A stretch of 64,000 nucleotides of DNA from Calycina herbarum (lineage: Eukaryota > Ascomycota > Leotiomycetes > Helotiales > Pezizellaceae). Both the position numbers and the translations under genes were made by a program. This document shows, one piece after another, positions 1 through 64,000 of the stretch (its first letter is position 1; each line of letters opens with the position of its first letter). The notes beneath the pieces are model-generated. The model was not told the origin of the DNA. It worked only from the letters and a program-made list of their open reading frames with translations, and made no database searches. Where the stretch lies: NCBI GenBank assembly GCA_001414485.1, contig LLEY01000013.1, positions 62,001-126,000 on the forward strand, in the 5' to 3' direction.

Positions 1-303
1 TATAATCACGTAACTAGGAGAGTAAGCGACATAGCCGACAAGTCGACTATGTCGACTATAGTCGAGTAAATCAACTATAACAGCTAGAGGATACGAAGGC
101 TCTATATAGGACTAGCACGTCTGCTATTAGATAAGAGCTTTATACTTAACTTTAGTTATTAATCTTATTATCTTATTTAATATCTTTGATATAAGTAACA
201 AGTTCACTTCTAGGTGAACAATCTATCGCGTCTATACTTCTTACCTATATACTAACCTTCGAGACTTAGTTATCTTTATTTAGTTCGTTTGAGTTTCGTT
301 ATA
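1..303 (+). repeat. LTR (3' end) of a gypsy-1 family element, RIP-mutated
   Basis: From about position 116 to 303 this matches the 3' half of the two 446-bp LTRs at 29771-30216 and 36347-36792, including the block around TACTAACCTTCGAGACTTA and the CGTTATA end. The first ~115 bases differ from those LTRs, so it is a related subfamily or a truncated copy. The sequence after 303 does not resemble the leader of the 29.8 kb element; it reads as reverse transcriptase of a different chromovirus. The simplest reading is the 3' LTR of an element lying mostly upstream of the window and inserted into the second element. Confidence 0.7.
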
Positions 304-3143
304 TCTAATAGAAGCTTATAGCTCTATATCAACTACTAGAAACTTAATAACCTTACTTATAAGAACTAGCACTCTCTTCTACTAATCAACGAAACTCTTA
401 TACGAATTACTAGTACTAAAATCCTTATAAAGCTTGATATTCGTTAAGCTTTTAACTGTATATATATAGAACTAGAGTTAAAAGAACTTATAACCTTTTA
501 GACCTATTATAACACGTTTAAATATAAGGTATTACCTTTTAGCTTAACTAACGGTCCTACTATATACTAGAGGTATATAAATAGTATTCTTATAGAATAT
601 CTTAATAACTTTTATATAGCTTACTTTAACAATATTCTTATATACTCTAATAATAAGCTCGAACACGTTAAACACGTCTATAAGGTCTTAGAACAGCTCT
701 ATAAAGCTAGACTATAAGTAGATATTAAGAAGATTAAGTTCTACGTTACTTATATAAAGTACCTTAGTTTTATTATCTCTATAAATAGAATCGAAGTCGA
801 CTTAGAGAAGATCTTAGCAATTGTTTCCTAGAAATATCCTAGTACTATTAAGAGTATCTAGTCTTTCTAGGTTTTTATAACTTCTATTAACGTTTTATTT
901 AAGATTATAAACAGATTGCTTATCTACTGAACTATCTTATAAGTAAGGAAGTACTGTTTAAGTTTAACTTAGAATATAAGAAGACTTTTAATATATTAAA
1001 AGAAGCCTTAGTTACTACCTCTCTCTTATACTACTTTATAACTAATTTAGAGACTATAGTTAAGACTAACGCTTCTAACAGAGTAGTTACAGCTATAATA
1101 TTACAACGTATATCTGAAACCGAACCGTAGAGACCTATAGGCTACTTCTCGAAGACGATGAACTCTACTAAGCTAAACTACTAAATCTACGATAAGGAGA
1201 TATTAGCTATTATACGCTCTTTTAGATAATAGCGAGCAGATCTTACTTAAACTAGCTCCTAGATTAAGGTCTTCGCTGATTACAAGGCTTTAGAGTACTT
1301 TATAACCTTTAAAACCTTAAACTAGTAATAAGTAAGATAGGCAAAGTTTCTATTAGAGTTCTATTTTATAATTATATTTTAATCTAGTAAGTAGAACGAG
1401 AAAACGAACACGCTAACACGCTAAGACTAAGACGTTAACCTGTAAAACGACCTAAAAGCGTCTATAAAATAATAAACCTTACTTACGTCTAATTAGTTAG
1501 ATCTATATATTACTACTCGATTAGAACCTCCTATAACGTTAGCCTTAGTTATCTTAGAACCCTTGCTTAACCTTGTTAACTAGTTACTTACTACTAACTA
1601 TAACTCTTTAGACTTAGAAGACGACTAAACGAAAGCTACCTACGAGTACTAAAACTAGATAATAGAGAATAGCTTACTTCTTTAGTAAAAGAGACTCGTG
1701 GTTTCTAATTAAGGTACTTTATAGACAGACCTAATCTATAAGGCTTACGTATAAGTATCTATAGCTTACCTTGGACAGATAAAGACAGTAGCTATCCTCG
1801 CTCGTAGATACTAGTAGAAAGGTTTATAGACGTTCGTAGAAACCTATATTAGTAACTGCGGAGACTGTCGACGTACTACGGTTTCTTATAACTGTAAACC
1901 TAGGTTTTTACACCTATTACTAGTTCTAGAACGTCCCTAGTAGTATATTACTATAAACTATAAGTCTTTCCCTGCTAATAAATAAGGTTATAATACCTTA
2001 TAAGTAGTTATAGATCGCCTAACTAAGTAATTAGTCTTGATCCCTTGTCTAAAGATAGTTATAGCCTGAGATATAGCTCGAATATATATTATATAGATCT
2101 ATTAAACCTACGACTATCTATAAAGCATTGTTTTAGACCGTAGACTATAGTTTATTTCTTCTTTCTAGTCTGAATTCTACGGAATCCTTAGTATAAAGCT
2201 TAAGCTATCTACTGCTTTCTACTTATAAACTAATAGATAAACCGAAATTATAAACTAATAGATTAATTAATATCTATAACCTTTTATTAGTTACTATTAG
2301 GACAACTAGAGCGAACTTATTCTTATTCTAGACTACGCTTAGCTTACGCTTCTATATAAGAGTCTAGGTAGGCTCTCGCCTTTTAAAGTAATTAACAGAT
2401 ACGTAGCTACTACGTCCTTCGATTAGAACTGTCTAGATAAATCTATAATAGTCTACGAACAGCTTAACTAGACCGATGTAGAGGCACTTGTATAGAGAAT
2501 ATACGACACTTAGACCGTAGTAAAGGAATTAGTTAGTAAAGTATAAGACCGCTATATAAGGTCCGCGAACTAGATTCGAAGAGTAGTAGACTTTAACGTA
2601 GACGACTTTGTTTAGATATTAACTTGTAATTAAAAGATAGACTAGCTAAGCTATAAGCTAGATAGATAAAATAAGAGTCTGTTCCGGATTACAGCCTGTA
2701 AAGAACACTCTTTCCAGCTCGAACTACTAGACTACTTCCGTATACACCCTGTATTCCACCCGTCACTGCTCCGTAAGGCTGCTATAGATCTGTTACCTAG
2801 ATAGGTAAACGAACCACTCCCGCTAATACAGGTTATAGATTAGGAAGAGTAGGAAGTAGAAGAAGTCTTAGCTATAAAGGCAGTTTATAGAAAGCTCTAA
2901 TACAGGGTTCAATAGTTAGGCTATAACCCTAATCTATAGTAGTATCTAGCCTCTAATTTTAAGTATTATCTATATAAATTATACGATTTTCACCTCGCTA
3001 ATCTAGCCTACGCTGGTATACTAAGAGCTTTACAAAGCTAGCTACGAGTATAAGAAGACGGAATAGACGATTACGATTATCTAATAGACGATTCAGTTAT
3101 AATACAAAGCTTATAGATAAGCTTTTTCTAAAAGAGAGGGTAA
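304..3143 (+). mobile_element. Ty3/Gypsy chromovirus (gypsy-2) internal region, 5'-truncated and RIP-inactivated
   Basis: Interrupted frames read in order as reverse transcriptase (about 310-900, with the LPF-LTN block and the YLDD catalytic box now Y/F-NN near 620-650), RNase H (about 1040-1340), integrase (about 1700-2650) and a C-terminal chromodomain (about 2830-3000, WYPASNFK-like block). A purine-rich tract (AAAAGAGAGGG) directly precedes the LTR at 3144. Gag, protease and the 5' LTR are absent. Stop codons occur every few codons and base composition is TpA-rich, as RIP produces, so no protein can be made. The order integrase then chromodomain places it among fungal chromoviruses. Confidence 0.85.
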
Positions 3144-3216
3144 TGTTATAGCGCTGGTCTGTAACACGTGATTCTCGGTCCTACACGTGACCGTCAGAGC
3201 TGTAACGCTTAGACGG
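3144..3216 (+). repeat. gypsy-2 3' LTR, first part (split by an insertion)
   Basis: Begins TGTTATAGCGCTGGTC right after the polypurine tract and matches the start of the solo LTR at 56714 (TGTTACGGCGCTGGTCC). The match stops at about 3216, where the tyrosine-recombinase retrotransposon begins; the LTR resumes at 8171. Confidence 0.75.
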
Positions 3217-3394
3217 ATTTATATAAGTGTTCGTTATATATAATACCTCTGAGGCTAACACGGTTAGCTCTTAATCGCGTTGTAAATAAGACCTGAATAA
3301 GTATATTATATTATACCTCTATACGCTCTTAAACGCTCGCTCCTAAGGCTATTCGCAAAGCCTTCGACGAATCAGAAGCGAGTATTTATATACT
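3217..3394 (-). repeat. Split direct repeat B2 of the YR retrotransposon
   Basis: 178 bp, matching 3745-3922 base for base except for scattered C/T and G/A transitions. Both start ATTTATATAAGTGTTCG and end GTATTTATATACT. Confidence 0.8.
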
Positions 3395-3616
3395 ACTCTA
3401 TAAGAAGCAATAGTGATATATTTACAAAAGCTAATCTATAGAGCGTTACCTACCGGATATAGTAGGATATAAATAAATTATAACAAACCTCGGTAAATAA
3501 GCCTTATATTCTTCTATTAGCGTCCAGAGCTACTAGCTCCTGCTCTACTAGATCCTAAGGCTCTCTATATCCTATTCGGTTCTCTACTTAGGTTAATTAT
3601 AAAGTAGAAGAGATAG

Positions 3617-3748
3617 AAATCGTAAAAACCGTTGTTTTTAGAATAGGTAATACTATAGCTAAGATATAGACTTTCCCTTACTTATGTACTATCTAAGGAA
3701 AGCTGATGCTTATATAAGCTTCTACTACTCTATAAAAACAACTTATTT
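3617..3748 (-). repeat. Split direct repeat A2 of the YR retrotransposon
   Basis: 132 bp, matching 8038-8169, both starting AAATCGTAAAAACCGT. It overlaps the first four bases of the next repeat at 3745. It contains a short stem (CTTTCCCTT and AAGGAAAG). Confidence 0.8.
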
Positions 3749-3922
3749 ATATAAGTGTTCGTTATATATAATACTTCTAGGGCTAACACAGTTATCCTCT
3801 AATCGCGTTATAAATAAGACCTAGATAAGTATATTATATTATACCTCTATACGCTCTTAAACGCTCGCTTCTAAGGCTATTCGCAAAGCCTTCGACGAAT
3901 CAGGAGCGAGTATTTATATACT
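3745..3922 (-). repeat. Split direct repeat B1 of the YR retrotransposon
   Basis: 178-bp copy of 3217-3394, differing mainly by transitions of the RIP type. Confidence 0.8.
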
Positions 3923-6900
3923 GTACTAAAGCGTACTAAGGTAGAATCTACACTTATATATGTAATTTAAGCCTAATCCGAGCCCTTATAATCTAGGTTT
4001 AATTAAAGCCCTCGTAGTTAGGACTAATCAAGGTCGCGTATCTCGGTTCTTTATAGAAAACGTATATTAAGCTCTAGCTAAGAGCAGAGACTTCTTTTGA
4101 AGTATCGTTTAAAGGAGTTACTCTTCTAGCGGCCGAGGTTCTAGATATCCTTATAGGTAAGACCGTTGTTTAACGTATGTTATACTACCTCTCTTCTAAA
4201 ACTATGTCTAGAGAATTTAATAGATGTTTATATACTAGCTTTCTTAATCCTGTTTCGAAGTTAGGTAATTATCTAATTCTATGATATTAGCTCTCTCTTT
4301 AAGGTTGTAAACAGGGGCTTAGCCGCCCGTTCCTCTAGTGTGTTACTCTTCCTAGAGTAGTTAACTAGAAGCTTGTAAAGTGCCTTAACCAGGTATATAG
4401 AGGTGTTAATATATACGAGTACTATTTTAACCCCTCGGTAATTATAATCGGCTTTGCTTTATTTTAAGCAAAGGGTTACGTATACTCTACTAGGAGCGAT
4501 AGCAACGTCGCTTCTTATAAGTCGTATAGATGAAAAGGTTAAGCGATTCTCTTAAAGTTATAGGTTTGTTACTATAAACTCTTCTATTCTTAAATATCTT
4601 ATAAAGGCTACTTTTACAGCTATGTTAAAGTTGATACTTTTACAGCTTCTAGCACCTGTTAGTCCTACGAATGCCGGCTCTATAATCCTTTTAAGAATGT
4701 TTATTATAATTAGTTAAGCTTACTTAGTTAGAGTATTTATCGTTATCTGCTATATACTACTAATAATTCTTTTTAGCTAAGGGCTATTAAAGACGCCTTT
4801 ATCTAGCCTTCTGTCGATATAGGCAGATCAAAGAGCTAATAAGTTCCCTGTAATTATATCTAGCTTAACCTTCGTAGCTCTAAGGCCTTCTATAGCTCTT
4901 AAGGTTACGAACTCTCCTAGAGTCTCTAGCTAGGCGAGCTAGGCTGTTTTCGCCTATAGGATATAGTAGTTCTTATACGTTATTTAAATAGACTTATAGT
5001 TATCTCTTATCTCTTTCGAGAGACCGTTCTAGAGGAAGTATTTTAGTAAAGATAAGTTAGTTTCTTACGATCGTAGCTATTTAGGCAAAAGAGAAGAGAT
5101 TAGTAGAGCCCCTGCTATTAAGAGTACTAGTTAGCTATTTCCTTAGAATTAAAGCGTAAAATTACGTCGGCTAGGGTATTGTTCTTTCTTATAATCTATC
5201 TAGAGATAACCTTAATATCGTGTTTAGCTACTTATAGGAGAATTCTTTATAAGACTATATTTGCTTCGCTCTTAAGCGAGGACTTCTCGAGACCTATTTA
5301 TAAGATTAAGCTATTTATATAAATAATAACTTTCTTTCTATACTACTGTTTTATAAAGTAGTTAAAAGCTAGGACGATCGCTCCTAGTTTAAAGATATTA
5401 ATATTAAAGACATCGTTTATATTATACTTAACCTTAGCTATAAAGACTTATTCTTTTTAAAGGGAGTTATACTAGTTTTTCTAGTCTATATTAGAGGTCT
5501 CTACGTAGAACCCCTCTATATCTTCTATTAAGGCGTCTGTGAAGAGCTAAATCGCTACTCTCGCTTTACTATTAAAGTAGTATATATTGTTATATAGAGG
5601 GAGGAATTCGTTCTACTATTCGATGTCTTTCTTAATAGTCGGGTTAAGTCGCTTTCTTAAGGCCTTTGGTATATTTGTTAGGTAGCTTACTAGGAAAACG
5701 TATAGGTATAGTATAAATACCTTTCCTAGCTTAACAACGTTTAAGTAGAAGCTTAGAAAGCCTACTAGAGACTGTATTTCGTCGAGAGTTGCCTAGCCTT
5801 AGTCTAGTACGATAGACGTCAAGGATCGCGCTTTTGCTAGCTTCTCTCTTAGCAGTTTCGCGATGAATTTATAAGTATTATACTCAATTCCGAGGATAGT
5901 AATAACCTGACTCTTACAGTTCTTCTTCTTATTCCTTAGGACGCCTAGGAAGTCGGTTAAGAGTGTGTACTAGCTGTAGAAGTAGGCTACCTGCTCTTAG
6001 AGGTCTAGTCTTATATAAAAGAAGAAAATAAAGTTATCTAAGTAGTATAGTAAGAGCTTAACACTAACGCTTAGGTATAATTCAAGAATCTAATATAGTA
6101 CTTTAGCTACTAGGTTAAACAGGAAAGAGGTTATTACTAAGCTAAATAGAAGATATATTTCTCGGTAATATACTCCTGCCTAGTTAAAGCTTAATAGCTA
6201 CTAGTCTTTCCGCGATACTAGGACAATTCTAAATACGTCTTTTAGATCCTTCTTTATAATAAAGCAGCCGTACTCTACCTAAAGAATAGCTGCTACAATA
6301 GCGTCGAAATACAGGTACTCGATATCTCTATATTCTTTTAGAATACTATCGTTTATAGACCTCCCTACTAGCGTAGAGAGGTTATAGATTATATAGAAAC
6401 TACTATTACTCTTAGGTACTACGCCTAATAGAGAGGATATAAAAGGCAGGAGAGAGGGGTATAGTAGTACTCTACGAAGCTTTAAATCAGCCTCTAACCT
6501 ACTCTTTATTATGTTTAGATTATCCTTAATAGATAGCAGATTCCTTAAAAGGATAAGCTAGTTAAGGCCTTCGTAGCTAATCCGACATCTAAAGGTTAAA
6601 ATACCTACGATTACGTTACCTAATAGGCTCAGCCTAGAGGAAGATCTCTATTTATCTTAGTATAGAAACATAAGATAATACCTAACAGGGTCTAACCTAA
6701 CAGAGTCTAATTACCTACTCGGTAGGATATATAACAATAGATTACCTTAGACTAGGTAGTCTTTAAGAAGACGTACCTATCTATCCCTTTTTAGCGGAGA
6801 CAGCGAGTCTCTAAGTAGGTACGAGGTATCTATAACTTTATATAGTAAGTATATGTTTAGACGTAAAGAGTAAGAGGAACAGTATACTATAGTTTTTTTA

Positions 6901-8037
6901 AATAACTAATAATATTCCTAGCCCTCTATAATATCTTAGCTACGGGCTTGAGTTTAGAGGTACTAGGTAACCCGGTAGTCCCCTCTATAACTTACTATCT
7001 AGCATTTATACTCGAATTTATATCTATCGCTATACTTATATCTATTCGAATTCTATATTCGGTATACTCTGTCTAGTTCTATAGCCTTACTAGGTATTAT
7101 AATAGGTCTTCTATTAAAGCTTCTCTTTCTTAAGAGGCCTTATATAAGGCTTCTTTTAGAGAGGATAATAGTGAGGACTAGGTAACGGTGTTCTCGCTCC
7201 GCTAAGATTACCTAGCCTTCTGTATTTATAACGCCGATAGAGATTATATATTAGTACTATTCCAGGGCTATTAGTATCACCTAGATCGCTAGATTCTATA
7301 TGTTCTAGATAAGGTGGATTAACCTTTCGAAGGCTATTATTACTACTATTAAATCTAGGCGAGTCTCTCTATAGATTTAGTATATGATTAACAGGTATAT
7401 TATCTACGATTCTTACTAAATTAACATTGTTATCTTAAAGTCTAACTGTTTTCCTTGCTTCTTTTTAATAGTAAGGGAGTCGCCTATTACCTTAAAGGAT
7501 TGCTCATTTACTAATACTAGTAGACCTTTCCCTGTTCGGATATAGACAAGGTCTATTATTAAGAATATCCCTTTAACGATCTGCGCGATGTACTTTAGGT
7601 TAACTCCCGGGTACTTGTCTAGGATAGATTTGTTTTATAGGGATAGTATCTTACCTGCTTCTTCGAGGCTTAAAGCGTCCCTAGTCGCTGCTACTGCTTA
7701 CGCTCTTAAGACTAACGTTTATACCTCTAAGGCCTTAGTCTTAGCCTATAACTTTTTCTCTTCTATAGCCGCGATCCTTATTCAGCCTTCTACTTCCGCG
7801 CGCTAGGCTCTCTTCATATGTAGGTCCTCTATTAACAGTTGTACCCTAACTTCATCCTCCGTGAGTGCCTCTAAGTCGTTAGTATTCTAGAGGATCGTTG
7901 CGTTAGACCCCGCGTTCGAAAGGGGGGAAGAGGGTACCCCGTCGCTAGCGGGGGTATTTCTAGTTCGTGCTATGTTGAAGGCGGATAAGGAGTCTAAGTA
8001 GCTTCAAATAGAGATAAGAGCTTTAGCTAGAATTAAT

Positions 8038-8169
8038 AAATCGTAAAAACCGTCGTTTTTGGAATAGGTGATACTATAGCCAAGGTACAGACTTTCCCTT
8101 GCTTATGTGCTGCCCAAGGAAAGCTGATGCTTACGTAAGCTTCTACCACTCTACAAAAACAACTCATTT
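8038..8169 (-). repeat. Split direct repeat A1 of the YR retrotransposon
   Basis: 132-bp copy of 3617-3748 at the other end of the element. It is noticeably less TpA-rich than its partner, so RIP has hit the copies unequally. Confidence 0.8.
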
Positions 8170-8170
8170 A

Positions 8171-8324
8171 TGACGAGATTAAAGGCTCTTTACAGTTAGC
8201 AGGAATACCCCTTTTTCGTAGGGTATATATTCCGCATTCCCTCGTTCTTAGAACTGTAGCTTTAAATTCTCGAATATATACACATATACTCTTGTGCCTT
8301 TGCCTTCAGATATGGATCGTGACA
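8171..8324 (+). repeat. gypsy-2 3' LTR, second part
   Basis: Matches the 3' portion of the solo LTR at 56714-56989 (ATGACGAGA..., AACTGTAGCTTTAAATTCTCG, ending GGATCGTGACA). It completes the LTR begun at 3144. Coding similarity to a pogo transposase starts at 8325. Confidence 0.75.
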
Positions 8325-8603
8325 CTTAATAGGTATAAGAGTTACGAATCGGCCGAGTTCTAAGAATACTATAAGGTATATAATATTATAACTCTTAGAC
8401 TGCCTTCCTACTCGTCCTATCTAACCTAGCCACTTAATATTAGGTGCTTTAGTATCTTAAAGCGGGTATACGGTCGGTAAATTAAGACGTTTATTAAGGC
8501 CTATATTAACTATATTACGAAGGTAGAGTTCTTTCTAGCTTTTACAGTAGTATATAAGGAATTAATAATAGCCTAAAACGCTTAGGCTAGATTTCGTAGA
8601 GCT

Positions 8604-8800
8604 TGTGACAGACGTGCTTCAGTAGACAAAGGCAGAACAAACAACACTCTATTCTTAGGACAAAAGACGAGGAGAGCAGAAGAGCTCGAGAGAACCGGGA
8701 ACTAAATACAAGTCCTGCAACGCTAGTGCGTACGCTAGTACTAGCGTGCATCTAAGCGAACATGTGACATCCAGCAGCCCTCGTGATTATAACCGTCACA
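8604..8800. repeat. Solo LTR (197 bp) with 5-bp target-site duplication GAGCT
   Basis: Begins TGTGACAGACG and ends ATAACCGTCACA, so it has TG...CA ends and short inverted termini (TGTGAC/GTCACA). It is flanked by perfect GAGCT at 8599-8603 and 8801-8805. Removing it and one GAGCT rejoins the pogo transposase frame. It shows little of the RIP-type degradation of its surroundings, so it looks recent. Confidence 0.85.
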
Positions 8801-9427
8801 GAGCTGGCTTAGTACCTTTCAACCTATAGGCTGTGATTTTAAAGCTTGACGTGAAGTTATAGACTCTAACACTCTCTAGACCCTCCTCTACTACTAATAC
8901 TAACCCTTGGGTCTCCTAGACCCCTTCTAATCTAGCTAAAGCTCGTTTATAAACAACCCTTATTCGAAATCGAATTGCCCGTTACTAAGGAAGCTTGCTA
9001 ACTCTACTTTTTAAGACAGTTACTACGTTAGTAAAGGGTATAGAGAGAATAGCCTATGAAATGACCCTTTTGTCTACGGAGGTACGTATACTTCGAGCAG
9101 CAAACGAAGCTCTAAGTAAGCGTCGTAGAGCTAAAAAGGCTCGTATACGTTAAGGTGGTATACTTATTATAGAGGATGTATAAGATGTTATATCACAAAA
9201 GGACGTAGATGAGCAGGTACGACGCGACGTACGTACGGCGGGGGGGAGTTGTAAGGAGGGGTAATCGTCTAGGCGGCACTGTAGGATCTGTAGAAAAGCT
9301 GGTTATAATACACGAACTTGTTAAGAAGCTGTAGATGTATCTAGTTTATCGGATTCCGATTAGTTTTAGTTAATTTAATATGTTGTAGTTGATTTATTAA
9401 TGTTTAAAGTTTAATGCTAAGGAAAAG

Positions 9428-9478
9428 TAGGCGACTCGATGATATAGGCGACTCGATGATATAGGCGACTCGATGATA
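9428..9478. repeat. 17-bp tandem repeat, three perfect copies
   Basis: TAGGCGACTCGATGATA repeated three times without mismatch at the distal end of the pogo remnant. It may be a multiplied terminal inverted repeat of that element; the opposite end is missing, so this cannot be verified here. Confidence 0.85.
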
Positions 9479-9964
9479 AACCACGTTAATAGATTTGATG
9501 TTCTTGAATGAAATTTTGAGATCGTAGATTTTAGACGGAGGTTTTTTGGGGGTGTTTGAAACTAGGAAACTGGAATAATCAGCTTAGGAGGTAGGGGTAG
9601 TTGGTACCTATCTATCGTACTGAACGATCCTTTGATACAATTCTGAGCTCAAAATTAGGAGAGTGAGAGAGTTGTCGGGTAGCTAGACTAGTTAGTAACT
9701 TTCACTAAAAGAGCACTGGTTTTAGCTGATATATCAGTGACATACGACGAAAACAATAGGAAATTGGCTTGAAAAAAAATAATGTTTGAAACAATGGGGA
9801 AGAGCTTGGTACAATAATATCTCCTATCAATAAACAGTACTGCAGCAAGTAATAAGAGACGAGCTTAAGCGCAACTCACAACCCATATTTCTCGTTCAAG
9901 GAGGTTCAAAAACATCACTCACAACCCACAAGTACCAATCCCTGTCCCTATTCTTTTGATAACC
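9479..9964. other. Intergenic, no gene seen
   Basis: Normal base composition, marking the end of the RIP tract. No convincing frame, tRNA or repeat was recognised. Confidence 0.5.
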
Positions 9965-10498
9965 TCACCCCCTCCAACCCCCAAGTCGCCAACAACCTCC
10001 ATCCTCAATCCCCCCTTCAAATCCCTCTTCATCCTCTTCGTTATCCTCTTCGTCATCCTCTTCCTCCAAGAGCACATCAAGGCAAAGAACCAGAACCTCC
10101 GCCCACCAAATCAGCATATCAAAAAACCAATACACAGTATCAAAGACCCAATACACAGCCCCTCCCCCTTCCAAAAACATTTCCACCTCCCACTTAATCA
10201 TCAAGCCCACATGAACCAACAAAAGAAGGACCCCTCTTGTAATATAGAGAGTGGGGGTTTCATCCGGATTTCGACGCCGAGCAGACGTTTCCTGCCATTC
10301 CAAGTCGCATATCACCGCTAAAAATATGCAGAGGAGAGGGATGGCATAATATATTGTGAAGTTGGTGAATCCTGGGTTCAATCCTGGCTCGGAGTCACGG
10401 GCAAAGAAAGGGTCGACGAGTTCTGGGCCGAATCCCAGGAAAGGTTCTAAATCCGGGTCGAGTTCAGGGATCATTTCCTGGTCGAGTTCTGGGTCCAT
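9965..10498 (-). CDS. Hypothetical small multi-pass membrane protein, 177 aa
   Basis: Single-exon ATG-initiated frame. The N-terminus (residues 1-45) is acidic and Pro-rich with repeated PELDP-like units. Hydrophobic segments follow at about residues 48-66, 88-110 and 115-143 (Trp-rich), then a run of Glu/Asp (about 144-160) and a Gly-rich tail. I recognise no family. Two smaller hydrophobic minus-strand frames lie upstream (11094-11429, 12058-12249), so this could be the best-preserved member of a lineage-specific cluster. The opposite strand also has a 121-aa frame, so coding status needs RNA evidence. Confidence 0.4.
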   Translation of the reverse strand: MDPELDQEMIPELDPDLEPFLGFGPELVDPFFARDSEPGLNPGFTNFTIYYAIPLLCIFLAVICDLEWQETSARRRNPDETPTLYITRGVLLLLVHVGLMIKWEVEMFLEGGGAVYWVFDTVYWFFDMLIWWAEVLVLCLDVLLEEEDDEEDNEEDEEGFEGGIEDGGCWRLGGWRG

Positions 10499-10640
10499 GG
10501 TTGAAAGATGTGATTGATTGGCTTCGGGTTGAGCGATTTGCGAAATTGGTTTGATGTTGGGGTTTTCAGAGAGTGGTAATAAGAGAAAGTGACTTCTGTG
10601 TTTATATCTAGGGAAACAGCGAAAAGACTTTGTCGTGTTG

Positions 10641-10860
10641 TTTAGGTCGATTGAATACCATCCTAAGTGTAGGTTTTAGAATATGTATGGAGGATTTTGA
10701 GAAAGATTTATGTTGGTGGTGTTGAAGATTGGGAAAGTGGTGATGGCGCAGTGAATCGTGTATTGATATTTTGAGAAGTCAGAAAGTGAATTTGCCATGT
10801 ATTTAGGCGATAGAATGCCGTCCTAAGAGTAAGTATTATGATGTTGGAATATGTATGATG
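10641..10860. repeat. Imperfect direct repeat pair upstream of the 177-aa frame
   Basis: A block at 10641-10694 (TTTAGGTCGATTGAATACC...ATATGTATGG) recurs at 10802-10860 (TTTAGGCGATAGAATGCC...ATATGTATGA) with a few substitutions and a short insertion. It lies in the presumed 5' region of the minus-strand frame. Function unknown. Confidence 0.55.
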
Positions 10861-11093
10861 TCCCTAACTAGCTAGTTAGTGGGGGAAGCGGGTGGAAGCT
10901 AAGTGTAAGTAGTGAATAATAAATACCCCACGAAACATTTATTAACATTACGCCATGAATAATAAGTCTGATAATTTTCAGAGTAAAAGAAGGTGATTAC
11001 TCGCGGCAGAAAGAGAGTCAAGGAATGTAGTAAAAAATACCAAACTCACAAACTTATTTCCCCAAGATCCAACATCTCCTTTCCAACATTCTG

Positions 11094-11429
11094 TCAAGCA
11101 CCCGCAAACACCCCGTCAAACCCCCACAATAGCTCGTCCACAAACGCCACAAGCAACCCCAAAACCATGAAAACGAATGACCCTAAAACACCCACCCCCC
11201 TAAACCCTCCCCCAAGCACCATCCATCCACCCGCCACACCATTAGACCACCCATAGAGAAAGACCAAAATGCCCGAAAACAGGATAATTTTGATAACAAG
11301 GATGGTATCTGGATCCATAATTGGCTGAAACCCGGGAAGGGTAAAGAGGAAGATCCCAATCCCAAGGGGAATGATGTTTTTTATAAGAAGGAAGGTTGTT
11401 GAATCCATGATTGGCTGATGGTGCTTCAA
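11094..11429 (-). CDS. Hypothetical hydrophobic protein, 111 aa, with internal duplication
   Basis: Single-exon frame with hydrophobic segments at about residues 12-30, 42-60 and 78-97. The N-terminal ~30 residues are duplicated: a QPIMDSTTFLLIK unit is followed 30 residues later by QPIMDPDTILVIK, mirrored in the DNA by TCCATGATTGGCTGA at 11404 and TCCATAATTGGCTGA at 11314. No family recognised. It is clustered on the same strand with other small membrane-type frames, and its upstream region (11462-11490) contains a short tandem repeat. Confidence 0.35.
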   Translation of the reverse strand: MKHHQPIMDSTTFLLIKNIIPLGIGIFLFTLPGFQPIMDPDTILVIKIILFSGILVFLYGWSNGVAGGWMVLGGGFRGVGVLGSFVFMVLGLLVAFVDELLWGFDGVFAGA

Positions 11430-12057
11430 GGAGAGAGAGCAGACTTGGTTTTGTCGGTTGAAAAGAGGTGATAGAAAGAGGTGATAGAAAGAGGCAAGAG
11501 GAGAGAAAGTACGTACTCTCCTCTCCCCTAAATAAAAGGTAGTGTGAACGCTAAATTTTTATGGCGGCCTCACCAAGAACTAGTTTTACGCTACATTTTA
11601 CTTGAAAGAAAAAAAATTATTGAGATGGTGATTGAGAGGGAACTAGACTAGCGACGGATTATAGTGTTTTTTTCTGCCGACGAATCGTTGAAGTAAATTT
11701 TATAGTCGGGAACATTAACTGGTACCTAAAGCAAGTAGCAAAAGAACGAATTAAAACCATAATACCTTCGAGTGACATCCCCACGCAAAAGAGTCGAGAA
11801 ACAAGCCCCAAGAATTCAACGAAAAGAAGACCCTCTCATCTCACCATCCATTTTGTACGCAATATCTCTCAAACCCACCCGTATTATCCCAATCCTGCAG
11901 TTTCACCTCTCATTTTTCTTGCCTTTTCAAACAACCCCCTCTCCCCTATCTCATCAAGTAGACTCGTCATAAATTAGGGTGGTTAGCCTGACGGATCGTT
12001 GAAGCGAAGTGTTCCATTAACAGTCCTTGGGTTTTGATGTCAGAACAATTGAAATAG

Positions 12058-12249
12058 CTAGTGATACCCTCTCATTCTCACCTCCAAAAAAAAAAACCCC
12101 CCAGAAAAGCCAGTGATGAACCCGGCAAGAAAGAGTAAGCCGCGAATAGCAATAACAAAACAAAAAAAACCAGCTAGATATTCATAAGTACTCTCACAAG
12201 GAAGATTAAAAGTAGCTCCTTGTTCCCAACTTTCATCACCATTCAACAT
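12058..12249 (-). CDS. Possible 63-aa hydrophobic peptide
   Basis: ATG frame with one long hydrophobic stretch (about residues 26-54, Phe/Gly-rich) and a basic tail. It runs through a poly-A/C low-complexity tract near 12088-12105. No homologue recognised; it may be chance coding or the eroded relative of the neighbouring small membrane frames. Confidence 0.2.
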   Translation of the reverse strand: MLNGDESWEQGATFNLPCESTYEYLAGFFCFVIAIRGLLFLAGFITGFSGGFFFLEVRMRGYH

Positions 12250-12706
12250 TATCCCAATGATTTAGGACAATGAAATTTGACTGAAGGTAATTACTGGAAT
12301 TGCCCTGGAGGGTTGGAACAACGAGAGCTACGTAGGCAGGTACGAGTAGGTATTAACTGCCACTTTTAATGTCCATCTGTACCATTCGTAAGGTACTCTA
12401 CATATAGCACTAAGAAAGAGGTGTAAACTGTAGCTATTGATTGGTAACCTACAAATAGCAACGGAAAAAGAGAGTTATTCATAGGTAACCCACAGGTAGC
12501 GGGGGCTCCGAAGACGCTTCAATTTAAACCCCAACACACAAGTCGATACATTTTCCATTACTCTCTACAAACTCCAGCAAACTCCCCCTCGAGCCAAACT
12601 ATTGCTAGATATATCATTTCCCACAACACCAGCATCAAAGCTCGCGAAAACCCCACCACCCCATTAGTACATCTCAAAAATATCCACACCCCCGCCCCCA
12701 ACAATC

Positions 12707-15700
12707 TTACAAACTCTCAATAGCCTTCATCAATATTTCCAGTCCTCTATCCTCGACACCAGCATCATCTGAAGCATCCTTCAACATCCACGCAATATCA
12801 CTCTGAAAGCCCAGCGGAATATAACACCCACTCCTCGCCTTCTCAAGGCTCTCTTTCAAGCGACTGGTATGTTCCCACTCCCTCGCCGCCACCTCCGCGC
12901 GATCAATCACTTTACTAGGAATCCCACACATCGCAGCACAATGCATACCGAAGCTCCCCTCCGCAACCCCATCCTCGAGTTTATACAAAAAGGTGACCTG
13001 TCGATTCTTCTCATCAACATGGATTTGCATCCTTTTGGGCGCGATCTCGGGGTGGCCCGCGAACTCAGTGGCGAGGGAGTGGTAATGGGTTGCGAAGAAG
13101 CCGGTACAGCCTATGTGCGTTGCGACGTGATGGAGGACTGCTTGGGCGACTGCTACGCCGTCGTAGGAAGATGTGCCACGACCTAGTTCGTCGAGGATGA
13201 CGAGGGAACGGGGTGTTGCTTCGGAGAGGATCTTCTTGGTTTCGGAGAGCTCGACGAAGAAGGTACTTTGGGCTGCGAAGATGTTGTCGTTTGCGCCTAG
13301 ACGGGACATTATACGATCGCAGGGTGTTAGAGTGGCTGATACGCAAGGGACGTAGCATCCTATTTGTGCCATAATAACAGCAATACAAGTCTATTTACAG
13401 TTAGTAAAGGAGTGGAAGACATTTTGGATTGGGAATACATACCATTCGTAGCATCGTAGATTTACCAGCAGCATTAGCACCAGTAAGAAGGTTGATACTT
13501 GGAGCATCACCACCAAGCTTCACATCATTCGGGATGAAATCAGTGACGTTTGGTAGCACACAAGGGTGTCGGAGTTCCTCAAATTCAACCACGCTTCGCT
13601 CGGCGTCGATGAATTGAGGTCTGCAACTAGGTTCACCCAAAGCTAGGGATGCCGCAGCTAAACTGATAAGACAATCCAACTGAGCAATGACTTTGACAGC
13701 CTGTACCCAAGTAGCAGAATCTTCATCGAACCTTGCGTAGAATCGGCCGGCCACCTGCTTGACAATCTGGCCATGAGTTTCTTGGGCCTCTTGTAGTTGC
13801 CGAATCAAGCCCTTCAGCTCAGAATTGTAATATCTCTTGACCCCCGAAGCCGACGACATCATATTCCAGTCCTTGGGGACTTTGATTGAAGTGGGCACTT
13901 CAAGTTGATAAACCTCTTTGCCAATATTCTTGAAAACGATCTTTGCAGTGTTACCCCCAAGCTGCTTGCGGGCTTTCTTTAAAAGAGATTGAAGTTCGCC
14001 CTCAAGTTCTTCGATTGCGTCCATACTTGCGTCGAATTCTTCTTCGATACCCCGCTCTGGCACAAGAAGTTTGTGCTCTCTAGCTTTGGATCTGTCGAAT
14101 GCTGTTTTCCACCATTCTAGAGGTTTCTTGAGATCTGGCATAGCAGTTATCAAGCGATCCACGATTCCCTCGCCACCCTGGAAGGCACCGAGAAGACCCA
14201 TGGTATACTCTATCTGTTCGAATCCGTCCAAAACTCTTACGAAGTCATCCGGTTTGCATATGCCAGCATGGATCCGGGAAATCAATCGCTCAAGATCGGG
14301 CATTCGGGTCATAGAACTAACAAATTGATCGCTGAGACTACGGTCTGCATTGAGCATATCAACAGCATCAAGGCGCTCATTGATTTTCGCAGCATCGGAA
14401 AGAGGATGACACACCCATTGCCGGAACATACGCTTGCCAAATGGAGTCACACAGCGATTGAGCAAGGTGAAAAGAGTTCCTTCTTGGCCGCCGTCGAAAG
14501 AGTTGGCGAATATTTCAAGATTGATAAGAGTCTGGCCGTCAAGCACAAGAGTTGTTCCTTTTTGAATTGGATCATACCAAGTGAAGTTTCCTTGGCTGAG
14601 AAGGTTATGCTCCAACCTCAACGTCCGCAAGTATCGTGTAAGAGCACCAAACGCTGACATTAGGAGATCGTTATCTTTGGCTTCTTCCAATGCTGCTGGC
14701 CATCCATCTCCGCTCTCCGCATCTGAGCTGAAATAACCGCTGCAGTTGAGTTCCCGTCGAGTGACATCGGCTGTCCAGAATTCGGTTGAAGGTTTCAGAT
14801 GATTCCAAAGTGTGGTTGGGGTTGTGTTGTTCTTTAATATTCTTAGTGCCTTGGTTGATATGCAGGACTTTTCTAATAGAAGTTCTTGTGGGCGAGTTTG
14901 AGCGATGAAGGTTTCGAATTTCGTAAGGTCCACGTCGTCCACAAATTCAGATATGAAGAATTGACCGGTCGCAGTATCGACAAAAGCTACTCCAAAAGCT
15001 GGTAGATCATCGATGGTCGACTCTTTGATAGCAACACAGAAAGTTGCCATATCGTCTTGCAACATGCTTCCTTCCACTAAAGTACCACTCGTCAAAACGC
15101 AGGCAAGCTCTCGTCGAATGATTTTATCGGCCTTGTTTGGTTTGCCCTTCTTGGAAAGTCCATCTGCTTCACGCATCTCTTTTCCGAGAGCAGACTCGAC
15201 TTGATCGACTCGAGCGATTTTGTATCCCTTTGCAACAAATTGATTTGCCCAGGTGTCTAGAGAAGACTCGGGAACTCCAACCATTCGCATATTTACACGA
15301 TCAGTAAGCTTGAGATCAAAGAGCTGATGGCCAATCGTCGCATCGTGTTCGTAAAGTTCATAGAACTTGCCCTTCTTGAAAAACACAACCGTGTCGAAAA
15401 ACTTTTGCTTGATTTCCCAATATTGCTTTTCGAATGCGGTGAAGTTGGCCATTGCGACAGGAGGTATGTAGACAGTTCGCGGATCATAGTCTGGATGCCC
15501 AATTGGATTCCGGTCAATATCTTGTAGATTTGCCAACCATGTATACCGCTTCTCTGGTTCACTCTTGTGTGCCTTCTCCTTGTATTTCTGATATGGTTTT
15601 GGAGCCTTGGTCGTAATCTTGGATTTTGGCAAGAGAGTATCCGTATTCTCGGGATCGTACTTCCATTGCTGGGCGGTGGATGGCCCTGAGCTCTCCATTT

Positions 15701-16596
15701 CCTCGTCTTCGTCCTCCTCTTCGTCACTCTTGACTGCTGGCGGTGGGGATATGTTGGAACGCTTGCGGGATTTCGCCGTCGAGGCTGGTCGCTTGCGCTT
15801 CTTCGATGGCTTGACTGGCGCGTCGGAATCATCGTCGACAAGGAAATCGTCCATTTCATCATCTGCATTAAATTAGAATCGGTTCCTCAAATCGACCTCA
15901 TAAAGGAAAGGAAGTGAGGAAGCGTACCATCGTCGTCCATAGCTCCATCCAGACCTCCAGCAAACTCGTCCTCATTGTCTTCGGCATCAGATACCTCTAT
16001 CTTCGGAACTCTTCGTTTTCGGGATCTGAGGGTTGCTTGAAATGCTGCCTCCTCGTCGTCTTCGGATTCGGCGTAGCTAACAGCCTTTTTGGCCTATGAC
16101 AAAGTTTGTATTAGAGAGGGCTCGAAATGAAGTTTGTGGGCGTCGCATACCTTTCTCGATGGACTGCTGGCAAGATGTGCTGAGGCCTTGTTTGTCTTCG
16201 TCTCCTCCTCCTCCTGTATGTCTTAGTACTTGTCACAGAAGCAAGAAGGCGGGGACTTACCTCTTCTGGGATCCCTCCATTCTCATTCTCTTGGGAACTC
16301 GGAGGACCCATCGCGTCACTGCTGGGTACGGGAGTTGCACTCTTGATGGTGGGTTTCTCGAACGCGGGTTTCTTCACGGCAGGAGTGGATTTTGGTTTCG
16401 CCATCGCGTTCGCAGCACTGCCTGTGCCATTGACTCTTAATCCACCATTTGATTGGGTTGGAGTTGGAGTTCCATTGGCGGGTGAAGATTTGGTGAAGAA
16501 GCTATTTATCGTTCGTTGACCGGTACTCGAGGGTTGCCTCTTCAGAGAGGGTGTTCGTGCCGGAGTGGCAGATGGAGCATCTTTGCCTTTCCCCAT
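12707..16596 (-). CDS. MSH6: DNA mismatch repair protein Msh6, 5 exons, ~1222 aa
   Basis: Msh6 pairs with Msh2 as MutSalpha, which binds base mismatches and small loops in the nucleus. Exons by my splicing (minus): 16596-16261, 16213-16151, 16093-15928, 15862-13443, 13390-12707, total 3669 nt. The N-terminus has a PCNA-binding PIP box (Q27-R-T-I-N-S-F-F34). A long acidic/basic disordered linker follows to about residue 285. The mismatch-recognition Phe-X-Glu motif is F355-Y-E357 (GKFYELYE). The ATPase domain has Walker A GANAAGKST at about 982-990, split from the rest by the last intron, and Walker B LVILDELGRGT at about 1057-1067. The length is normal for fungal Msh6. An ATG further upstream in the same frame (16890) would add 98 residues, but the MGKGKD start puts the PIP box at the usual place. 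A MITE begins 221 bp upstream of the start codon. Confidence 0.95.
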
Positions 16597-16816
16597 GATG
16601 CCGATTTCGAAAGGGAAACGCGTTTCTTCGCACACAAATGATACTGTACAAGATAAGTCAATGGGCGGATGAGGGAGAATAATTGCTTGGAAGGAGGTCG
16701 TCGGAAAGGGAGAGAGATTTCTTGTCACAGACTGAATAGGAAGACGCGACGTGATTACGTGTAAATTGGAAGAGGCCCAAGCCAACCCCGTCGCGTCAAG
16801 GTCATATCTACCCAAC

Positions 16817-17050
16817 CTCCCGATGGACACGGAAAGTGGCACCATTACTTGCGATTCTACCAAAATCGCAACGTGAAAACACAACAACAACTAATTAAAA
16901 AAACATAACAAAAATATAGCTAAATGCGCTAGAGGCTAATTAACTATTCTCTTAAGTTTCAGAAGTTTTTATGTTGTTTGCGTTAAGTTATGTACGTTGG
17001 TACTTCTGGAAGCATGAAGTAATGGTGCCACTTTCCGTGTCCACCGGGAG
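16817..17050. mobile_element. MITE, 234 bp, 34-bp terminal inverted repeats, 5-bp TSD
   Basis: The ends CTCCCGATGGACACGG... and its inverted partner ...CCGTGTCCACCGGGAG form ~34-bp terminal inverted repeats (16817-16850 and 17017-17050) differing at one position. The interior is AT-rich with no coding capacity. CCAAC flanks both sides (16812-16816 and 17051-17055), a plausible target-site duplication. It lies between the 3' end of the 688-aa gene and the start of MSH6, hence probably in the MSH6 upstream region. Confidence 0.8.
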
Positions 17051-17180
17051 CCAACCTTCATTCGTATTTCAAACCTCAGTCACCAGTTTCTCACGAAGTT
17101 TCTTGTGGTGAATAACCCTTCTTATCATTATTATCTAGTATGGTACCCACTACTCGCCACCATATCAATTGATAGCTGCC

Positions 17181-19247
17181 TTACTGACCCCAATACTTAG
17201 TCCTCTCCGTGATATTGTAATCCCGGTGCTTCTTTCCCTCCTTCGCTCTCTCTGCCCTCCTTCTCAAAACATTGTCAGATGCACCTCGACCTCCTCCATT
17301 CAAAGTCATCCCCTCTTGTGCGGATTCATGAGGTTCGCCCATCCGCGCTTTCCCTGAAGTCATTCTTGAAGTCGTGGGAACATCCACCGACTCGCCCGGC
17401 GATATTCTTTCTGCTCGTCTTCTGGACCCCGAATATTCTCTCGCCGTCATGTCCTCTCCTCTGGATCTCTTTCCTCCTCCCATACGGTTTCTGTGCCCAG
17501 GGACAGATTCACCGTGTTCGCTCATTCGCACTTTGCCTGCCGTTCTTTGTGCGATTTTTGTTGCTGTAATTTCCTCTCCTTCATCCAAAATATTCTCTCC
17601 CTTCCTTCTGTGTTGAGAGTTCCTTTCCGATGACTCTAGTTGCTGAGTTTGACGTTGATTCGAGGAGTCTGGCAATGGCGGCAATGGCGGCAATGGCTTG
17701 TCATAGTGCGGATGACTGGATGAGCGAGATCCTTGCTTCTTGTTTCCTTCTTTGAGTGGCAGCGGTTCTGGCGCCGTAGGAACGAAACTATCCCCAGAAA
17801 GCTGATGACGAACTCGGTTCTTGTGTGACCGCTCCCGTGGCATTGGCTCCGGCGCAACAGGGACAAACGAATCACCAGATAAAGGACGGCCATTTCTTTG
17901 ACTTTGATGTTTTTCCAAATGCTCGAATATCTTCGCAGTCTGGTTGTTGCCTGAAGCGGCGCTTGTTGCTCGAAGACGACGCGACTTTCTGGTTTCGAGT
18001 GGTGGTGGTGATTGATTCTCAGATTTTGCCGGTCGCGACTTCTCGATGATGGATCCCAGGTTGATCTCTGATGCCCGACTACTCAAGAACGATCCTGAAC
18101 TGGAGCTTTCATCATCGGAGTAATCTTGAGGACTCGTCGTGGTTCGACGAGCTGCCATGGTGCGGATCGCATCGATGGCTCTTTCTCTTGCTTTGCTTAG
18201 TCGCGGGCCCATATTCTGGCCCTTCTCGGAGGATGGATCATCAAGAAGTTGGAGGTCTGGTTCCCTCTGTGAACGGTTTGCCTCTTTTGGTGTCTTGCTG
18301 TTCTTTGAGTTTGCATTTTCCGAACGTTGTCCGGATTCACGGTCACCATTTGTTGACTCATGAACTTCAGAATCGTTCTTTCTTCCTCTGGACTCACTCC
18401 AAGGGTTACTTCTACCAAGTCGGGCGACGCTTGAACTCAAAGCTGTCTTCACTCTTGTCCATAATTTCACATCCAGCTTTGGACGTTCGACATCTATACC
18501 GTCAAGTGAGACAACAGACCTATTCTCCTCCTCTTCTTCCGTCGCTTTATCTTCCCCTTCCATGGCTTCATTGTATTGTGTGAGCCATGCAAACACTCTC
18601 TTTATAGAGGCTGCTTGTATAGCAAGGGAAGGATGTATAGGAGTCGCTTGACGCTCTGGGAGTATAAATCTTACTTTTTGTTTATTTTCCATTCCTTGGC
18701 TGCTGCTTGTTGATTCTTTCCTCGTTTGGTCGTCGTTTCTTGCTCCCACTATTGACACGAAGTTAGCCTTTCCATTTCGCGAATGTATATTAAACTTCAT
18801 TTCTCCTCGCTTACCTCTAGATTGCGTACTCACACCCCACTCCCTCTCCCTCAACTCCTCCTCCTCCTCCCACTTAGTCTTCCTCCCATCCTCGCCCCCA
18901 CTAGCGCTCTCCCTCGGCCAAATCTCTTCCTTCAAATCATGCAAGCGCCCTGTACTTCTTCTCGGTGGGTGTTCAACCATATTAATTTTTATATGTATAA
19001 TCTGTTTATCTACGTCCTCGAGCAGTTCTCTTAACGCTATTCTCCCCCCTGGAATGCTGTCCTCGGTGTTTTGAACGAGTGTTTGAAGCTCCAAGGCGCG
19101 ATTTAGTCGCCATAACCAGAAATCTCCTAAGTGAGGGCTGATGTTGGTATGCAGTTTGAGGAGGAGGGTGGAGATGGGTTTTGTGAGGGAGGAAGGGAGG
19201 GCTTTGGTGTTGTTTAGGGCTTGGAGTTTGGTGCAGAGGTGGCACAT
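17181..19247 (-). CDS. Large basic, disordered protein of unknown function, 688 aa (or 666 aa)
   Basis: The frame is open for 688 codons. The N-terminal ~100 residues look folded (Leu-rich helices with HLGDFWLWRLNRALEL near residues 39-54). The remainder is highly charged, Ser/Arg/Glu-rich and probably disordered, with a near-repeated motif LSGDSFVP[VT]APEP at two places about 40 residues apart and a Pro-rich PLPPLPPLP patch. A 66-bp in-frame segment, 18814-18749 (minus), has intron signals (GTAAGC donor, GGCTAACTT branch-like site, AATAG acceptor); splicing it would give 666 aa without a frame change. No in-frame ATG precedes the chosen start before a TGA. No family recognised; the PPLPPLP patch could bind SH3 or WW domains, but that is inference. 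Confidence 0.7.
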   Translation of the reverse strand: MCHLCTKLQALNNTKALPSSLTKPISTLLLKLHTNISPHLGDFWLWRLNRALELQTLVQNTEDSIPGGRIALRELLEDVDKQIIHIKINMVEHPPRRSTGRLHDLKEEIWPRESASGGEDGRKTKWEEEEELREREWGVSTQSRGKRGEMKFNIHSRNGKANFVSIVGARNDDQTRKESTSSSQGMENKQKVRFILPERQATPIHPSLAIQAASIKRVFAWLTQYNEAMEGEDKATEEEEENRSVVSLDGIDVERPKLDVKLWTRVKTALSSSVARLGRSNPWSESRGRKNDSEVHESTNGDRESGQRSENANSKNSKTPKEANRSQREPDLQLLDDPSSEKGQNMGPRLSKARERAIDAIRTMAARRTTTSPQDYSDDESSSSGSFLSSRASEINLGSIIEKSRPAKSENQSPPPLETRKSRRLRATSAASGNNQTAKIFEHLEKHQSQRNGRPLSGDSFVPVAPEPMPRERSHKNRVRHQLSGDSFVPTAPEPLPLKEGNKKQGSRSSSHPHYDKPLPPLPPLPDSSNQRQTQQLESSERNSQHRRKGENILDEGEEITATKIAQRTAGKVRMSEHGESVPGHRNRMGGGKRSRGEDMTAREYSGSRRRAERISPGESVDVPTTSRMTSGKARMGEPHESAQEGMTLNGGGRGASDNVLRRRAERAKEGKKHRDYNITERTKYWGQ

Positions 19248-20150
19248 GTCTTCTGATTTGCTTTGGGACCTGAGAGAGTGGTTGATATTGTTTGATGGCT
19301 GGGTGTTTTCTGGCTTTTGCGGTACTTTGTTACAAGATGTTGGAATAGGGGGTGTTGATACAAGTGCTAGGACATATATTGAAAGTTTTGTTGATGGGTT
19401 TCATTCAGCTTGGTGATCTATATATGTAGTCTCTATTATCCCCACCATTGTGGATGGATTTCTGGTTGTGAATAGGAAATGGCAAGACTCTGGTTGTTGG
19501 TGTGAGTGAGAGGGGAATAGGTCATATACTTGGTGAATCATTTCTGGGTTCCTTTCATTGTTGAATAGTTTCTTATTGGTTCTTTGAGTTGTGGGTGTAT
19601 TTTTGAAAAGTAAATTATTTTCAAGAGCTTTGTTATTTATTTTTTATTGTTACAGTATTGAATATCTCGTTAAGGCCCTAGCAAGGAGGGTCAAAAAGCT
19701 GAAAATTCGTCTCTTACCACTCTATACTATTGGCTTAAATATTAAGAGACTCGGGGTTCTCTCTAGATATACCTACCTGCTTTCGTGAGTAATGTTCAAA
19801 AAGTGTAGGATAATTCCAATGATTCTCTGAGAACCTTTTGAGGAAATAAGAAATTGGCTTCTCAATTCTTCTGAGTACTATGGCTGTAAGAATCTTTAAG
19901 ATAAGGGAAGGGGGGTGGGTTGGTGGTACGTAGATTAAATGTGAGGGGTTTCAAAATACCCCAGTCCTATAATTACCCTTTCTACATCCTGTCTTACCCA
20001 TTACTGGGGTAGATTTTGAATATTGATATTGAGAAGAATTATGAAACTCCTAAGTATTGCTTTTGGTATGCTCTCGCGTGCGCCTTAGAAGTCCTAGAAA
20101 AACAAGTGTCCACAGAGGAATGTTAATTTTTATTTCTTTGCCATATGGGT
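19248..20150. other. Intergenic, nothing recognised
   Basis: Presumed 5' region of the minus-strand 688-aa gene, then non-coding sequence with a block at 19800-19835 (AGGATAATTCCAATGATTCT) resembling the inverted repeat at 23238-23340. Confidence 0.4.
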
Positions 20151-20158
20151 GGGGGGAT

Positions 20159-20725
20159 CAGCGTAATAACAAACTACTCAACTACTCGAGTAGTACTCGA
20201 GTAGTACTCGAGTAGTTTTGAGTAGAGTAGAGTAGTCTATTGTCGGTATAATCAGAGTGAATAGCACTCCACGTGACCTTCTCGCTTAAGGTCTATTTAA
20301 GTAGATAGAGCAGCTAACTTTGCTCTGTATGCACGAACGATAATACACTCTTTTTGCATCATGCTATTAACCACCAAGTCATACCAACATCTATAAATAG
20401 AAAAAATATATAAATTAGGCTAAAAGATATAGTAGAATAAAGTTTATCTTTAAAATTATATATTATAACCTTTTTCTTTTCTATTTAAAATCCTAAGAAT
20501 AATATAGAAAGTTCTTACTAAATTTCTCCGATACTAACCCGGAGCTAGTAGTACTAGGCCCGAGGGTCCCGAGCATCGGTCCGAATCGGTCCGAACTACT
20601 CGAGTACTACTCGAGTAGTACTTAAGTAGTAGTGAGTAGAGTAGAGTAGAGTAGTGCTTAAAATCCCTTGAGTAGATTAGAGTAGCAGTCACTACTCTAC
20701 TCTACTCTACTCACTTAATACGCTG
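20159..20725. mobile_element. hAT-type non-autonomous element (MITE), 567 bp, 8-bp TSD
   Basis: The ends are CAGCGTAATAA and, inverted, CAGCGTATTAA. An exact 8-bp duplication GGGGGGAT lies at 20151-20158 and 20726-20733. CAG-type ends with an 8-bp duplication are the hallmark of hAT transposons. Subterminal regions are packed with CTCGAGTAGTA and GAGTAGAGTAG units in both orientations (20170-20235 and 20592-20712), as expected for transposase-binding arrays. The core is AT-rich and non-coding. Confidence 0.9.
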
Positions 20726-20733
20726 GGGGGGAT

Positions 20734-21106
20734 GGGTTGAGGTTTCGTAGGTGAAATATATTTGGGACAATTAAGGATGTTCTGAAACTCACATTGGCTG
20801 TTCACTCGTGAAAACCATGATGCAGAACAACGCTTATAGCACTTTCTTTTGACACTTCACTCAGAAAAAGCTTAGAAAGGTCTTTGGAACAAATTTATTT
20901 TGTGTTCAACGCGTGAACGTTCATTTGTAGATGGTACTTGCCTTGAAATCCTTTTTTTCTACACATCAAAAGTATAAAGCTTAGCTCTGGCTTCCACTGA
21001 ATTTCCTCTTCAAAACTCCTAAACATCTACCTACCTTCAGCATCTAACTTCGACATAACGACCGCCACATATAAACCTCAAAAATCCCCTTACAAGATAC
21101 TTCAAT
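20734..21106. other. Intergenic, presumed promoter of the 2EXR-like gene
   Basis: No frame or repeat recognised between the hAT element and the start at 21107. Confidence 0.4.
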
Positions 21107-22958
21107 ATGGCTGCATGCCAGGGGATAGACAACCTTCCACCCACGTCAACCCCACATAGCCAAAGCATAAAATATGATCCATGTAAGTCTAAATAAACTT
21201 TCTTTGCCTGCAAAGGAACCCAAGAATAGCACTGACACCTCGTTAGGTACTTGGAAAATTGTATCCCAACCAACCTATGCTTCTGGTAAGCCATGCAAGG
21301 AACATTGGACAGACCACTGGACCGAAAGATTGTGCAAGCATAAGGAGCCCGTTGAACAAACTACTAGCACGTTCATCAAGGTTGAATGGCCTGGAGATAG
21401 CAGCGGCCAGGTACTTACTTGCTTTCCAGATCTTCCTCAAGAGGTAAGAGTTGATAAAATCTGGAAATTCCAAACCAAGTTACTGACACAGCTCCAACAC
21501 TAGCTCCAAACCTAGATTTGGGAATATTCTCTACCCGAACCTGCTTTCCTCGATCTCAAATTTGAAAGAATAGTGGCAGCTCGTCAAATCGACTATTTAT
21601 GCGCAACCTATGGCAGTATGCACGACCGGAAATGGAGAAATATCAATCTTGTAGTTTGCAGGGAGTCTCGATATGTCTTCTTGGCACATTACAAGCGAAT
21701 CCCAACCTTCGACCCTCAAAGCTTACGAAACAAGCCCGAGAAAACGCCACTGTACTTTCATCCTGCAAAAGATACACTCCTGCTCCCTCGTAATTACCCC
21801 CTGATTTTCCAACCTGATGTGCACAACTTCCTCTGCGAGGCTCAGAATATCGTCATGCGAGATTTTTCTCTCGGAAGTAGAATTATAGCACATAATGTGC
21901 TTCCTTGGATAATGGAATACCTCCCCAAGCTCAAGAATTGGCATGCCCTCTTGAATGATTGTCCCTTGAAAGAGCGCGAGGGCTTTGGCAACCTGGAACT
22001 CGTGGATGTCAATGGGGATCTTAAGCGAGGTGAGCTTTTTTGGGACCATCCTTCTTCCGCAATATTTTCCGAAACTCCGATGAGTACTTCAACAAGGCTG
22101 GGACACGTATTTGAGAGAGCCAAGGTTCGCCACAAGAATTTCGCTTCTGCACTCCAACAGAATGGATTTTTGGGGTTCCCCAAGAACGTGAAATATACAC
22201 CCTCTCTGTTGGCCCGAAACGATGATTTAACATGGTTCAAATCGGAGTTTTTGTATCTTGTTCCACGTGGAAAGGTGGATGTGGAGAAGAAGGATGCCGT
22301 ATACTACACCGTCAGACCCATATCCGAGTATGGAGCGAATCAAAACCGCCTACTTCTTTGCAACGAGCCTCCATACTGGAAGGAAAAACACACCGACAGC
22401 CTGGCGAGATATGGTGAGAGAGGTTATTACTTCTTGTCACCCCAAAAAGATCGCTCGGAAGTAATCTACCAAGATATTGCGAAGATGTTCAAGAATACGG
22501 AGTTGGCACACCGCAGAAATCAATTTGAAGCAATCCACTACCGAGGGGTTGCGGCTTTGTTTGGGGGTACGGAACAGGAAGAAACCACCGATTACGACAA
22601 TGAAGAACCTTCAGTAGAGCTGCACGGGAGCACACAAATTGCAAAGCTTCCTGCGAGAATAACCGATGTACCCAACGAAACGCATCCAGAGATCGTGTTT
22701 GTGACACACTGTGAGGCTGGTTGGGGTCCCATCAAACAAATCGTTTATAATCCCAGTCGAGACGAGAACTTGAGAGATACCATCCTGTCGAATATTTTTG
22801 AAGGGAGTAATACAAGGGGACCTTATATATCGAACGCTGTATACTACCAGTCGCGAGATGGAGCTCCTCTGCTCCACTTTAAGCTGTGGTATCTCCTTTC
22901 TACCATCAAGTATATCGAGAAAAAGACATATGGTGATGAAACTTGGTTTCACATGTAA
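21107..22958 (+). CDS. 2EXR-domain-like protein, 3 exons, ~571 aa
   Basis: Proposed exons are 21107-21182, 21247-21443 and 21516-22958 (total 1716 nt). The first intron (64 bp) has GTAAGT, a CACTGACACC branch region and TTAG. Exon 2 ends with FPDLPQE and exon 3 opens with IWEYSLPEP, then later VCRESR; F-LP-E-IW...ESR is the signature of the fungal 2EXR family, whose role is unknown. The second intron boundary is uncertain: a donor at 21444 gives LPQE|IWEY, one at 21450 gives LPQEVR|IWEY, closer to the family consensus but with a poorer splice site. The C-terminal two-thirds is not recognised. Before splicing, exon 3 has no in-frame ATG at its start, which supports the multi-exon model. Confidence 0.65.
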
Positions 22959-24705
22959 AAGAAATTCTGGGAATTTAGTTAGGTTGAGGTAAGGGATGTT
23001 TATAGATGATCAATGAATAAGATAGTCTTTGTATTTTTTTGGTCAGTAGATATATAGAGCAATGCCAGGAACTGTTACCTCGACTTCTCCGCTTTGGGCC
23101 GTCCTCTCAAGTGATTTTCAGTCATCAAGAGTCTGTAGTTCTAACAGAAATGTCGAGGTGATGAGATTTCATAGATGTAAGAGAGACGGACTTTCCTCCG
23201 GGTACACCTGCCTTTTGCAAGGAATGTGCGAAAATATTTAGGATAATTACATTTATCCTCCAAGAACATTTAGAACAATCTGGGATTTCGGTAGAAATTT
23301 CAGACCTTCTCCGAGAATGAATGTAATTGTCCTAGAATTTCTAAGACACTTGCAAATAGAGGGAGGGTGCACACAGAGCACAGCCAGGCATGCTTAGATG
23401 ACGGTCAGGGTCCTGACAACGGGTATCGGGTTTCAGCTGCATCAATTCTTCTATATGAAGTTTACGATGTATGCTGTCGAAAAAATCGAGTTGCAGCGGA
23501 AGCCCGCCCCGCCCTGCTCTCCGCCATCCCAAAGTTTGGCAGTCACTTCAGTTTTGTGAACATCAAACCAAGACACCATCTAAACCAAAGCAGGTTTCCG
23601 GGTATCATAATGTTTGCAAACTGCCTCTATCTTCCCTCCTTTAGATCTCACGCATTTGCTAACCTCCTTTCAGCTGTAAGAATTACGCCAATGCCGCAGC
23701 TCTGAGCCCTCAAGTCTTCATTACGGAGAATCCTCCTGAGCAATCAACTTCCTCTCAACTATCCCCCACCACGAATACCTTTCTTCGAAAAGGTGCTTGC
23801 TCCAAACCATCTACGAAAGCTCGCATGGGTTTAACACTCCGAACACCACTCAGCAATGACGAAATATGGGCACTGTTGAGGGCGGGTAGGATTTGGGCAC
23901 ACTGCAACGAGCAAAACTACACCTCTATCACGAGCAACTTACGACATCAAATGGTTGTGTGGTAGATGTGGACCACGAGTTACAATTGTGTTCCCTTCCG
24001 AAGCCTCATAAGATTGCCTACTCGATTATTATGCTGTGTCATGCCCAGCTTACTTGAGATCAAGGTTATGGAACTCTGCAGAGACATTTTCTTGATTGAT
24101 TTGATATGCCTCGTCATGATCAGCCATCTTTAGGTTGAGTCCCGTCGATATGGTTGGAAAATCTACTCTCGGCATCGGACGCATGCACTCTACTACAGAA
24201 AAGACGGTGGGAGCGTCTCAATTTCTCTCTTGGTGTCTAAATTCCTAACATATATGCACCTTTCCGCTATACATGTAACCCCAATCGGACATCACGGGCC
24301 ATTAAATGTGATATCCAGAGGGTTTGTTACACTAAAGTTCAGCTTTGAACTTCTTGTACAACCACATCCCGCTCTCTGTTGCAGTCCAGTGCAGATAAGA
24401 GAGTCGAAGCGGGGATCAAATTCAGTAGTTCTGGTTCGAAGAGTTGTAGATGTTCGGGAACGTTGATTCGGCATGATGAATCCAATCTTGAAATTGCATA
24501 TATATTCTTTCCCTTTTACTAATTCTGTTGATAGTGACCGAGAAGACTGTTCTAGTTCTTAGTGGCTATTCAGACAGTTGCAACGCTAGAATTACACACA
24601 AGCACTGCATTTAATCGTATCTCAGATCCGGCTTATTTATATGCTCTTTCCATCCTGCTTTCCATCTCTCTACAAGGCTTTTAATTGCCAATTTTGACCC
24701 CAATC
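22959..24705. other. Intergenic, 1.75 kb
   Basis: Short frames on both strands here have no recognisable features. It contains the small inverted repeat at 23233-23340 and, at its distal end, the presumed promoter of the OPT gene. Confidence 0.4.
23233..23340. repeat. Small inverted repeat, possible MITE
   Basis: Left arm TTTAGGATAATTACATTTATCC and an imperfect inverted right arm (GAATGTAATTGTCCTAGAA) enclose ~50 bp. A similar arm occurs at about 19805. No target-site duplication was resolved. Confidence 0.4.
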
Positions 24706-27232
24706 ATGTCACTCAGGCCAGGCTCTACTGTATTGGACCCTGTAACTGAAAACCACGATTTAGGTCAGAGCTCTGCCCAGGATATCGAATTGGAAATAAC
24801 AGTCAGAGATACGAATAAATCGCCGACATTCGATGTTTCCAATGAAAATAAATTTGGAAAAGCTGAAGTCCTCAAAGACGCTAAAGACGTGTTGACTCAT
24901 GTCATCCATGTTGACGATGACCCCTCTCTTTCGCCTTGGACCGTTCGCGCATTCTTTTTAGGTGGGTTAGTTCCAGAGCATACGTCCACTTTACTAACCA
25001 AAATATTATAGGAATCGGGTTGGCAATATTTGCTTCAGTCCTGCAAGAGATCTACTACTTCAAACCTCAAGCGATATATGTGTCGGTTGTTTTCATGACA
25101 GTCGTTGGTTACGCTCTTGGAGAATTGTTTGCTCTCTTGCCGCGATGGGGACCGATTTTCAAATTCTTGAACCCGTTCCCCTTCAACTCGAAAGAACACG
25201 GCTTCATAGTCATCATGACGTCTGCTGCCGCGACGAATTCGGTCTCAACAGAGATTCTGGCGGCTCAAAAACTTTACTACAATCAGGATCCCAATCCTGC
25301 CGCTTCGATATTTCTTGTCATATCAAGTCAGCTTTTAGGATTTGGGATTGCGGGACTGCTAAGATCAGTGCTTGTTCAGCCTACCAGGTATGTTTATAGA
25401 GGTCCCGGATTTTTGTTATCGTCGCTGACTTGAAAGAATGCTGTGGCCCATCAATATCCCGGTCATATCTCTCATCGAAACCCTCCACAGAGACAAGTCC
25501 GAAACCCGATTCAGATTGAAAGTCTTCTGGGTGGTCTTTTCTGCTCTTCTCGTCTGGGAAATCATCCCGGAATGGATATTCCCCCTGCTACAAGGCATCT
25601 CCATATTCTGTCTCGCAAACCAAAACAGTCTGCTCTTCACGAACCTTTTCGGCGGATCCCAAGGGAACGAAGGTCTGGGATTTCTCTCCGTTAGCTTTGA
25701 TTGGCAATATATTGCTAGTCTTGGTTCTCCGATGTGGGTTCCACTTTATACCCTCGCCAATAGCTTCATTGGGTATATCCTGTGTATTTTTCTATTCATG
25801 GGAATATATTACGGGAACGTATGGGAGTCGCAAAAGTTTCCATTCTTGTCCCAGTTGCTTTACGACAACAGTTCAAACGCAACAGCTTTTTTGCCATACA
25901 ACCTATCCCTGATCTTGACACCCGAGAATGAAATCAATCGAACTGGTTTAGCTGAACATGGCATTCCATATCTGACCGGAACTTACGTCGCATATCTTAT
26001 AACCACTAGCATGGGCCTCACAGCAACAATCGTGCACATGTTCCTCTGGAACTTCGATGATATCAAAGAAGGCTTTTTCTTTCTTCGTTCGAGTGAGCTG
26101 AAAAAATTGCTCAAACCGGCAAGTTTCTGGAAGGGGAGCAAGACATGTGACCAACACCAAAAGGAAGTGCTCGAGAATCCTCGGATGGATCCACACTACA
26201 AGCTCATGGTCCAAAAAGGCTACCAAGAAGTCCCCAATTGGTGGTACTTCAATGTTCTTCTGCTAAGTTTTGTGGCTGGTCTAGGCACGATTTACGGAGT
26301 CAATTCCACTTTGCCTTGGTGGGGATACATCATCAGTAACTTGTTTGCTGCAATCTTTATATTGTTTTTTGGGGCCCAGATGGGACTCACTGGGTTTCAA
26401 TTCAACCAGCAACCTTTGATTCAGATGGTGGCCGGTTATTTGCATCCCGGTCGACCACTTGGTATGCCACAACTCACCCCCTTCTCTTCTGTTTGAAACT
26501 AACAAACTTCTAGCGAATATGTATTTTACTGTTTTCGGATTCAACGGTGTCCAACAAGGTCAATGGCTCGCCCGCGATCTCAAAATAGCACAACTCATAC
26601 ACCTCTCCCCCAAAGCCACTTTCACAGCTCAAATGCTCGGTGCAGTCATCGGAGGAGTTCTAAACTACATCATGATGAAAACCATCGTCTCGAATCAATT
26701 CGAGATCCTCACCTCAATCCAAGGCTCAAACATCTGGTCCGGACAAAACGTCCAACAATACAACACACTTGCCGTAGCATGGAGCATGGCAGCCGACATG
26801 TTTAGCATCGGCGCTCGCTACGAATGGGTGACCATCTCCTACTTTCTCGGCTTCCTCGCACCATTCCCCTTCTGGCTTCTTCATCGGTACACGAAGAAAG
26901 AAATATTCGAGTACTTCAATCTCTCTATTATCCTTTGGTATATGGGTTGGTTGTTCGTTGGTATCAACTCTTCTGCGCTTGCTTACTTTGCTATTGGGTT
27001 TGTGGCACAGTGGTGGGTGAGGAAATGGCATCCCAATCTATTTGTCAAGTATAATTATTTGGTTTCTGCGGCTTTGGATGGGGGGACTCAGGTTTTGGTT
27101 TTTGTGTTGAGCTTTGCGGTATTTGGGGGAAGTGGGAGGGAGAAGGGGTTTCCGCTTTGGAGAGGGAATAATGGCGGGGTGGGGGAGGGGAGGAATATCG
27201 ATTATTGTGCTTTTAACGCTGGGAATGGGTAG
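24706..27232 (+). CDS. OPT-family oligopeptide transporter, 4 exons, ~791 aa
   Basis: Imports small peptides (or peptide-like chelates) with protons across the plasma membrane. Exons are 24706-24961, 25012-25387, 25437-26461 and 26514-27232 (2376 nt); introns of 49-52 bp all have GT-AG ends and splice in frame. The N-terminal ~80 residues are hydrophilic, followed by roughly 14-16 hydrophobic segments. Recognisable blocks include NPFPFNSKEHGF (the family's NPGPFNxKEH motif with Gly replaced by Phe), FGFNGVQQGQW, the WSMAADMFSIGARYEWV region, NSSALAYFAIGF and the VSAALDGGTQ end. The tail GNN...NIDYC matches the usual C-terminus. Length is typical for fungal OPTs. Substrate cannot be told from sequence. 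Confidence 0.92.
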
Positions 27233-27582
27233 GAGTTTATATTGTGGGAGTGTAATGATGGTAAGATGCTTGGATTTGTTCTCCAGCACCTCTCAATCGT
27301 ATTATGCGAATTGTTCTCGGAAAGCTGGAATTATTGACTAAGTAGGCTTATGCGAGAACTCTTTTTTCTTAGCCATATTCAATTGAAGAGGAACCAAAGC
27401 AGTGATAAACGCCACATGCGCCTGGACTTCCCCAAAGGCTAAGATCGCACTCAAACATCGAAGAATCTATCCAAAATGATGCCCGAGCGATGGTTTTTCC
27501 AAGTCAGTTTCCCACTTTTTCCAAGACCATCCACAATAATAAAAACAAATTCAAACCATTAGTCTAACTGGACGTCCCGGAA
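27233..27582. other. Intergenic between OPT gene and HET fragment
   Basis: 3' flanks of two converging frames; nothing else seen. Confidence 0.4.
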
Positions 27583-28047
27583 CTAAGAGTCATTCTGTAC
27601 CGCCTCCCCGTACATAACCCCAAATATGTATGCGCTCCCTAATAACTTGAAGCAGCCCTCCTTTGTTGAACTCGGGCGAAGCATCATGGGACATGGGCAG
27701 CCAGTAATAAGCCAAACCTGGTCACCACACTCACAGAATTTGGATACCATGCCCGGCTTTCTCGTGGAAGTAACACATGGAAACAAATCATGCCGATCTC
27801 GCATACAATTGTAGGAGTTGTTGAATGTGAGAGCTGCTTTTCTTATCGACTCAGGATCTGCTAAATCGAGGAGCTGGGATACATCTGGAATAGCTTCCGC
27901 TTCCGATTTGCCTCGTTTTATGGCAAGCCAGTACCGCAAGGACGCCTGTATTGTCTTTTCATCAAGAAATTGAACAGACATAGAGTATGACGGGGAAATG
28001 AATTTGTCTGCAACGATTGTTCTGGCGACTGCAATATCAAAGGGCAA
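27583..28047 (-). pseudogene. Truncated heterokaryon-incompatibility (HET) protein, C-terminal fragment
   Basis: The ~154-codon frame has the C-terminal hallmarks of HET-domain proteins: a GDQVWLITGCPCPMMLRP block (usually GD-V-L-G---P-VLRP) followed by FKLLGSAYIFGVMYGEA (usually F-LVGE-YVHG-MDGEA). The N-terminal HET domain is missing. The frame has no ATG at its 5' end; an in-frame TAA lies just upstream at about 28060, and from ~28130 the sequence turns into the RIP tract. Full-length HET proteins act in allorecognition between hyphae. This copy is probably dead, cut off by transposon insertion or deletion. Confidence 0.75.
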
Positions 28048-28129
28048 CAGTGGGTGTTACTACTCCGTGCGCACGGGCCAAAATCACCGAAAACACATCT
28101 AAAATCAAGGAACGCTGCTATTAATCTAT

Positions 28130-29770
28130 CTATCTAAAACTAAGAATAGAGTATTAAGTAACTAGATATTTAAATTTACTTATTTTTTTTGTCTAATAGA
28201 GTAACTTATAATAGATATTAAATAAATCTCTTAGAGAATTTATTAGTAAAATATTAGTCTTTAAAATTATATACTTAACTTAGGATTTATAACTAAGAGT
28301 ATAGTTAGAAAAGTGTTTTACTTATAAAGTTTTATATATATAGTTATTATTAAAATATAATATACTATATATTTACTAAGTTATAAAGTTATAAAAAGTA
28401 TAACTTTTAATATATTTTTAGTTAAATTTAAAGAGTATATATAAAGTAGTAATACCTACTATTAAGATTATATTTCTAAGCTCTAGAGTAGAAGTAAAAG
28501 AGGTATTATAAGTTTATAATAGAAAAATACTTCTAGTATAAAATTAGAAAATATTTTCAAGTATTATAATAAGTTTTCTAGAAAGTATAAAAATACTCTT
28601 ATTATTAAAGCTAAATACTAGCTTGAATTAGATTAGATTACTTACTTAATAATCTAGTAAAGTAGTAAAATTTAGATAAGAAATTAACTATATAAGTAAA
28701 ATAGATTTTATAAGCTTATTTATTTAAAATAAAATATTAAAGTAGAAGTTTCTAAGCTTACTTTAGATAATAACTTAAATCTCTATAGTTATTAAATAAG
28801 ATAATAAGTGTTAGTATAACTTAGTTATAAATCTATTTAGTTATATATATATATTATATTCTCTATAACTATTCTAGGTATATAAAGTACGACTTTTTAT
28901 ACTTATACTAGCGTTCTAATTACATAGATAGATATAAGTTATAAGCTTATTCACTTATATAATAATACTAGTAACGTTCTAAAAAGTAGTAGTTCTCTAT
29001 AACGAGAGTATAATACTTAAATCAGTTATATTAATCTATTTATAAATCTAACTATTATTATATAAGTGAATAAGCCTCTTACTTATATCTATCTACGTGA
29101 TTAGAACGCTAGTATTACGCTAGTATAAGTATAAATAGTCGTACTTCGTATACTATTATAGTAGAGATTAAAGAATAGATTATTCGTAAGAAGAGAAGAG
29201 AGAGGCTCTTCGTACTTCTTAGCTATTTATATATCTATAGAAGGATATATCCGTAATCTCGCTTAGTAAGCTACTTAACCGAGTCTATTTACTAAATTAA
29301 AAACTCTTATATAAAGTCTCTCTTTTCTTCTTAATTTCCTCGGCTCTTCTTATCTCTCTTATAATCCTTCTAAGTATAACAGTTTACACTCGAAGAGTAC
29401 TCGATCTATTAACCTTCGTATAAAACGTGACTTTACGTAACCTTATAACGTAAGAGGTTCTAACAACCGGTAATTATATATAGCCTATATATATAAAACC
29501 CCTTTCCTCGTACGTAGAATAGACTTCCTTCCTTAGTTAATTCTCTTTGTAATAAGACTACCTTATCTATTAACTTTATTATATTTAGCTTATAATAGAT
29601 ATAACTTATAAGCTTATTTACTTATATAATAACAATTATATATAAGAGTAAAAACCAGATATATATAAGTATCTTTTAGACTTATACTCGTATATAAATC
29701 TTAAATATCTATAATAAATTATATACGTACTAAACAGGCTCTAAGATACCTAGAACTCTCTTTACTTCCT
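28130..29770. other. RIP-saturated AT-rich tract, unidentified repeats
   Basis: TpA-rich, with stops in all frames. It contains a long inverted repeat (28860-29168) and otherwise unclassifiable repeat debris. The gypsy-1 element is inserted into it at 29770. Confidence 0.7.
28860..29168. repeat. Long imperfect inverted repeat (~100-bp arms)
   Basis: Arm 28866-28970 (AAGTACGAC, ACTTATACTAGCG, AGATAGATATAAGTTA, GCTTATTCACTTATATAATAATA) pairs with 29058-29160 in opposite orientation, with ~10 extra bases (a duplicated TAGCG unit) in the right arm and ~85 bp between arms. A partial third copy (AGATATAACTTATAAGCTTATT) occurs at about 29597. Probably the remains of a foldback or MITE-type element. 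Confidence 0.65.
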
Positions 29771-30216
29771 TGTTACAAATCACGTTATACGTGGTAAGTA
29801 GTCTAGACAGCGCTCCGATAGGACAAGGCACGATATCTAGGAAATAGAAGGTAATATAGAAGGGAATTAGTAATATAAAGGCATTTAGATATTCTAGGAT
29901 CTCACTATTAAATAACTATTAGTAGTTACGTAATAGATCCTCTTAAATCTCTTAAGAGATCTAGAGAGACCTAGGGATCTAGGCTTATATAAGGATCTAG
30001 GTAGTATAAGAGGTTCTATATATACCGGCATACCTGCTATTAGATAGGAGCTTCGTACTTAACTTTAGTTATTAATCTTATTATCTTATTTAATATCTTT
30101 AATATAAGTAACGAGTTCACTTCTAAGTAAATAACCTAGTATATCTATACTTCTTATCTATATACTAACCTTCGAGACTTAATCATCTTTATTTAGTTTA
30201 TTTAAGTTTTATTATA
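29771..30216 (+). repeat. 5' LTR of gypsy-1
   Basis: 446 bp, starts TGTTACAAATCACG and ends TTTTATTATA. It aligns end to end with 36347-36792 and differs mainly by transitions. Confidence 0.9.
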
Positions 30217-33200
30217 TTTTAAACACCTACTTAGAAGTTCAGTCGCTATAGCTCTAGTAACCCCCGCCGTAGCTAGCTCGAATACTAGTCGAGTTAACGT
30301 TATAGAAATATCTAGAAGTACTGCTAGAAGAACACCTACTAGTATATAGCTAGGCAGGGATAACAACAATATTAGTATACTAGACGCCCCTAAGCCTTAT
30401 AAGGTTAAAGCACTTAAAACTATTAAAGTTAAGATACTAGATACGTATTATAGAAAGCGAAAGGAACTAGACTTATTCCTTCTTTAAATAGACATCTACT
30501 TTAACTTTAATTCCGATAAATTCAAAGGTAATTATAATTTACAAACTATCTTCGCTATCTTCTACCTTAAGAGATTAGTATTAGAATAGGCTTAGCTATA
30601 TTTAGAGAACTTCTTTAAGAATAAGAATAAAGATAGAAAGATAGAATTAACTAAGATTATATTTAAATCTTAGAAAGGATTTAAGATAACTATTAGAAAA
30701 GTCTTTAAAGACTTTAACACGATTTAAACAGCTATATATAAGCTTTTAGATTTATACTAAACTAGATTAATAATAGACTATACTAATAAATTTCAACGTT
30801 ATAAGACGAAATCAAGATAAGATACTATTACTCTTATAGAACTCTTTTATAGAGGATTAAAGGTATATATCTATAAGGAAATAGCTAAGTAGAACATATA
30901 GTTCTTAACTATTATAAGTATAATTAAGGAAGTTATTTAACTAAATAACCGCCTATACGAATTCAGGAAGAGTAACCCTAGACATAGGGAAAAGAGCTAA
31001 GGGTTAGGCAAATAAAAGCACTCCTATACTAGGTATAGTAAAGAGGTAAACGCTATATAAAAGAAAACCTTTCTAAGGAAAGAAGGACTTTCCTAGGAGG
31101 AGCGAAATCGTTAACGTAAGTAGAACTTGTATTATAACTATAGCCTCTCTAGCTATAGAGCAAATAAGTATAGTAAGAAGAAAGACTCTAATAAGAAGGG
31201 ACGAATCAACACTATAGTTTATAAAGAAGTAGTATTACTTAATAAAATTAAACTTATAGATAAGGAACTTAAAGCTAGAGGATATAGTATATAGATCGAA
31301 ACAGACACTATAGATATAACTACAGACGCTATATATCTACAGCTAAACAAAGGAATTAAGTTATAAGTTAGTAGAGTATAGAATAATAATAATAATAAAG
31401 ACCTATTAATTAAAGAATATTATAATATGTAGTTAGAGATAGATTATAAATCTTCTCTTTAAGTAGAATATAAATCACTACTATTAATAAGTTCATCGAA
31501 GTTATTAGAGTTAGAATCTAACTTATTAGAGGTAGATCCTAGAATATATAAACCTAAAGAAGAGGAAATATAGGTATTTATTAAAACCTTTAAAAGAAGA
31601 AATAAATAGGTATATATAGAAGAATAGAAACCTAATTTCTAGAGCTTATATTCTACTTAAGAAGTTAACTCTACTATCTTAACTACTTATAAGATAGTAA
31701 GGAATAATTAAGATTAAGTAACTATAGTTAACTCTATTACTAGGAGGGAAACTATTAAGTTTAAGAAGCTAGGACTAAAATAGACAATACTAAATAACTA
31801 CCTAGAGGAGGGAGATCTATAGAAGGTTACTAATTTAAGAGATAATACTACTAAATAGTAGTAGTATTATCTAGAAGGATTTAATAAATATAATAGATAT
31901 CTAAAGTTAGATATTACTACTTACCTACCTAGTTAAGATTATAAATTAGTAATTAATAAGAAATATTAGATATTAAAGGTTAAAAAAGGAGTTATAATAG
32001 TATTTAAAGGATTAGGAGATTAGTAAATGTTTAGAGTTACTAAGATAGACCTCTAGGCTAACCTAATCTAGGAATTCTACTAACTTATAAAAGGTAAATA
32101 GTAGACTACTAAGACATTATATAGAGTAACTATTAAATAGGTTTAGTATAAACTACGAGTATTATTAGACTAGTTTATAGAAAGACGTTTTATAAGAACA
32201 CTTCTAGAACTTACGAGAACTATAGAAAATAGTCTAATATATAAAGTAGCTTTTTCTAATAATAAAAAAGTAATATTCTTCCTAAGCTTAAAAAGAGGAA
32301 GTAATAATAAAAGAAGATTTAAGGTTTATTATATTAAACTAGAAGATTATACTATTATAGGAGAGTTAAACACTATATCTAGAGAAAATCAACTTATAGT
32401 AATAGCGAAGATAAGTGGAAAGGAACTTCAAGTCTTAATTAATTCTAGAGTAATAGGTAATTTCCTTTCCTTAATAGCTTAGAAGAAGCTAAATATCCTA
32501 ATTAAAGATATAAGGCTATACTACTTAGGAGTAGTTAATAGAATAAACGTTATATACTAGAATAGAATTATTAATTAATAAACTATTCTAATAAAGATTA
32601 CTATTAAAAGATACTACTTAGATATATAATTTCATATTATTAAAATAGGGAATAAGGAAGCAATACTTAGTATACTATAGATTTAAGAACATAATCTAGA
32701 TATTAACTAGAAGGCTTAGGAAATAACCTTTAGTTAATATAATTATATAGGTTTGTAATTATAACTATAAGGCTAGAACGAGGTTAGTACTACCTCTTCT
32801 AAGATACTAGGACACCTTACCTAGGGTCTTCTATAGGTTAGTAAGACAGCTAATAACAAAATACCTATATAGTACAGAGAATTTAGAGCTTTATTCAAAA
32901 ACTTAAAAGACTTATAAGCTTTACTAGAACATTGCTTATAGGATTATAAGATTAAATTAAAAGAGAGTTATTACCTTTTAAAGCAAAAGCTTTAGTTATA
33001 TAACTAGAAAAGCTTATAAAGAATAGAAAGTTATATAAAAGAAGGTATTAAGAAGGGACATATTAGGAAGTCTAAGTTACTAATTACCTTAAATATACTT
33101 ATTATTAAGAAGAAAGACGACCTAGACAGGAGAGTATATATTAATTACTAAGAAGTAAATTATACTATAGTTAAGGACGCTTATCTATTACTACTTAGCT

Positions 33201-36200
33201 AATACTTATAAGACAAGTTAGATAAGGTAGTATGATTTATAAAACTAGATTAATAAAACGCTTATAGACTTATATAAATAAAAGTTAAAGACGAATAGAA
33301 GATAGTATTTACCTTACTATTAGGCTTTTATAAATATATAGTTATACTATTTAAACTCTATAATATACTAGCTATATATTAGAAATAAAATAATAATATT
33401 TTAAGAGATCTTCTAAAAGTAATAGTAATCTATTATCTAGATAATATCTTAATCTTCTTAGAAAAAGAAGAAGAATATAAGAGATATATTAAAGAAGTTT
33501 TATAATAACTTATAAAAGTAAACTCTTAGTTAAAACTCTTAAAATACGAGTTTAGAGTAACTTAGACACTTTTCCTAGGATAGGTATTTAGCTTAGAGAA
33601 AATAGAAATAGATCTAGTAAAGATCTAAGATATCTTAAACTAGAAGTTACCTAAAAATATAAAAGATATATAGTCCTTCTTTAGATTTATAAACTTTTAC
33701 TATCTATTTATATAAGACTATATAAAGATTACTAAACTAATATTAGTACTAGTTAAGAAAGCTATTAAATTTATTTAGAATAAATAAGCTAAGAACGCTT
33801 TTTAAAAGATTAAAGTAAGGTTTATAGAAAAACCTATTCTATACGATTTTAATATAAAAAAACCTAGTATAATTAAAATAGATATCTTAGATATAGTAGT
33901 AGGTACGATTTACTTATAACTAAATAGAAAAGAGAAACTTATATCTATTATATATTATTTAAAAATATTTAACCTAATATAATAAAACTATAGTATCTTT
34001 AATAAAGAATTACTTATTATATTATTAGCCTTAGAATACTAGAGAATCTACTTATAGCTAGTAAAATACTAAGTTATAATTCTATCTAACTATAAGAATC
34101 TTAGAACGTTTATAATAACTAAGGAACTTATAACTAGGTAGTTAGCTAGATAGGTAGAAATATTAAGAGGATTTAACATTGTTATTTAATATATAAAAGG
34201 AACGTTAAATACTTAAGCTAATACTCTTAGCTAAAAACCTAGATATAAGGGAAATAAAGAGTATAAGAAGATTATAATCTTAAAAACTCTTAAGAATAGA
34301 GACTTAGTACCTACTATATATAAAATAGTAGTAATAAATAACATCTAGATAGATAAAATTTAGAATATTTATAAAGGTTATAACTAGTATATAAAAGGGA
34401 AACTATAGGTTCTTAGCTTATATATAAAAGAGTTTATATAAGAATACTATACTATACCTACTTATAGCTACTAAGGAATTCGTAGAACCCTTTAGTAGAT
34501 AAGATAATACTACTATATTAATCGATTATCTATAATAGTTAAAGAAGTAATAGTAGAATATAATACTTATATCTAGAATAAGGCTTTCTACTATACTTCT
34601 TATAGATAGATAAACACTACTCTAATACTATAAATACCTTAGAAATCGATATCTATAGATTTTATTATTAAATTACTAAAATCTAAAGATCTAATAATAA
34701 GAGTTAAATATAACGTAATCCTAGTTATTATAGAACGTCTTATAAAGTATATAATTCTAATAGTATATATAGAATCAAGTATAGCTAAGGAACTAGCATT
34801 CGTATTCCTTAGAGAGATAGTCTTAAGACATAGACTAACTAAAGAAATACTCTTAGATAGAGATAAGCTCTTTACTTTAAAATTTTAGATTACTCTTATA
34901 AACGATTAAGTATAAAAAGGAAGCTTTCTATAGCTTTTTACTCTTAAATAAATAGAGGAAATAAACAGATAAATTAAGTAGTTAAAATATACTTTTATTA
35001 TTATATAAACTACTAGTAAAACGACTAGGTAGAACTACTGCCCTTAGCATAGTTTACCTATAATAGTTTAGTAATAGAAATAACACTTATTATACTATTC
35101 TATACTAACTTTAGATATAAATTATTAATATATTAAGAACTACTATCTATAACTATTAATAACTAACTTACTTATATTTAAGTCTTAAAAATTAAAAGTC
35201 TATATAAGGAACTTATAAAGGATTTATAGTTTATAGCTAAAAGAAATATATACTACTATAATAAACGATGTAGTTAGAAGCTAACGCTAAAAGAGGAGGA
35301 TAAGGTCTACTTAGTATAAAAAAATATTAATATAAAAAGACTAAGTAATAAACTAGACTATAAAAAACTTAGACTATTTAAAATTAAATAAGTTAAGAGA
35401 CCTTTAAATTATAAATTAGTATTACTAAAGATAATAAACATCTATCTAGTATTCTATATATCCTTACTTAAACTAGTACTACTAGGGGTACTACTAGCCC
35501 TATTTATAGAAATTCAACTAGTAAACCTAAACGTTAAATATAAAGTTAAGAGGATTCTTAACTATAAATTTATTAGAAGATAAGTTAAGTATCTAATTAA
35601 ATAGTTAGATTACCTATACTTAGAAAACACTTAGGAGCTAAGAAGTAATCTTAACTATTACCTAGTAGAACTTTAAAAGTTCTATTAGGAAAACCTAGGT
35701 TTACTTATATTTTATAGTCTAAAGAAAAAGCTATAAAGAAGGCTAGGTTAAGAACTATCTTAGATTAGGAATTAGTAGGAATAGGTAGGGCTGCTAGATA
35801 AGCAACCTCTACCTCTCGCTACTCTTATTCCTCTCTTTCTTTCTCCTCCTTCTCTTTCTTTTCTACCTCTTTAGTAGCGTCGAGTTTATTAAGAAAACGA
35901 AGTCCTTAATAAGACATCTTACGTTGCCTTTCTTTAAGAAATGCCTTCTACTTTCGTAACTATAGAATCTTTGTTATTACCTCTTCTTCCTCCTTATCTA
36001 GCTTTTCCTCTTATCTTTTAATAGAAGACTAGTTACTAGTATAGAGAACGTTCTTCTCCTAAGCATTATCGGTTCTATTATATTTTAGCTTTAATTAAAC
36101 GTATTTAAAATATTAAGAAGATTAGAAGGTATTAATAAAACATCTACGCTTTTAGGAAGCATAGTAAGAGTATAGTAATATTTTATTATAAACTATTTTA

Positions 36201-36346
36201 ATATTTTTTATAAGAAGTATTCGTTCTTCTTTCTTCTTTTATATAAGATAGGATATAATAGAAAGGAAAGGATACTACTAGTACCTTAACCAAGTTTCTT
36301 AGCTTATACTTAAGCGTAAGGACACGCTAGGCTAAGAAGGGGATAG

Positions 36347-36792
36347 TATCACGAATTACGTTATACGTAGTAAGTAGTCTAGACAGCGCTCTAATAAGAT
36401 AAGGCACGATATCTAGGAAATAGAAGGTAATATAAAAGAGAATCAGTAATATAAAGGTATTTAGGTATTCTAGGATCTTACTATTAGATAACCGTTGATA
36501 GTTATATAATAGATCCCCTTAGATCCTTTAAGGGATCTAGAGGGACCTAGGGATCCAGGCTTATATAGGGATCTAGGTAGTACGAGAGGTTCTATATATA
36601 CTAGCACACCTGCTATTAGATAGGAGCTTCGTACTTAACTTTAGTTATTAATCTTATCATCTTATTTAACATCTTTAATATAAGTAACGAGTTTACTTCT
36701 AAGTAAACAACCCGGCGCATCTATACTTCTTACTCGTATACTAACCTTCGAGACTTAGTTATCTTTGTTTAGTTAGTTTAAGCTTCGTTATA
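36347..36792 (+). repeat. 3' LTR of gypsy-1
   Basis: 446 bp, starts TATCACGAATTACG directly after the polypurine tract and ends CTTCGTTATA. The terminal TG...CA has become TA...TA by transitions. Confidence 0.9.
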
Positions 36793-36797
36793 TTCCT

Positions 36798-37113
36798 TTA
36801 CTATAATATTTCTATAATATTTAGAGTTAAACGATTTTACTAGAAATATAAATATTATTTCATCTTATTATTACTTAATTAATTTAAGACTCCTAGTCTT
36901 TTAGTATAATATTAAGAAATCAACGATATTACAGCGAAGAGTCAAAATATACTTCATCGTAACTTCATTTGTGTAATTTATTTTTTCTCGATTTCTCGTA
37001 CAATATCACTGAGTGCTTGTTCTTTCCTTTATTTTACTATAAATAGCGAGTAAACCATACTAGGTCTCTTGAATGGGTAATGCCCGACAGCTACTACGTC
37101 CATCTCATCAACC
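36798..37113. other. Edge of the AT-rich tract
   Basis: Composition returns to normal between about 36900 and 37080. No gene seen. Confidence 0.4.
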
Positions 37114-37512
37114 TCAGCCTTGGTAGCCAGGTGGGTTATTATCTACACCCTTAGCAACCCCAACCATTCCATGCACTTTCACTTTCACAATCCATAAATT
37201 GTAAACTGAATTTGAGGAGTTTGACTGATTGAGAATCTTGTTTTGAATAGAATGGAGCACCCTATGAATTCTTAGTTGTCAAAAGTCGACTGTGTATATT
37301 CGATTCGGGGGTGCATACCATCCAGGAAATTCATCGGTCATAAACTTCGTCAAAGCAACTGGGAGGACCATATCTGATTAAGGTAGCATGAAAATTGGTG
37401 GCTGCGGCAGAACCTCCTTAGCGATGGGAAGTCCCAGATGATTGCGACACTTCAGCGTCGCAAGCTGGTTTCCTTCACGGTACCACACACATTGGAGAAA
37501 TAGAGCTGACAT
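37114..37512 (-). pseudogene. Tandem-family member 4, broken by one in-frame stop
   Basis: Two exons, 37512-37319 and 37261-37114 (113 codons plus stop), aligned throughout with the intact neighbours. The N-terminus reads MSALFLQC, followed by GLPIAKEVLPQP, then DEFPGW at the splice site and NLWIVK in exon 2. A single TAA inside exon 1, about 45 codons in, interrupts an otherwise open frame on both sides. The intron is at the same place and phase (2, inside the Trp codon) as in the other members. It lies closest to the RIP tract. A readthrough product or a sequencing error is possible, so RNA and read data should decide. Confidence 0.7.
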
Positions 37513-37919
37513 TGAGAAGAGGATTGATGCGTGATGAAAGCGCTGTGAGGCTTCCAAAGAGGAAGGACAAAAAGTATACTGATCAAAAGTGGATGGTCAG
37601 TATTGTGCCTCTCGTTTAGTCGGCCAATCATAGCTGTACATCAGAACTAGATAATTTGAGATCACTATTATTTTTACTGCACGCAAAAGCCATAATGTAC
37701 TGATGAGGCTTGTACAAAAAAGATTCAGATTATGGTTCTGATCAAAGACAGCGCTACACCACAGCTCATATGGAATCTTCTTATCCTGGTTGATCTGCGA
37801 GTGAGGGCACAAAGATCATACTGAGAAAATCTTGGTACATGCTAATAGCTTTGCTGCTAACAAAACTTAACCCGGCGACCCGAAAATTCCTGACCTAGTA
37901 CCTCAAACTCCATTCCTTA

Positions 37920-38292
37920 TCACTTGAAATTCATCATATTTCTCAAGACACCCGTATCTGCCGCAGCAACACTATCTTCCTTGACGATCCACAAGTTCAG
38001 GAGGGGACTACTATTTACATACGCCTCCTGCGCGGAGTATAAAACCCTAGAATTATTAGCCACGGCCGTTTAAATCCATGGAAATCTATCCGGGGGGAAA
38101 ATACCCTTGTGAGAAATTTTCATTCAAGAGCTCAGTAATCGCATTAATGTGCATTTGTGTTGTCAAAATTTCGGGAGCAATTTCTGGCTGAGGGAGATTT
38201 TCTCTTGCCACGCTGAGACCAGGTGAGTTGATCACATGAAGTGATTGACTCTTGCCTTCGTACTTGCACTTTAAGAATCGAGCAGATGCCAT
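37920..38292 (-). CDS. Tandem-family member 3, unknown small protein, 104 aa
   Basis: Exons 38292-38105 and 38046-37920 (315 nt). It starts MASARFLKCKY, has SPGLSVARENLPQP, then a NENFSQG end of exon 1 and VLYSA...LLNLWIVKED in exon 2. The family Trp codon at the splice site is Gly here (GG|G instead of TG|G). The intron (58 bp) ends TAATTCTAG. No signal peptide or membrane segment; predicted cytosolic or nuclear. Unspliced, the frame stops after 68 residues. Same strand and spacing as its paralogues. Confidence 0.7.
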
Positions 38293-38631
38293 GATTCGTT
38301 GTATTTTTGGTGCGGGGTTTCTTTGGTGGTGGATGTCTTGGTGATGTAATTGAGAATGGATCTTGTGCTAAGGCTGAGAGAATCTTTGTAAGAGATAGGA
38401 TCCTGGGTGATTATATACCTTTCGGCTACTTTAACCTGACTGGAGTTCACCTATTCACTGTATATTGGGTATTCTTGCTTATTCTTGGAGAAAATAGTCT
38501 TCACTCATGTTATGTACGAGTAATCATATGCGAGGATTGCCCCAAATGATAAACACCAAGTTCTGGTAATCCCAATTCATATCGTGATGACATCATATAA
38601 TAATTATTTAGACCTCATTCTAACAAAAGAA

Positions 38632-39072
38632 TCACTCTGATTCTGACGCATCCATCGTCTCAGTATCGGAATCAGTACTTGGATCTGAATCTGAACTATC
38701 CATCTCGCTATCCCTATCACTATCAGAATCGCCTTCTACCTCTCCCTCCTTCACAATGTACAAGGTGATAAAACCACTATTTGGCTCGCAAAAGATTGCA
38801 GAATGCAGAACCCTAAGCCATTATAAATGAAAGGTTCTGTAAACATATGAGAATCCTTACCAGCCCGGAAATTCTTCACGTATAAGCAAAGTGATTGCCT
38901 TTGTCAAACCACTGACCTTGAGCATTTGTGTAACATCTGGCCGTCTTAGGAGGTTTTTAATTGTGATTGGCAAACCTGGCGAGTTCAGGCACTTGACGAT
39001 GATTCGTTGCTCATTGCCAGATAAAGTGAGGTTTGGCGCATATTGACATTGTACAAGAAGTGGAGCGAACAT
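38632..39072 (-). CDS. Tandem-family member 2, unknown small protein with acidic Ser/Asp tail, 130 aa
   Basis: Exons 39072-38861 and 38812-38632 (393 nt). The core follows the family: QCQYA near the start, CLNSPGLPI, REEFPGW at the splice site, then VLHSA and TLYIVKEG. Unlike the others it ends in a ~45-residue Asp/Ser/Glu-rich tail (SDSD-type repeats), a pattern often seen in casein-kinase-2 substrates or nucleic-acid-protein chaperones; that functional link is inference. The 48-bp intron is in phase 2 in the Trp codon as in members 1 and 4. Confidence 0.7.
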
Positions 39073-39822
39073 CTTGGGGTGTTCTTTTTTTTTAGAAGTT
39101 GGATAAAGTTGAAAAGTAAGCTGGGTTGTCAAAGTGGGAAGTAAAAAAGGTGACGCACCAAAATGGTCGGGATTTTGGGTTTGCAAACCACTATCATACC
39201 AACATATCTAGTAGCCTAGCACTACCCCCTTCCCAAAACTTGTTAGAAACCATAGCCAGACCCAAAAAGACTGTTTTAGCCAGAAATCTCCATATTTCAA
39301 ACACAAACAAGAACTTACGTCATAGTCCTTAATCCACTAGCAGGCATTTAATAGGTGTATATATACGAGTAAACTCAACTTTAAAATTATATTATCTGAG
39401 AAGTTTTAAATTGGTTGATTTAACTGAATGAACTTCCGAGAGTATAAAAAATATAGATTTATTTATATTTAGCTAAGTAATATTCACTTAAGATAATTAA
39501 TCGACAAAGCTTAGGATAATCAAGTTAGGTGAAGAGAATTACTTCACTATCGTCTGATAAATTTGGGTTATTACGTCATACAACGTCTTGAAGGCTGGTT
39601 CCAACTCAAATTTATCCTTGTCAGCACATAAATTATATGTACACAAAGAGGACATTTCATGAGAATATTGTTCAAAGTTAGGGCTTTATTGTGTTCATTT
39701 CGATTGTGTTTAGCCAGCACTTCAAAATCTCCCCAATGACAAAGCAAAATCATGTGCCTGCTCCCCTCAGGATAACCTTCCAAATCAAAACCCAAATGTA
39801 TCAGTGCCAAAGGTGAAGCCGA

Positions 39823-40243
39823 TCACTTGTCATAGACAACAACATAACCAGATTGCGCCATGTCCTCCTCAATATCACTTCCACCATCCACAGCCAAATC
39901 ATCCTCAGCCTTCTTCACATCCTTCACAACGGTGACATTGACTCCTTTTACAATCCAGAGGTTGATGATCTCCCCTGAAGCCTCAAGTGGTGTGACGGCG
40001 TAGAGGACCCTAGAACAAGTCAGTATGTGAAGTCATGACAGATCGAAGTACATACCAGCCAGGGAAACTTTCTTTGATGAATTTTGTAACATGACCAGCA
40101 AGATCGGTGCGCGCGGCAATCTTATCAAGGGATGGACGTTGTGGAAGAGTTTCCTTTGCGATCGGTGTACCTGGGAAGTTGGTGCAAACCAGGGTTTGTT
40201 GGTAGAAAGTGCACTGCAAGAATTTGAATCGTTCAGCAGACAT
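39823..40243 (-). CDS. Tandem-family member 1, unknown small protein, 124 aa
   Basis: Exons 40243-40056 and 40009-39823 (375 nt), 46-bp intron GTATGT...TTCTAG splitting the Trp codon in phase 2. It starts MSAERFKFLQC, has FPGTPIAKETLPQRP, then IKESFPGW, VLYAVTPLE, INLWIVKGVNV, and an acidic stretch before a YVVVYDK end. I chose the inner ATG (40243) because members 3 and 4 start at the equivalent place; an in-frame ATG at 40342 would add 33 low-complexity residues. No known domain recognised. Confidence 0.7.
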
Positions 40244-42999
40244 GTCTGGTGTTGGATGATTGTGGTGAGTGAGAACTGGTGTTGTGGTTGTGATTGTTTC
40301 GTGTTGAAGTTGAAGTTGAGGAAGTGTTTGCGACCGAATCATGGAGGTCCTGAAGTTTTGCTTCGCTTAGCCACCTTTGACTTGCCCCACAGACAACCTT
40401 TCCGTACCTCACTCTCTTCACCTCATCTAGCATCACTTTTCCTATCTTCGATGTTTTCAAAGCGTCTGACAGCTCCCTCATGAAAGGAAACTCACTTACT
40501 AATGCTATTTCAAGACCCGCTTCCTCAATTCCTACGCCATTCGCTTCTCAAGTATATATATATTTTTTCTTTTAAATATAATGATTTTATAATGAATACG
40601 TTGAACGTTCTAAATCTGATCCAGTTAACCTGATTCTTCTAGAATTCATTGAATAATTTCATTCTGTATATGCTGTCTAGATAATCGATATATCTAAATT
40701 CTATCCAAGCAATTTGCGTTTTCCAGTTTTTCTAAATAACATACTATTCAGATACACGCTCTATCCCGATTTTAGCTAGTTGATATAATTCTAATTTACG
40801 AGAATAAATTAGTTTTCTTATGACCAAGTTGTAAGTGGCCGCAATTAATTCGTCAGATGGTGAGTAATCTATTAATATCCGCATGGCTTGTTTGGGACGC
40901 ACTTTTCCGCCCCCATGGTGGGAGCTTACTCGTTATTTTGTAGCTTACTAGGTCCATTTTAAAAAATGTGGTTATAAACACGTGACAGCGCCATCGAAGC
41001 CAACCAATCATAGTGAAGAGAGCAGTATGCTGCATACTTTGTTGCACGTCGATAAGTTCTAATAATTAGAACAAATTAGAACTTTGGGGCGGCCGCACTT
41101 TGCTTGTTCAGCTTGCTGGATATGTTTTGAAGAGTGATAGCTTACTCGCGACTCACTTTTCGCCCCTAAACAGAGTTTGGCTTACTGGTCAACTTGCAAG
41201 TAATCCACAAGTAAGCCACGAGTAAGCTATCTGAGTAAGCTACGAGTAAGTTACAAGTAGCTCGCAAGTAACTCCAGCGCCAAGGACCTTCAAGACTTTA
41301 GTCTGCTGGACAGCCTTTTTATAAGAGTAGAAGAGAAGCACCAAACGCACGTCGAAACTAAGAAAGGCTTTTTCAGCTACCAAGAACCACTACACTCCAG
41401 CACCCGTACTTCTCAGCAACCTCCCTCTTCGCCTTCATGGTGAAAATATCGAATGTGGTTCTTGATTGCTATCCGCGAAATCTTCCTTTCTCCCAATGGA
41501 CCTCTTTCTTCAAGGCCAGTAGATTTAGCATTTCTGTAGTTCCTTCTCTTGGATCTCTTCTTAGTTCTCATGGCAGGGCGTTTGGCAATGCCAGGTTGCT
41601 CGTCCCAAGAACAAGGTATTGCCCAAGTCGAGGGAAGGAACGACGTCGACGGCGTACCACCCGACGTCAAGGTCGAAATTCACGGAAAGAATGGCTCACG
41701 TCGACCCCAACCTCGACCTCGACACGAACCAGGCTGCATCCTAATCTCTTAGCAGCATTTTCGCGTATTGCCAGATGGTTTCAAGGGATATAGGTCAGGA
41801 ATCTCAATCGCCGCGGATGGGGATCATGTGCAGCAGTCTTCTCTCCCGAGGTAACAACAGCGTATCGCTCCTAGGTTTGCCCTGTTAAGTTGATAAGAAT
41901 CGAATCCCGCTTCGATGTTCCTTATTTCAAAATATCAGGGATCATTCCTTACCCCTCTATCCTTGGACAGCAACTTCCTATCTCGGAATGACTTTGTAGA
42001 TGAGTCCTTGAAAGAAAAATGAATGGCTCCCCAAGAGCAACACCGAAGCAGTCTCGAGAAAGGGTTTTTCGAAGGAGGTCGAGAATGAAGACCCTCGCCG
42101 CGGTTAACCCACAGCCCACCCGCCTCGCTCCCTCCTTCCCAAACCACCTCAACTCCCATGCTTACTTGACCACAAATAACACTTTCAATTCCGTCCCAAC
42201 AAAAACAGAGCCGGGTGGCGCACCTGGCTCTGTTACTGCTAACGCAGAAAAATGGTTTGAGGGCTCAGTTAGTGAGAATTCGTGAGGAGTGTTTAAATGC
42301 TTGCTCAAGCTCAACTACACTGTTGAGCTCTGGAGACCTTGACCACGGATTCAGTATATCTGCTGTCCAATTTCAATAAATGTGATTTCCGAGGGATCTA
42401 CGCCTTTTGACGGAATGGCAGTTCCGGGGAATTGTGGGGGTTCTCATCTTGTCTGTTGAGTTAAGAGGGTATCTGAATCCTTCTTTGAGCTTACTGCTCC
42501 AGTTCGAGTTATTGATCTAGTCTGACCTCAGACCTCTACCTATTTGCTCTCCATCACATGCTCGATGTAGAGATGTCGGGTAACACACTACAGCTCGTGA
42601 AGATCATGAAACAAGCCACCCATGTAATATTTCAACGTGACAGTGTCCCAGGTGTGGCCTTGAGGTATGGCTTCCGTCATTTGTACTGTGAACCACTCGT
42701 GACCAGGTTCCAATCTGTGGCATGACACCAAACGAAGCGTAAGTTGAACTTCGTATCTTGGTAGAAAGGATAGAGACACAAGATCGGAGCTATGGGATTG
42801 TAACAGGTAGTCGTACAGCGGAGGCCGAATTGTTGCCCCGTGCGTGTCGAGTTATGATTGCTCTCTCCACTTGCCTAGGAAAATATCCAAGCAGTCCGCT
42901 GATGGAAGGTGTAACCAAGGAATTGTCCAGAACTATTTTAGGAAGAAACTGAGGGATAGAGTAAACACCTTACCTGCAACGTGCCCATTTACTCGATGA
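40244..42999. other. Intergenic, 2.75 kb, with short-repeat cluster
   Basis: 40540-40860 is AT-rich. 40915-41285 carries the AGTAAGC repeats listed separately. Frames at 41437-41793 (+) and 41413-41670 (-) overlap each other and show no family features. I cannot support a gene here. Confidence 0.4.
40915..41285. repeat. Clustered AGTAAGCYA short repeats in both orientations
   Basis: Inverted units (TAGCTTACT, AGCTTACTCG) at about 40921-40950, 41139 and 41171, then direct units (AAGTAAGCCACGAGTAAGCT and similar) at 41195-41270. A second cluster of the same unit lies at 57250-57400. The layout resembles subterminal repeats of a non-autonomous DNA transposon, but ends and a target-site duplication were not resolved. 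Confidence 0.45.
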
Positions 43000-43200
43000 C
43001 CACTGCTGCGTTTAAATAAGGTTCAGCTGGACCAGTTTCCCGGTTGTACAGAGAGAAAGCGCCACGGTACTACCATGAACTGAGGGAAATATTTGTGACC
43101 ATTTTGGTGACACACTGCCAACCTCACACAAACTATTCACGTCCAACGGTGTATATTGTGTGATTCGACTAAATCTCAGCTTGTAACGACGAGGAAACAT
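43000..43200 (-). pseudogene. Possible frameshifted gene fragment
   Basis: On the minus strand an ATG frame from 43200 reads coherently through SPKWSQIFPSVHGSTVALSL, then shifts at a CTCTCT run (about 43049-43054). In the next frame it continues LYNRETGPAEPYLNAAVVIE and stops. A two-base expansion of the CT run would explain this. No family recognised. It lies head-to-head with the histidine phosphatase gene. Confidence 0.3.
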
Positions 43201-43296
43201 TTCTGTGACTCTTTCTGAATATAAGAATGGTGTCCTTCAAAGTGAGAGCATGCATCGAAGAGTTGGAGTTTGAACAGACTTACCAGGAGCTTCAGT

Positions 43297-43969
43297 ATGC
43301 GAATCATAAACCTTCTTGTTCTTCAGTTCTTCGCGCTTGTAGTATCAGCATCTCCTACAGTGTACCTAATCCGCCACGGTGAAAAGCCCGCAGATGGAGG
43401 CAATGGCCTGAATGCCGAGGGAGAACAGCGGGCGCAATGCCTGAGGAACGTCTTTGGGGCGGATTCGGGGTATGATATCGGAAAGATAATAGCCCAGAAA
43501 CCAAAGAAAAGTCAGTATCCTACCCGTTGGATGTGCTAGATATCAGGTCGGCGGTTCGGTCTGACCTCTTTCTCAAGCCGGAAAACGCGCAAGACCATTT
43601 TTGACAGTGCTTCCTGTATCTATGGACCTCCACTTGAAGGTCGACACAAGCTGCGATCGAGACGATGAGGATTGTGTAGCTGCTTTGGTATCTGCTTTCA
43701 AGGCTACGGGTTCGTCCCAGAATATTCTGATATGCTGGGAACACAAAGCTCTTCCTAACATCGTTCGAGCATTGGGGAATCCGAAACCACCGAAGTATCC
43801 AAAAGGGGCGTGAGTATTTGGTTCCCAGTTGTAGGCAAGATGCTGAATATTTGTGCCTAGTTTCGATGTGATCTGGACGGATCCGTTCCCCTACACCAAA
43901 ATAACGGCTTCCACATCTGAACATTGTGAGGGGTTGGATAGTAATGCTACGGGGCTCGTCGAATTGTAA
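43297..43969 (+). CDS. Secreted histidine-phosphatase (phosphoglycerate-mutase-like) family protein, 3 exons, 184 aa
   Basis: Exons are 43297-43510, 43578-43809 and 43861-43969 (555 nt). Residues 1-18 form a signal peptide (MRIINLLVLQFFALVVSAS). The catalytic RHG motif is R26-H27-G28 in LIRHGEKP. Later blocks typical of this fungal subgroup follow: GKRARPFLTVLP, VDTSCDRDD, and ICWEHKALPNI, which holds the likely second active-site His. The first intron (67 bp) uses TCTCAAG as acceptor; earlier AGs would hit a TGA in frame. Substrate unknown; members of the superfamily dephosphorylate sugars, phytate or proteins. An extracellular or vacuolar site is inferred from the signal peptide. Confidence 0.85.
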
Positions 43970-44769
43970 TGATTGTTTTGCTTGCTAGATTTATAACACG
44001 TTGGAGTGTAGGATCGTGGGATAGATGGGGAATAGTTCGAGGTTTTGTTTTGGATGTAGCGAAGTAGAGATGTCTGGAGAGCGATGCCGTCAAATGATAT
44101 ACCGCGTACCGTTCTTCTATTTAGGACCATTAGCAAGCCATATCATGCCCCTCCCACCTTCTGTGTATCTCTTCCATCGCGGTCCCAATTTAAGATATTG
44201 CCAGTAAGACTTGCTCCATCGTTGTAAAGGTGCGGGGTTGGGGGATTCGAAGGGGGCAGGGTCATCAAGGGTCGAATCGTAATGAAGAGGTGAGAGGTAA
44301 GAATCCCTTGCACTGCGTTGTTGCATTGAGTTGATCGGAATGTGCGAGGAGGAGTATAAAGATTGGTGCATGTGGTGTGGAGGATGGAGTGAGAAGGCAG
44401 GAAGTTCGGCCACAATCTCGCAAGTCGGGGCAAATATCGGCACTGCCCCTCACAACCTCACTTCGGAACTCTTATCAAGCTTCACCTCTCCCAAAGACTC
44501 TCCCCCACCTTCCCACCTCCCACCTCTCTGCCAACTACAAGTACCTATCTCCTCTATGTACTACCCTCCATAGATCGGGCATCTTCCGGCCAGGTATCAA
44601 GGTAGGTTGATAGGCTTCCTTGTAAAGATAATGCCCGTGCCCGGCAAAGTTGTCTGGAGGGTCACGTCTTTGTCCTGATTGATATGAGCATATCAACTCT
44701 TATTCTCCTCCTCTTCCTCTTTCCTCACCTCCCTTCTTGTCCTCATTTCTCTCTCAATAGTTCTATATT
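43970..44769. other. Intergenic, presumed amidase promoter
   Basis: Pyrimidine-rich stretch at 44700-44760 just before the amidase start, common in fungal promoters. Overlapping frames at 44117-44453 (minus) are not supported. Confidence 0.4.
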
Positions 44770-46777
44770 ATGGCAGCAGTTGTTACCATAAAGTCCGGAG
44801 CGACTTGGCAGGAAGTTGCAGCAGACAGGCAAAAGTATCGCGATGCCACCCTCGCGGAGATCCAGCCCGCTTTTCCAGAGACAGTTTCAGAGATAGCTCT
44901 CAATACTCTTCCCATCGCAAAGGAACTACTTACTGCAGAAGAAATCAAGATCACGGAGACCACGACTGAAGACCTTGCGGCGCAATTAGCAAAGAGTCAG
45001 ATCAGTGCTGTTACTGTTGCCCAAGCTTTTCTTCGACGGGCTGCTCTAGCACAGAAATTGGTAAGAACGGGCAGTCAAGATTCGCATAAAAGATGCTAAC
45101 TCTTCTCCTTCTAGACCAATTGTATCACCGAACTCCTTCCCTCTCGAGCCCTCGAACGTGCAGCCTTTCTCGATGAATACCTAGCCAAGAATGGCAAACC
45201 CGTCGGCCCTTTACATGGTGTTCCTATTAGTGTCAAAGAGCACGTTGGTATTAAGGGTCTGGATCATAATGCTGGGTTCATTAGTTGGGTAGGAGGGGTT
45301 GCTGAGGATGATGCCTTGATTCTCCGGATTCTATGGAACGCTGGTGCTGTGTTCTATGCTAGAACCACGCAACCTCAGTCTTTGATGCATTTGGAAACGA
45401 GCAACAATATATATGGGTATGAGGCATTATACGGTTGTAGAAACCTGGGCTAGATGCTGACAGTATCTAGCGTAACAACGAATCCTTTCAACACTACTTT
45501 GACCTGCGGGGGTTCTTCTGGTGGAGAGGGGGCTTTGATTGGCTTCAGAGGATCGTGCTTGGGCATTGGAACTGATATTGGTGGATCGATTCGTTGTCCT
45601 TCTGCTTGTTGTGGTATGTTCGGGAGGGAGGCCTCTAAGGATGTTGCTAATTGGCGTAGGCATTTATGGGATGAAACCCACTTCGGCTCGACTTCCACTC
45701 TCTGGTTCAATCGCTTGTGGCGGAGGACAAGTACTTACAACTTTCACTCCTCTGTATATCTCACCAACTAACATTCTGAACTCAGGAGCAAATTGTACCC
45801 GCTATTGGACCCATGTCAACCAGTCTAGAAGGGTGCAAACTCTTTCTCAAGACTATCATCGATGCAAAACCCTGGTATCAAGAGCCAACACTTCTCCCGT
45901 ATCCTTGGAAAGAGGAAAACTTTTTCGAGGGAAAAAAGCTCAAGGTGGCGGTGATATGGGACGATGGCGTAGTCAAACCACACCCTCCAGTCACTAGAGC
46001 TCTGAAGCAGGTTGTCGAAAAATTGACGGCAAAGGGCAATGTTGAGATTATTGACTGGAAGCCGTACAAGCACGACCTTGCCTGGGAAATTATTGTAGGT
46101 CATCGCACTATCGACGGGCGCAAAAATCTAATGTTGATATAGGCAAATCTTTACTTTTGCGATGGCGGCGCCGAGCAAACCGCAGCAATTGAAAGCTCAG
46201 GGGAGCCTTTCCGTCCACTGTCGGATCACATCATTAAAAGCAAATACGTTACTACTCACACTATCCCTACTCTCTACGAAGCAACCAGAAAGCGGAACGA
46301 ATATCGTACTGAATACGCACAACTCTGGAATTCCACTGCTACATCGACCGGGCCATATGGTGAACTCGAAGGAATGGTAGACGTCATTCTTTGCCCTGTT
46401 GGACCTGGGTCTGCACCTAAACTCGATACCTCAAAGTGGTGGGGTTATACCAGTCAGTGGAATTTGCTTGATTATCCAGGACTTGTATTTCCCGTCGATA
46501 AGGTCGACGTCTCGAAAGATTCTACGCATGAGACACACGAGCCTAGAAATGAATTGGATAAAGAGAATTGGGAGCTGTGGCAAGAACATGGCGCTAAAGG
46601 ATATAAAAATGCTCCCATAAGCTTGCAGCTTGTCGGCCGAAGGTAAGTGATTGCGCTCGGGGTAATCCCCCTCTTTTGCAGTACTGATGAAGTTGTAGAT
46701 ACGAAGATGAAAAGGTTATACAAGCTCTTGAGATCATCCAGCAAGAAACCGGACTGCCATTTGTCTCGTATACTTAA
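44770..46777 (+). CDS. Amidase-signature family amidase, 7 exons, 564 aa
   Basis: Hydrolyses carboxamides to acid and ammonia; fungal relatives include acetamidase and general amidase used for nitrogen scavenging. Exons: 44770-45060, 45115-45416, 45471-45613, 45660-45730, 45786-46094, 46143-46642, 46699-46777 (1695 nt, in frame). The Ser-cisSer-Lys triad is present: K138 in ISVKEHVGIKG, S213 in CGGSSGGEG and S237 in GTDIGGSIR; the 24-residue spacing of the two serines is the same as in FAAH. After S237 the usual SPAANNG is CPSACCG, an unusual Cys-rich variant. The length is normal for the fungal subgroup. No signal peptide; cytosolic. Confidence 0.93.
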
Positions 46778-48001
46778 AAGAACCTGCTGTCAAATAGAAC
46801 ACAGCATGGTTTTCCCAAGTACTTTTCTGTACCGGCTGATTCCGGAAGTCCGACTAAGCTGCTGTGTCACTTTTGGCGCTTGAAATGATGGCACTTGGAT
46901 GCAGACCAATTGGTTCTCAGCTGTGCAGAAAATTCATTGTCTTCATTCCCCTCTTTTTGCTTCTAACCTATCATGTTGTCCGCCTCGACTTGTTTTTGAC
47001 TGTATTTGGATGTTGGTCTTGAATGCGACTTACCCCGCGTCCCCATGACAGTTAGTGGACCCCACGCCTGCCACGTTACTCACTGCGAAATTTGACCCTG
47101 CATGATTATTTCATGCCTGCCTCTCTTTTTGGATAGCTGCCAGAGAATTGAGAAGCTCTATTGGTGTTTGAATTGTTGTTGGTGTAGAGACGTCGCGTTC
47201 GTGCTTGACTGCTCCGAGACCGGGTAAGCGCTCTACTTGGGGGACTTCTGTTTGTCAATGGCGAATTTGTACTGCACTTGATGACAATACTGAGCGCCGT
47301 CACTGGCAAGTGCCGGTGCAGCTCAATGGGACAACTCTCAATTCCTGCTGACGAGTATACTGCAATTTGTTCAAATCCAATCGATGTTGCAGCTTACATC
47401 TGTATGTGTTTTCTCGTGTCTGCTGCGTACTTCCAACGATACCCAAATGTGACAGTTCTACACACACATCCCCCCCTTCGGATCGAGTCTTTCCTTTCCC
47501 TATCTGCAGGAAATAGTACATGCCTATGAACAAGCTGTCACTTTTCTTTTCAATTGACGTGCTACTGCATTCTTGTTGGACAATTCGTTTGGCCTATCTC
47601 GCACCCACCGCCCTGAGAGATGTGAGGTGGGATTGAGACGCGGGTTGGAATAAAAGTGAAATTTGGGTGGGAGGATATGCATATATGCCCAAAGCGTGGG
47701 AGTACTTGTATCACGCGCAGTGCAATTAAGGGGGTTGGACGTTTGTCTGGTGTTGACTTGCATGAGGTTCGTCCCCCACGGGAAGATCCCCCGTTTTTTT
47801 CATCATGACCATTTTCGGGTTTTCTGAAGTGGTGGGAGGTTGGCTTGTATATAATTGTTGCCATCTTCTCCTTTGCTTGGGTTCTTGGTAGATTATACTT
47901 CTTTTTGTATTCTTCTTTGAGCTTCGTTCTTCCGATACGCTTCACGATCAATCCTTCCATCAATAACCTCCCGAACATTGTCAAGACAATCCTACCTCAT
48001 C
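46778..48001. other. Intergenic, 1.2 kb
   Basis: No convincing frame. 47900-48000 is a typical pyrimidine-rich leader of the following gene. Confidence 0.4.
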
Positions 48002-49579
48002 ATGTCCGACCTCGACGCACGCGAAGCTGCGATTGCTGCCCGTGAGGAGGCACTTGTTGCTCGGGAAGCTCAAATCGATGCTCGTGAGGCTGCATTGGCT
48101 CTCAAAGAACAGGCCCCGGCGGAGACGAAACCTGGAGTTCAGGATCCAGTGCCAGAGGCTGTTCCTGAGGTCAAAGTAGAACCCGAAAATTCTGTTGAGC
48201 AGAAACCATTTGAAGAGTCGGTCCCGGAAGCGAAGAGTGATGATATTGTTCCCGAGCCGGTGGTTGAGAAGACGGCGGATACACAAAATGAGGAGGTGAA
48301 GACTGAGGAAAAGGAGGAAGTGAAAGAGCCGGAATATTTTGTTGTTCTGCAGGTAGAAGCTGAAGAGAGGGAGGGTGAGGAATTGAAAGAGGAGGTGGAG
48401 AATAAGGAGGTTGAGGGAGAAGAAGTGAAGTCTGAGGAACCGGTAGTTGAGTCTACACCATCAATTGAACCCGAGGATTCGAAAGAGATTCCTCAGCCTG
48501 TCGAAGAAAAATCCGAGATTCCGACAACACTGAAGGAGAACGACGAACCAATTGAGGAAGCAGCAAAACCTGTCGAGTCTGATGAACTGAATGATACACC
48601 CGTCGCCGGATTGGAAGTACCTACTCAGACTGTAGTCGAGCCAACACCAACAGGTGAACCCGAAGCATCCAAAGAAATTCCTGAGTCGGTCGAAGAAAAA
48701 TCCGAGATCCTACCACCAATATTGAAAGAGGACGAACAACCAATTGAGGAAACACCGCAGTCAATCAGCACGGATGAAGTGAAGGATACACCTGCGTCAG
48801 AGTCGACACTTGCTACTCAGGGTGAGCAGAAAGAGACCGTCGAAGAAACTTCTACACCCGCACCAATTGAGGAATCAACCCCCGTCCCTCAACAAGAGAG
48901 TGTTAAAGAAGACCTTAGCTCGCCGAATCCGCCGATCGTTAAATTGACGTCTACCAACGAGGATGAACATGCGCCAGTTGAGGGGTCCACACCTGTGCCT
49001 CAAGTTGAATCTATCCAAGAAGAGGAAAAGCCAGCGGCTGTTCAAGAGTCTTCGGCTGTAGCACCTGAACCTGAAACAGTTCTGAAGGAGGAACAACCCA
49101 TTCCGGCACCCGTTGAGGACAGTCCAAGTGAGGTGCCCGGAACTAGAACTATTTCAGAGGAGCCAATTCAGGCCCCGATCGAGGGAAATTCAATCTCCGA
49201 ACCCATTCCGACCCCAATCGAAGCAAATTCAACTCCAGCACCTGACTCCAAAACCACCAAAGACGAGGAGACCACAGCCCCCGCCGAAGAACCTACACCC
49301 ATAAACGATGAATTGATACCCAAGCCTGATGATGAAGCCGTTACCCCAGCTGCCAAAACACCAGCAGCTCCAGTTGAAGACAAACCCGAAGAACCAGTTG
49401 AGCAAAGTGAAGCAACACACGACGAGGTACCGAATTCTGTTAAGAAAGTGACTTTCAAGGCTGATGAGGAAGCACCAGCCCCGGCCCCACTTGTTGAAGA
49501 GGTACCAGCGTCTGTTGAGGAGGGGGTTGGGGCTGTGAATGGGGGTTTGCCTGTTCAGAGTCAGCCTATTGCTGCTTGA
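48002..49579 (+). CDS. Pro/Glu-rich intrinsically disordered protein, 525 aa
   Basis: Single exon from the first ATG (48002). Residues 1-38 are a short helical heptad-like repeat (units AREAA, AREEA, AREAQ, AREAAL), probably a coiled coil. The rest is almost entirely Glu, Pro, Val, Thr and Ser with no globular signature. Two ~60-residue units starting EDSKEIPQPVEEKSEI and EASKEIPESVEEKSEI are tandem duplicates, with more degenerate PxEE units after them. A small basic patch (KKVTFKAD) lies near the C-terminus. No family assigned; short helical oligomeriser plus a long acidic tail is typical of scaffold, bristle or stress-related proteins, but that is inference. Confidence 0.75.
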   Translation: MSDLDAREAAIAAREEALVAREAQIDAREAALALKEQAPAETKPGVQDPVPEAVPEVKVEPENSVEQKPFEESVPEAKSDDIVPEPVVEKTADTQNEEVKTEEKEEVKEPEYFVVLQVEAEEREGEELKEEVENKEVEGEEVKSEEPVVESTPSIEPEDSKEIPQPVEEKSEIPTTLKENDEPIEEAAKPVESDELNDTPVAGLEVPTQTVVEPTPTGEPEASKEIPESVEEKSEILPPILKEDEQPIEETPQSISTDEVKDTPASESTLATQGEQKETVEETSTPAPIEESTPVPQQESVKEDLSSPNPPIVKLTSTNEDEHAPVEGSTPVPQVESIQEEEKPAAVQESSAVAPEPETVLKEEQPIPAPVEDSPSEVPGTRTISEEPIQAPIEGNSISEPIPTPIEANSTPAPDSKTTKDEETTAPAEEPTPINDELIPKPDDEAVTPAAKTPAAPVEDKPEEPVEQSEATHDEVPNSVKKVTFKADEEAPAPAPLVEEVPASVEEGVGAVNGGLPVQSQPIAA

Positions 49580-50839
49580 GAGTTGTAATTGATGAGTCTG
49601 AGGGTGAGGGGTTGGGCTAATTATGTAGTGATGTGATGTGGTGATGCGATGAAAGGGGATGGATTATAAAAGTTGGTTAAAGGGAAGGGAAATTGTTAAT
49701 TAGTGTTTCGTTTGTTTTATGTGAGAGTACGTTGGACATTCCGGATATTAGGATATTAGTGTTTGGAAGGAGGCTCGAAAATAGTTTGTTGTACCTTGAA
49801 AACTTTTCGAATGTACTTTATGCTTGTACCTCGAAATATCCTAGCAAAATTATTTTGCTATGGATTTCGTCTTTTCTAGAAGATTTGAGGTGTGCACCTG
49901 TCGACTTATCTATTCTCTAGCTATGTACTCACCTATACGTAGTGTGAAGATGAATATACGTTGTAGCTCGACAGCCATATCCAGAGTTTTCCTCCGAGAA
50001 ATAACTCCGCCGGAACGGACTTCCCAGAATCGGGATCTAGGAGGCTCGTAAAACTCCTATGATCAGCCTCACTTATCAATTCTCATTTCTAGCCTTTGGG
50101 CAACTTGCGACTACGAGTGTCAGTTTGTGTTTCACACGGTTCCATGGCTTTAAATATTTTGGAGTTCTTCTCTGCGGATCGGCCTTTGATTGGTTGATGA
50201 CTGCGGTTGCCCCTACTTTGCTTCTTTATCTTTTCGTTTTACGAGCAAAGCACCTAATTTATATTTCGCTGGATTAGGAGAATCTCACGAGGTTAATTGA
50301 TAATTGGAGGTGAGGCTCGTTTAATTTTTAGGGGACCTTTGATTGCTGCCTTTTGAGCAAGGTTTGGACGCGGAATTTGTTTTCATTGGTTGATCGCTGC
50401 GGATCGTGATGATGAAAGACTTCAGCCTCATTTCCTCACAATAAGTACAAAGACCCAAGAATTTAATTTTCATTATTATTGTGCGGTTCGTTATTTGATT
50501 GGTTGTTTGTCGCGGTTGTTGTTCAATGATTACAAATTAGCTGGTCTCGGAACGGAACTGTTCGCTTAATAATTAAGGGTCTATTGCGATTTTAAATACA
50601 GTAAATTAGGTTGCTTATGACAGTTTCCTAATTCGGCAAGATAATGTCCCTGGGTTAACAACGGAGTATGAACACTTTTTGCCTTGAGGATATGATATAT
50701 ATCAAGCCTGATGGATTCGAGAAAATGCATCTTTCTTGTTCATCATCACTTCACTTGCTTTTAACTTTACAAAGTTCTCCATTTATCAAACTCAATCCTT
50801 GAAACTCTATCTAATCCATCACTTCACTTTTAAACAACA
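49580..50839. other. Intergenic, 1.26 kb, promoter of the FAD oxidoreductase
   Basis: Contains the repeated ATTGGTT motif listed separately and an AT-rich leader. Short frames on the + strand are not supported. Confidence 0.4.
50188..50518. promoter_or_regulatory. Three repeated ATTGGTTG (inverted CCAAT) elements
   Basis: GATTGGTTGATGACTGCGG at 50188, CATTGGTTGATCGCTGCGG at 50384 and GATTGGTTGTTTGTCGCGG at 50497. Each holds an inverted CCAAT box followed at fixed distance by GCGG. They lie 320-650 bp upstream of the FAD oxidoreductase start, so binding by a CCAAT (Hap-type) complex plus a GC-rich-site factor is possible. Confidence 0.5.
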
Positions 50840-52121
50840 ATGAAGACGATTCTTATCCTTGGCGGTTCCTTTGCGGGGATCAGCACTGCACATCGGCTCC
50901 TTAAACAACAACCAAAAGGCTCAATCAAAATCATTCTCGTTTCGCCGAACACACACGCATACTGGATCATTGCCTCACCACGAGCGATGATCGCAGGACA
51001 AATTCCCGAAGAGAAGGTGTTCATGTCAATCGCTACTGGTTTTCAACAATACTCTTCTTCGCAATTCCAATTCGTTGTTGGCACAGCAGAGCTCCTTGAC
51101 ACCGACGCCAAGAATGTCAAGATTGCTACTGAAGGTGGCTACAAGACAATCGGCTACGACATTGCGATCCTTGCTACGGGATCGAGTATGAAGAGTGATC
51201 TTCCCTTTAAACCTAAAGGCAGCACGGATGTTATGAAGGGGGAAATTCGAAAATATCAGAGACTGATATCGAATGCTAATAATATTGTTGTTGGTGGGGC
51301 GGGCGTGACGGGAGTCGAGACTGCTGGGGAGTTGGCATTTGAATATAGAAGTTCGAAGACAGTTACACTTGTAAGTTTATCTTCTCGCATAGAATTCCCA
51401 ACACCTCGATCCACAACATTGCACATTACATTACAACAAAGACTTTCTTACTGACTTCGACCTCTAGATTTCAAGCGGCTCAACAATCCTCGAAGGCATC
51501 GTGCCATCCAACGTCGTCAAAACCGCTACGAAAATGCTCCAAAGTCTAGGTGTAGTGATAAAACTCAACACAAAAATCGAAGGCTCAACGAAAACAAGTG
51601 ATGGTCGGGAAGAATTAATCTTCACAAACGGACAAAAAATGAAGACGGACCTCTACCTACCTACCGTCGGCTTAACTCCAAACACCTCCTACATCAAACC
51701 GGCACTTCTCAGCCCCAGTGGTCACATCTCGCCCGACGAATACTTGAGAGTGAAAAACGTGAAGGATGTCTGGGCGGTCGGAGACGTTTCCGATATTCAG
51801 ACTGCGCAATTTATACATGTCGATGCGCAATCTACCCATTTAGCGAAGAATCTTGATTTAGTCCTTTCTGGGAAACAACCGGTGCCTTATAACAGTAAGG
51901 GAGCTGGTAAGGATAATTCTCTCCGCATACTCATGGCTAACGAAAAATGATCGCTGATTTGTTGTTTCTATACAGATATGATAGGTTTCCAAGTAGGACG
52001 TAAAATGGGGACTGGCCATGTCTCTGGTTGGAAATTACCTAGTTTCTTGATTAGCTATATGAAGAAGACGCTGCTTGTCGAGAAGTTACCTGGTTTGGTT
52101 CATGGGACGGACGTTAAATGA
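50840..52121 (+). CDS. AIF/AMID-like FAD-dependent pyridine-nucleotide oxidoreductase, 3 exons, 371 aa
   Basis: Exons 50840-51370, 51468-51906 and 51976-52121 (1116 nt). The N-terminal FAD-binding Rossmann motif is ILGGSFAGISTAH (residues 5-17). A second GGAGVTGVETAGEL motif at about 152-165 binds NAD(P)H. The FAD-contacting block WAVGDVSD lies towards the C-terminus, with LPTVGLTPNT before it. No mitochondrial presequence or N-terminal membrane anchor is seen, unlike AIF. The family includes AIF-like mitochondrial factors and FSP1-type quinone reductases; the precise electron acceptor cannot be read from sequence. The 97-bp first intron has a CTGAC branch site. Confidence 0.9.
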
Positions 52122-53552
52122 TTTTCGAAAAGCTAGGAGTTTTGCGGGGTTTTGTTCTTCAGCGACTGTTTTTGAGATCGGTCTCGCGGCTAATTTAGGT
52201 GAGAGTTACTTGAATAGTTTTTTTTTCTTAGAAGAAGTTCTCGTTAAGAAGCTCATAAATTTTTCTCCTAACGGAACAGAAACTTTCTTGAATCCAAATG
52301 ATGCAAATCACTTACTCATCTCACTGCATAGCAATCACTCAATCTTACAAATTTCCTTGTCCATGCGGACATTCCTCCACGGACATCGTGCACACCGACT
52401 TTCAGAATCGGATTTCCGTTTATACGAACCAAGAAAGTTGAAGAAAACACCTTCTAACCTAATCTAGAAAATGAAGAAATCCAGAAAACACAAGGTTATT
52501 ACCCCGGTGTCACATCCCATCTTTACCCCTAGTATTATATTACGGAAAGATGGCTGACTATGCCTTCCCGCCCCGGCATTGTACATATAACCAAGCAAGT
52601 CCCGCGGTTACTCATCAACCCGCATGGTGTTTTTGTGGGGTAGCGAGGTCATGCTTGTCAGCGTTCCACCAATTAGAACTTTGTATTCATCACTAGCCTC
52701 ACTTTCCCCTTGGAAATTTTGATGACTTAATTGTTTTTCTGCTTATGCTTTATTACTTGAAAGACTTCAAATCGACATGGTGGCGCCGTTGGCTTGGACC
52801 TGGATCGAGACCGCGAGTGGCGGACAGGGGGCAAGTACCCACACCTCCTGCATGAAAGTTGTTTATTGTCGAGCCTCAACTTTAAAAATTTCGTACACTG
52901 ATAGAACTTTACACTTAGAAATTCCTCTGACTTAATAAACTAGAGTTCTAAGCCATCACTTGTAGGAATAATTTTCTCATAAATGATAAAATTCAAGTTT
53001 CTTTGAGAAGTCTTTCTATGAGTAGAATTTCATCTCTTCTATTCTTTCTTAGTACTTATATAACTCTAGTGAGATTTCTTTCCTGCATATGCGGGCACTT
53101 TGAGACCCTGTCAAATATTCACCCAAGCTCGTGTACAGTACATGTACTGGATTTTCATACCCGAGTTTCCACAAGTTAACCTCACCATACAAGGATATTG
53201 TTAAATGATTTTCGTCCCAAGTCCTCTTTTCTCGGGCTTTCTGTATCAAAATGCCAAGGGTACGAGAGGCAAACCGAGATCCAAGTATGCACCTCTTGAT
53301 TACTACCTTGTAGTTTTTTGGCCATGTGTTCCCGAGTGCCAACCGAGCGGAGATTGACCTTTGTAGATGGGAGCAATAGTTTGTTGATCTGGCTTGAAAT
53401 TCAAAACATAAAGGTGAGGCCTTTTCTCTGCATTATTCTTTTGCTTCTTCATCCTCAAGTCCTCAGCTTCTTCTCTCATCCTAACTCATCATCTTCTTAG
53501 ATCTTCTTACTTAAACCTCCTCGTTCACTTTCAAAGTTTAAGCTCTTTCGAA
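52122..53552. other. Intergenic, 1.43 kb
   Basis: No supportable gene. The last ~100 bp before 53553 are pyrimidine-rich, as expected upstream of a highly expressed fungal gene. Confidence 0.4.
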
Positions 53553-54596
53553 ATGAGATCTCAATTCATCTCTGCTGTCGCCTTTGCTAGTGTCACAGTT
53601 GCTCAAGGTCCGCTACTTTTTTCTAAGATGAAATTTTGTTAGAACATTTGCTTACTATCCTAACCAGGTTTCAAGTTTGTCCGCCTCAACAAGACTGATG
53701 CTGTAAGTCAACAAAAGTCATCTCCTATATATATCTTACTAACTCACTTTCAACAGGCTGTCCTTGTTGTAGACCACCAAATTGGTCTTGCTCAAATCGT
53801 CCGCGATGTCGAGCCAGCAGCATTCAGACAAAATATCCTTGCCCATGCCGCACTTGGAAACCTCTTTAACCTCCCAACCATAATGACCACTTCTGCCGAG
53901 ACTGGTGAGTTTATTCGACAAAACAATATCAACATTCTCTTACAAATAATCTAGGACCCAACGGACACCTCCCACAAGAAATCATCGATGTAAGAAAAGA
54001 TTCAAAACTTCGAAGCTGAACTTCCCACTAACATAAATAGATGCACCCAAACGCCCCATTCATCAAGAGAAATGGTGAGGTCGACGCATGGGACAACCCA
54101 GAATTCAAAGCGGCAGTCAAAGCCACTGGAAAGAAACAAATGATCATCGCTGGTATCACCACAGAAGTTTGTACGTATCCCCCAACCAACACCTTCCCCC
54201 CTTCTCAAAAAACTAACAATTACAGGCACTTCATTCCTCGCACTTTCCCTCATCGAAGAAGGTTACGAAGTGTTCGCCAACACCGACGCCTCGGGAACCT
54301 TCAACGATAAGCTCGCCGCTGACGCTAACCGAAGAATGGAGGGCGCTGGTGTCCATCTTATGGGTATGTTTGGAATTGCCATGGACTTGATGAGAGATTG
54401 GAGAAATACCCCTGGCTCTGCTGAGGTCCTTCCTTTCTTGGATAAGTATGCCTCCCTACTCGTATCTTAACCTGGAGAGTGTATGCTAATTTTGATTAGA
54501 TACTTGATTCCATATGGATTGGTGGCTCGTGCTCATGGAAATGCTATTCTCAACGGGACCATCATTCCGGGCGAGGCACAAATCTTGGGATCTTAA
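53553..54596 (+). CDS. Isochorismatase-family (YcaC-like) hydrolase with putative signal peptide, 7 exons, 239 aa
   Basis: Exons: 53553-53607, 53668-53702, 53757-53904, 53955-53989, 54041-54170, 54226-54445, 54500-54596 (720 nt, in frame). Residues 1-18 (MRSQFISAVAFASVTVAQ) look like a secretion signal ending at an AQ|G site. The catalytic Asp is D36 in LVVDHQIGL and the nucleophile Cys is C135 in GITTEVCTSF; K100/R101 in FIKRNGEVDAWD fill the basic position, as in the bacterial YcaC group. NTDASGTFN further matches that group. Relatives hydrolyse isochorismate, nicotinamide or related amides; YcaC's own substrate is uncertain. The signal peptide sits on its own first exon, so exon shuffling could have added it. 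Secretion and any effect on a plant host are inference. Confidence 0.88.
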
Positions 54597-55296
54597 GAGA
54601 TATAACGGATTGGTTGAATAGGAGGTAAAGGAGAGAGATGGGTAAATTGATCAGGTTAAATTAGACGGTGTGAGCAATATGGATTTTCAGAGAGGTGGGG
54701 TTTGGTTTAGAGGCGTATATAATTTACTTTCTTCGGTGGAGAATCCAAATAGAGAATTTGAAAATTAAAATTTGGGTACAAACTTACTAGTCTTAAAGCT
54801 GAGCTTTAGAACTCAAGTGTTCATTTGGAGTTAAAGAAGTATACTAATTGACCTTTCAAAGATTATAGTAAACAATAGTTACAAACTCTGTCTTTGATCT
54901 TCGAGTAGAAATCTATATCTTTCTATATAATTTTTGATTGCCTTTTTAGATTTTCGCAAAATAGTAGAGAGATGTGTACAAAGGTGAAGTTAAAAAAACG
55001 AAATACTTCTATATTTTCTTTAAAACCCTTCTCTCGCTTAGGTAAAGAATGATACACTTTAACTTCGAAATGAAAATGAATTAAAAGAAAAATGTCGTAC
55101 AAAGGGCAAGAGTGATATTACTAAATTAGATAGAATATCTATAAGTTATTAATATAATTGGAATAATACTTTTTATTTTTAGAAGTAGATAAAGGATTCA
55201 AAACTAACTCTAGCACAATCATCACACGATCCCAAGCGAGAAATTTCAATTCTAAAGACAGATCTGTTGTGCCTGACCAACAAGATTGAATATGTC
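54597..55296. other. Intergenic, AT-rich, between convergent genes
   Basis: 3' flanks of the isochorismatase and RIB7 genes; nothing recognised. Confidence 0.4.
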
Positions 55297-56127
55297 TCAT
55301 GCTTTTACTTTCCCGCAAAGAACTACGTCTTCCCCTAGAGGATACCACTTAACACCCTGAAGCCGAGCAGCAGTCATCGGTGCACCAACCTCATCGTGTC
55401 TTCTCTCCGGAGAAACAACCACCCCTCCAGTTCCCAGCCAAGTCGGAGCAATCGTGATAATAACAGAATCCACAAGCGGAATATTAGAAGGCAAAAGCAA
55501 ATCGTTAATCACACTTCCTCCGCCCTCAATAAGCACACTCCTCATTCCCTCGTCCCTCAACGCCTCCAAAATATTTTTCCACTCCAACCTCCGCTCCCCA
55601 CTCCCCGTAGTTGTAGACTCAACTTCAATAAATTTCCCACCCAACCCCTCAAGTACATCTCTCTTCCCCCCATCCGCACCCCCCTTCCTAGTAACAATCC
55701 AAGGCGCCCTCCCCCTCCCCTCCCTCACAAGTTGAAAAATCTTGCTCTTAGAACTAGACCCCCACCTCGCAATAGGATCAACAACAACTGGTCTAGGCTG
55801 ACCATCCAACCCCTCCCCACCATAACCGCCCACCCCCTCAAGGCGACAGTTCAAACTGGGGTTATCAGCAACAGCCGTTCCGACACCGATTAAAATCGCA
55901 TCGTGGCGCGAGCGGAGATAATGCGTCATAGCTTTTGATTCCGGTCCGGAGAGGATGGTTTGTGCGCCGGGTGAGAGAGCGAGTTGCGCATCGAGGGAGA
56001 TGGCGTAGGTTAGTGTTGTGAATATTTTTTGGGGATGCTCTGGTGTTTTGGTGGTGACTGGGGGAAGGTGAGGTTCCAGGAATTCATGGTATTCTGGTGG
56101 GAAGTGGACGGTGTTTGCGGGCGCCAT
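55297..56127 (-). CDS. RIB7: 2,5-diamino-6-ribosylamino-4(3H)-pyrimidinone 5'-phosphate reductase
   Basis: Second step of fungal riboflavin synthesis: NADPH-dependent reduction of the ribosyl side chain to ribityl, in the cytosol. Intron-less 276-aa frame. The DHFR-like fold is visible in TYAISLDAQLAL near residue 41, the substrate/NADPH block HDAILIGVGTAVADNPSLN (about 74-92), RPVVVDP, and the SVLIEGGGSVIND block at about 198-210. The usual fungal substrate-site residues are in place and the length is normal (240-290). A strongly G-rich coding strand within the gene (C-rich in + orientation) gives long antisense frames that are artefacts. Confidence 0.92.
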   Translation of the reverse strand: MAPANTVHFPPEYHEFLEPHLPPVTTKTPEHPQKIFTTLTYAISLDAQLALSPGAQTILSGPESKAMTHYLRSRHDAILIGVGTAVADNPSLNCRLEGVGGYGGEGLDGQPRPVVVDPIARWGSSSKSKIFQLVREGRGRAPWIVTRKGGADGGKRDVLEGLGGKFIEVESTTTGSGERRLEWKNILEALRDEGMRSVLIEGGGSVINDLLLPSNIPLVDSVIITIAPTWLGTGGVVVSPERRHDEVGAPMTAARLQGVKWYPLGEDVVLCGKVKA

Positions 56128-56394
56128 TTTTTGCTAGAGCTGGGAGGTGACTGGGAGGTTGGTAGATAGTAGGGAAGTCTTTTTCAGTTCACCTTTTGGT
56201 TGAGATTTCATGACGACGAAAGTGACGAGATTAAATGGTGAACTGTCCAGTATGATCGTTATAGTTACTTATCTCAGTTCCTCTGCAGCCGCTCTTTTGG
56301 CAAACCGACCCATATATATTGGGCACAGACTAAATCTAATTAAGCAACTAATCATATCGCAGGGATGGTGGGGCAGGCCGGTTTTTGCCAGAGC

Positions 56395-57124
56395 GTCTGA
56401 GAGTCTTTGGTAATGGCTTTGGTAACAAAACGTAATTTAAACTTTATATCGCTATAACGTAGAATAAAGATTATACTACGAATCTAGTTTTAATTAGCTA
56501 AAACAACTTCTAAGGGGGTTCTATATATACTTTCAGGTGGTTTGTCGACCTGGATTTTGCAAAAAGGGCGTGGTTGTTTAATAATGTTAAAATATTAAAA
56601 TATAGCAATTCTCAAATAGCGTTTTATACTTTGTAAAGTAATACGTAGCCGAAAGATCACGCTTCTCTATAGCTTTAAGGCATCGATAGAGATAGATATA
56701 TAGGTGAAAAGGGTGTTACGGCGCTGGTCCGTAACCCGGAAGAATACACGTGACAAACACGTGACCCTGTGAACCACCTCGGTAATGAGGATGTGTTGGA
56801 TCTATGACGAGAGCCATGACGAGAGCCATGACGAGAGTACAGGCACTAAGGCTCCTTACAGTTACTAAGCAACCCCTTTTCTCTGGGTATATAAACCGCG
56901 TTGCCCTCGTAGATAGAACTGTAGCTTTAAATTCTCGAATATACACACATATACTCTTGTGCCTTTGCTTTTGGTTATGGATCGTGACAAAGGGTATTTT
57001 TACATGGTTTAACTGGCTGGATTTTAGCTTAAGGGGGTGGTTGTTAAGATATTGATATTCTACCTCGATATATCGAAACCAAATAGACGTTTATTACTAA
57101 AGCCATTACCAAAGACTGTCAGAC
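56395..57124. mobile_element. Non-autonomous TIR element with a nested solo LTR
   Basis: Terminal inverted repeats of ~36 bp: GTCTGAGAGTCTTTGGTAAT... at 56395 and, inverted, GTCTGACAGTCTTTGGTAAT... ending at 57124. The interior is AT-rich, without coding capacity, and has two similar TGGATTTT...GTGGTTGTT blocks (about 56550 and 57018). No clear target-site duplication. Without the nested 276-bp LTR and its 5-bp duplication the element would be about 449 bp. Confidence 0.6.
56714..56989 (+). repeat. Solo LTR (276 bp) of the gypsy-2 family, TSD AAGGG
   Basis: Starts TGTTACGGCGCTGGTCC and ends GGATCGTGACA, with AAGGG at 56709-56713 and again at 56990-56994. Related to the split LTR at 3144/8171 but not TpA-degraded. 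It contains three 12-bp units ATGACGAGAGCC (from 56804) and ends with a GTATATAAACC TATA-type promoter region followed by AACTGTAGCTTTAAATTCTCG. Confidence 0.92.
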
Positions 57125-57249
57125 TCTACCTAAAGGATCGCGTTCCTTACTAATCCATAAACCGTACTAAACTTGATCTAGATTTTTTTCGCCCCGCTTT
57201 GTTAGGTGGACCCATCAATATTACCCCACTAAAACAATTCGGGGTTCTT

Positions 57250-57400
57250 AACAAGTAAGCTGTCAACAGGAGAGTAAGCTGGCAGCACGTACCTTCGTAA
57301 GCTATTAAAAAACCAGTAAGCTGGAAAGTAAAATGGAATCTAGTGAGTAAGCTATTAAATACCAGTAAGCCAATAAGGCGTGGGTAAGCCACGAGTGAGC
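57250..57400. repeat. Cluster of AGTAAGCTR short repeats
   Basis: Seven units (AGTAAGCTG, AGTAAGCTA, AGTAAGCCA and similar) within about 150 bp, the same unit as at 40915-41285. The GTAAGCCACGAG string is shared by both clusters. Confidence 0.5.
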
Positions 57401-57721
57401 TGCAGCATACTCGGAAACACTTAGCCAACAAGAGGGGAAGGATAGCAACCTCGTATTCCTGGCCAATAATGGAACGAATACAAGTCCTCCATTCAGGTTT
57501 GAGTACACTCAAGTTTGAAGTGTGAAGAACTTTTATTTTGAGGCGACAGAAATGATGTCTCCCCGAATTCCATTGAGTTATTGACTGACTATTGTTCTCT
57601 GAGGAAGAGTAGGTACGTGATCGCACCCCTCCGTCATCCCCGACAAGGGATTTTCCCGAAAAGTTCAGATCTTCTAAACATTGCCCCAACGACAACTAGA
57701 ACTAATTGCTCCAACCCCAGT

Positions 57722-58642
57722 CTATGATGCTTTGTGAATGCTGTTTACCAAAGCTTCCTTCTCCCTCAAGCAATACTCCTCAAAACTAGTCATCTTAATA
57801 CCATACTTCTTCTCCAAACCTTTGCCATCGATCGTAAGTGGCTTATTGATCGCCAATCTCTGGAACGGCTGTGTCGTAGCAACCTCCTCCATAGCAGCCT
57901 CCTCTTCCGCGCCTCTTCTCCTCTCCGTAACTTCAAAGCCCAAAACCTTACTTAAAGTCGCCCTCACCTCCTCAATCGTCAAATTCCCATAACCCATCTC
58001 AATCTCCTCACCCCTGAATCGTGCTGGTTCAAGGAAAGCCGCAGACGCAAATTTTCCGATATCTTGAGGATCTAGGTGGCTCATTCTCGTCTCTGGTGGA
58101 TAAAGGTGCGCCAACTCAGCCTTCTCGCTTAGTTCTGGGAAGTGGTGAGATGAGTGTGGGAGGATATAGTTGTGCATAATCCAAGCTGGACGAAGAATGG
58201 TGTAATTCTCGAATCCAGCTGCCTTGAGTGCTTTTTCGACTTCAAATTTGCCAGCGTAGTATTGATAGATACCCGAGTCTTTTGGGTGATAATCCCAGAT
58301 CTCGGGGGAACCGCAGTAGAAGACGGTGCTGAGGACGACTATTTTGATTGTCGGAGTTGCCTTTGCGAGGGCGACGATGGAGCTTCCTTGTTCGACTATA
58401 GTTGGCAGAGGGAAGGGGTTGAGAAAGAGTCCTGTGGCACCATCGAGAGCAGTTTTGATAGTATCAAGTGAATCGAAATCACCTTCGAAAAGAACAGCTC
58501 CGAGATCTTGAAGAGTCTTTGCAGCAGGTGCATTCACATCACGGACAATTGCACGAACTGTCGCTCCTGCAGAAATAAGGGCTCGTGCTGTGCTTGAACC
58601 TTGAGCACCCGTTGCGGCTGTTATGACGAATATCGGCGCCAT
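57722..58642 (-). CDS. NmrA-like / atypical SDR NAD(P)-binding protein, 306 aa
   Basis: Intron-less frame. The N-terminal nucleotide-binding motif is ITAATGAQGSS (residues 6-16; Gly at the first position of the usual GATGxQG is Ala). RAIVRD follows strand 2, where NADP-preferring members also have Arg. YYAGKFEVEKAL (about 127-138) and ILRPAWIMHNY match the NmrA subgroup, in which the SDR catalytic Tyr-Lys pair is usually not functional. NmrA binds NAD(P) and represses nitrogen-metabolism GATA factors; most paralogues like this one have unknown roles as redox sensors or reductases. Confidence 0.88.
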   Translation of the reverse strand: MAPIFVITAATGAQGSSTARALISAGATVRAIVRDVNAPAAKTLQDLGAVLFEGDFDSLDTIKTALDGATGLFLNPFPLPTIVEQGSSIVALAKATPTIKIVVLSTVFYCGSPEIWDYHPKDSGIYQYYAGKFEVEKALKAAGFENYTILRPAWIMHNYILPHSSHHFPELSEKAELAHLYPPETRMSHLDPQDIGKFASAAFLEPARFRGEEIEMGYGNLTIEEVRATLSKVLGFEVTERRRGAEEEAAMEEVATTQPFQRLAINKPLTIDGKGLEKKYGIKMTSFEEYCLREKEALVNSIHKAS

Positions 58643-59164
58643 CTTGATTGTGGTTTGTCGTGAGGATCAGATGATGAGAGTGATCTGAAGTGCTTCTTTT
58701 AGTTTTGTAGCTCCTGTTGTAAGAGAGCGACTTGAGACTGTCCGAAAAAGAACGGAATTCCGCTTGCTCCGCCCGGCATGCGGCCTAACCAATTCCCGAT
58801 CTTTATTCTATTCATTGAATGCGGGAGTAGGTATTCACTTCAAATTCTGAGTGGGATGCGGAACGGCACCGATGGTAGTGAGATCTTTGTGCAGTTGCTT
58901 TATCAGCAAGGTTGCACCAGGAGACCAGTCAGATTCTCCATTGGCCAGATATTGACAATCTGATACGCGGGGTCAATATAACCACTACTGTTTCCATCCT
59001 GTGAATTCTCAGACTTCAGCTAACTTGTATTTATGTAGAGAAGCCGCCTGAGGTCTAGGTTATTGTGTCTGTCCTTTTTTGGTCGAATTGATTTCCCATC
59101 GTACAAGGAATTTTGCTTCCTACCCTCACAAGTATGATACAGTTGATCAACATCATAGATGGAT
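58643..59164. other. Intergenic
   Basis: 5' side of the NmrA-like gene and 3' side of the Cys-rich gene; nothing recognised. Confidence 0.4.
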
Positions 59165-60070
59165 TCAGGAACATTTGCATCCCCGGTAGATTCCACTTAC
59201 GCAAATGTTGTTCACGCCAAAACATTTGTTGAGACTGCAAGGTCCAGGCTCATCGCCACAGACACTGACACAAGGACAGCCATTGTATATTCCAGCAGTG
59301 CACAAGCCTCCAATTCGCAATTGGTCATTGATTCCTTCGCAAACTGAATCACTGCACTTAATTATGGGCGGGTTCTGGCAGGAGTTTGTCGCCAATGCCG
59401 AGAGAATAGGGCTCGTAAAAGTATTACTGCTCGTCGTATCTAATATAGGATCTGAGGAGGAGAGAGACGCGGAAGTCTGCAAAGTCGTAGGAGCTGGTGG
59501 GTTCGTGATTGCTGGTGAAGTTGTTACGCTGATAGAGATTGAGACCATGGTTGTTGTGCTTTGAGAATATATTGTATTTGAGGAGGTGGAGGATGTAGTT
59601 TGTATATCGGACGTCCTGTCAACCTTTGGCGAAGACGCTAATCTTCAGAAATACTGTTAGCATATATTCATAAAAGTAGGTACAGACGGCAAGAGGTTAT
59701 ACCTATCAGGATTATTATTTCCACTTTTCCCTTGCAATGCCCTCGCAACTAATACCCCAACTGTAATGCAGATAACACTCAAGAGAATAGCAGCGGCGAA
59801 AATCCAAAGACGGCGTTTTCGTCGTATTAGGGCAGATTCTTGTAATGAGGATGATTGGGATTTCTGGCTTTCGGTTTCCAGATTGGTATTTGACGTAGAA
59901 AAAATTGTTGGCGTTTCAATCTCCGTGTCCGCGCTGGCGACTGGATATAACTCTGAAGCAACCGGAACGACTTCCACGGAATTGTAGACAGGTATCTCCA
60001 GTCCACTAAGATGCACAACATCTGCCAATTCAAGGCCCTCTTCAATCTGGTCTTGCTTAATAGAAACCAT
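59165..60070 (-). CDS. Single-pass membrane protein with duplicated Cys-rich module, 281 aa (copy A)
   Basis: Exons 60070-59703 and 59642-59165 (846 nt). A hydrophilic N-terminus (LSGLEIPVYNS near residue 22) is followed by RRKRR at about 95 and one transmembrane segment at about 102-122. After it comes a Ser/Thr-rich stalk (~90 residues, likely O-glycosylated) and a C-terminal domain with 12 Cys. That domain is two related modules: CEGINDQLRIGGLCTAGIYNGCPC-type (split in my reading as CEGIND...LCTAGIY...CPC) and CFGVNNICVSGIYRGCKC. RRKRR before the membrane segment favours a cytosolic N-terminus and outside C-terminus. The layout is like WSC-type wall sensors but the Cys domain is different and unnamed to me. 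The start at 60070 aligns with copy B; an upstream ATG (60163) is less likely. Confidence 0.7.
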
Positions 60071-60781
60071 TTTCTCTGCATCAGTAGTACACGCTATTGA
60101 CGACCCCTCGAACGGTAGAAATCGCGAAGCATAATCAATGAAAATGGCAAGCAGACAGTACATATAAGTGAGAGGGGGGGAAGCGCCGGACCACTAGGTA
60201 GAATCTTCGTGGCATATTACTAGCCCGAGGCAGGAGTTTGAAGCTTACTGTGGACTCTAGACGTAGAGAGATACTTCTCCTACCAATTAACCGCCCACAT
60301 CGCAATGTATGCCACGACGCACCAAACTGATACTGCGGCTGAGAGTGTAGATAGGAAGGGGAAATCTCACAAGTTGGCCTGGTATATGAAAACAGGATTA
60401 GATGGTGTGGGCAGCCAATTGGGGCTAAGTATCATAGGAGGCTGTGGATAGAAACAAGAATTGTAGTGGTGTTGAGGGATTTGGAGAACCTGAAGCCCGG
60501 CGGTAACTTGGCTAAGCTTACTTCAACCTTACATGTCAGGTTCCCCTCCAAAGTTATAAGAAAATAGCAAAATTCTTCAAGCTCTCAGTTCCAACTACGC
60601 TCACAAAGTAATAAACATAATCTTACAAAAGGAAAAACATTCTAAATAATATACCAGCCCAAGATTGGCTCACTATCTGCTTGTGATAGGAATTTGCCCA
60701 TGTGTGCAACGCCTGGTTAAACCACCCAATTGCTTTCAAGTTCACTGGCATTCGTCATTTCCTGTTTCATCAATGTAGCTT
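60071..60781. other. Spacer between the two Cys-rich paralogues
   Basis: Presumed promoter of copy A and 3' region of copy B; no other feature seen. Confidence 0.4.
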
Positions 60782-61692
60782 CTACCTGCAGAAACACCCC
60801 ATAAACCGACCAGCAGTGCATGTATAGTTGAGACCATTACAGTTCTCACAATAGCAAGAGTTACCATATAACCCGCAAATGCTGTAGCAAGGGCAATTGA
60901 CATATTTCCCCGCGGTACAGATTCCCAACCCGCCTCTAGGATTGTTAAATCCATCGCAACCAGCCTTGTCACAACCCAACATTGTATTGTTGCAAGACTT
61001 GTTTGCTTTGGTCATAATCGCTGAGGCCCCTGTAGTTGTGAACATCCTCCTTGTCCGTGTTGACCTCGAACCCGATGTTGGCGTATGAGTATAGTCAGCC
61101 GAAGGCGAACTTCTAGACATTGAAGTCGCAGAAGCCGCTCTAATCGCAAACCGCGCAGTTCGAGTTATATTCAGGAATGGACCTAAATTCGAAGTCGGTC
61201 GCGAGAACTCGGATGTATATATGGAGGAGAACGAGGAGGTGGCTTGCGCAAGGGGAGAAGAAGTGGAAAGTTGACTTGGGTTCTGGGTTCTGCTCGTGGA
61301 TTAGCGCAAGTTCATCCTACTCGGAGTTTTCTGACATGCCTGCGATTTGGATGCTCCATTAAACATTCCTGTATTCGAGCTCCACCCACCCCCCAGACAA
61401 GAGCTGCGCCTGCTACAATGAGGAACAAGACGGCTACTCCAGCACGATATAGATTGTTACTGCCGAACCTTTTCGTGGTTTTGCCTGTTGATTGAGACTC
61501 GTGGTCGTCATTTGGAATTGGGCTATCCTCCCTCCGCTCACTATGTAACTGACCCTCCCTGTCCACATCAACGGTGTATAATGGGTTGTGGATTGGAAGA
61601 ACTTGGGGCGCATTATTGATTGGGATTTCGAGGCCTGAAGGAAACTCCATAGCTTGGAGACCTTCATGATCGGGGCTTATTGGAGAAATCAT
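60782..61692 (-). CDS. Single-pass membrane protein with duplicated Cys-rich module, ~267 aa (copy B)
   Basis: Proposed exons 61692-61390 and 61282-60782 (804 nt). Paralogue of the preceding gene: FPSGLEIPINN near residue 20, basic KTTKRF, one hydrophobic segment ending at the splice site, a Ser/Thr-rich stalk and 13 Cys in two modules (CDGFNN...ICTAGKYVNCPC and CNGLNYTCTAGRFMGCFC). The intron edges are less certain than in copy A: the region around 61389 offers GTGGGT as donor and CCCAG as acceptor (107 bp), with alternatives nearby. Unspliced, exon 1 runs to a stop after 34 further codons. Tandem and same strand as copy A, so a recent duplication. Confidence 0.6.
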
Positions 61693-63775
61693 CGTCGAAG
61701 GTCGTCGTATGCTCTTGTCTTCAATCGACAAAATGGAGTAGATAGGAATGAACCTTTCGTGTCCTGTGTATCATTAACAATCGCCAACGGGAGGATATAT
61801 ACCTCCTGTTGAATTCAATTCCATTTTGTGCGTCCCCATTTCAAAGCAGACGTCGGCAATGCCGCTATATTCAGATAGGCAAAAGAACCGCAAAGATACT
61901 TATTCTCCATATCAGGCTTTCTAGAAGAATATAAGCTTCTTCTGTGCGACTTCGCTTTGCCCTGATGAATAACAACTTCAGCCTTATTCAACACATATGT
62001 GCGTCTTGCGGTAGGAAGGCTATACTGATTCGCACATGAGAAATTGATGGAGGGTCCCCATGCAAGGGTTTAGGACACCTGCATCGGAGCCTCCTAGACG
62101 CAGAAAGATGGTGTAGAGGATTCTGATGGTAACGTCCCAAATCCATAGGAGAGTAAGAAAGATTGTTGGAACTGCCAAGACGAAAAGAAAACCAAGTCAA
62201 CGTATATGAAAACGCTTGACAGAAGAGATAATGGGTAATTCAAGTAGCATGCGTAAGTATGTATAGAGAAGTGCAAAAAAAGGTTGAAGTATGTGTAGAT
62301 GGAGAGATCATTTTTGCAACGGTGTTTTGGAGCGTGGAACTTAAAACAAAGTCTGGGTGGGTGCCTTGATGCCTTGATGCCTTAATGCCTTGATGCCTTA
62401 TAAGGCTTCCACCACCCGTCATCTTGGAATGAAACTGCTTCGACAACAATCCTGGGATCATCTTCAATTGTGTATACATTGTCGAACTCCGAGCAGCCGC
62501 GGCACTCAGTACATACCTGCCCTTGTACCGAGGAACATGTGATTAGGATGTCGCTTCGGCTTCCAAAGCGGTACTCGATTCGGCATATGATCAGTTGAGC
62601 GATCCAAGGATAGCTTACTACCGGATCCCACAGGCCCACAGGATGCCTTCGTACCAATCGACTCACTTCCCCCTTATGCACGGATTCCGGAGCTGCCTGT
62701 GCCATTTATATACTCTCTTTGGATTGTACGTTTTTGGCGATGCCAATAAAATCCTAGTTGAACATTTCAGGAGATGTGAATGGTCCTAGTATTCTTTACA
62801 TATTTCCTATTCAGGTCTTATCTGGTCCATTCCTCCTTTGGGGGAAATAATTTTCTCGCCTTGTCACACACCTGAGAAAGTTGCTGGACCTGAATTTTGA
62901 AATCACGTTTTTCCGACCACTCTATCACCGGGCTGTCCGTCAATGAAACGTTTCAGAGGTATTATTTCTACCAATTACGAAGAGACATAATTCATCGACT
63001 GAGAACTGACCAGGCCGGATCGTCGGAGGATCATCTTGGTTTGATAGAAATCTTCGGGAATTCTTTTGGATTGAGTAATCCCGAGAAACGGCAAAAGAAC
63101 ACAACAGATTTCTTTCCTGTCTGATTAGCCTCTGCTTAGTTCTCAAAAGTTCCGATTTCTCCTTTTTCTCTCCCTCATCAAACATTACGCTGTCTCAAAT
63201 CAGAGCTCTCGTCGCCAATGATGGTCGGCGCGTCAATGTGTTAACGGTCCAGCCCGCGATGTCTTCTTCAGAAAATACGCCTGCCTCAATCTTTATGACA
63301 AAGAATCATCATATATGGAAGAGGCCAGGAGGAGAGTTATACTTGAAGATTGACAGCCTGGACGGGAGTCCGGGGGTCGTGCCTTCCCTTCTCGACCCAA
63401 AGACCTCCCCACTAGTTAGCTGGTGCGACGAGGGAAGGAGCGACCTCGAGAGTTCTGATGAATTCTTTTCCCGTCTACCTAGTAATATCCTACAATGGTA
63501 AAATGATCGTTGTCCGCTATACCACTTATCTCAAGCGGCCTGTTCATCATCAACATCTTACAAAATCGAAAGCCTACAAGAGATTCCCAACACCACCTAT
63601 CTGTTTCTACATTGTACTATCATATCATTGCTCGCCTTCGCATACCCACAATCCCATTCCAAAAGATCAAAAAAAGGTAAATTCCATTTATTCCATACAA
63701 AATTATTTTTCATCTCTCACATTATCATACCAACTCATAAACAACATACATTAACTAATCCCCCACCCCCTCACC
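61693..63775. other. Intergenic, 2.1 kb, no supported gene
   Basis: Holds the 8-bp tandem repeat at 62363. A 107-codon minus-strand frame (62705-62382) runs into that repeat; it has a CTECRGC cluster but no family signature, so I leave it uncalled. Plus-strand frames at 62897 and 63238 are short and featureless. Confidence 0.4.
62363..62400. repeat. 8-bp tandem repeat GCCTTGAT, ~4.75 copies
   Basis: Four consecutive units, the third with one G-to-A change, plus a partial fifth unit. Confidence 0.8.
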
Positions 63776-64000
63776 TCATATCTTCCCCCACAAAAATGCC
63801 CTCTTCGGCTTCTCAATCGGCCTCGTCCTCCCCCCATCCGCCTTCCAAATTTCATATTTACTCATAACCTTCCCCTCCCCATCCCTCCTCGTCTCAGCCA
63901 TCAAATTCCGCTTAACCTCCCTGTTCAAACCCGGCGCATAAAACTTCGCATTCCCCTTCGTAATCCTCGGTTCAAGCACCATATTCAACGGCCCACCCCT
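63776..64000 (-). CDS. Partial gene, C-terminal ~70 residues, unknown function
   Basis: The frame is open to the window edge and ends at 63776. Its start lies beyond 64000. The visible part is basic: EPRITKGNAKFYAPGLN, a KYEIWKADGGR block and a KPKRAFLWGKI end. The well-formed, charged, non-repetitive composition suggests real coding, but I do not recognise the family. Confidence 0.5.
   Translation of the reverse strand, partial: RGGPLNMVLEPRITKGNAKFYAPGLNREVKRNLMAETRRDGEGKVMSKYEIWKADGGRTRPIEKPKRAFLWGKI

What the first reader, a model, noticed from the sequence alone, without database searches (positions are those of the whole stretch)
37114..40243. Tandem array of four small two-exon paralogues of an unrecognised family
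Four minus-strand genes of 104-130 codons share the same architecture: Cys-containing N-terminus, [GP]xPIAKExLPQ-type block, xxFPGW at the exon end, VLYA/VLHS then NLWIVK in exon 2, and a phase-2 intron (46-58 bp) at exactly the same Trp codon. Each member is hidden from unspliced frame analysis because the intron contains a stop. Tails diverge strongly (one has a Ser/Asp run), suggesting fast evolution. The array starts about 320 bp from a dead retrotransposon. I know no named domain with this pattern.
Basis: partly seen in the sequence, partly recalled or inferred. Interest (0 to 1): 0.78.

Follow-up and report, generated by a model that had tools for sequence, protein, structure and literature searches.

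The report
Tandem fungal orphan genes, one broken
A fungus carries a cluster of four related short genes that match no family in the searches made; three look intact and one carries a premature stop, which looks like ordinary gene birth and death beside a mutated repeat rather than a new kind of system.

Summary
Four minus-strand, two-exon paralogues (m1-m4) lie in tandem at 37114-40243, each with one short phase-2 intron (46, 48, 58, 57 bp) at the same aligned codon. Their exon-1 frames outscore every unrelated frame of the window (847 frames), and m1-m3 similarity is far above shuffles. Two details are wrong. m4 has an in-frame TAA in exon 1 (37380-37378), so only three copies are intact. 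m3 reads FSQG, not FPGW, so its split codon is Gly. Pfam gives no convincing match. Three searches of 5.8 billion proteins returned only the window's own exon-1 frames. In the 68.8-Mb genome every credible hit lies in this array. Nonsynonymous change is below synonymous, which is saturated. A high-copy repeat with a RIP-like (repeat-induced point mutation) signature ends about 285-320 bp from m4. Best reading: an old, tandemly duplicated, apparently lineage-restricted family of small acidic proteins without an evident signal peptide. A strand-strand-helix-strand-strand domain is only hinted at by two poor models. Function is inference.

The parts
39823..40243 (-). m1, two-exon gene of 124 aa: exon 1 40243-40056, intron 40055-40010 (46 bp, GTATGT...CTAG), exon 2 40009-39823
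   Evidence: closest to m4 in exon 1 (63% over 30 aligned codons)
38632..39072 (-). m2, two-exon gene of 130 aa with a Ser/Asp/Glu-rich tail: exon 1 39072-38861, intron 38860-38813 (48 bp), exon 2 38812-38632
   Evidence: pI 4.3
37920..38292 (-). m3, two-exon gene of 104 aa with FSQG in place of FPGW: exon 1 38292-38105, intron 38104-38047 (58 bp), exon 2 38046-37920
37114..37512 (-). m4, same architecture, with an in-frame TAA at 37380-37378 in exon 1; intron 37318-37262 (57 bp); probable recent pseudogene
36793..37113 (.). AT-rich spacer between the repeat's edge and m4, with a faded RIP-like signature (composite index 0.49 over 36793-37116)
29000..36792 (.). AT-rich block with a strong RIP-like signature (composite 1.51). 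Its last 793 bp (36000-36792) match dozens of places in the genome; the rest was not searched for copies. The left limit is approximate and the repeat's type was not tested.

Best explanation
This is an old tandem duplication of a small protein-coding gene in a filamentous ascomycete (organism inferred, not named). Within the genome the family was found only in this array, and no recognised relatives were found. Shown: four homologous two-exon units, a shared intron place, three intact frames, one frame with a premature stop, and protein-level constraint. Inferred from the sequence: the products are small, acidic and cytosolic or nuclear, because no clear signal peptide is seen. Hinted at by two poor models: one compact domain, with two strands and a helix encoded by exon 1 and two strands by exon 2, followed by a diverging tail. 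Most likely mode of action (inference only, about one in five): a small protein-interaction module whose conserved core keeps the fold while acidic, Ser/Asp-rich tails vary the partner or are phosphorylated. The array evolves by birth and death, with m4 the copy now being lost.
For: Homology: z 15-22 against shuffles for m1-m3. Whole-genome protein hits at E 10 or better: one search gave 4 of 4 in the array, one search gave 3 of 4, one search gave 3 of 3, one search gave 2 of 2, one search gave 1 of 1 (itself only); hits on the query's own gene are counted. The one outside hit, C336:258982 (E 0.023), lies in a frame that I read as an FHA-domain kinase (label recalled) and take as chance. A motif pattern for the NLWIVK/TLYIVK block gave 24 places, all four members among them; 13 of the other 20 read a stop inside the motif, 6 of the remaining 7 were inspected and show no family exon, and one was not inspected. 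Constraint: pN 0.44-0.48 against pS 0.70-0.75, third codon positions most diverged. Four introns in phase 2 at one place. Predicted elements: strands 9-14 and 17-22, helices 39-44 and 47-59 in m1 exon 1; helix 54-67, strands 90-95 and 102-107 in the m2 read-through model. pI 4.9, 4.3 and 5.6 for m1, m2, m3.
Against: No transcript evidence. Structure models are poor (mean pLDDT 61 and 42), and the m2 model shows no strands in its exon-1 part, so the two models do not agree on the first hairpin. The interaction-module idea has no direct support. dS is saturated and the codons were aligned on protein level, so pN and pS are only qualitative. The hydropathy test for a signal peptide was crude; m2 and m4 begin with a short hydrophobic stretch (9-residue mean 1.7-1.8). 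Exon 2 is weak evidence by itself: m1 exon 2 found no other member in the genome, m2 against m4 exon 2 is no better than shuffles (345 of 1000), and exon-2 frames of other members mostly fall among unrelated frames.
Confidence: 0.7

Rival explanations
1. The members are highly diverged copies of a known small alpha/beta domain (for example a beta-grasp/PB1-like or longin-like fold) that sequence searches miss.
For: Strand-strand-helix in the m1 exon-1 model and strand-strand in exon 2 of the m2 model. The likeness to these folds is recalled, not tested.
Against: No credible Pfam match or PDB sequence match (best E 0.58). Foldseek on the exon-1 model: 0 matches at E 0.001 or better among 38 at E 10 or better, on a weak and partial model.
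Confidence: 0.35
2. The array is a cluster of decaying pseudogenes with no product.
For: m4 has a premature stop. The array lies next to a RIP-marked repeat.
Against: Three intact spliced frames, shared splice places and pN below pS. Composite RIP indices of the gene units (-0.80 to -0.94) are below those of the window's gene-bearing flanks (-0.35 to -0.41).
Confidence: 0.1
3. The genes are host-directed small effectors, as in arrays beside RIP islands of plant-associated fungi.
For: Small, orphan, tandem and near a RIP-marked repeat. The association is recalled.
Against: No convincing N-terminal signal peptide: best 9-residue hydropathy in the first 35 residues 0.7-1.8. One or two Cys in each exon 1, not a Cys-rich pattern. 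The lifestyle of the organism is unknown.
Confidence: 0.1
4. m4 is functional after all, through undetected further introns, stop-codon readthrough or an assembly error.
For: The frame keeps its register across the stop, and the pieces after it keep family motifs.
Against: The TAA stands in the assembly. No single GT-AG intron of 35-120 bp starting in the first 300 bases opens a frame over 55 aa; combinations of two introns were not tested.
Confidence: 0.2

Closest known systems
Lineage-restricted tandem orphan gene families of filamentous fungi (general kind, recalled)
   Same: Small proteins, tandem paralogues, no recognised domain, near an AT-rich RIP-marked repeat, one copy being lost
   Different: No clear signal peptide; copies only 35-37% identical (m1-m3) yet alignable in the core; only four units found in the genome
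Shugoshin_N (PF07558) and PaaB (PF06243), the only Pfam matches at E 10 or better
   Same: Short local similarity: m2 to Shugoshin_N E 0.022, m3 to PaaB E 0.057
   Different: Far below the curated cut-offs (15 of 30 bits, 14.1 of 27 bits), a different family for each member, none for m1; taken as chance

Membership tests
Any Pfam-A family | Score at or above the curated cut-off | tested here: not met
   m1 no match; m2 and m3 one sub-threshold match each, to different families
A family with a solved structure | Sequence-profile match to a PDB chain | tested here: not met
   one match, E 0.58
Lineage-restricted tandem orphan family | Paralogues in tandem with shared gene structure | tested here: met
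Lineage-restricted tandem orphan family | No relatives outside the lineage | tested here: inconclusive
   searches found only the window's own frames, and searches confirmed nothing in viral and prokaryote contigs, but no set of annotated fungal proteomes was at hand
Lineage-restricted tandem orphan family | Coding constraint on the copies | tested here: met
   pN below pS in 10 of 10 comparisons made (two m4 pairings were not made); qualitative, since dS is saturated
Secreted small effectors | N-terminal signal peptide | tested here: inconclusive
   hydropathy only; no long hydrophobic segment, but m2 and m4 start with a short one
Beta-grasp/PB1-like or longin-like fold | Fold match of a confident model | not testable with these tools

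The most novel reading that the evidence does not exclude
The four genes define a new small protein domain of strand-strand-helix-strand-strand order, unique to a narrow fungal lineage, whose copies diversify their acidic tails while a fixed core and a fixed phase-2 intron persist beside a RIP-inactivated repeat.
Probability: 0.25. Interest if true: 0.45.

Novelty: new member of a known kind. Interest (0 to 1): 0.3.

Why it matters
If expressed, it is a compact, well-delimited orphan family that analysis of unspliced frames would miss because of its short introns. It shows gene copies without a RIP-like signature about 300 bp from a heavily RIP-marked repeat. It does not point to a new kind of mechanism.

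Tried and rejected
RIP leakage as the cause of the m4 stop: the RIP-like signature is strong in the repeat (composite 1.51), weak in the spacer (0.49) and absent in m4 (-0.80), so leakage into the gene as a whole is not supported; a single mutation cannot be excluded. Weakly positive 400-bp windows also occur at 39200-39599 (0.38, between m2 and m1), 41200-41599 (0.43) and 42800-43199 (0.21), so values of that size are not special to the repeat's edge.

A fifth family member at C336:258982 (E 0.023): its frame reads as an FHA-domain kinase (label recalled), so rejected as chance.

More members by motif: of 20 places outside the array, 13 carry a stop inside the motif, 6 of the other 7 were inspected and rejected, and one (C336:776196) was not inspected.

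A viral or bacterial source: no relative confirmed in viral contigs (76 stretches matched a pattern) or prokaryote genomes (63 stretches).

RNA genes: Rfam gave 0 matches at gathering thresholds, ARAGORN 0.

Fold search with the exon-1 model against the PDB: no meaningful match. The m2 model was judged too weak and was not searched.

Literature: five searches of the held library, with combinations of orphan-family, tandem, RIP, lineage-specific and leakage terms and with the string NLWIVK. Four listed nothing; one listed a single paper, PMC10470754, of which I saw the listing with the start of the abstract and which I did not use. This is a thin search and no proof that the family is not in print.

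Full report
The window comes from contig C35 of a 68.8-Mb assembly in 379 contigs. Gene content (MutS-type mismatch-repair protein, OPT transporter, amidase, RibD_C, NmrA, 2EXR), short introns and an AT-rich block with a RIP-like signature (RIP: repeat-induced point mutation) suggest a filamentous ascomycete. No tool named the organism; that is inference.

Anatomy. Four units run on the minus strand. m1 (40243-39823), m2 (39072-38632) and m3 (38292-37920) each give an intact spliced frame of 124, 130 and 104 aa when one GT-AG intron of 46, 48 or 58 bp is removed. m4 (37512-37114) has the same layout with an intron of 57 bp at 37318-37262, but its exon 1 is cut by an in-frame TAA at 37380-37378. 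I tried every single GT-AG intron of 35-120 bp that starts in the first 300 bases of m4; none gave a frame over 55 aa. Pairs of introns were not tried. The frame keeps register across the stop.

Shared features. All four introns are phase 2 at one aligned place. The codon they split is Trp in m1, m2 and m4 and Gly in m3, which reads FSQG. PIAKExLPQ is exact in m1 and m4 only; m2 has PITIKNLLRR and m3 SVARENLPQ. Exon 2 starts VL[YH][AS] in all four and holds NLWIVK in three and TLYIVK in m2. One N-terminal Cys is present in all four; a second one follows in exon 1 of m1, m2 and m4.

Is it chance? Smith-Waterman scores were 125, 105 and 92 for m1-m2, m1-m3 and m2-m3, with z 22.1, 18.8 and 15.2; 0 of 1000 shuffles reached them. 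m4 pieces were compared apart, in nine comparisons: seven reached z 4.9 to 17.2 (at most 2 of 1000 shuffles as high) and two did not stand out (m3 with the middle piece, 74 of 1000; m2 with exon 2, 345 of 1000). In a second control the three spliced proteins (m1 and m2 without their tails, m3 whole) were scored against 847 stop-to-stop frames of at least 35 aa in the window. The exon-1 frames of the other three members rank above every unrelated frame in each case, though for m2 the m4 frame (46) leads the best unrelated frame (41) only narrowly, and exon-2 frames of other members mostly do not stand out.

Selection. On aligned codons among m1-m3, pN is 0.44-0.48 and pS 0.70-0.75; third positions differ most (0.63-0.68). 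In seven comparisons with m4 pieces (two of the nine possible were not made) pN is 0.27-0.42 and pS 0.59-1.01. Synonymous change is saturated, so only the direction counts, and the alignment was made on protein level, which favours matches at first and second positions. The reading is that the copies, m4 included until lately, were kept as proteins. m1 and m4, at the two ends of the array, are most alike in exon 1 (63% over 30 codons), so simple neighbour-by-neighbour duplication is not obvious.

Copies in the genome. Searches with m1 exon 1, the first 98 residues of m2, m3, the first m4 piece and m1 exon 2 gave 4, 4, 3, 2 and 1 hits at E 10 or better, the query's own gene included. All lie in the array except one, C336:258982, in a frame that reads as an FHA-domain kinase (label recalled). 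A degenerate pattern for the NLWIVK/TLYIVK block matched 24 places (the reversed control 8): four in the array and 20 elsewhere, of which 13 contain a stop, 6 were read and rejected, and one was not read. The genome search scores only its best candidates, so a distant member could be missed.

Relatives elsewhere. Three searches of about 5.8 billion proteins gave 1 of 9, 3 of 1862 and 3 of 8 candidates at E 10 or better. These are P0002-P0004, which equal the window's own exon-1 frames of m1, m3 and m2; each is listed on a contig of 19,563 bp and with no source name (sequences). Viral and prokaryote contig scans confirmed none. The three proteins are unspliced frames, so intron-bearing fungal relatives may be missed; lineage restriction is likely but not shown.

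Known domains. Pfam gave no match for m1 and one weak, different match each for m2 and m3. NCBIfam gave two weak matches (E 0.0045 to a pyruvate kinase model at 15.6 of 686 bits; E 0.031 to PaaB). The PDB sequence search gave E 0.58 at best.

Structure. The exon-1 model of m1 (3 sequences) has mean pLDDT 61 and pTM 0.25, with strands at 9-14 and 17-22 and helices at 39-44 and 47-59. The m2 model, with its intron read through as an insert (5 rows), has mean pLDDT 42 and pTM 0.25; it shows a helix at 54-67 and strands at 90-95 and 102-107, but no strands in its exon-1 part. Pieced together they hint at strand-strand-helix-strand-strand, with the first hairpin seen in one model only. Neither is good enough for a fold search; the one made, with the exon-1 model, gave nothing.

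Surroundings. DNA from 36000 to about 36792 matches dozens of places in the genome (48 matches listed, one of them the window itself; 40 of 1966 candidates scored), most about 90% identical. The block 29000-36792 has composite RIP index 1.51, the spacer to m4 0.49, and the four gene units -0.80 to -0.94; weakly positive windows also occur between m2 and m1 (0.38) and further right (0.43, 0.21). That the repeat is a retrotransposon was not tested. The stretch 37600-39860 (m3, m2, their spacers and the end of m1) has one other short DNA match in the genome (63 bp). No RNA family or tRNA was found in the window.

Verdict. A real but ordinary small tandem gene family of unknown fold and function, with one copy broken. 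The mode of action I commit to, a small intracellular interaction module with variable acidic tails, is inference from size, charge and layout, at perhaps one in five.

Noticed in passing
59165-61770 (minus strand): Two neighbouring paralogous genes: the N-terminal frames share 43% over 35 residues (E 8e-06) and the Cys-rich C-terminal frames 39% over 74 residues (E 2e-15). No Pfam match above a cut-off.
   Followed up: partly
40233-40547 (minus strand): An open frame of 104 codons just upstream of m1 and overlapping its first bases, with no Pfam match at E 1 or better and no other copy in the genome at E 0.01 or better; possibly the m1 leader or a separate small frame.
   Followed up: partly
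40902-41281: Short pieces of the stretch upstream of m1 recur at 13 other listed places in the genome (79-92% over 47-75 bp), and it holds an 11-bp tandem repeat at 41197-41271: probably remnants of small repeats.
   Followed up: no
9965-10675 and 11094-11558 (minus strand): Two open frames with hydrophobic stretches and no Pfam match; they are not similar to each other (E 0.59).
   Followed up: partly
9428-9478: Three perfect copies of a 17-bp unit.
   Followed up: no
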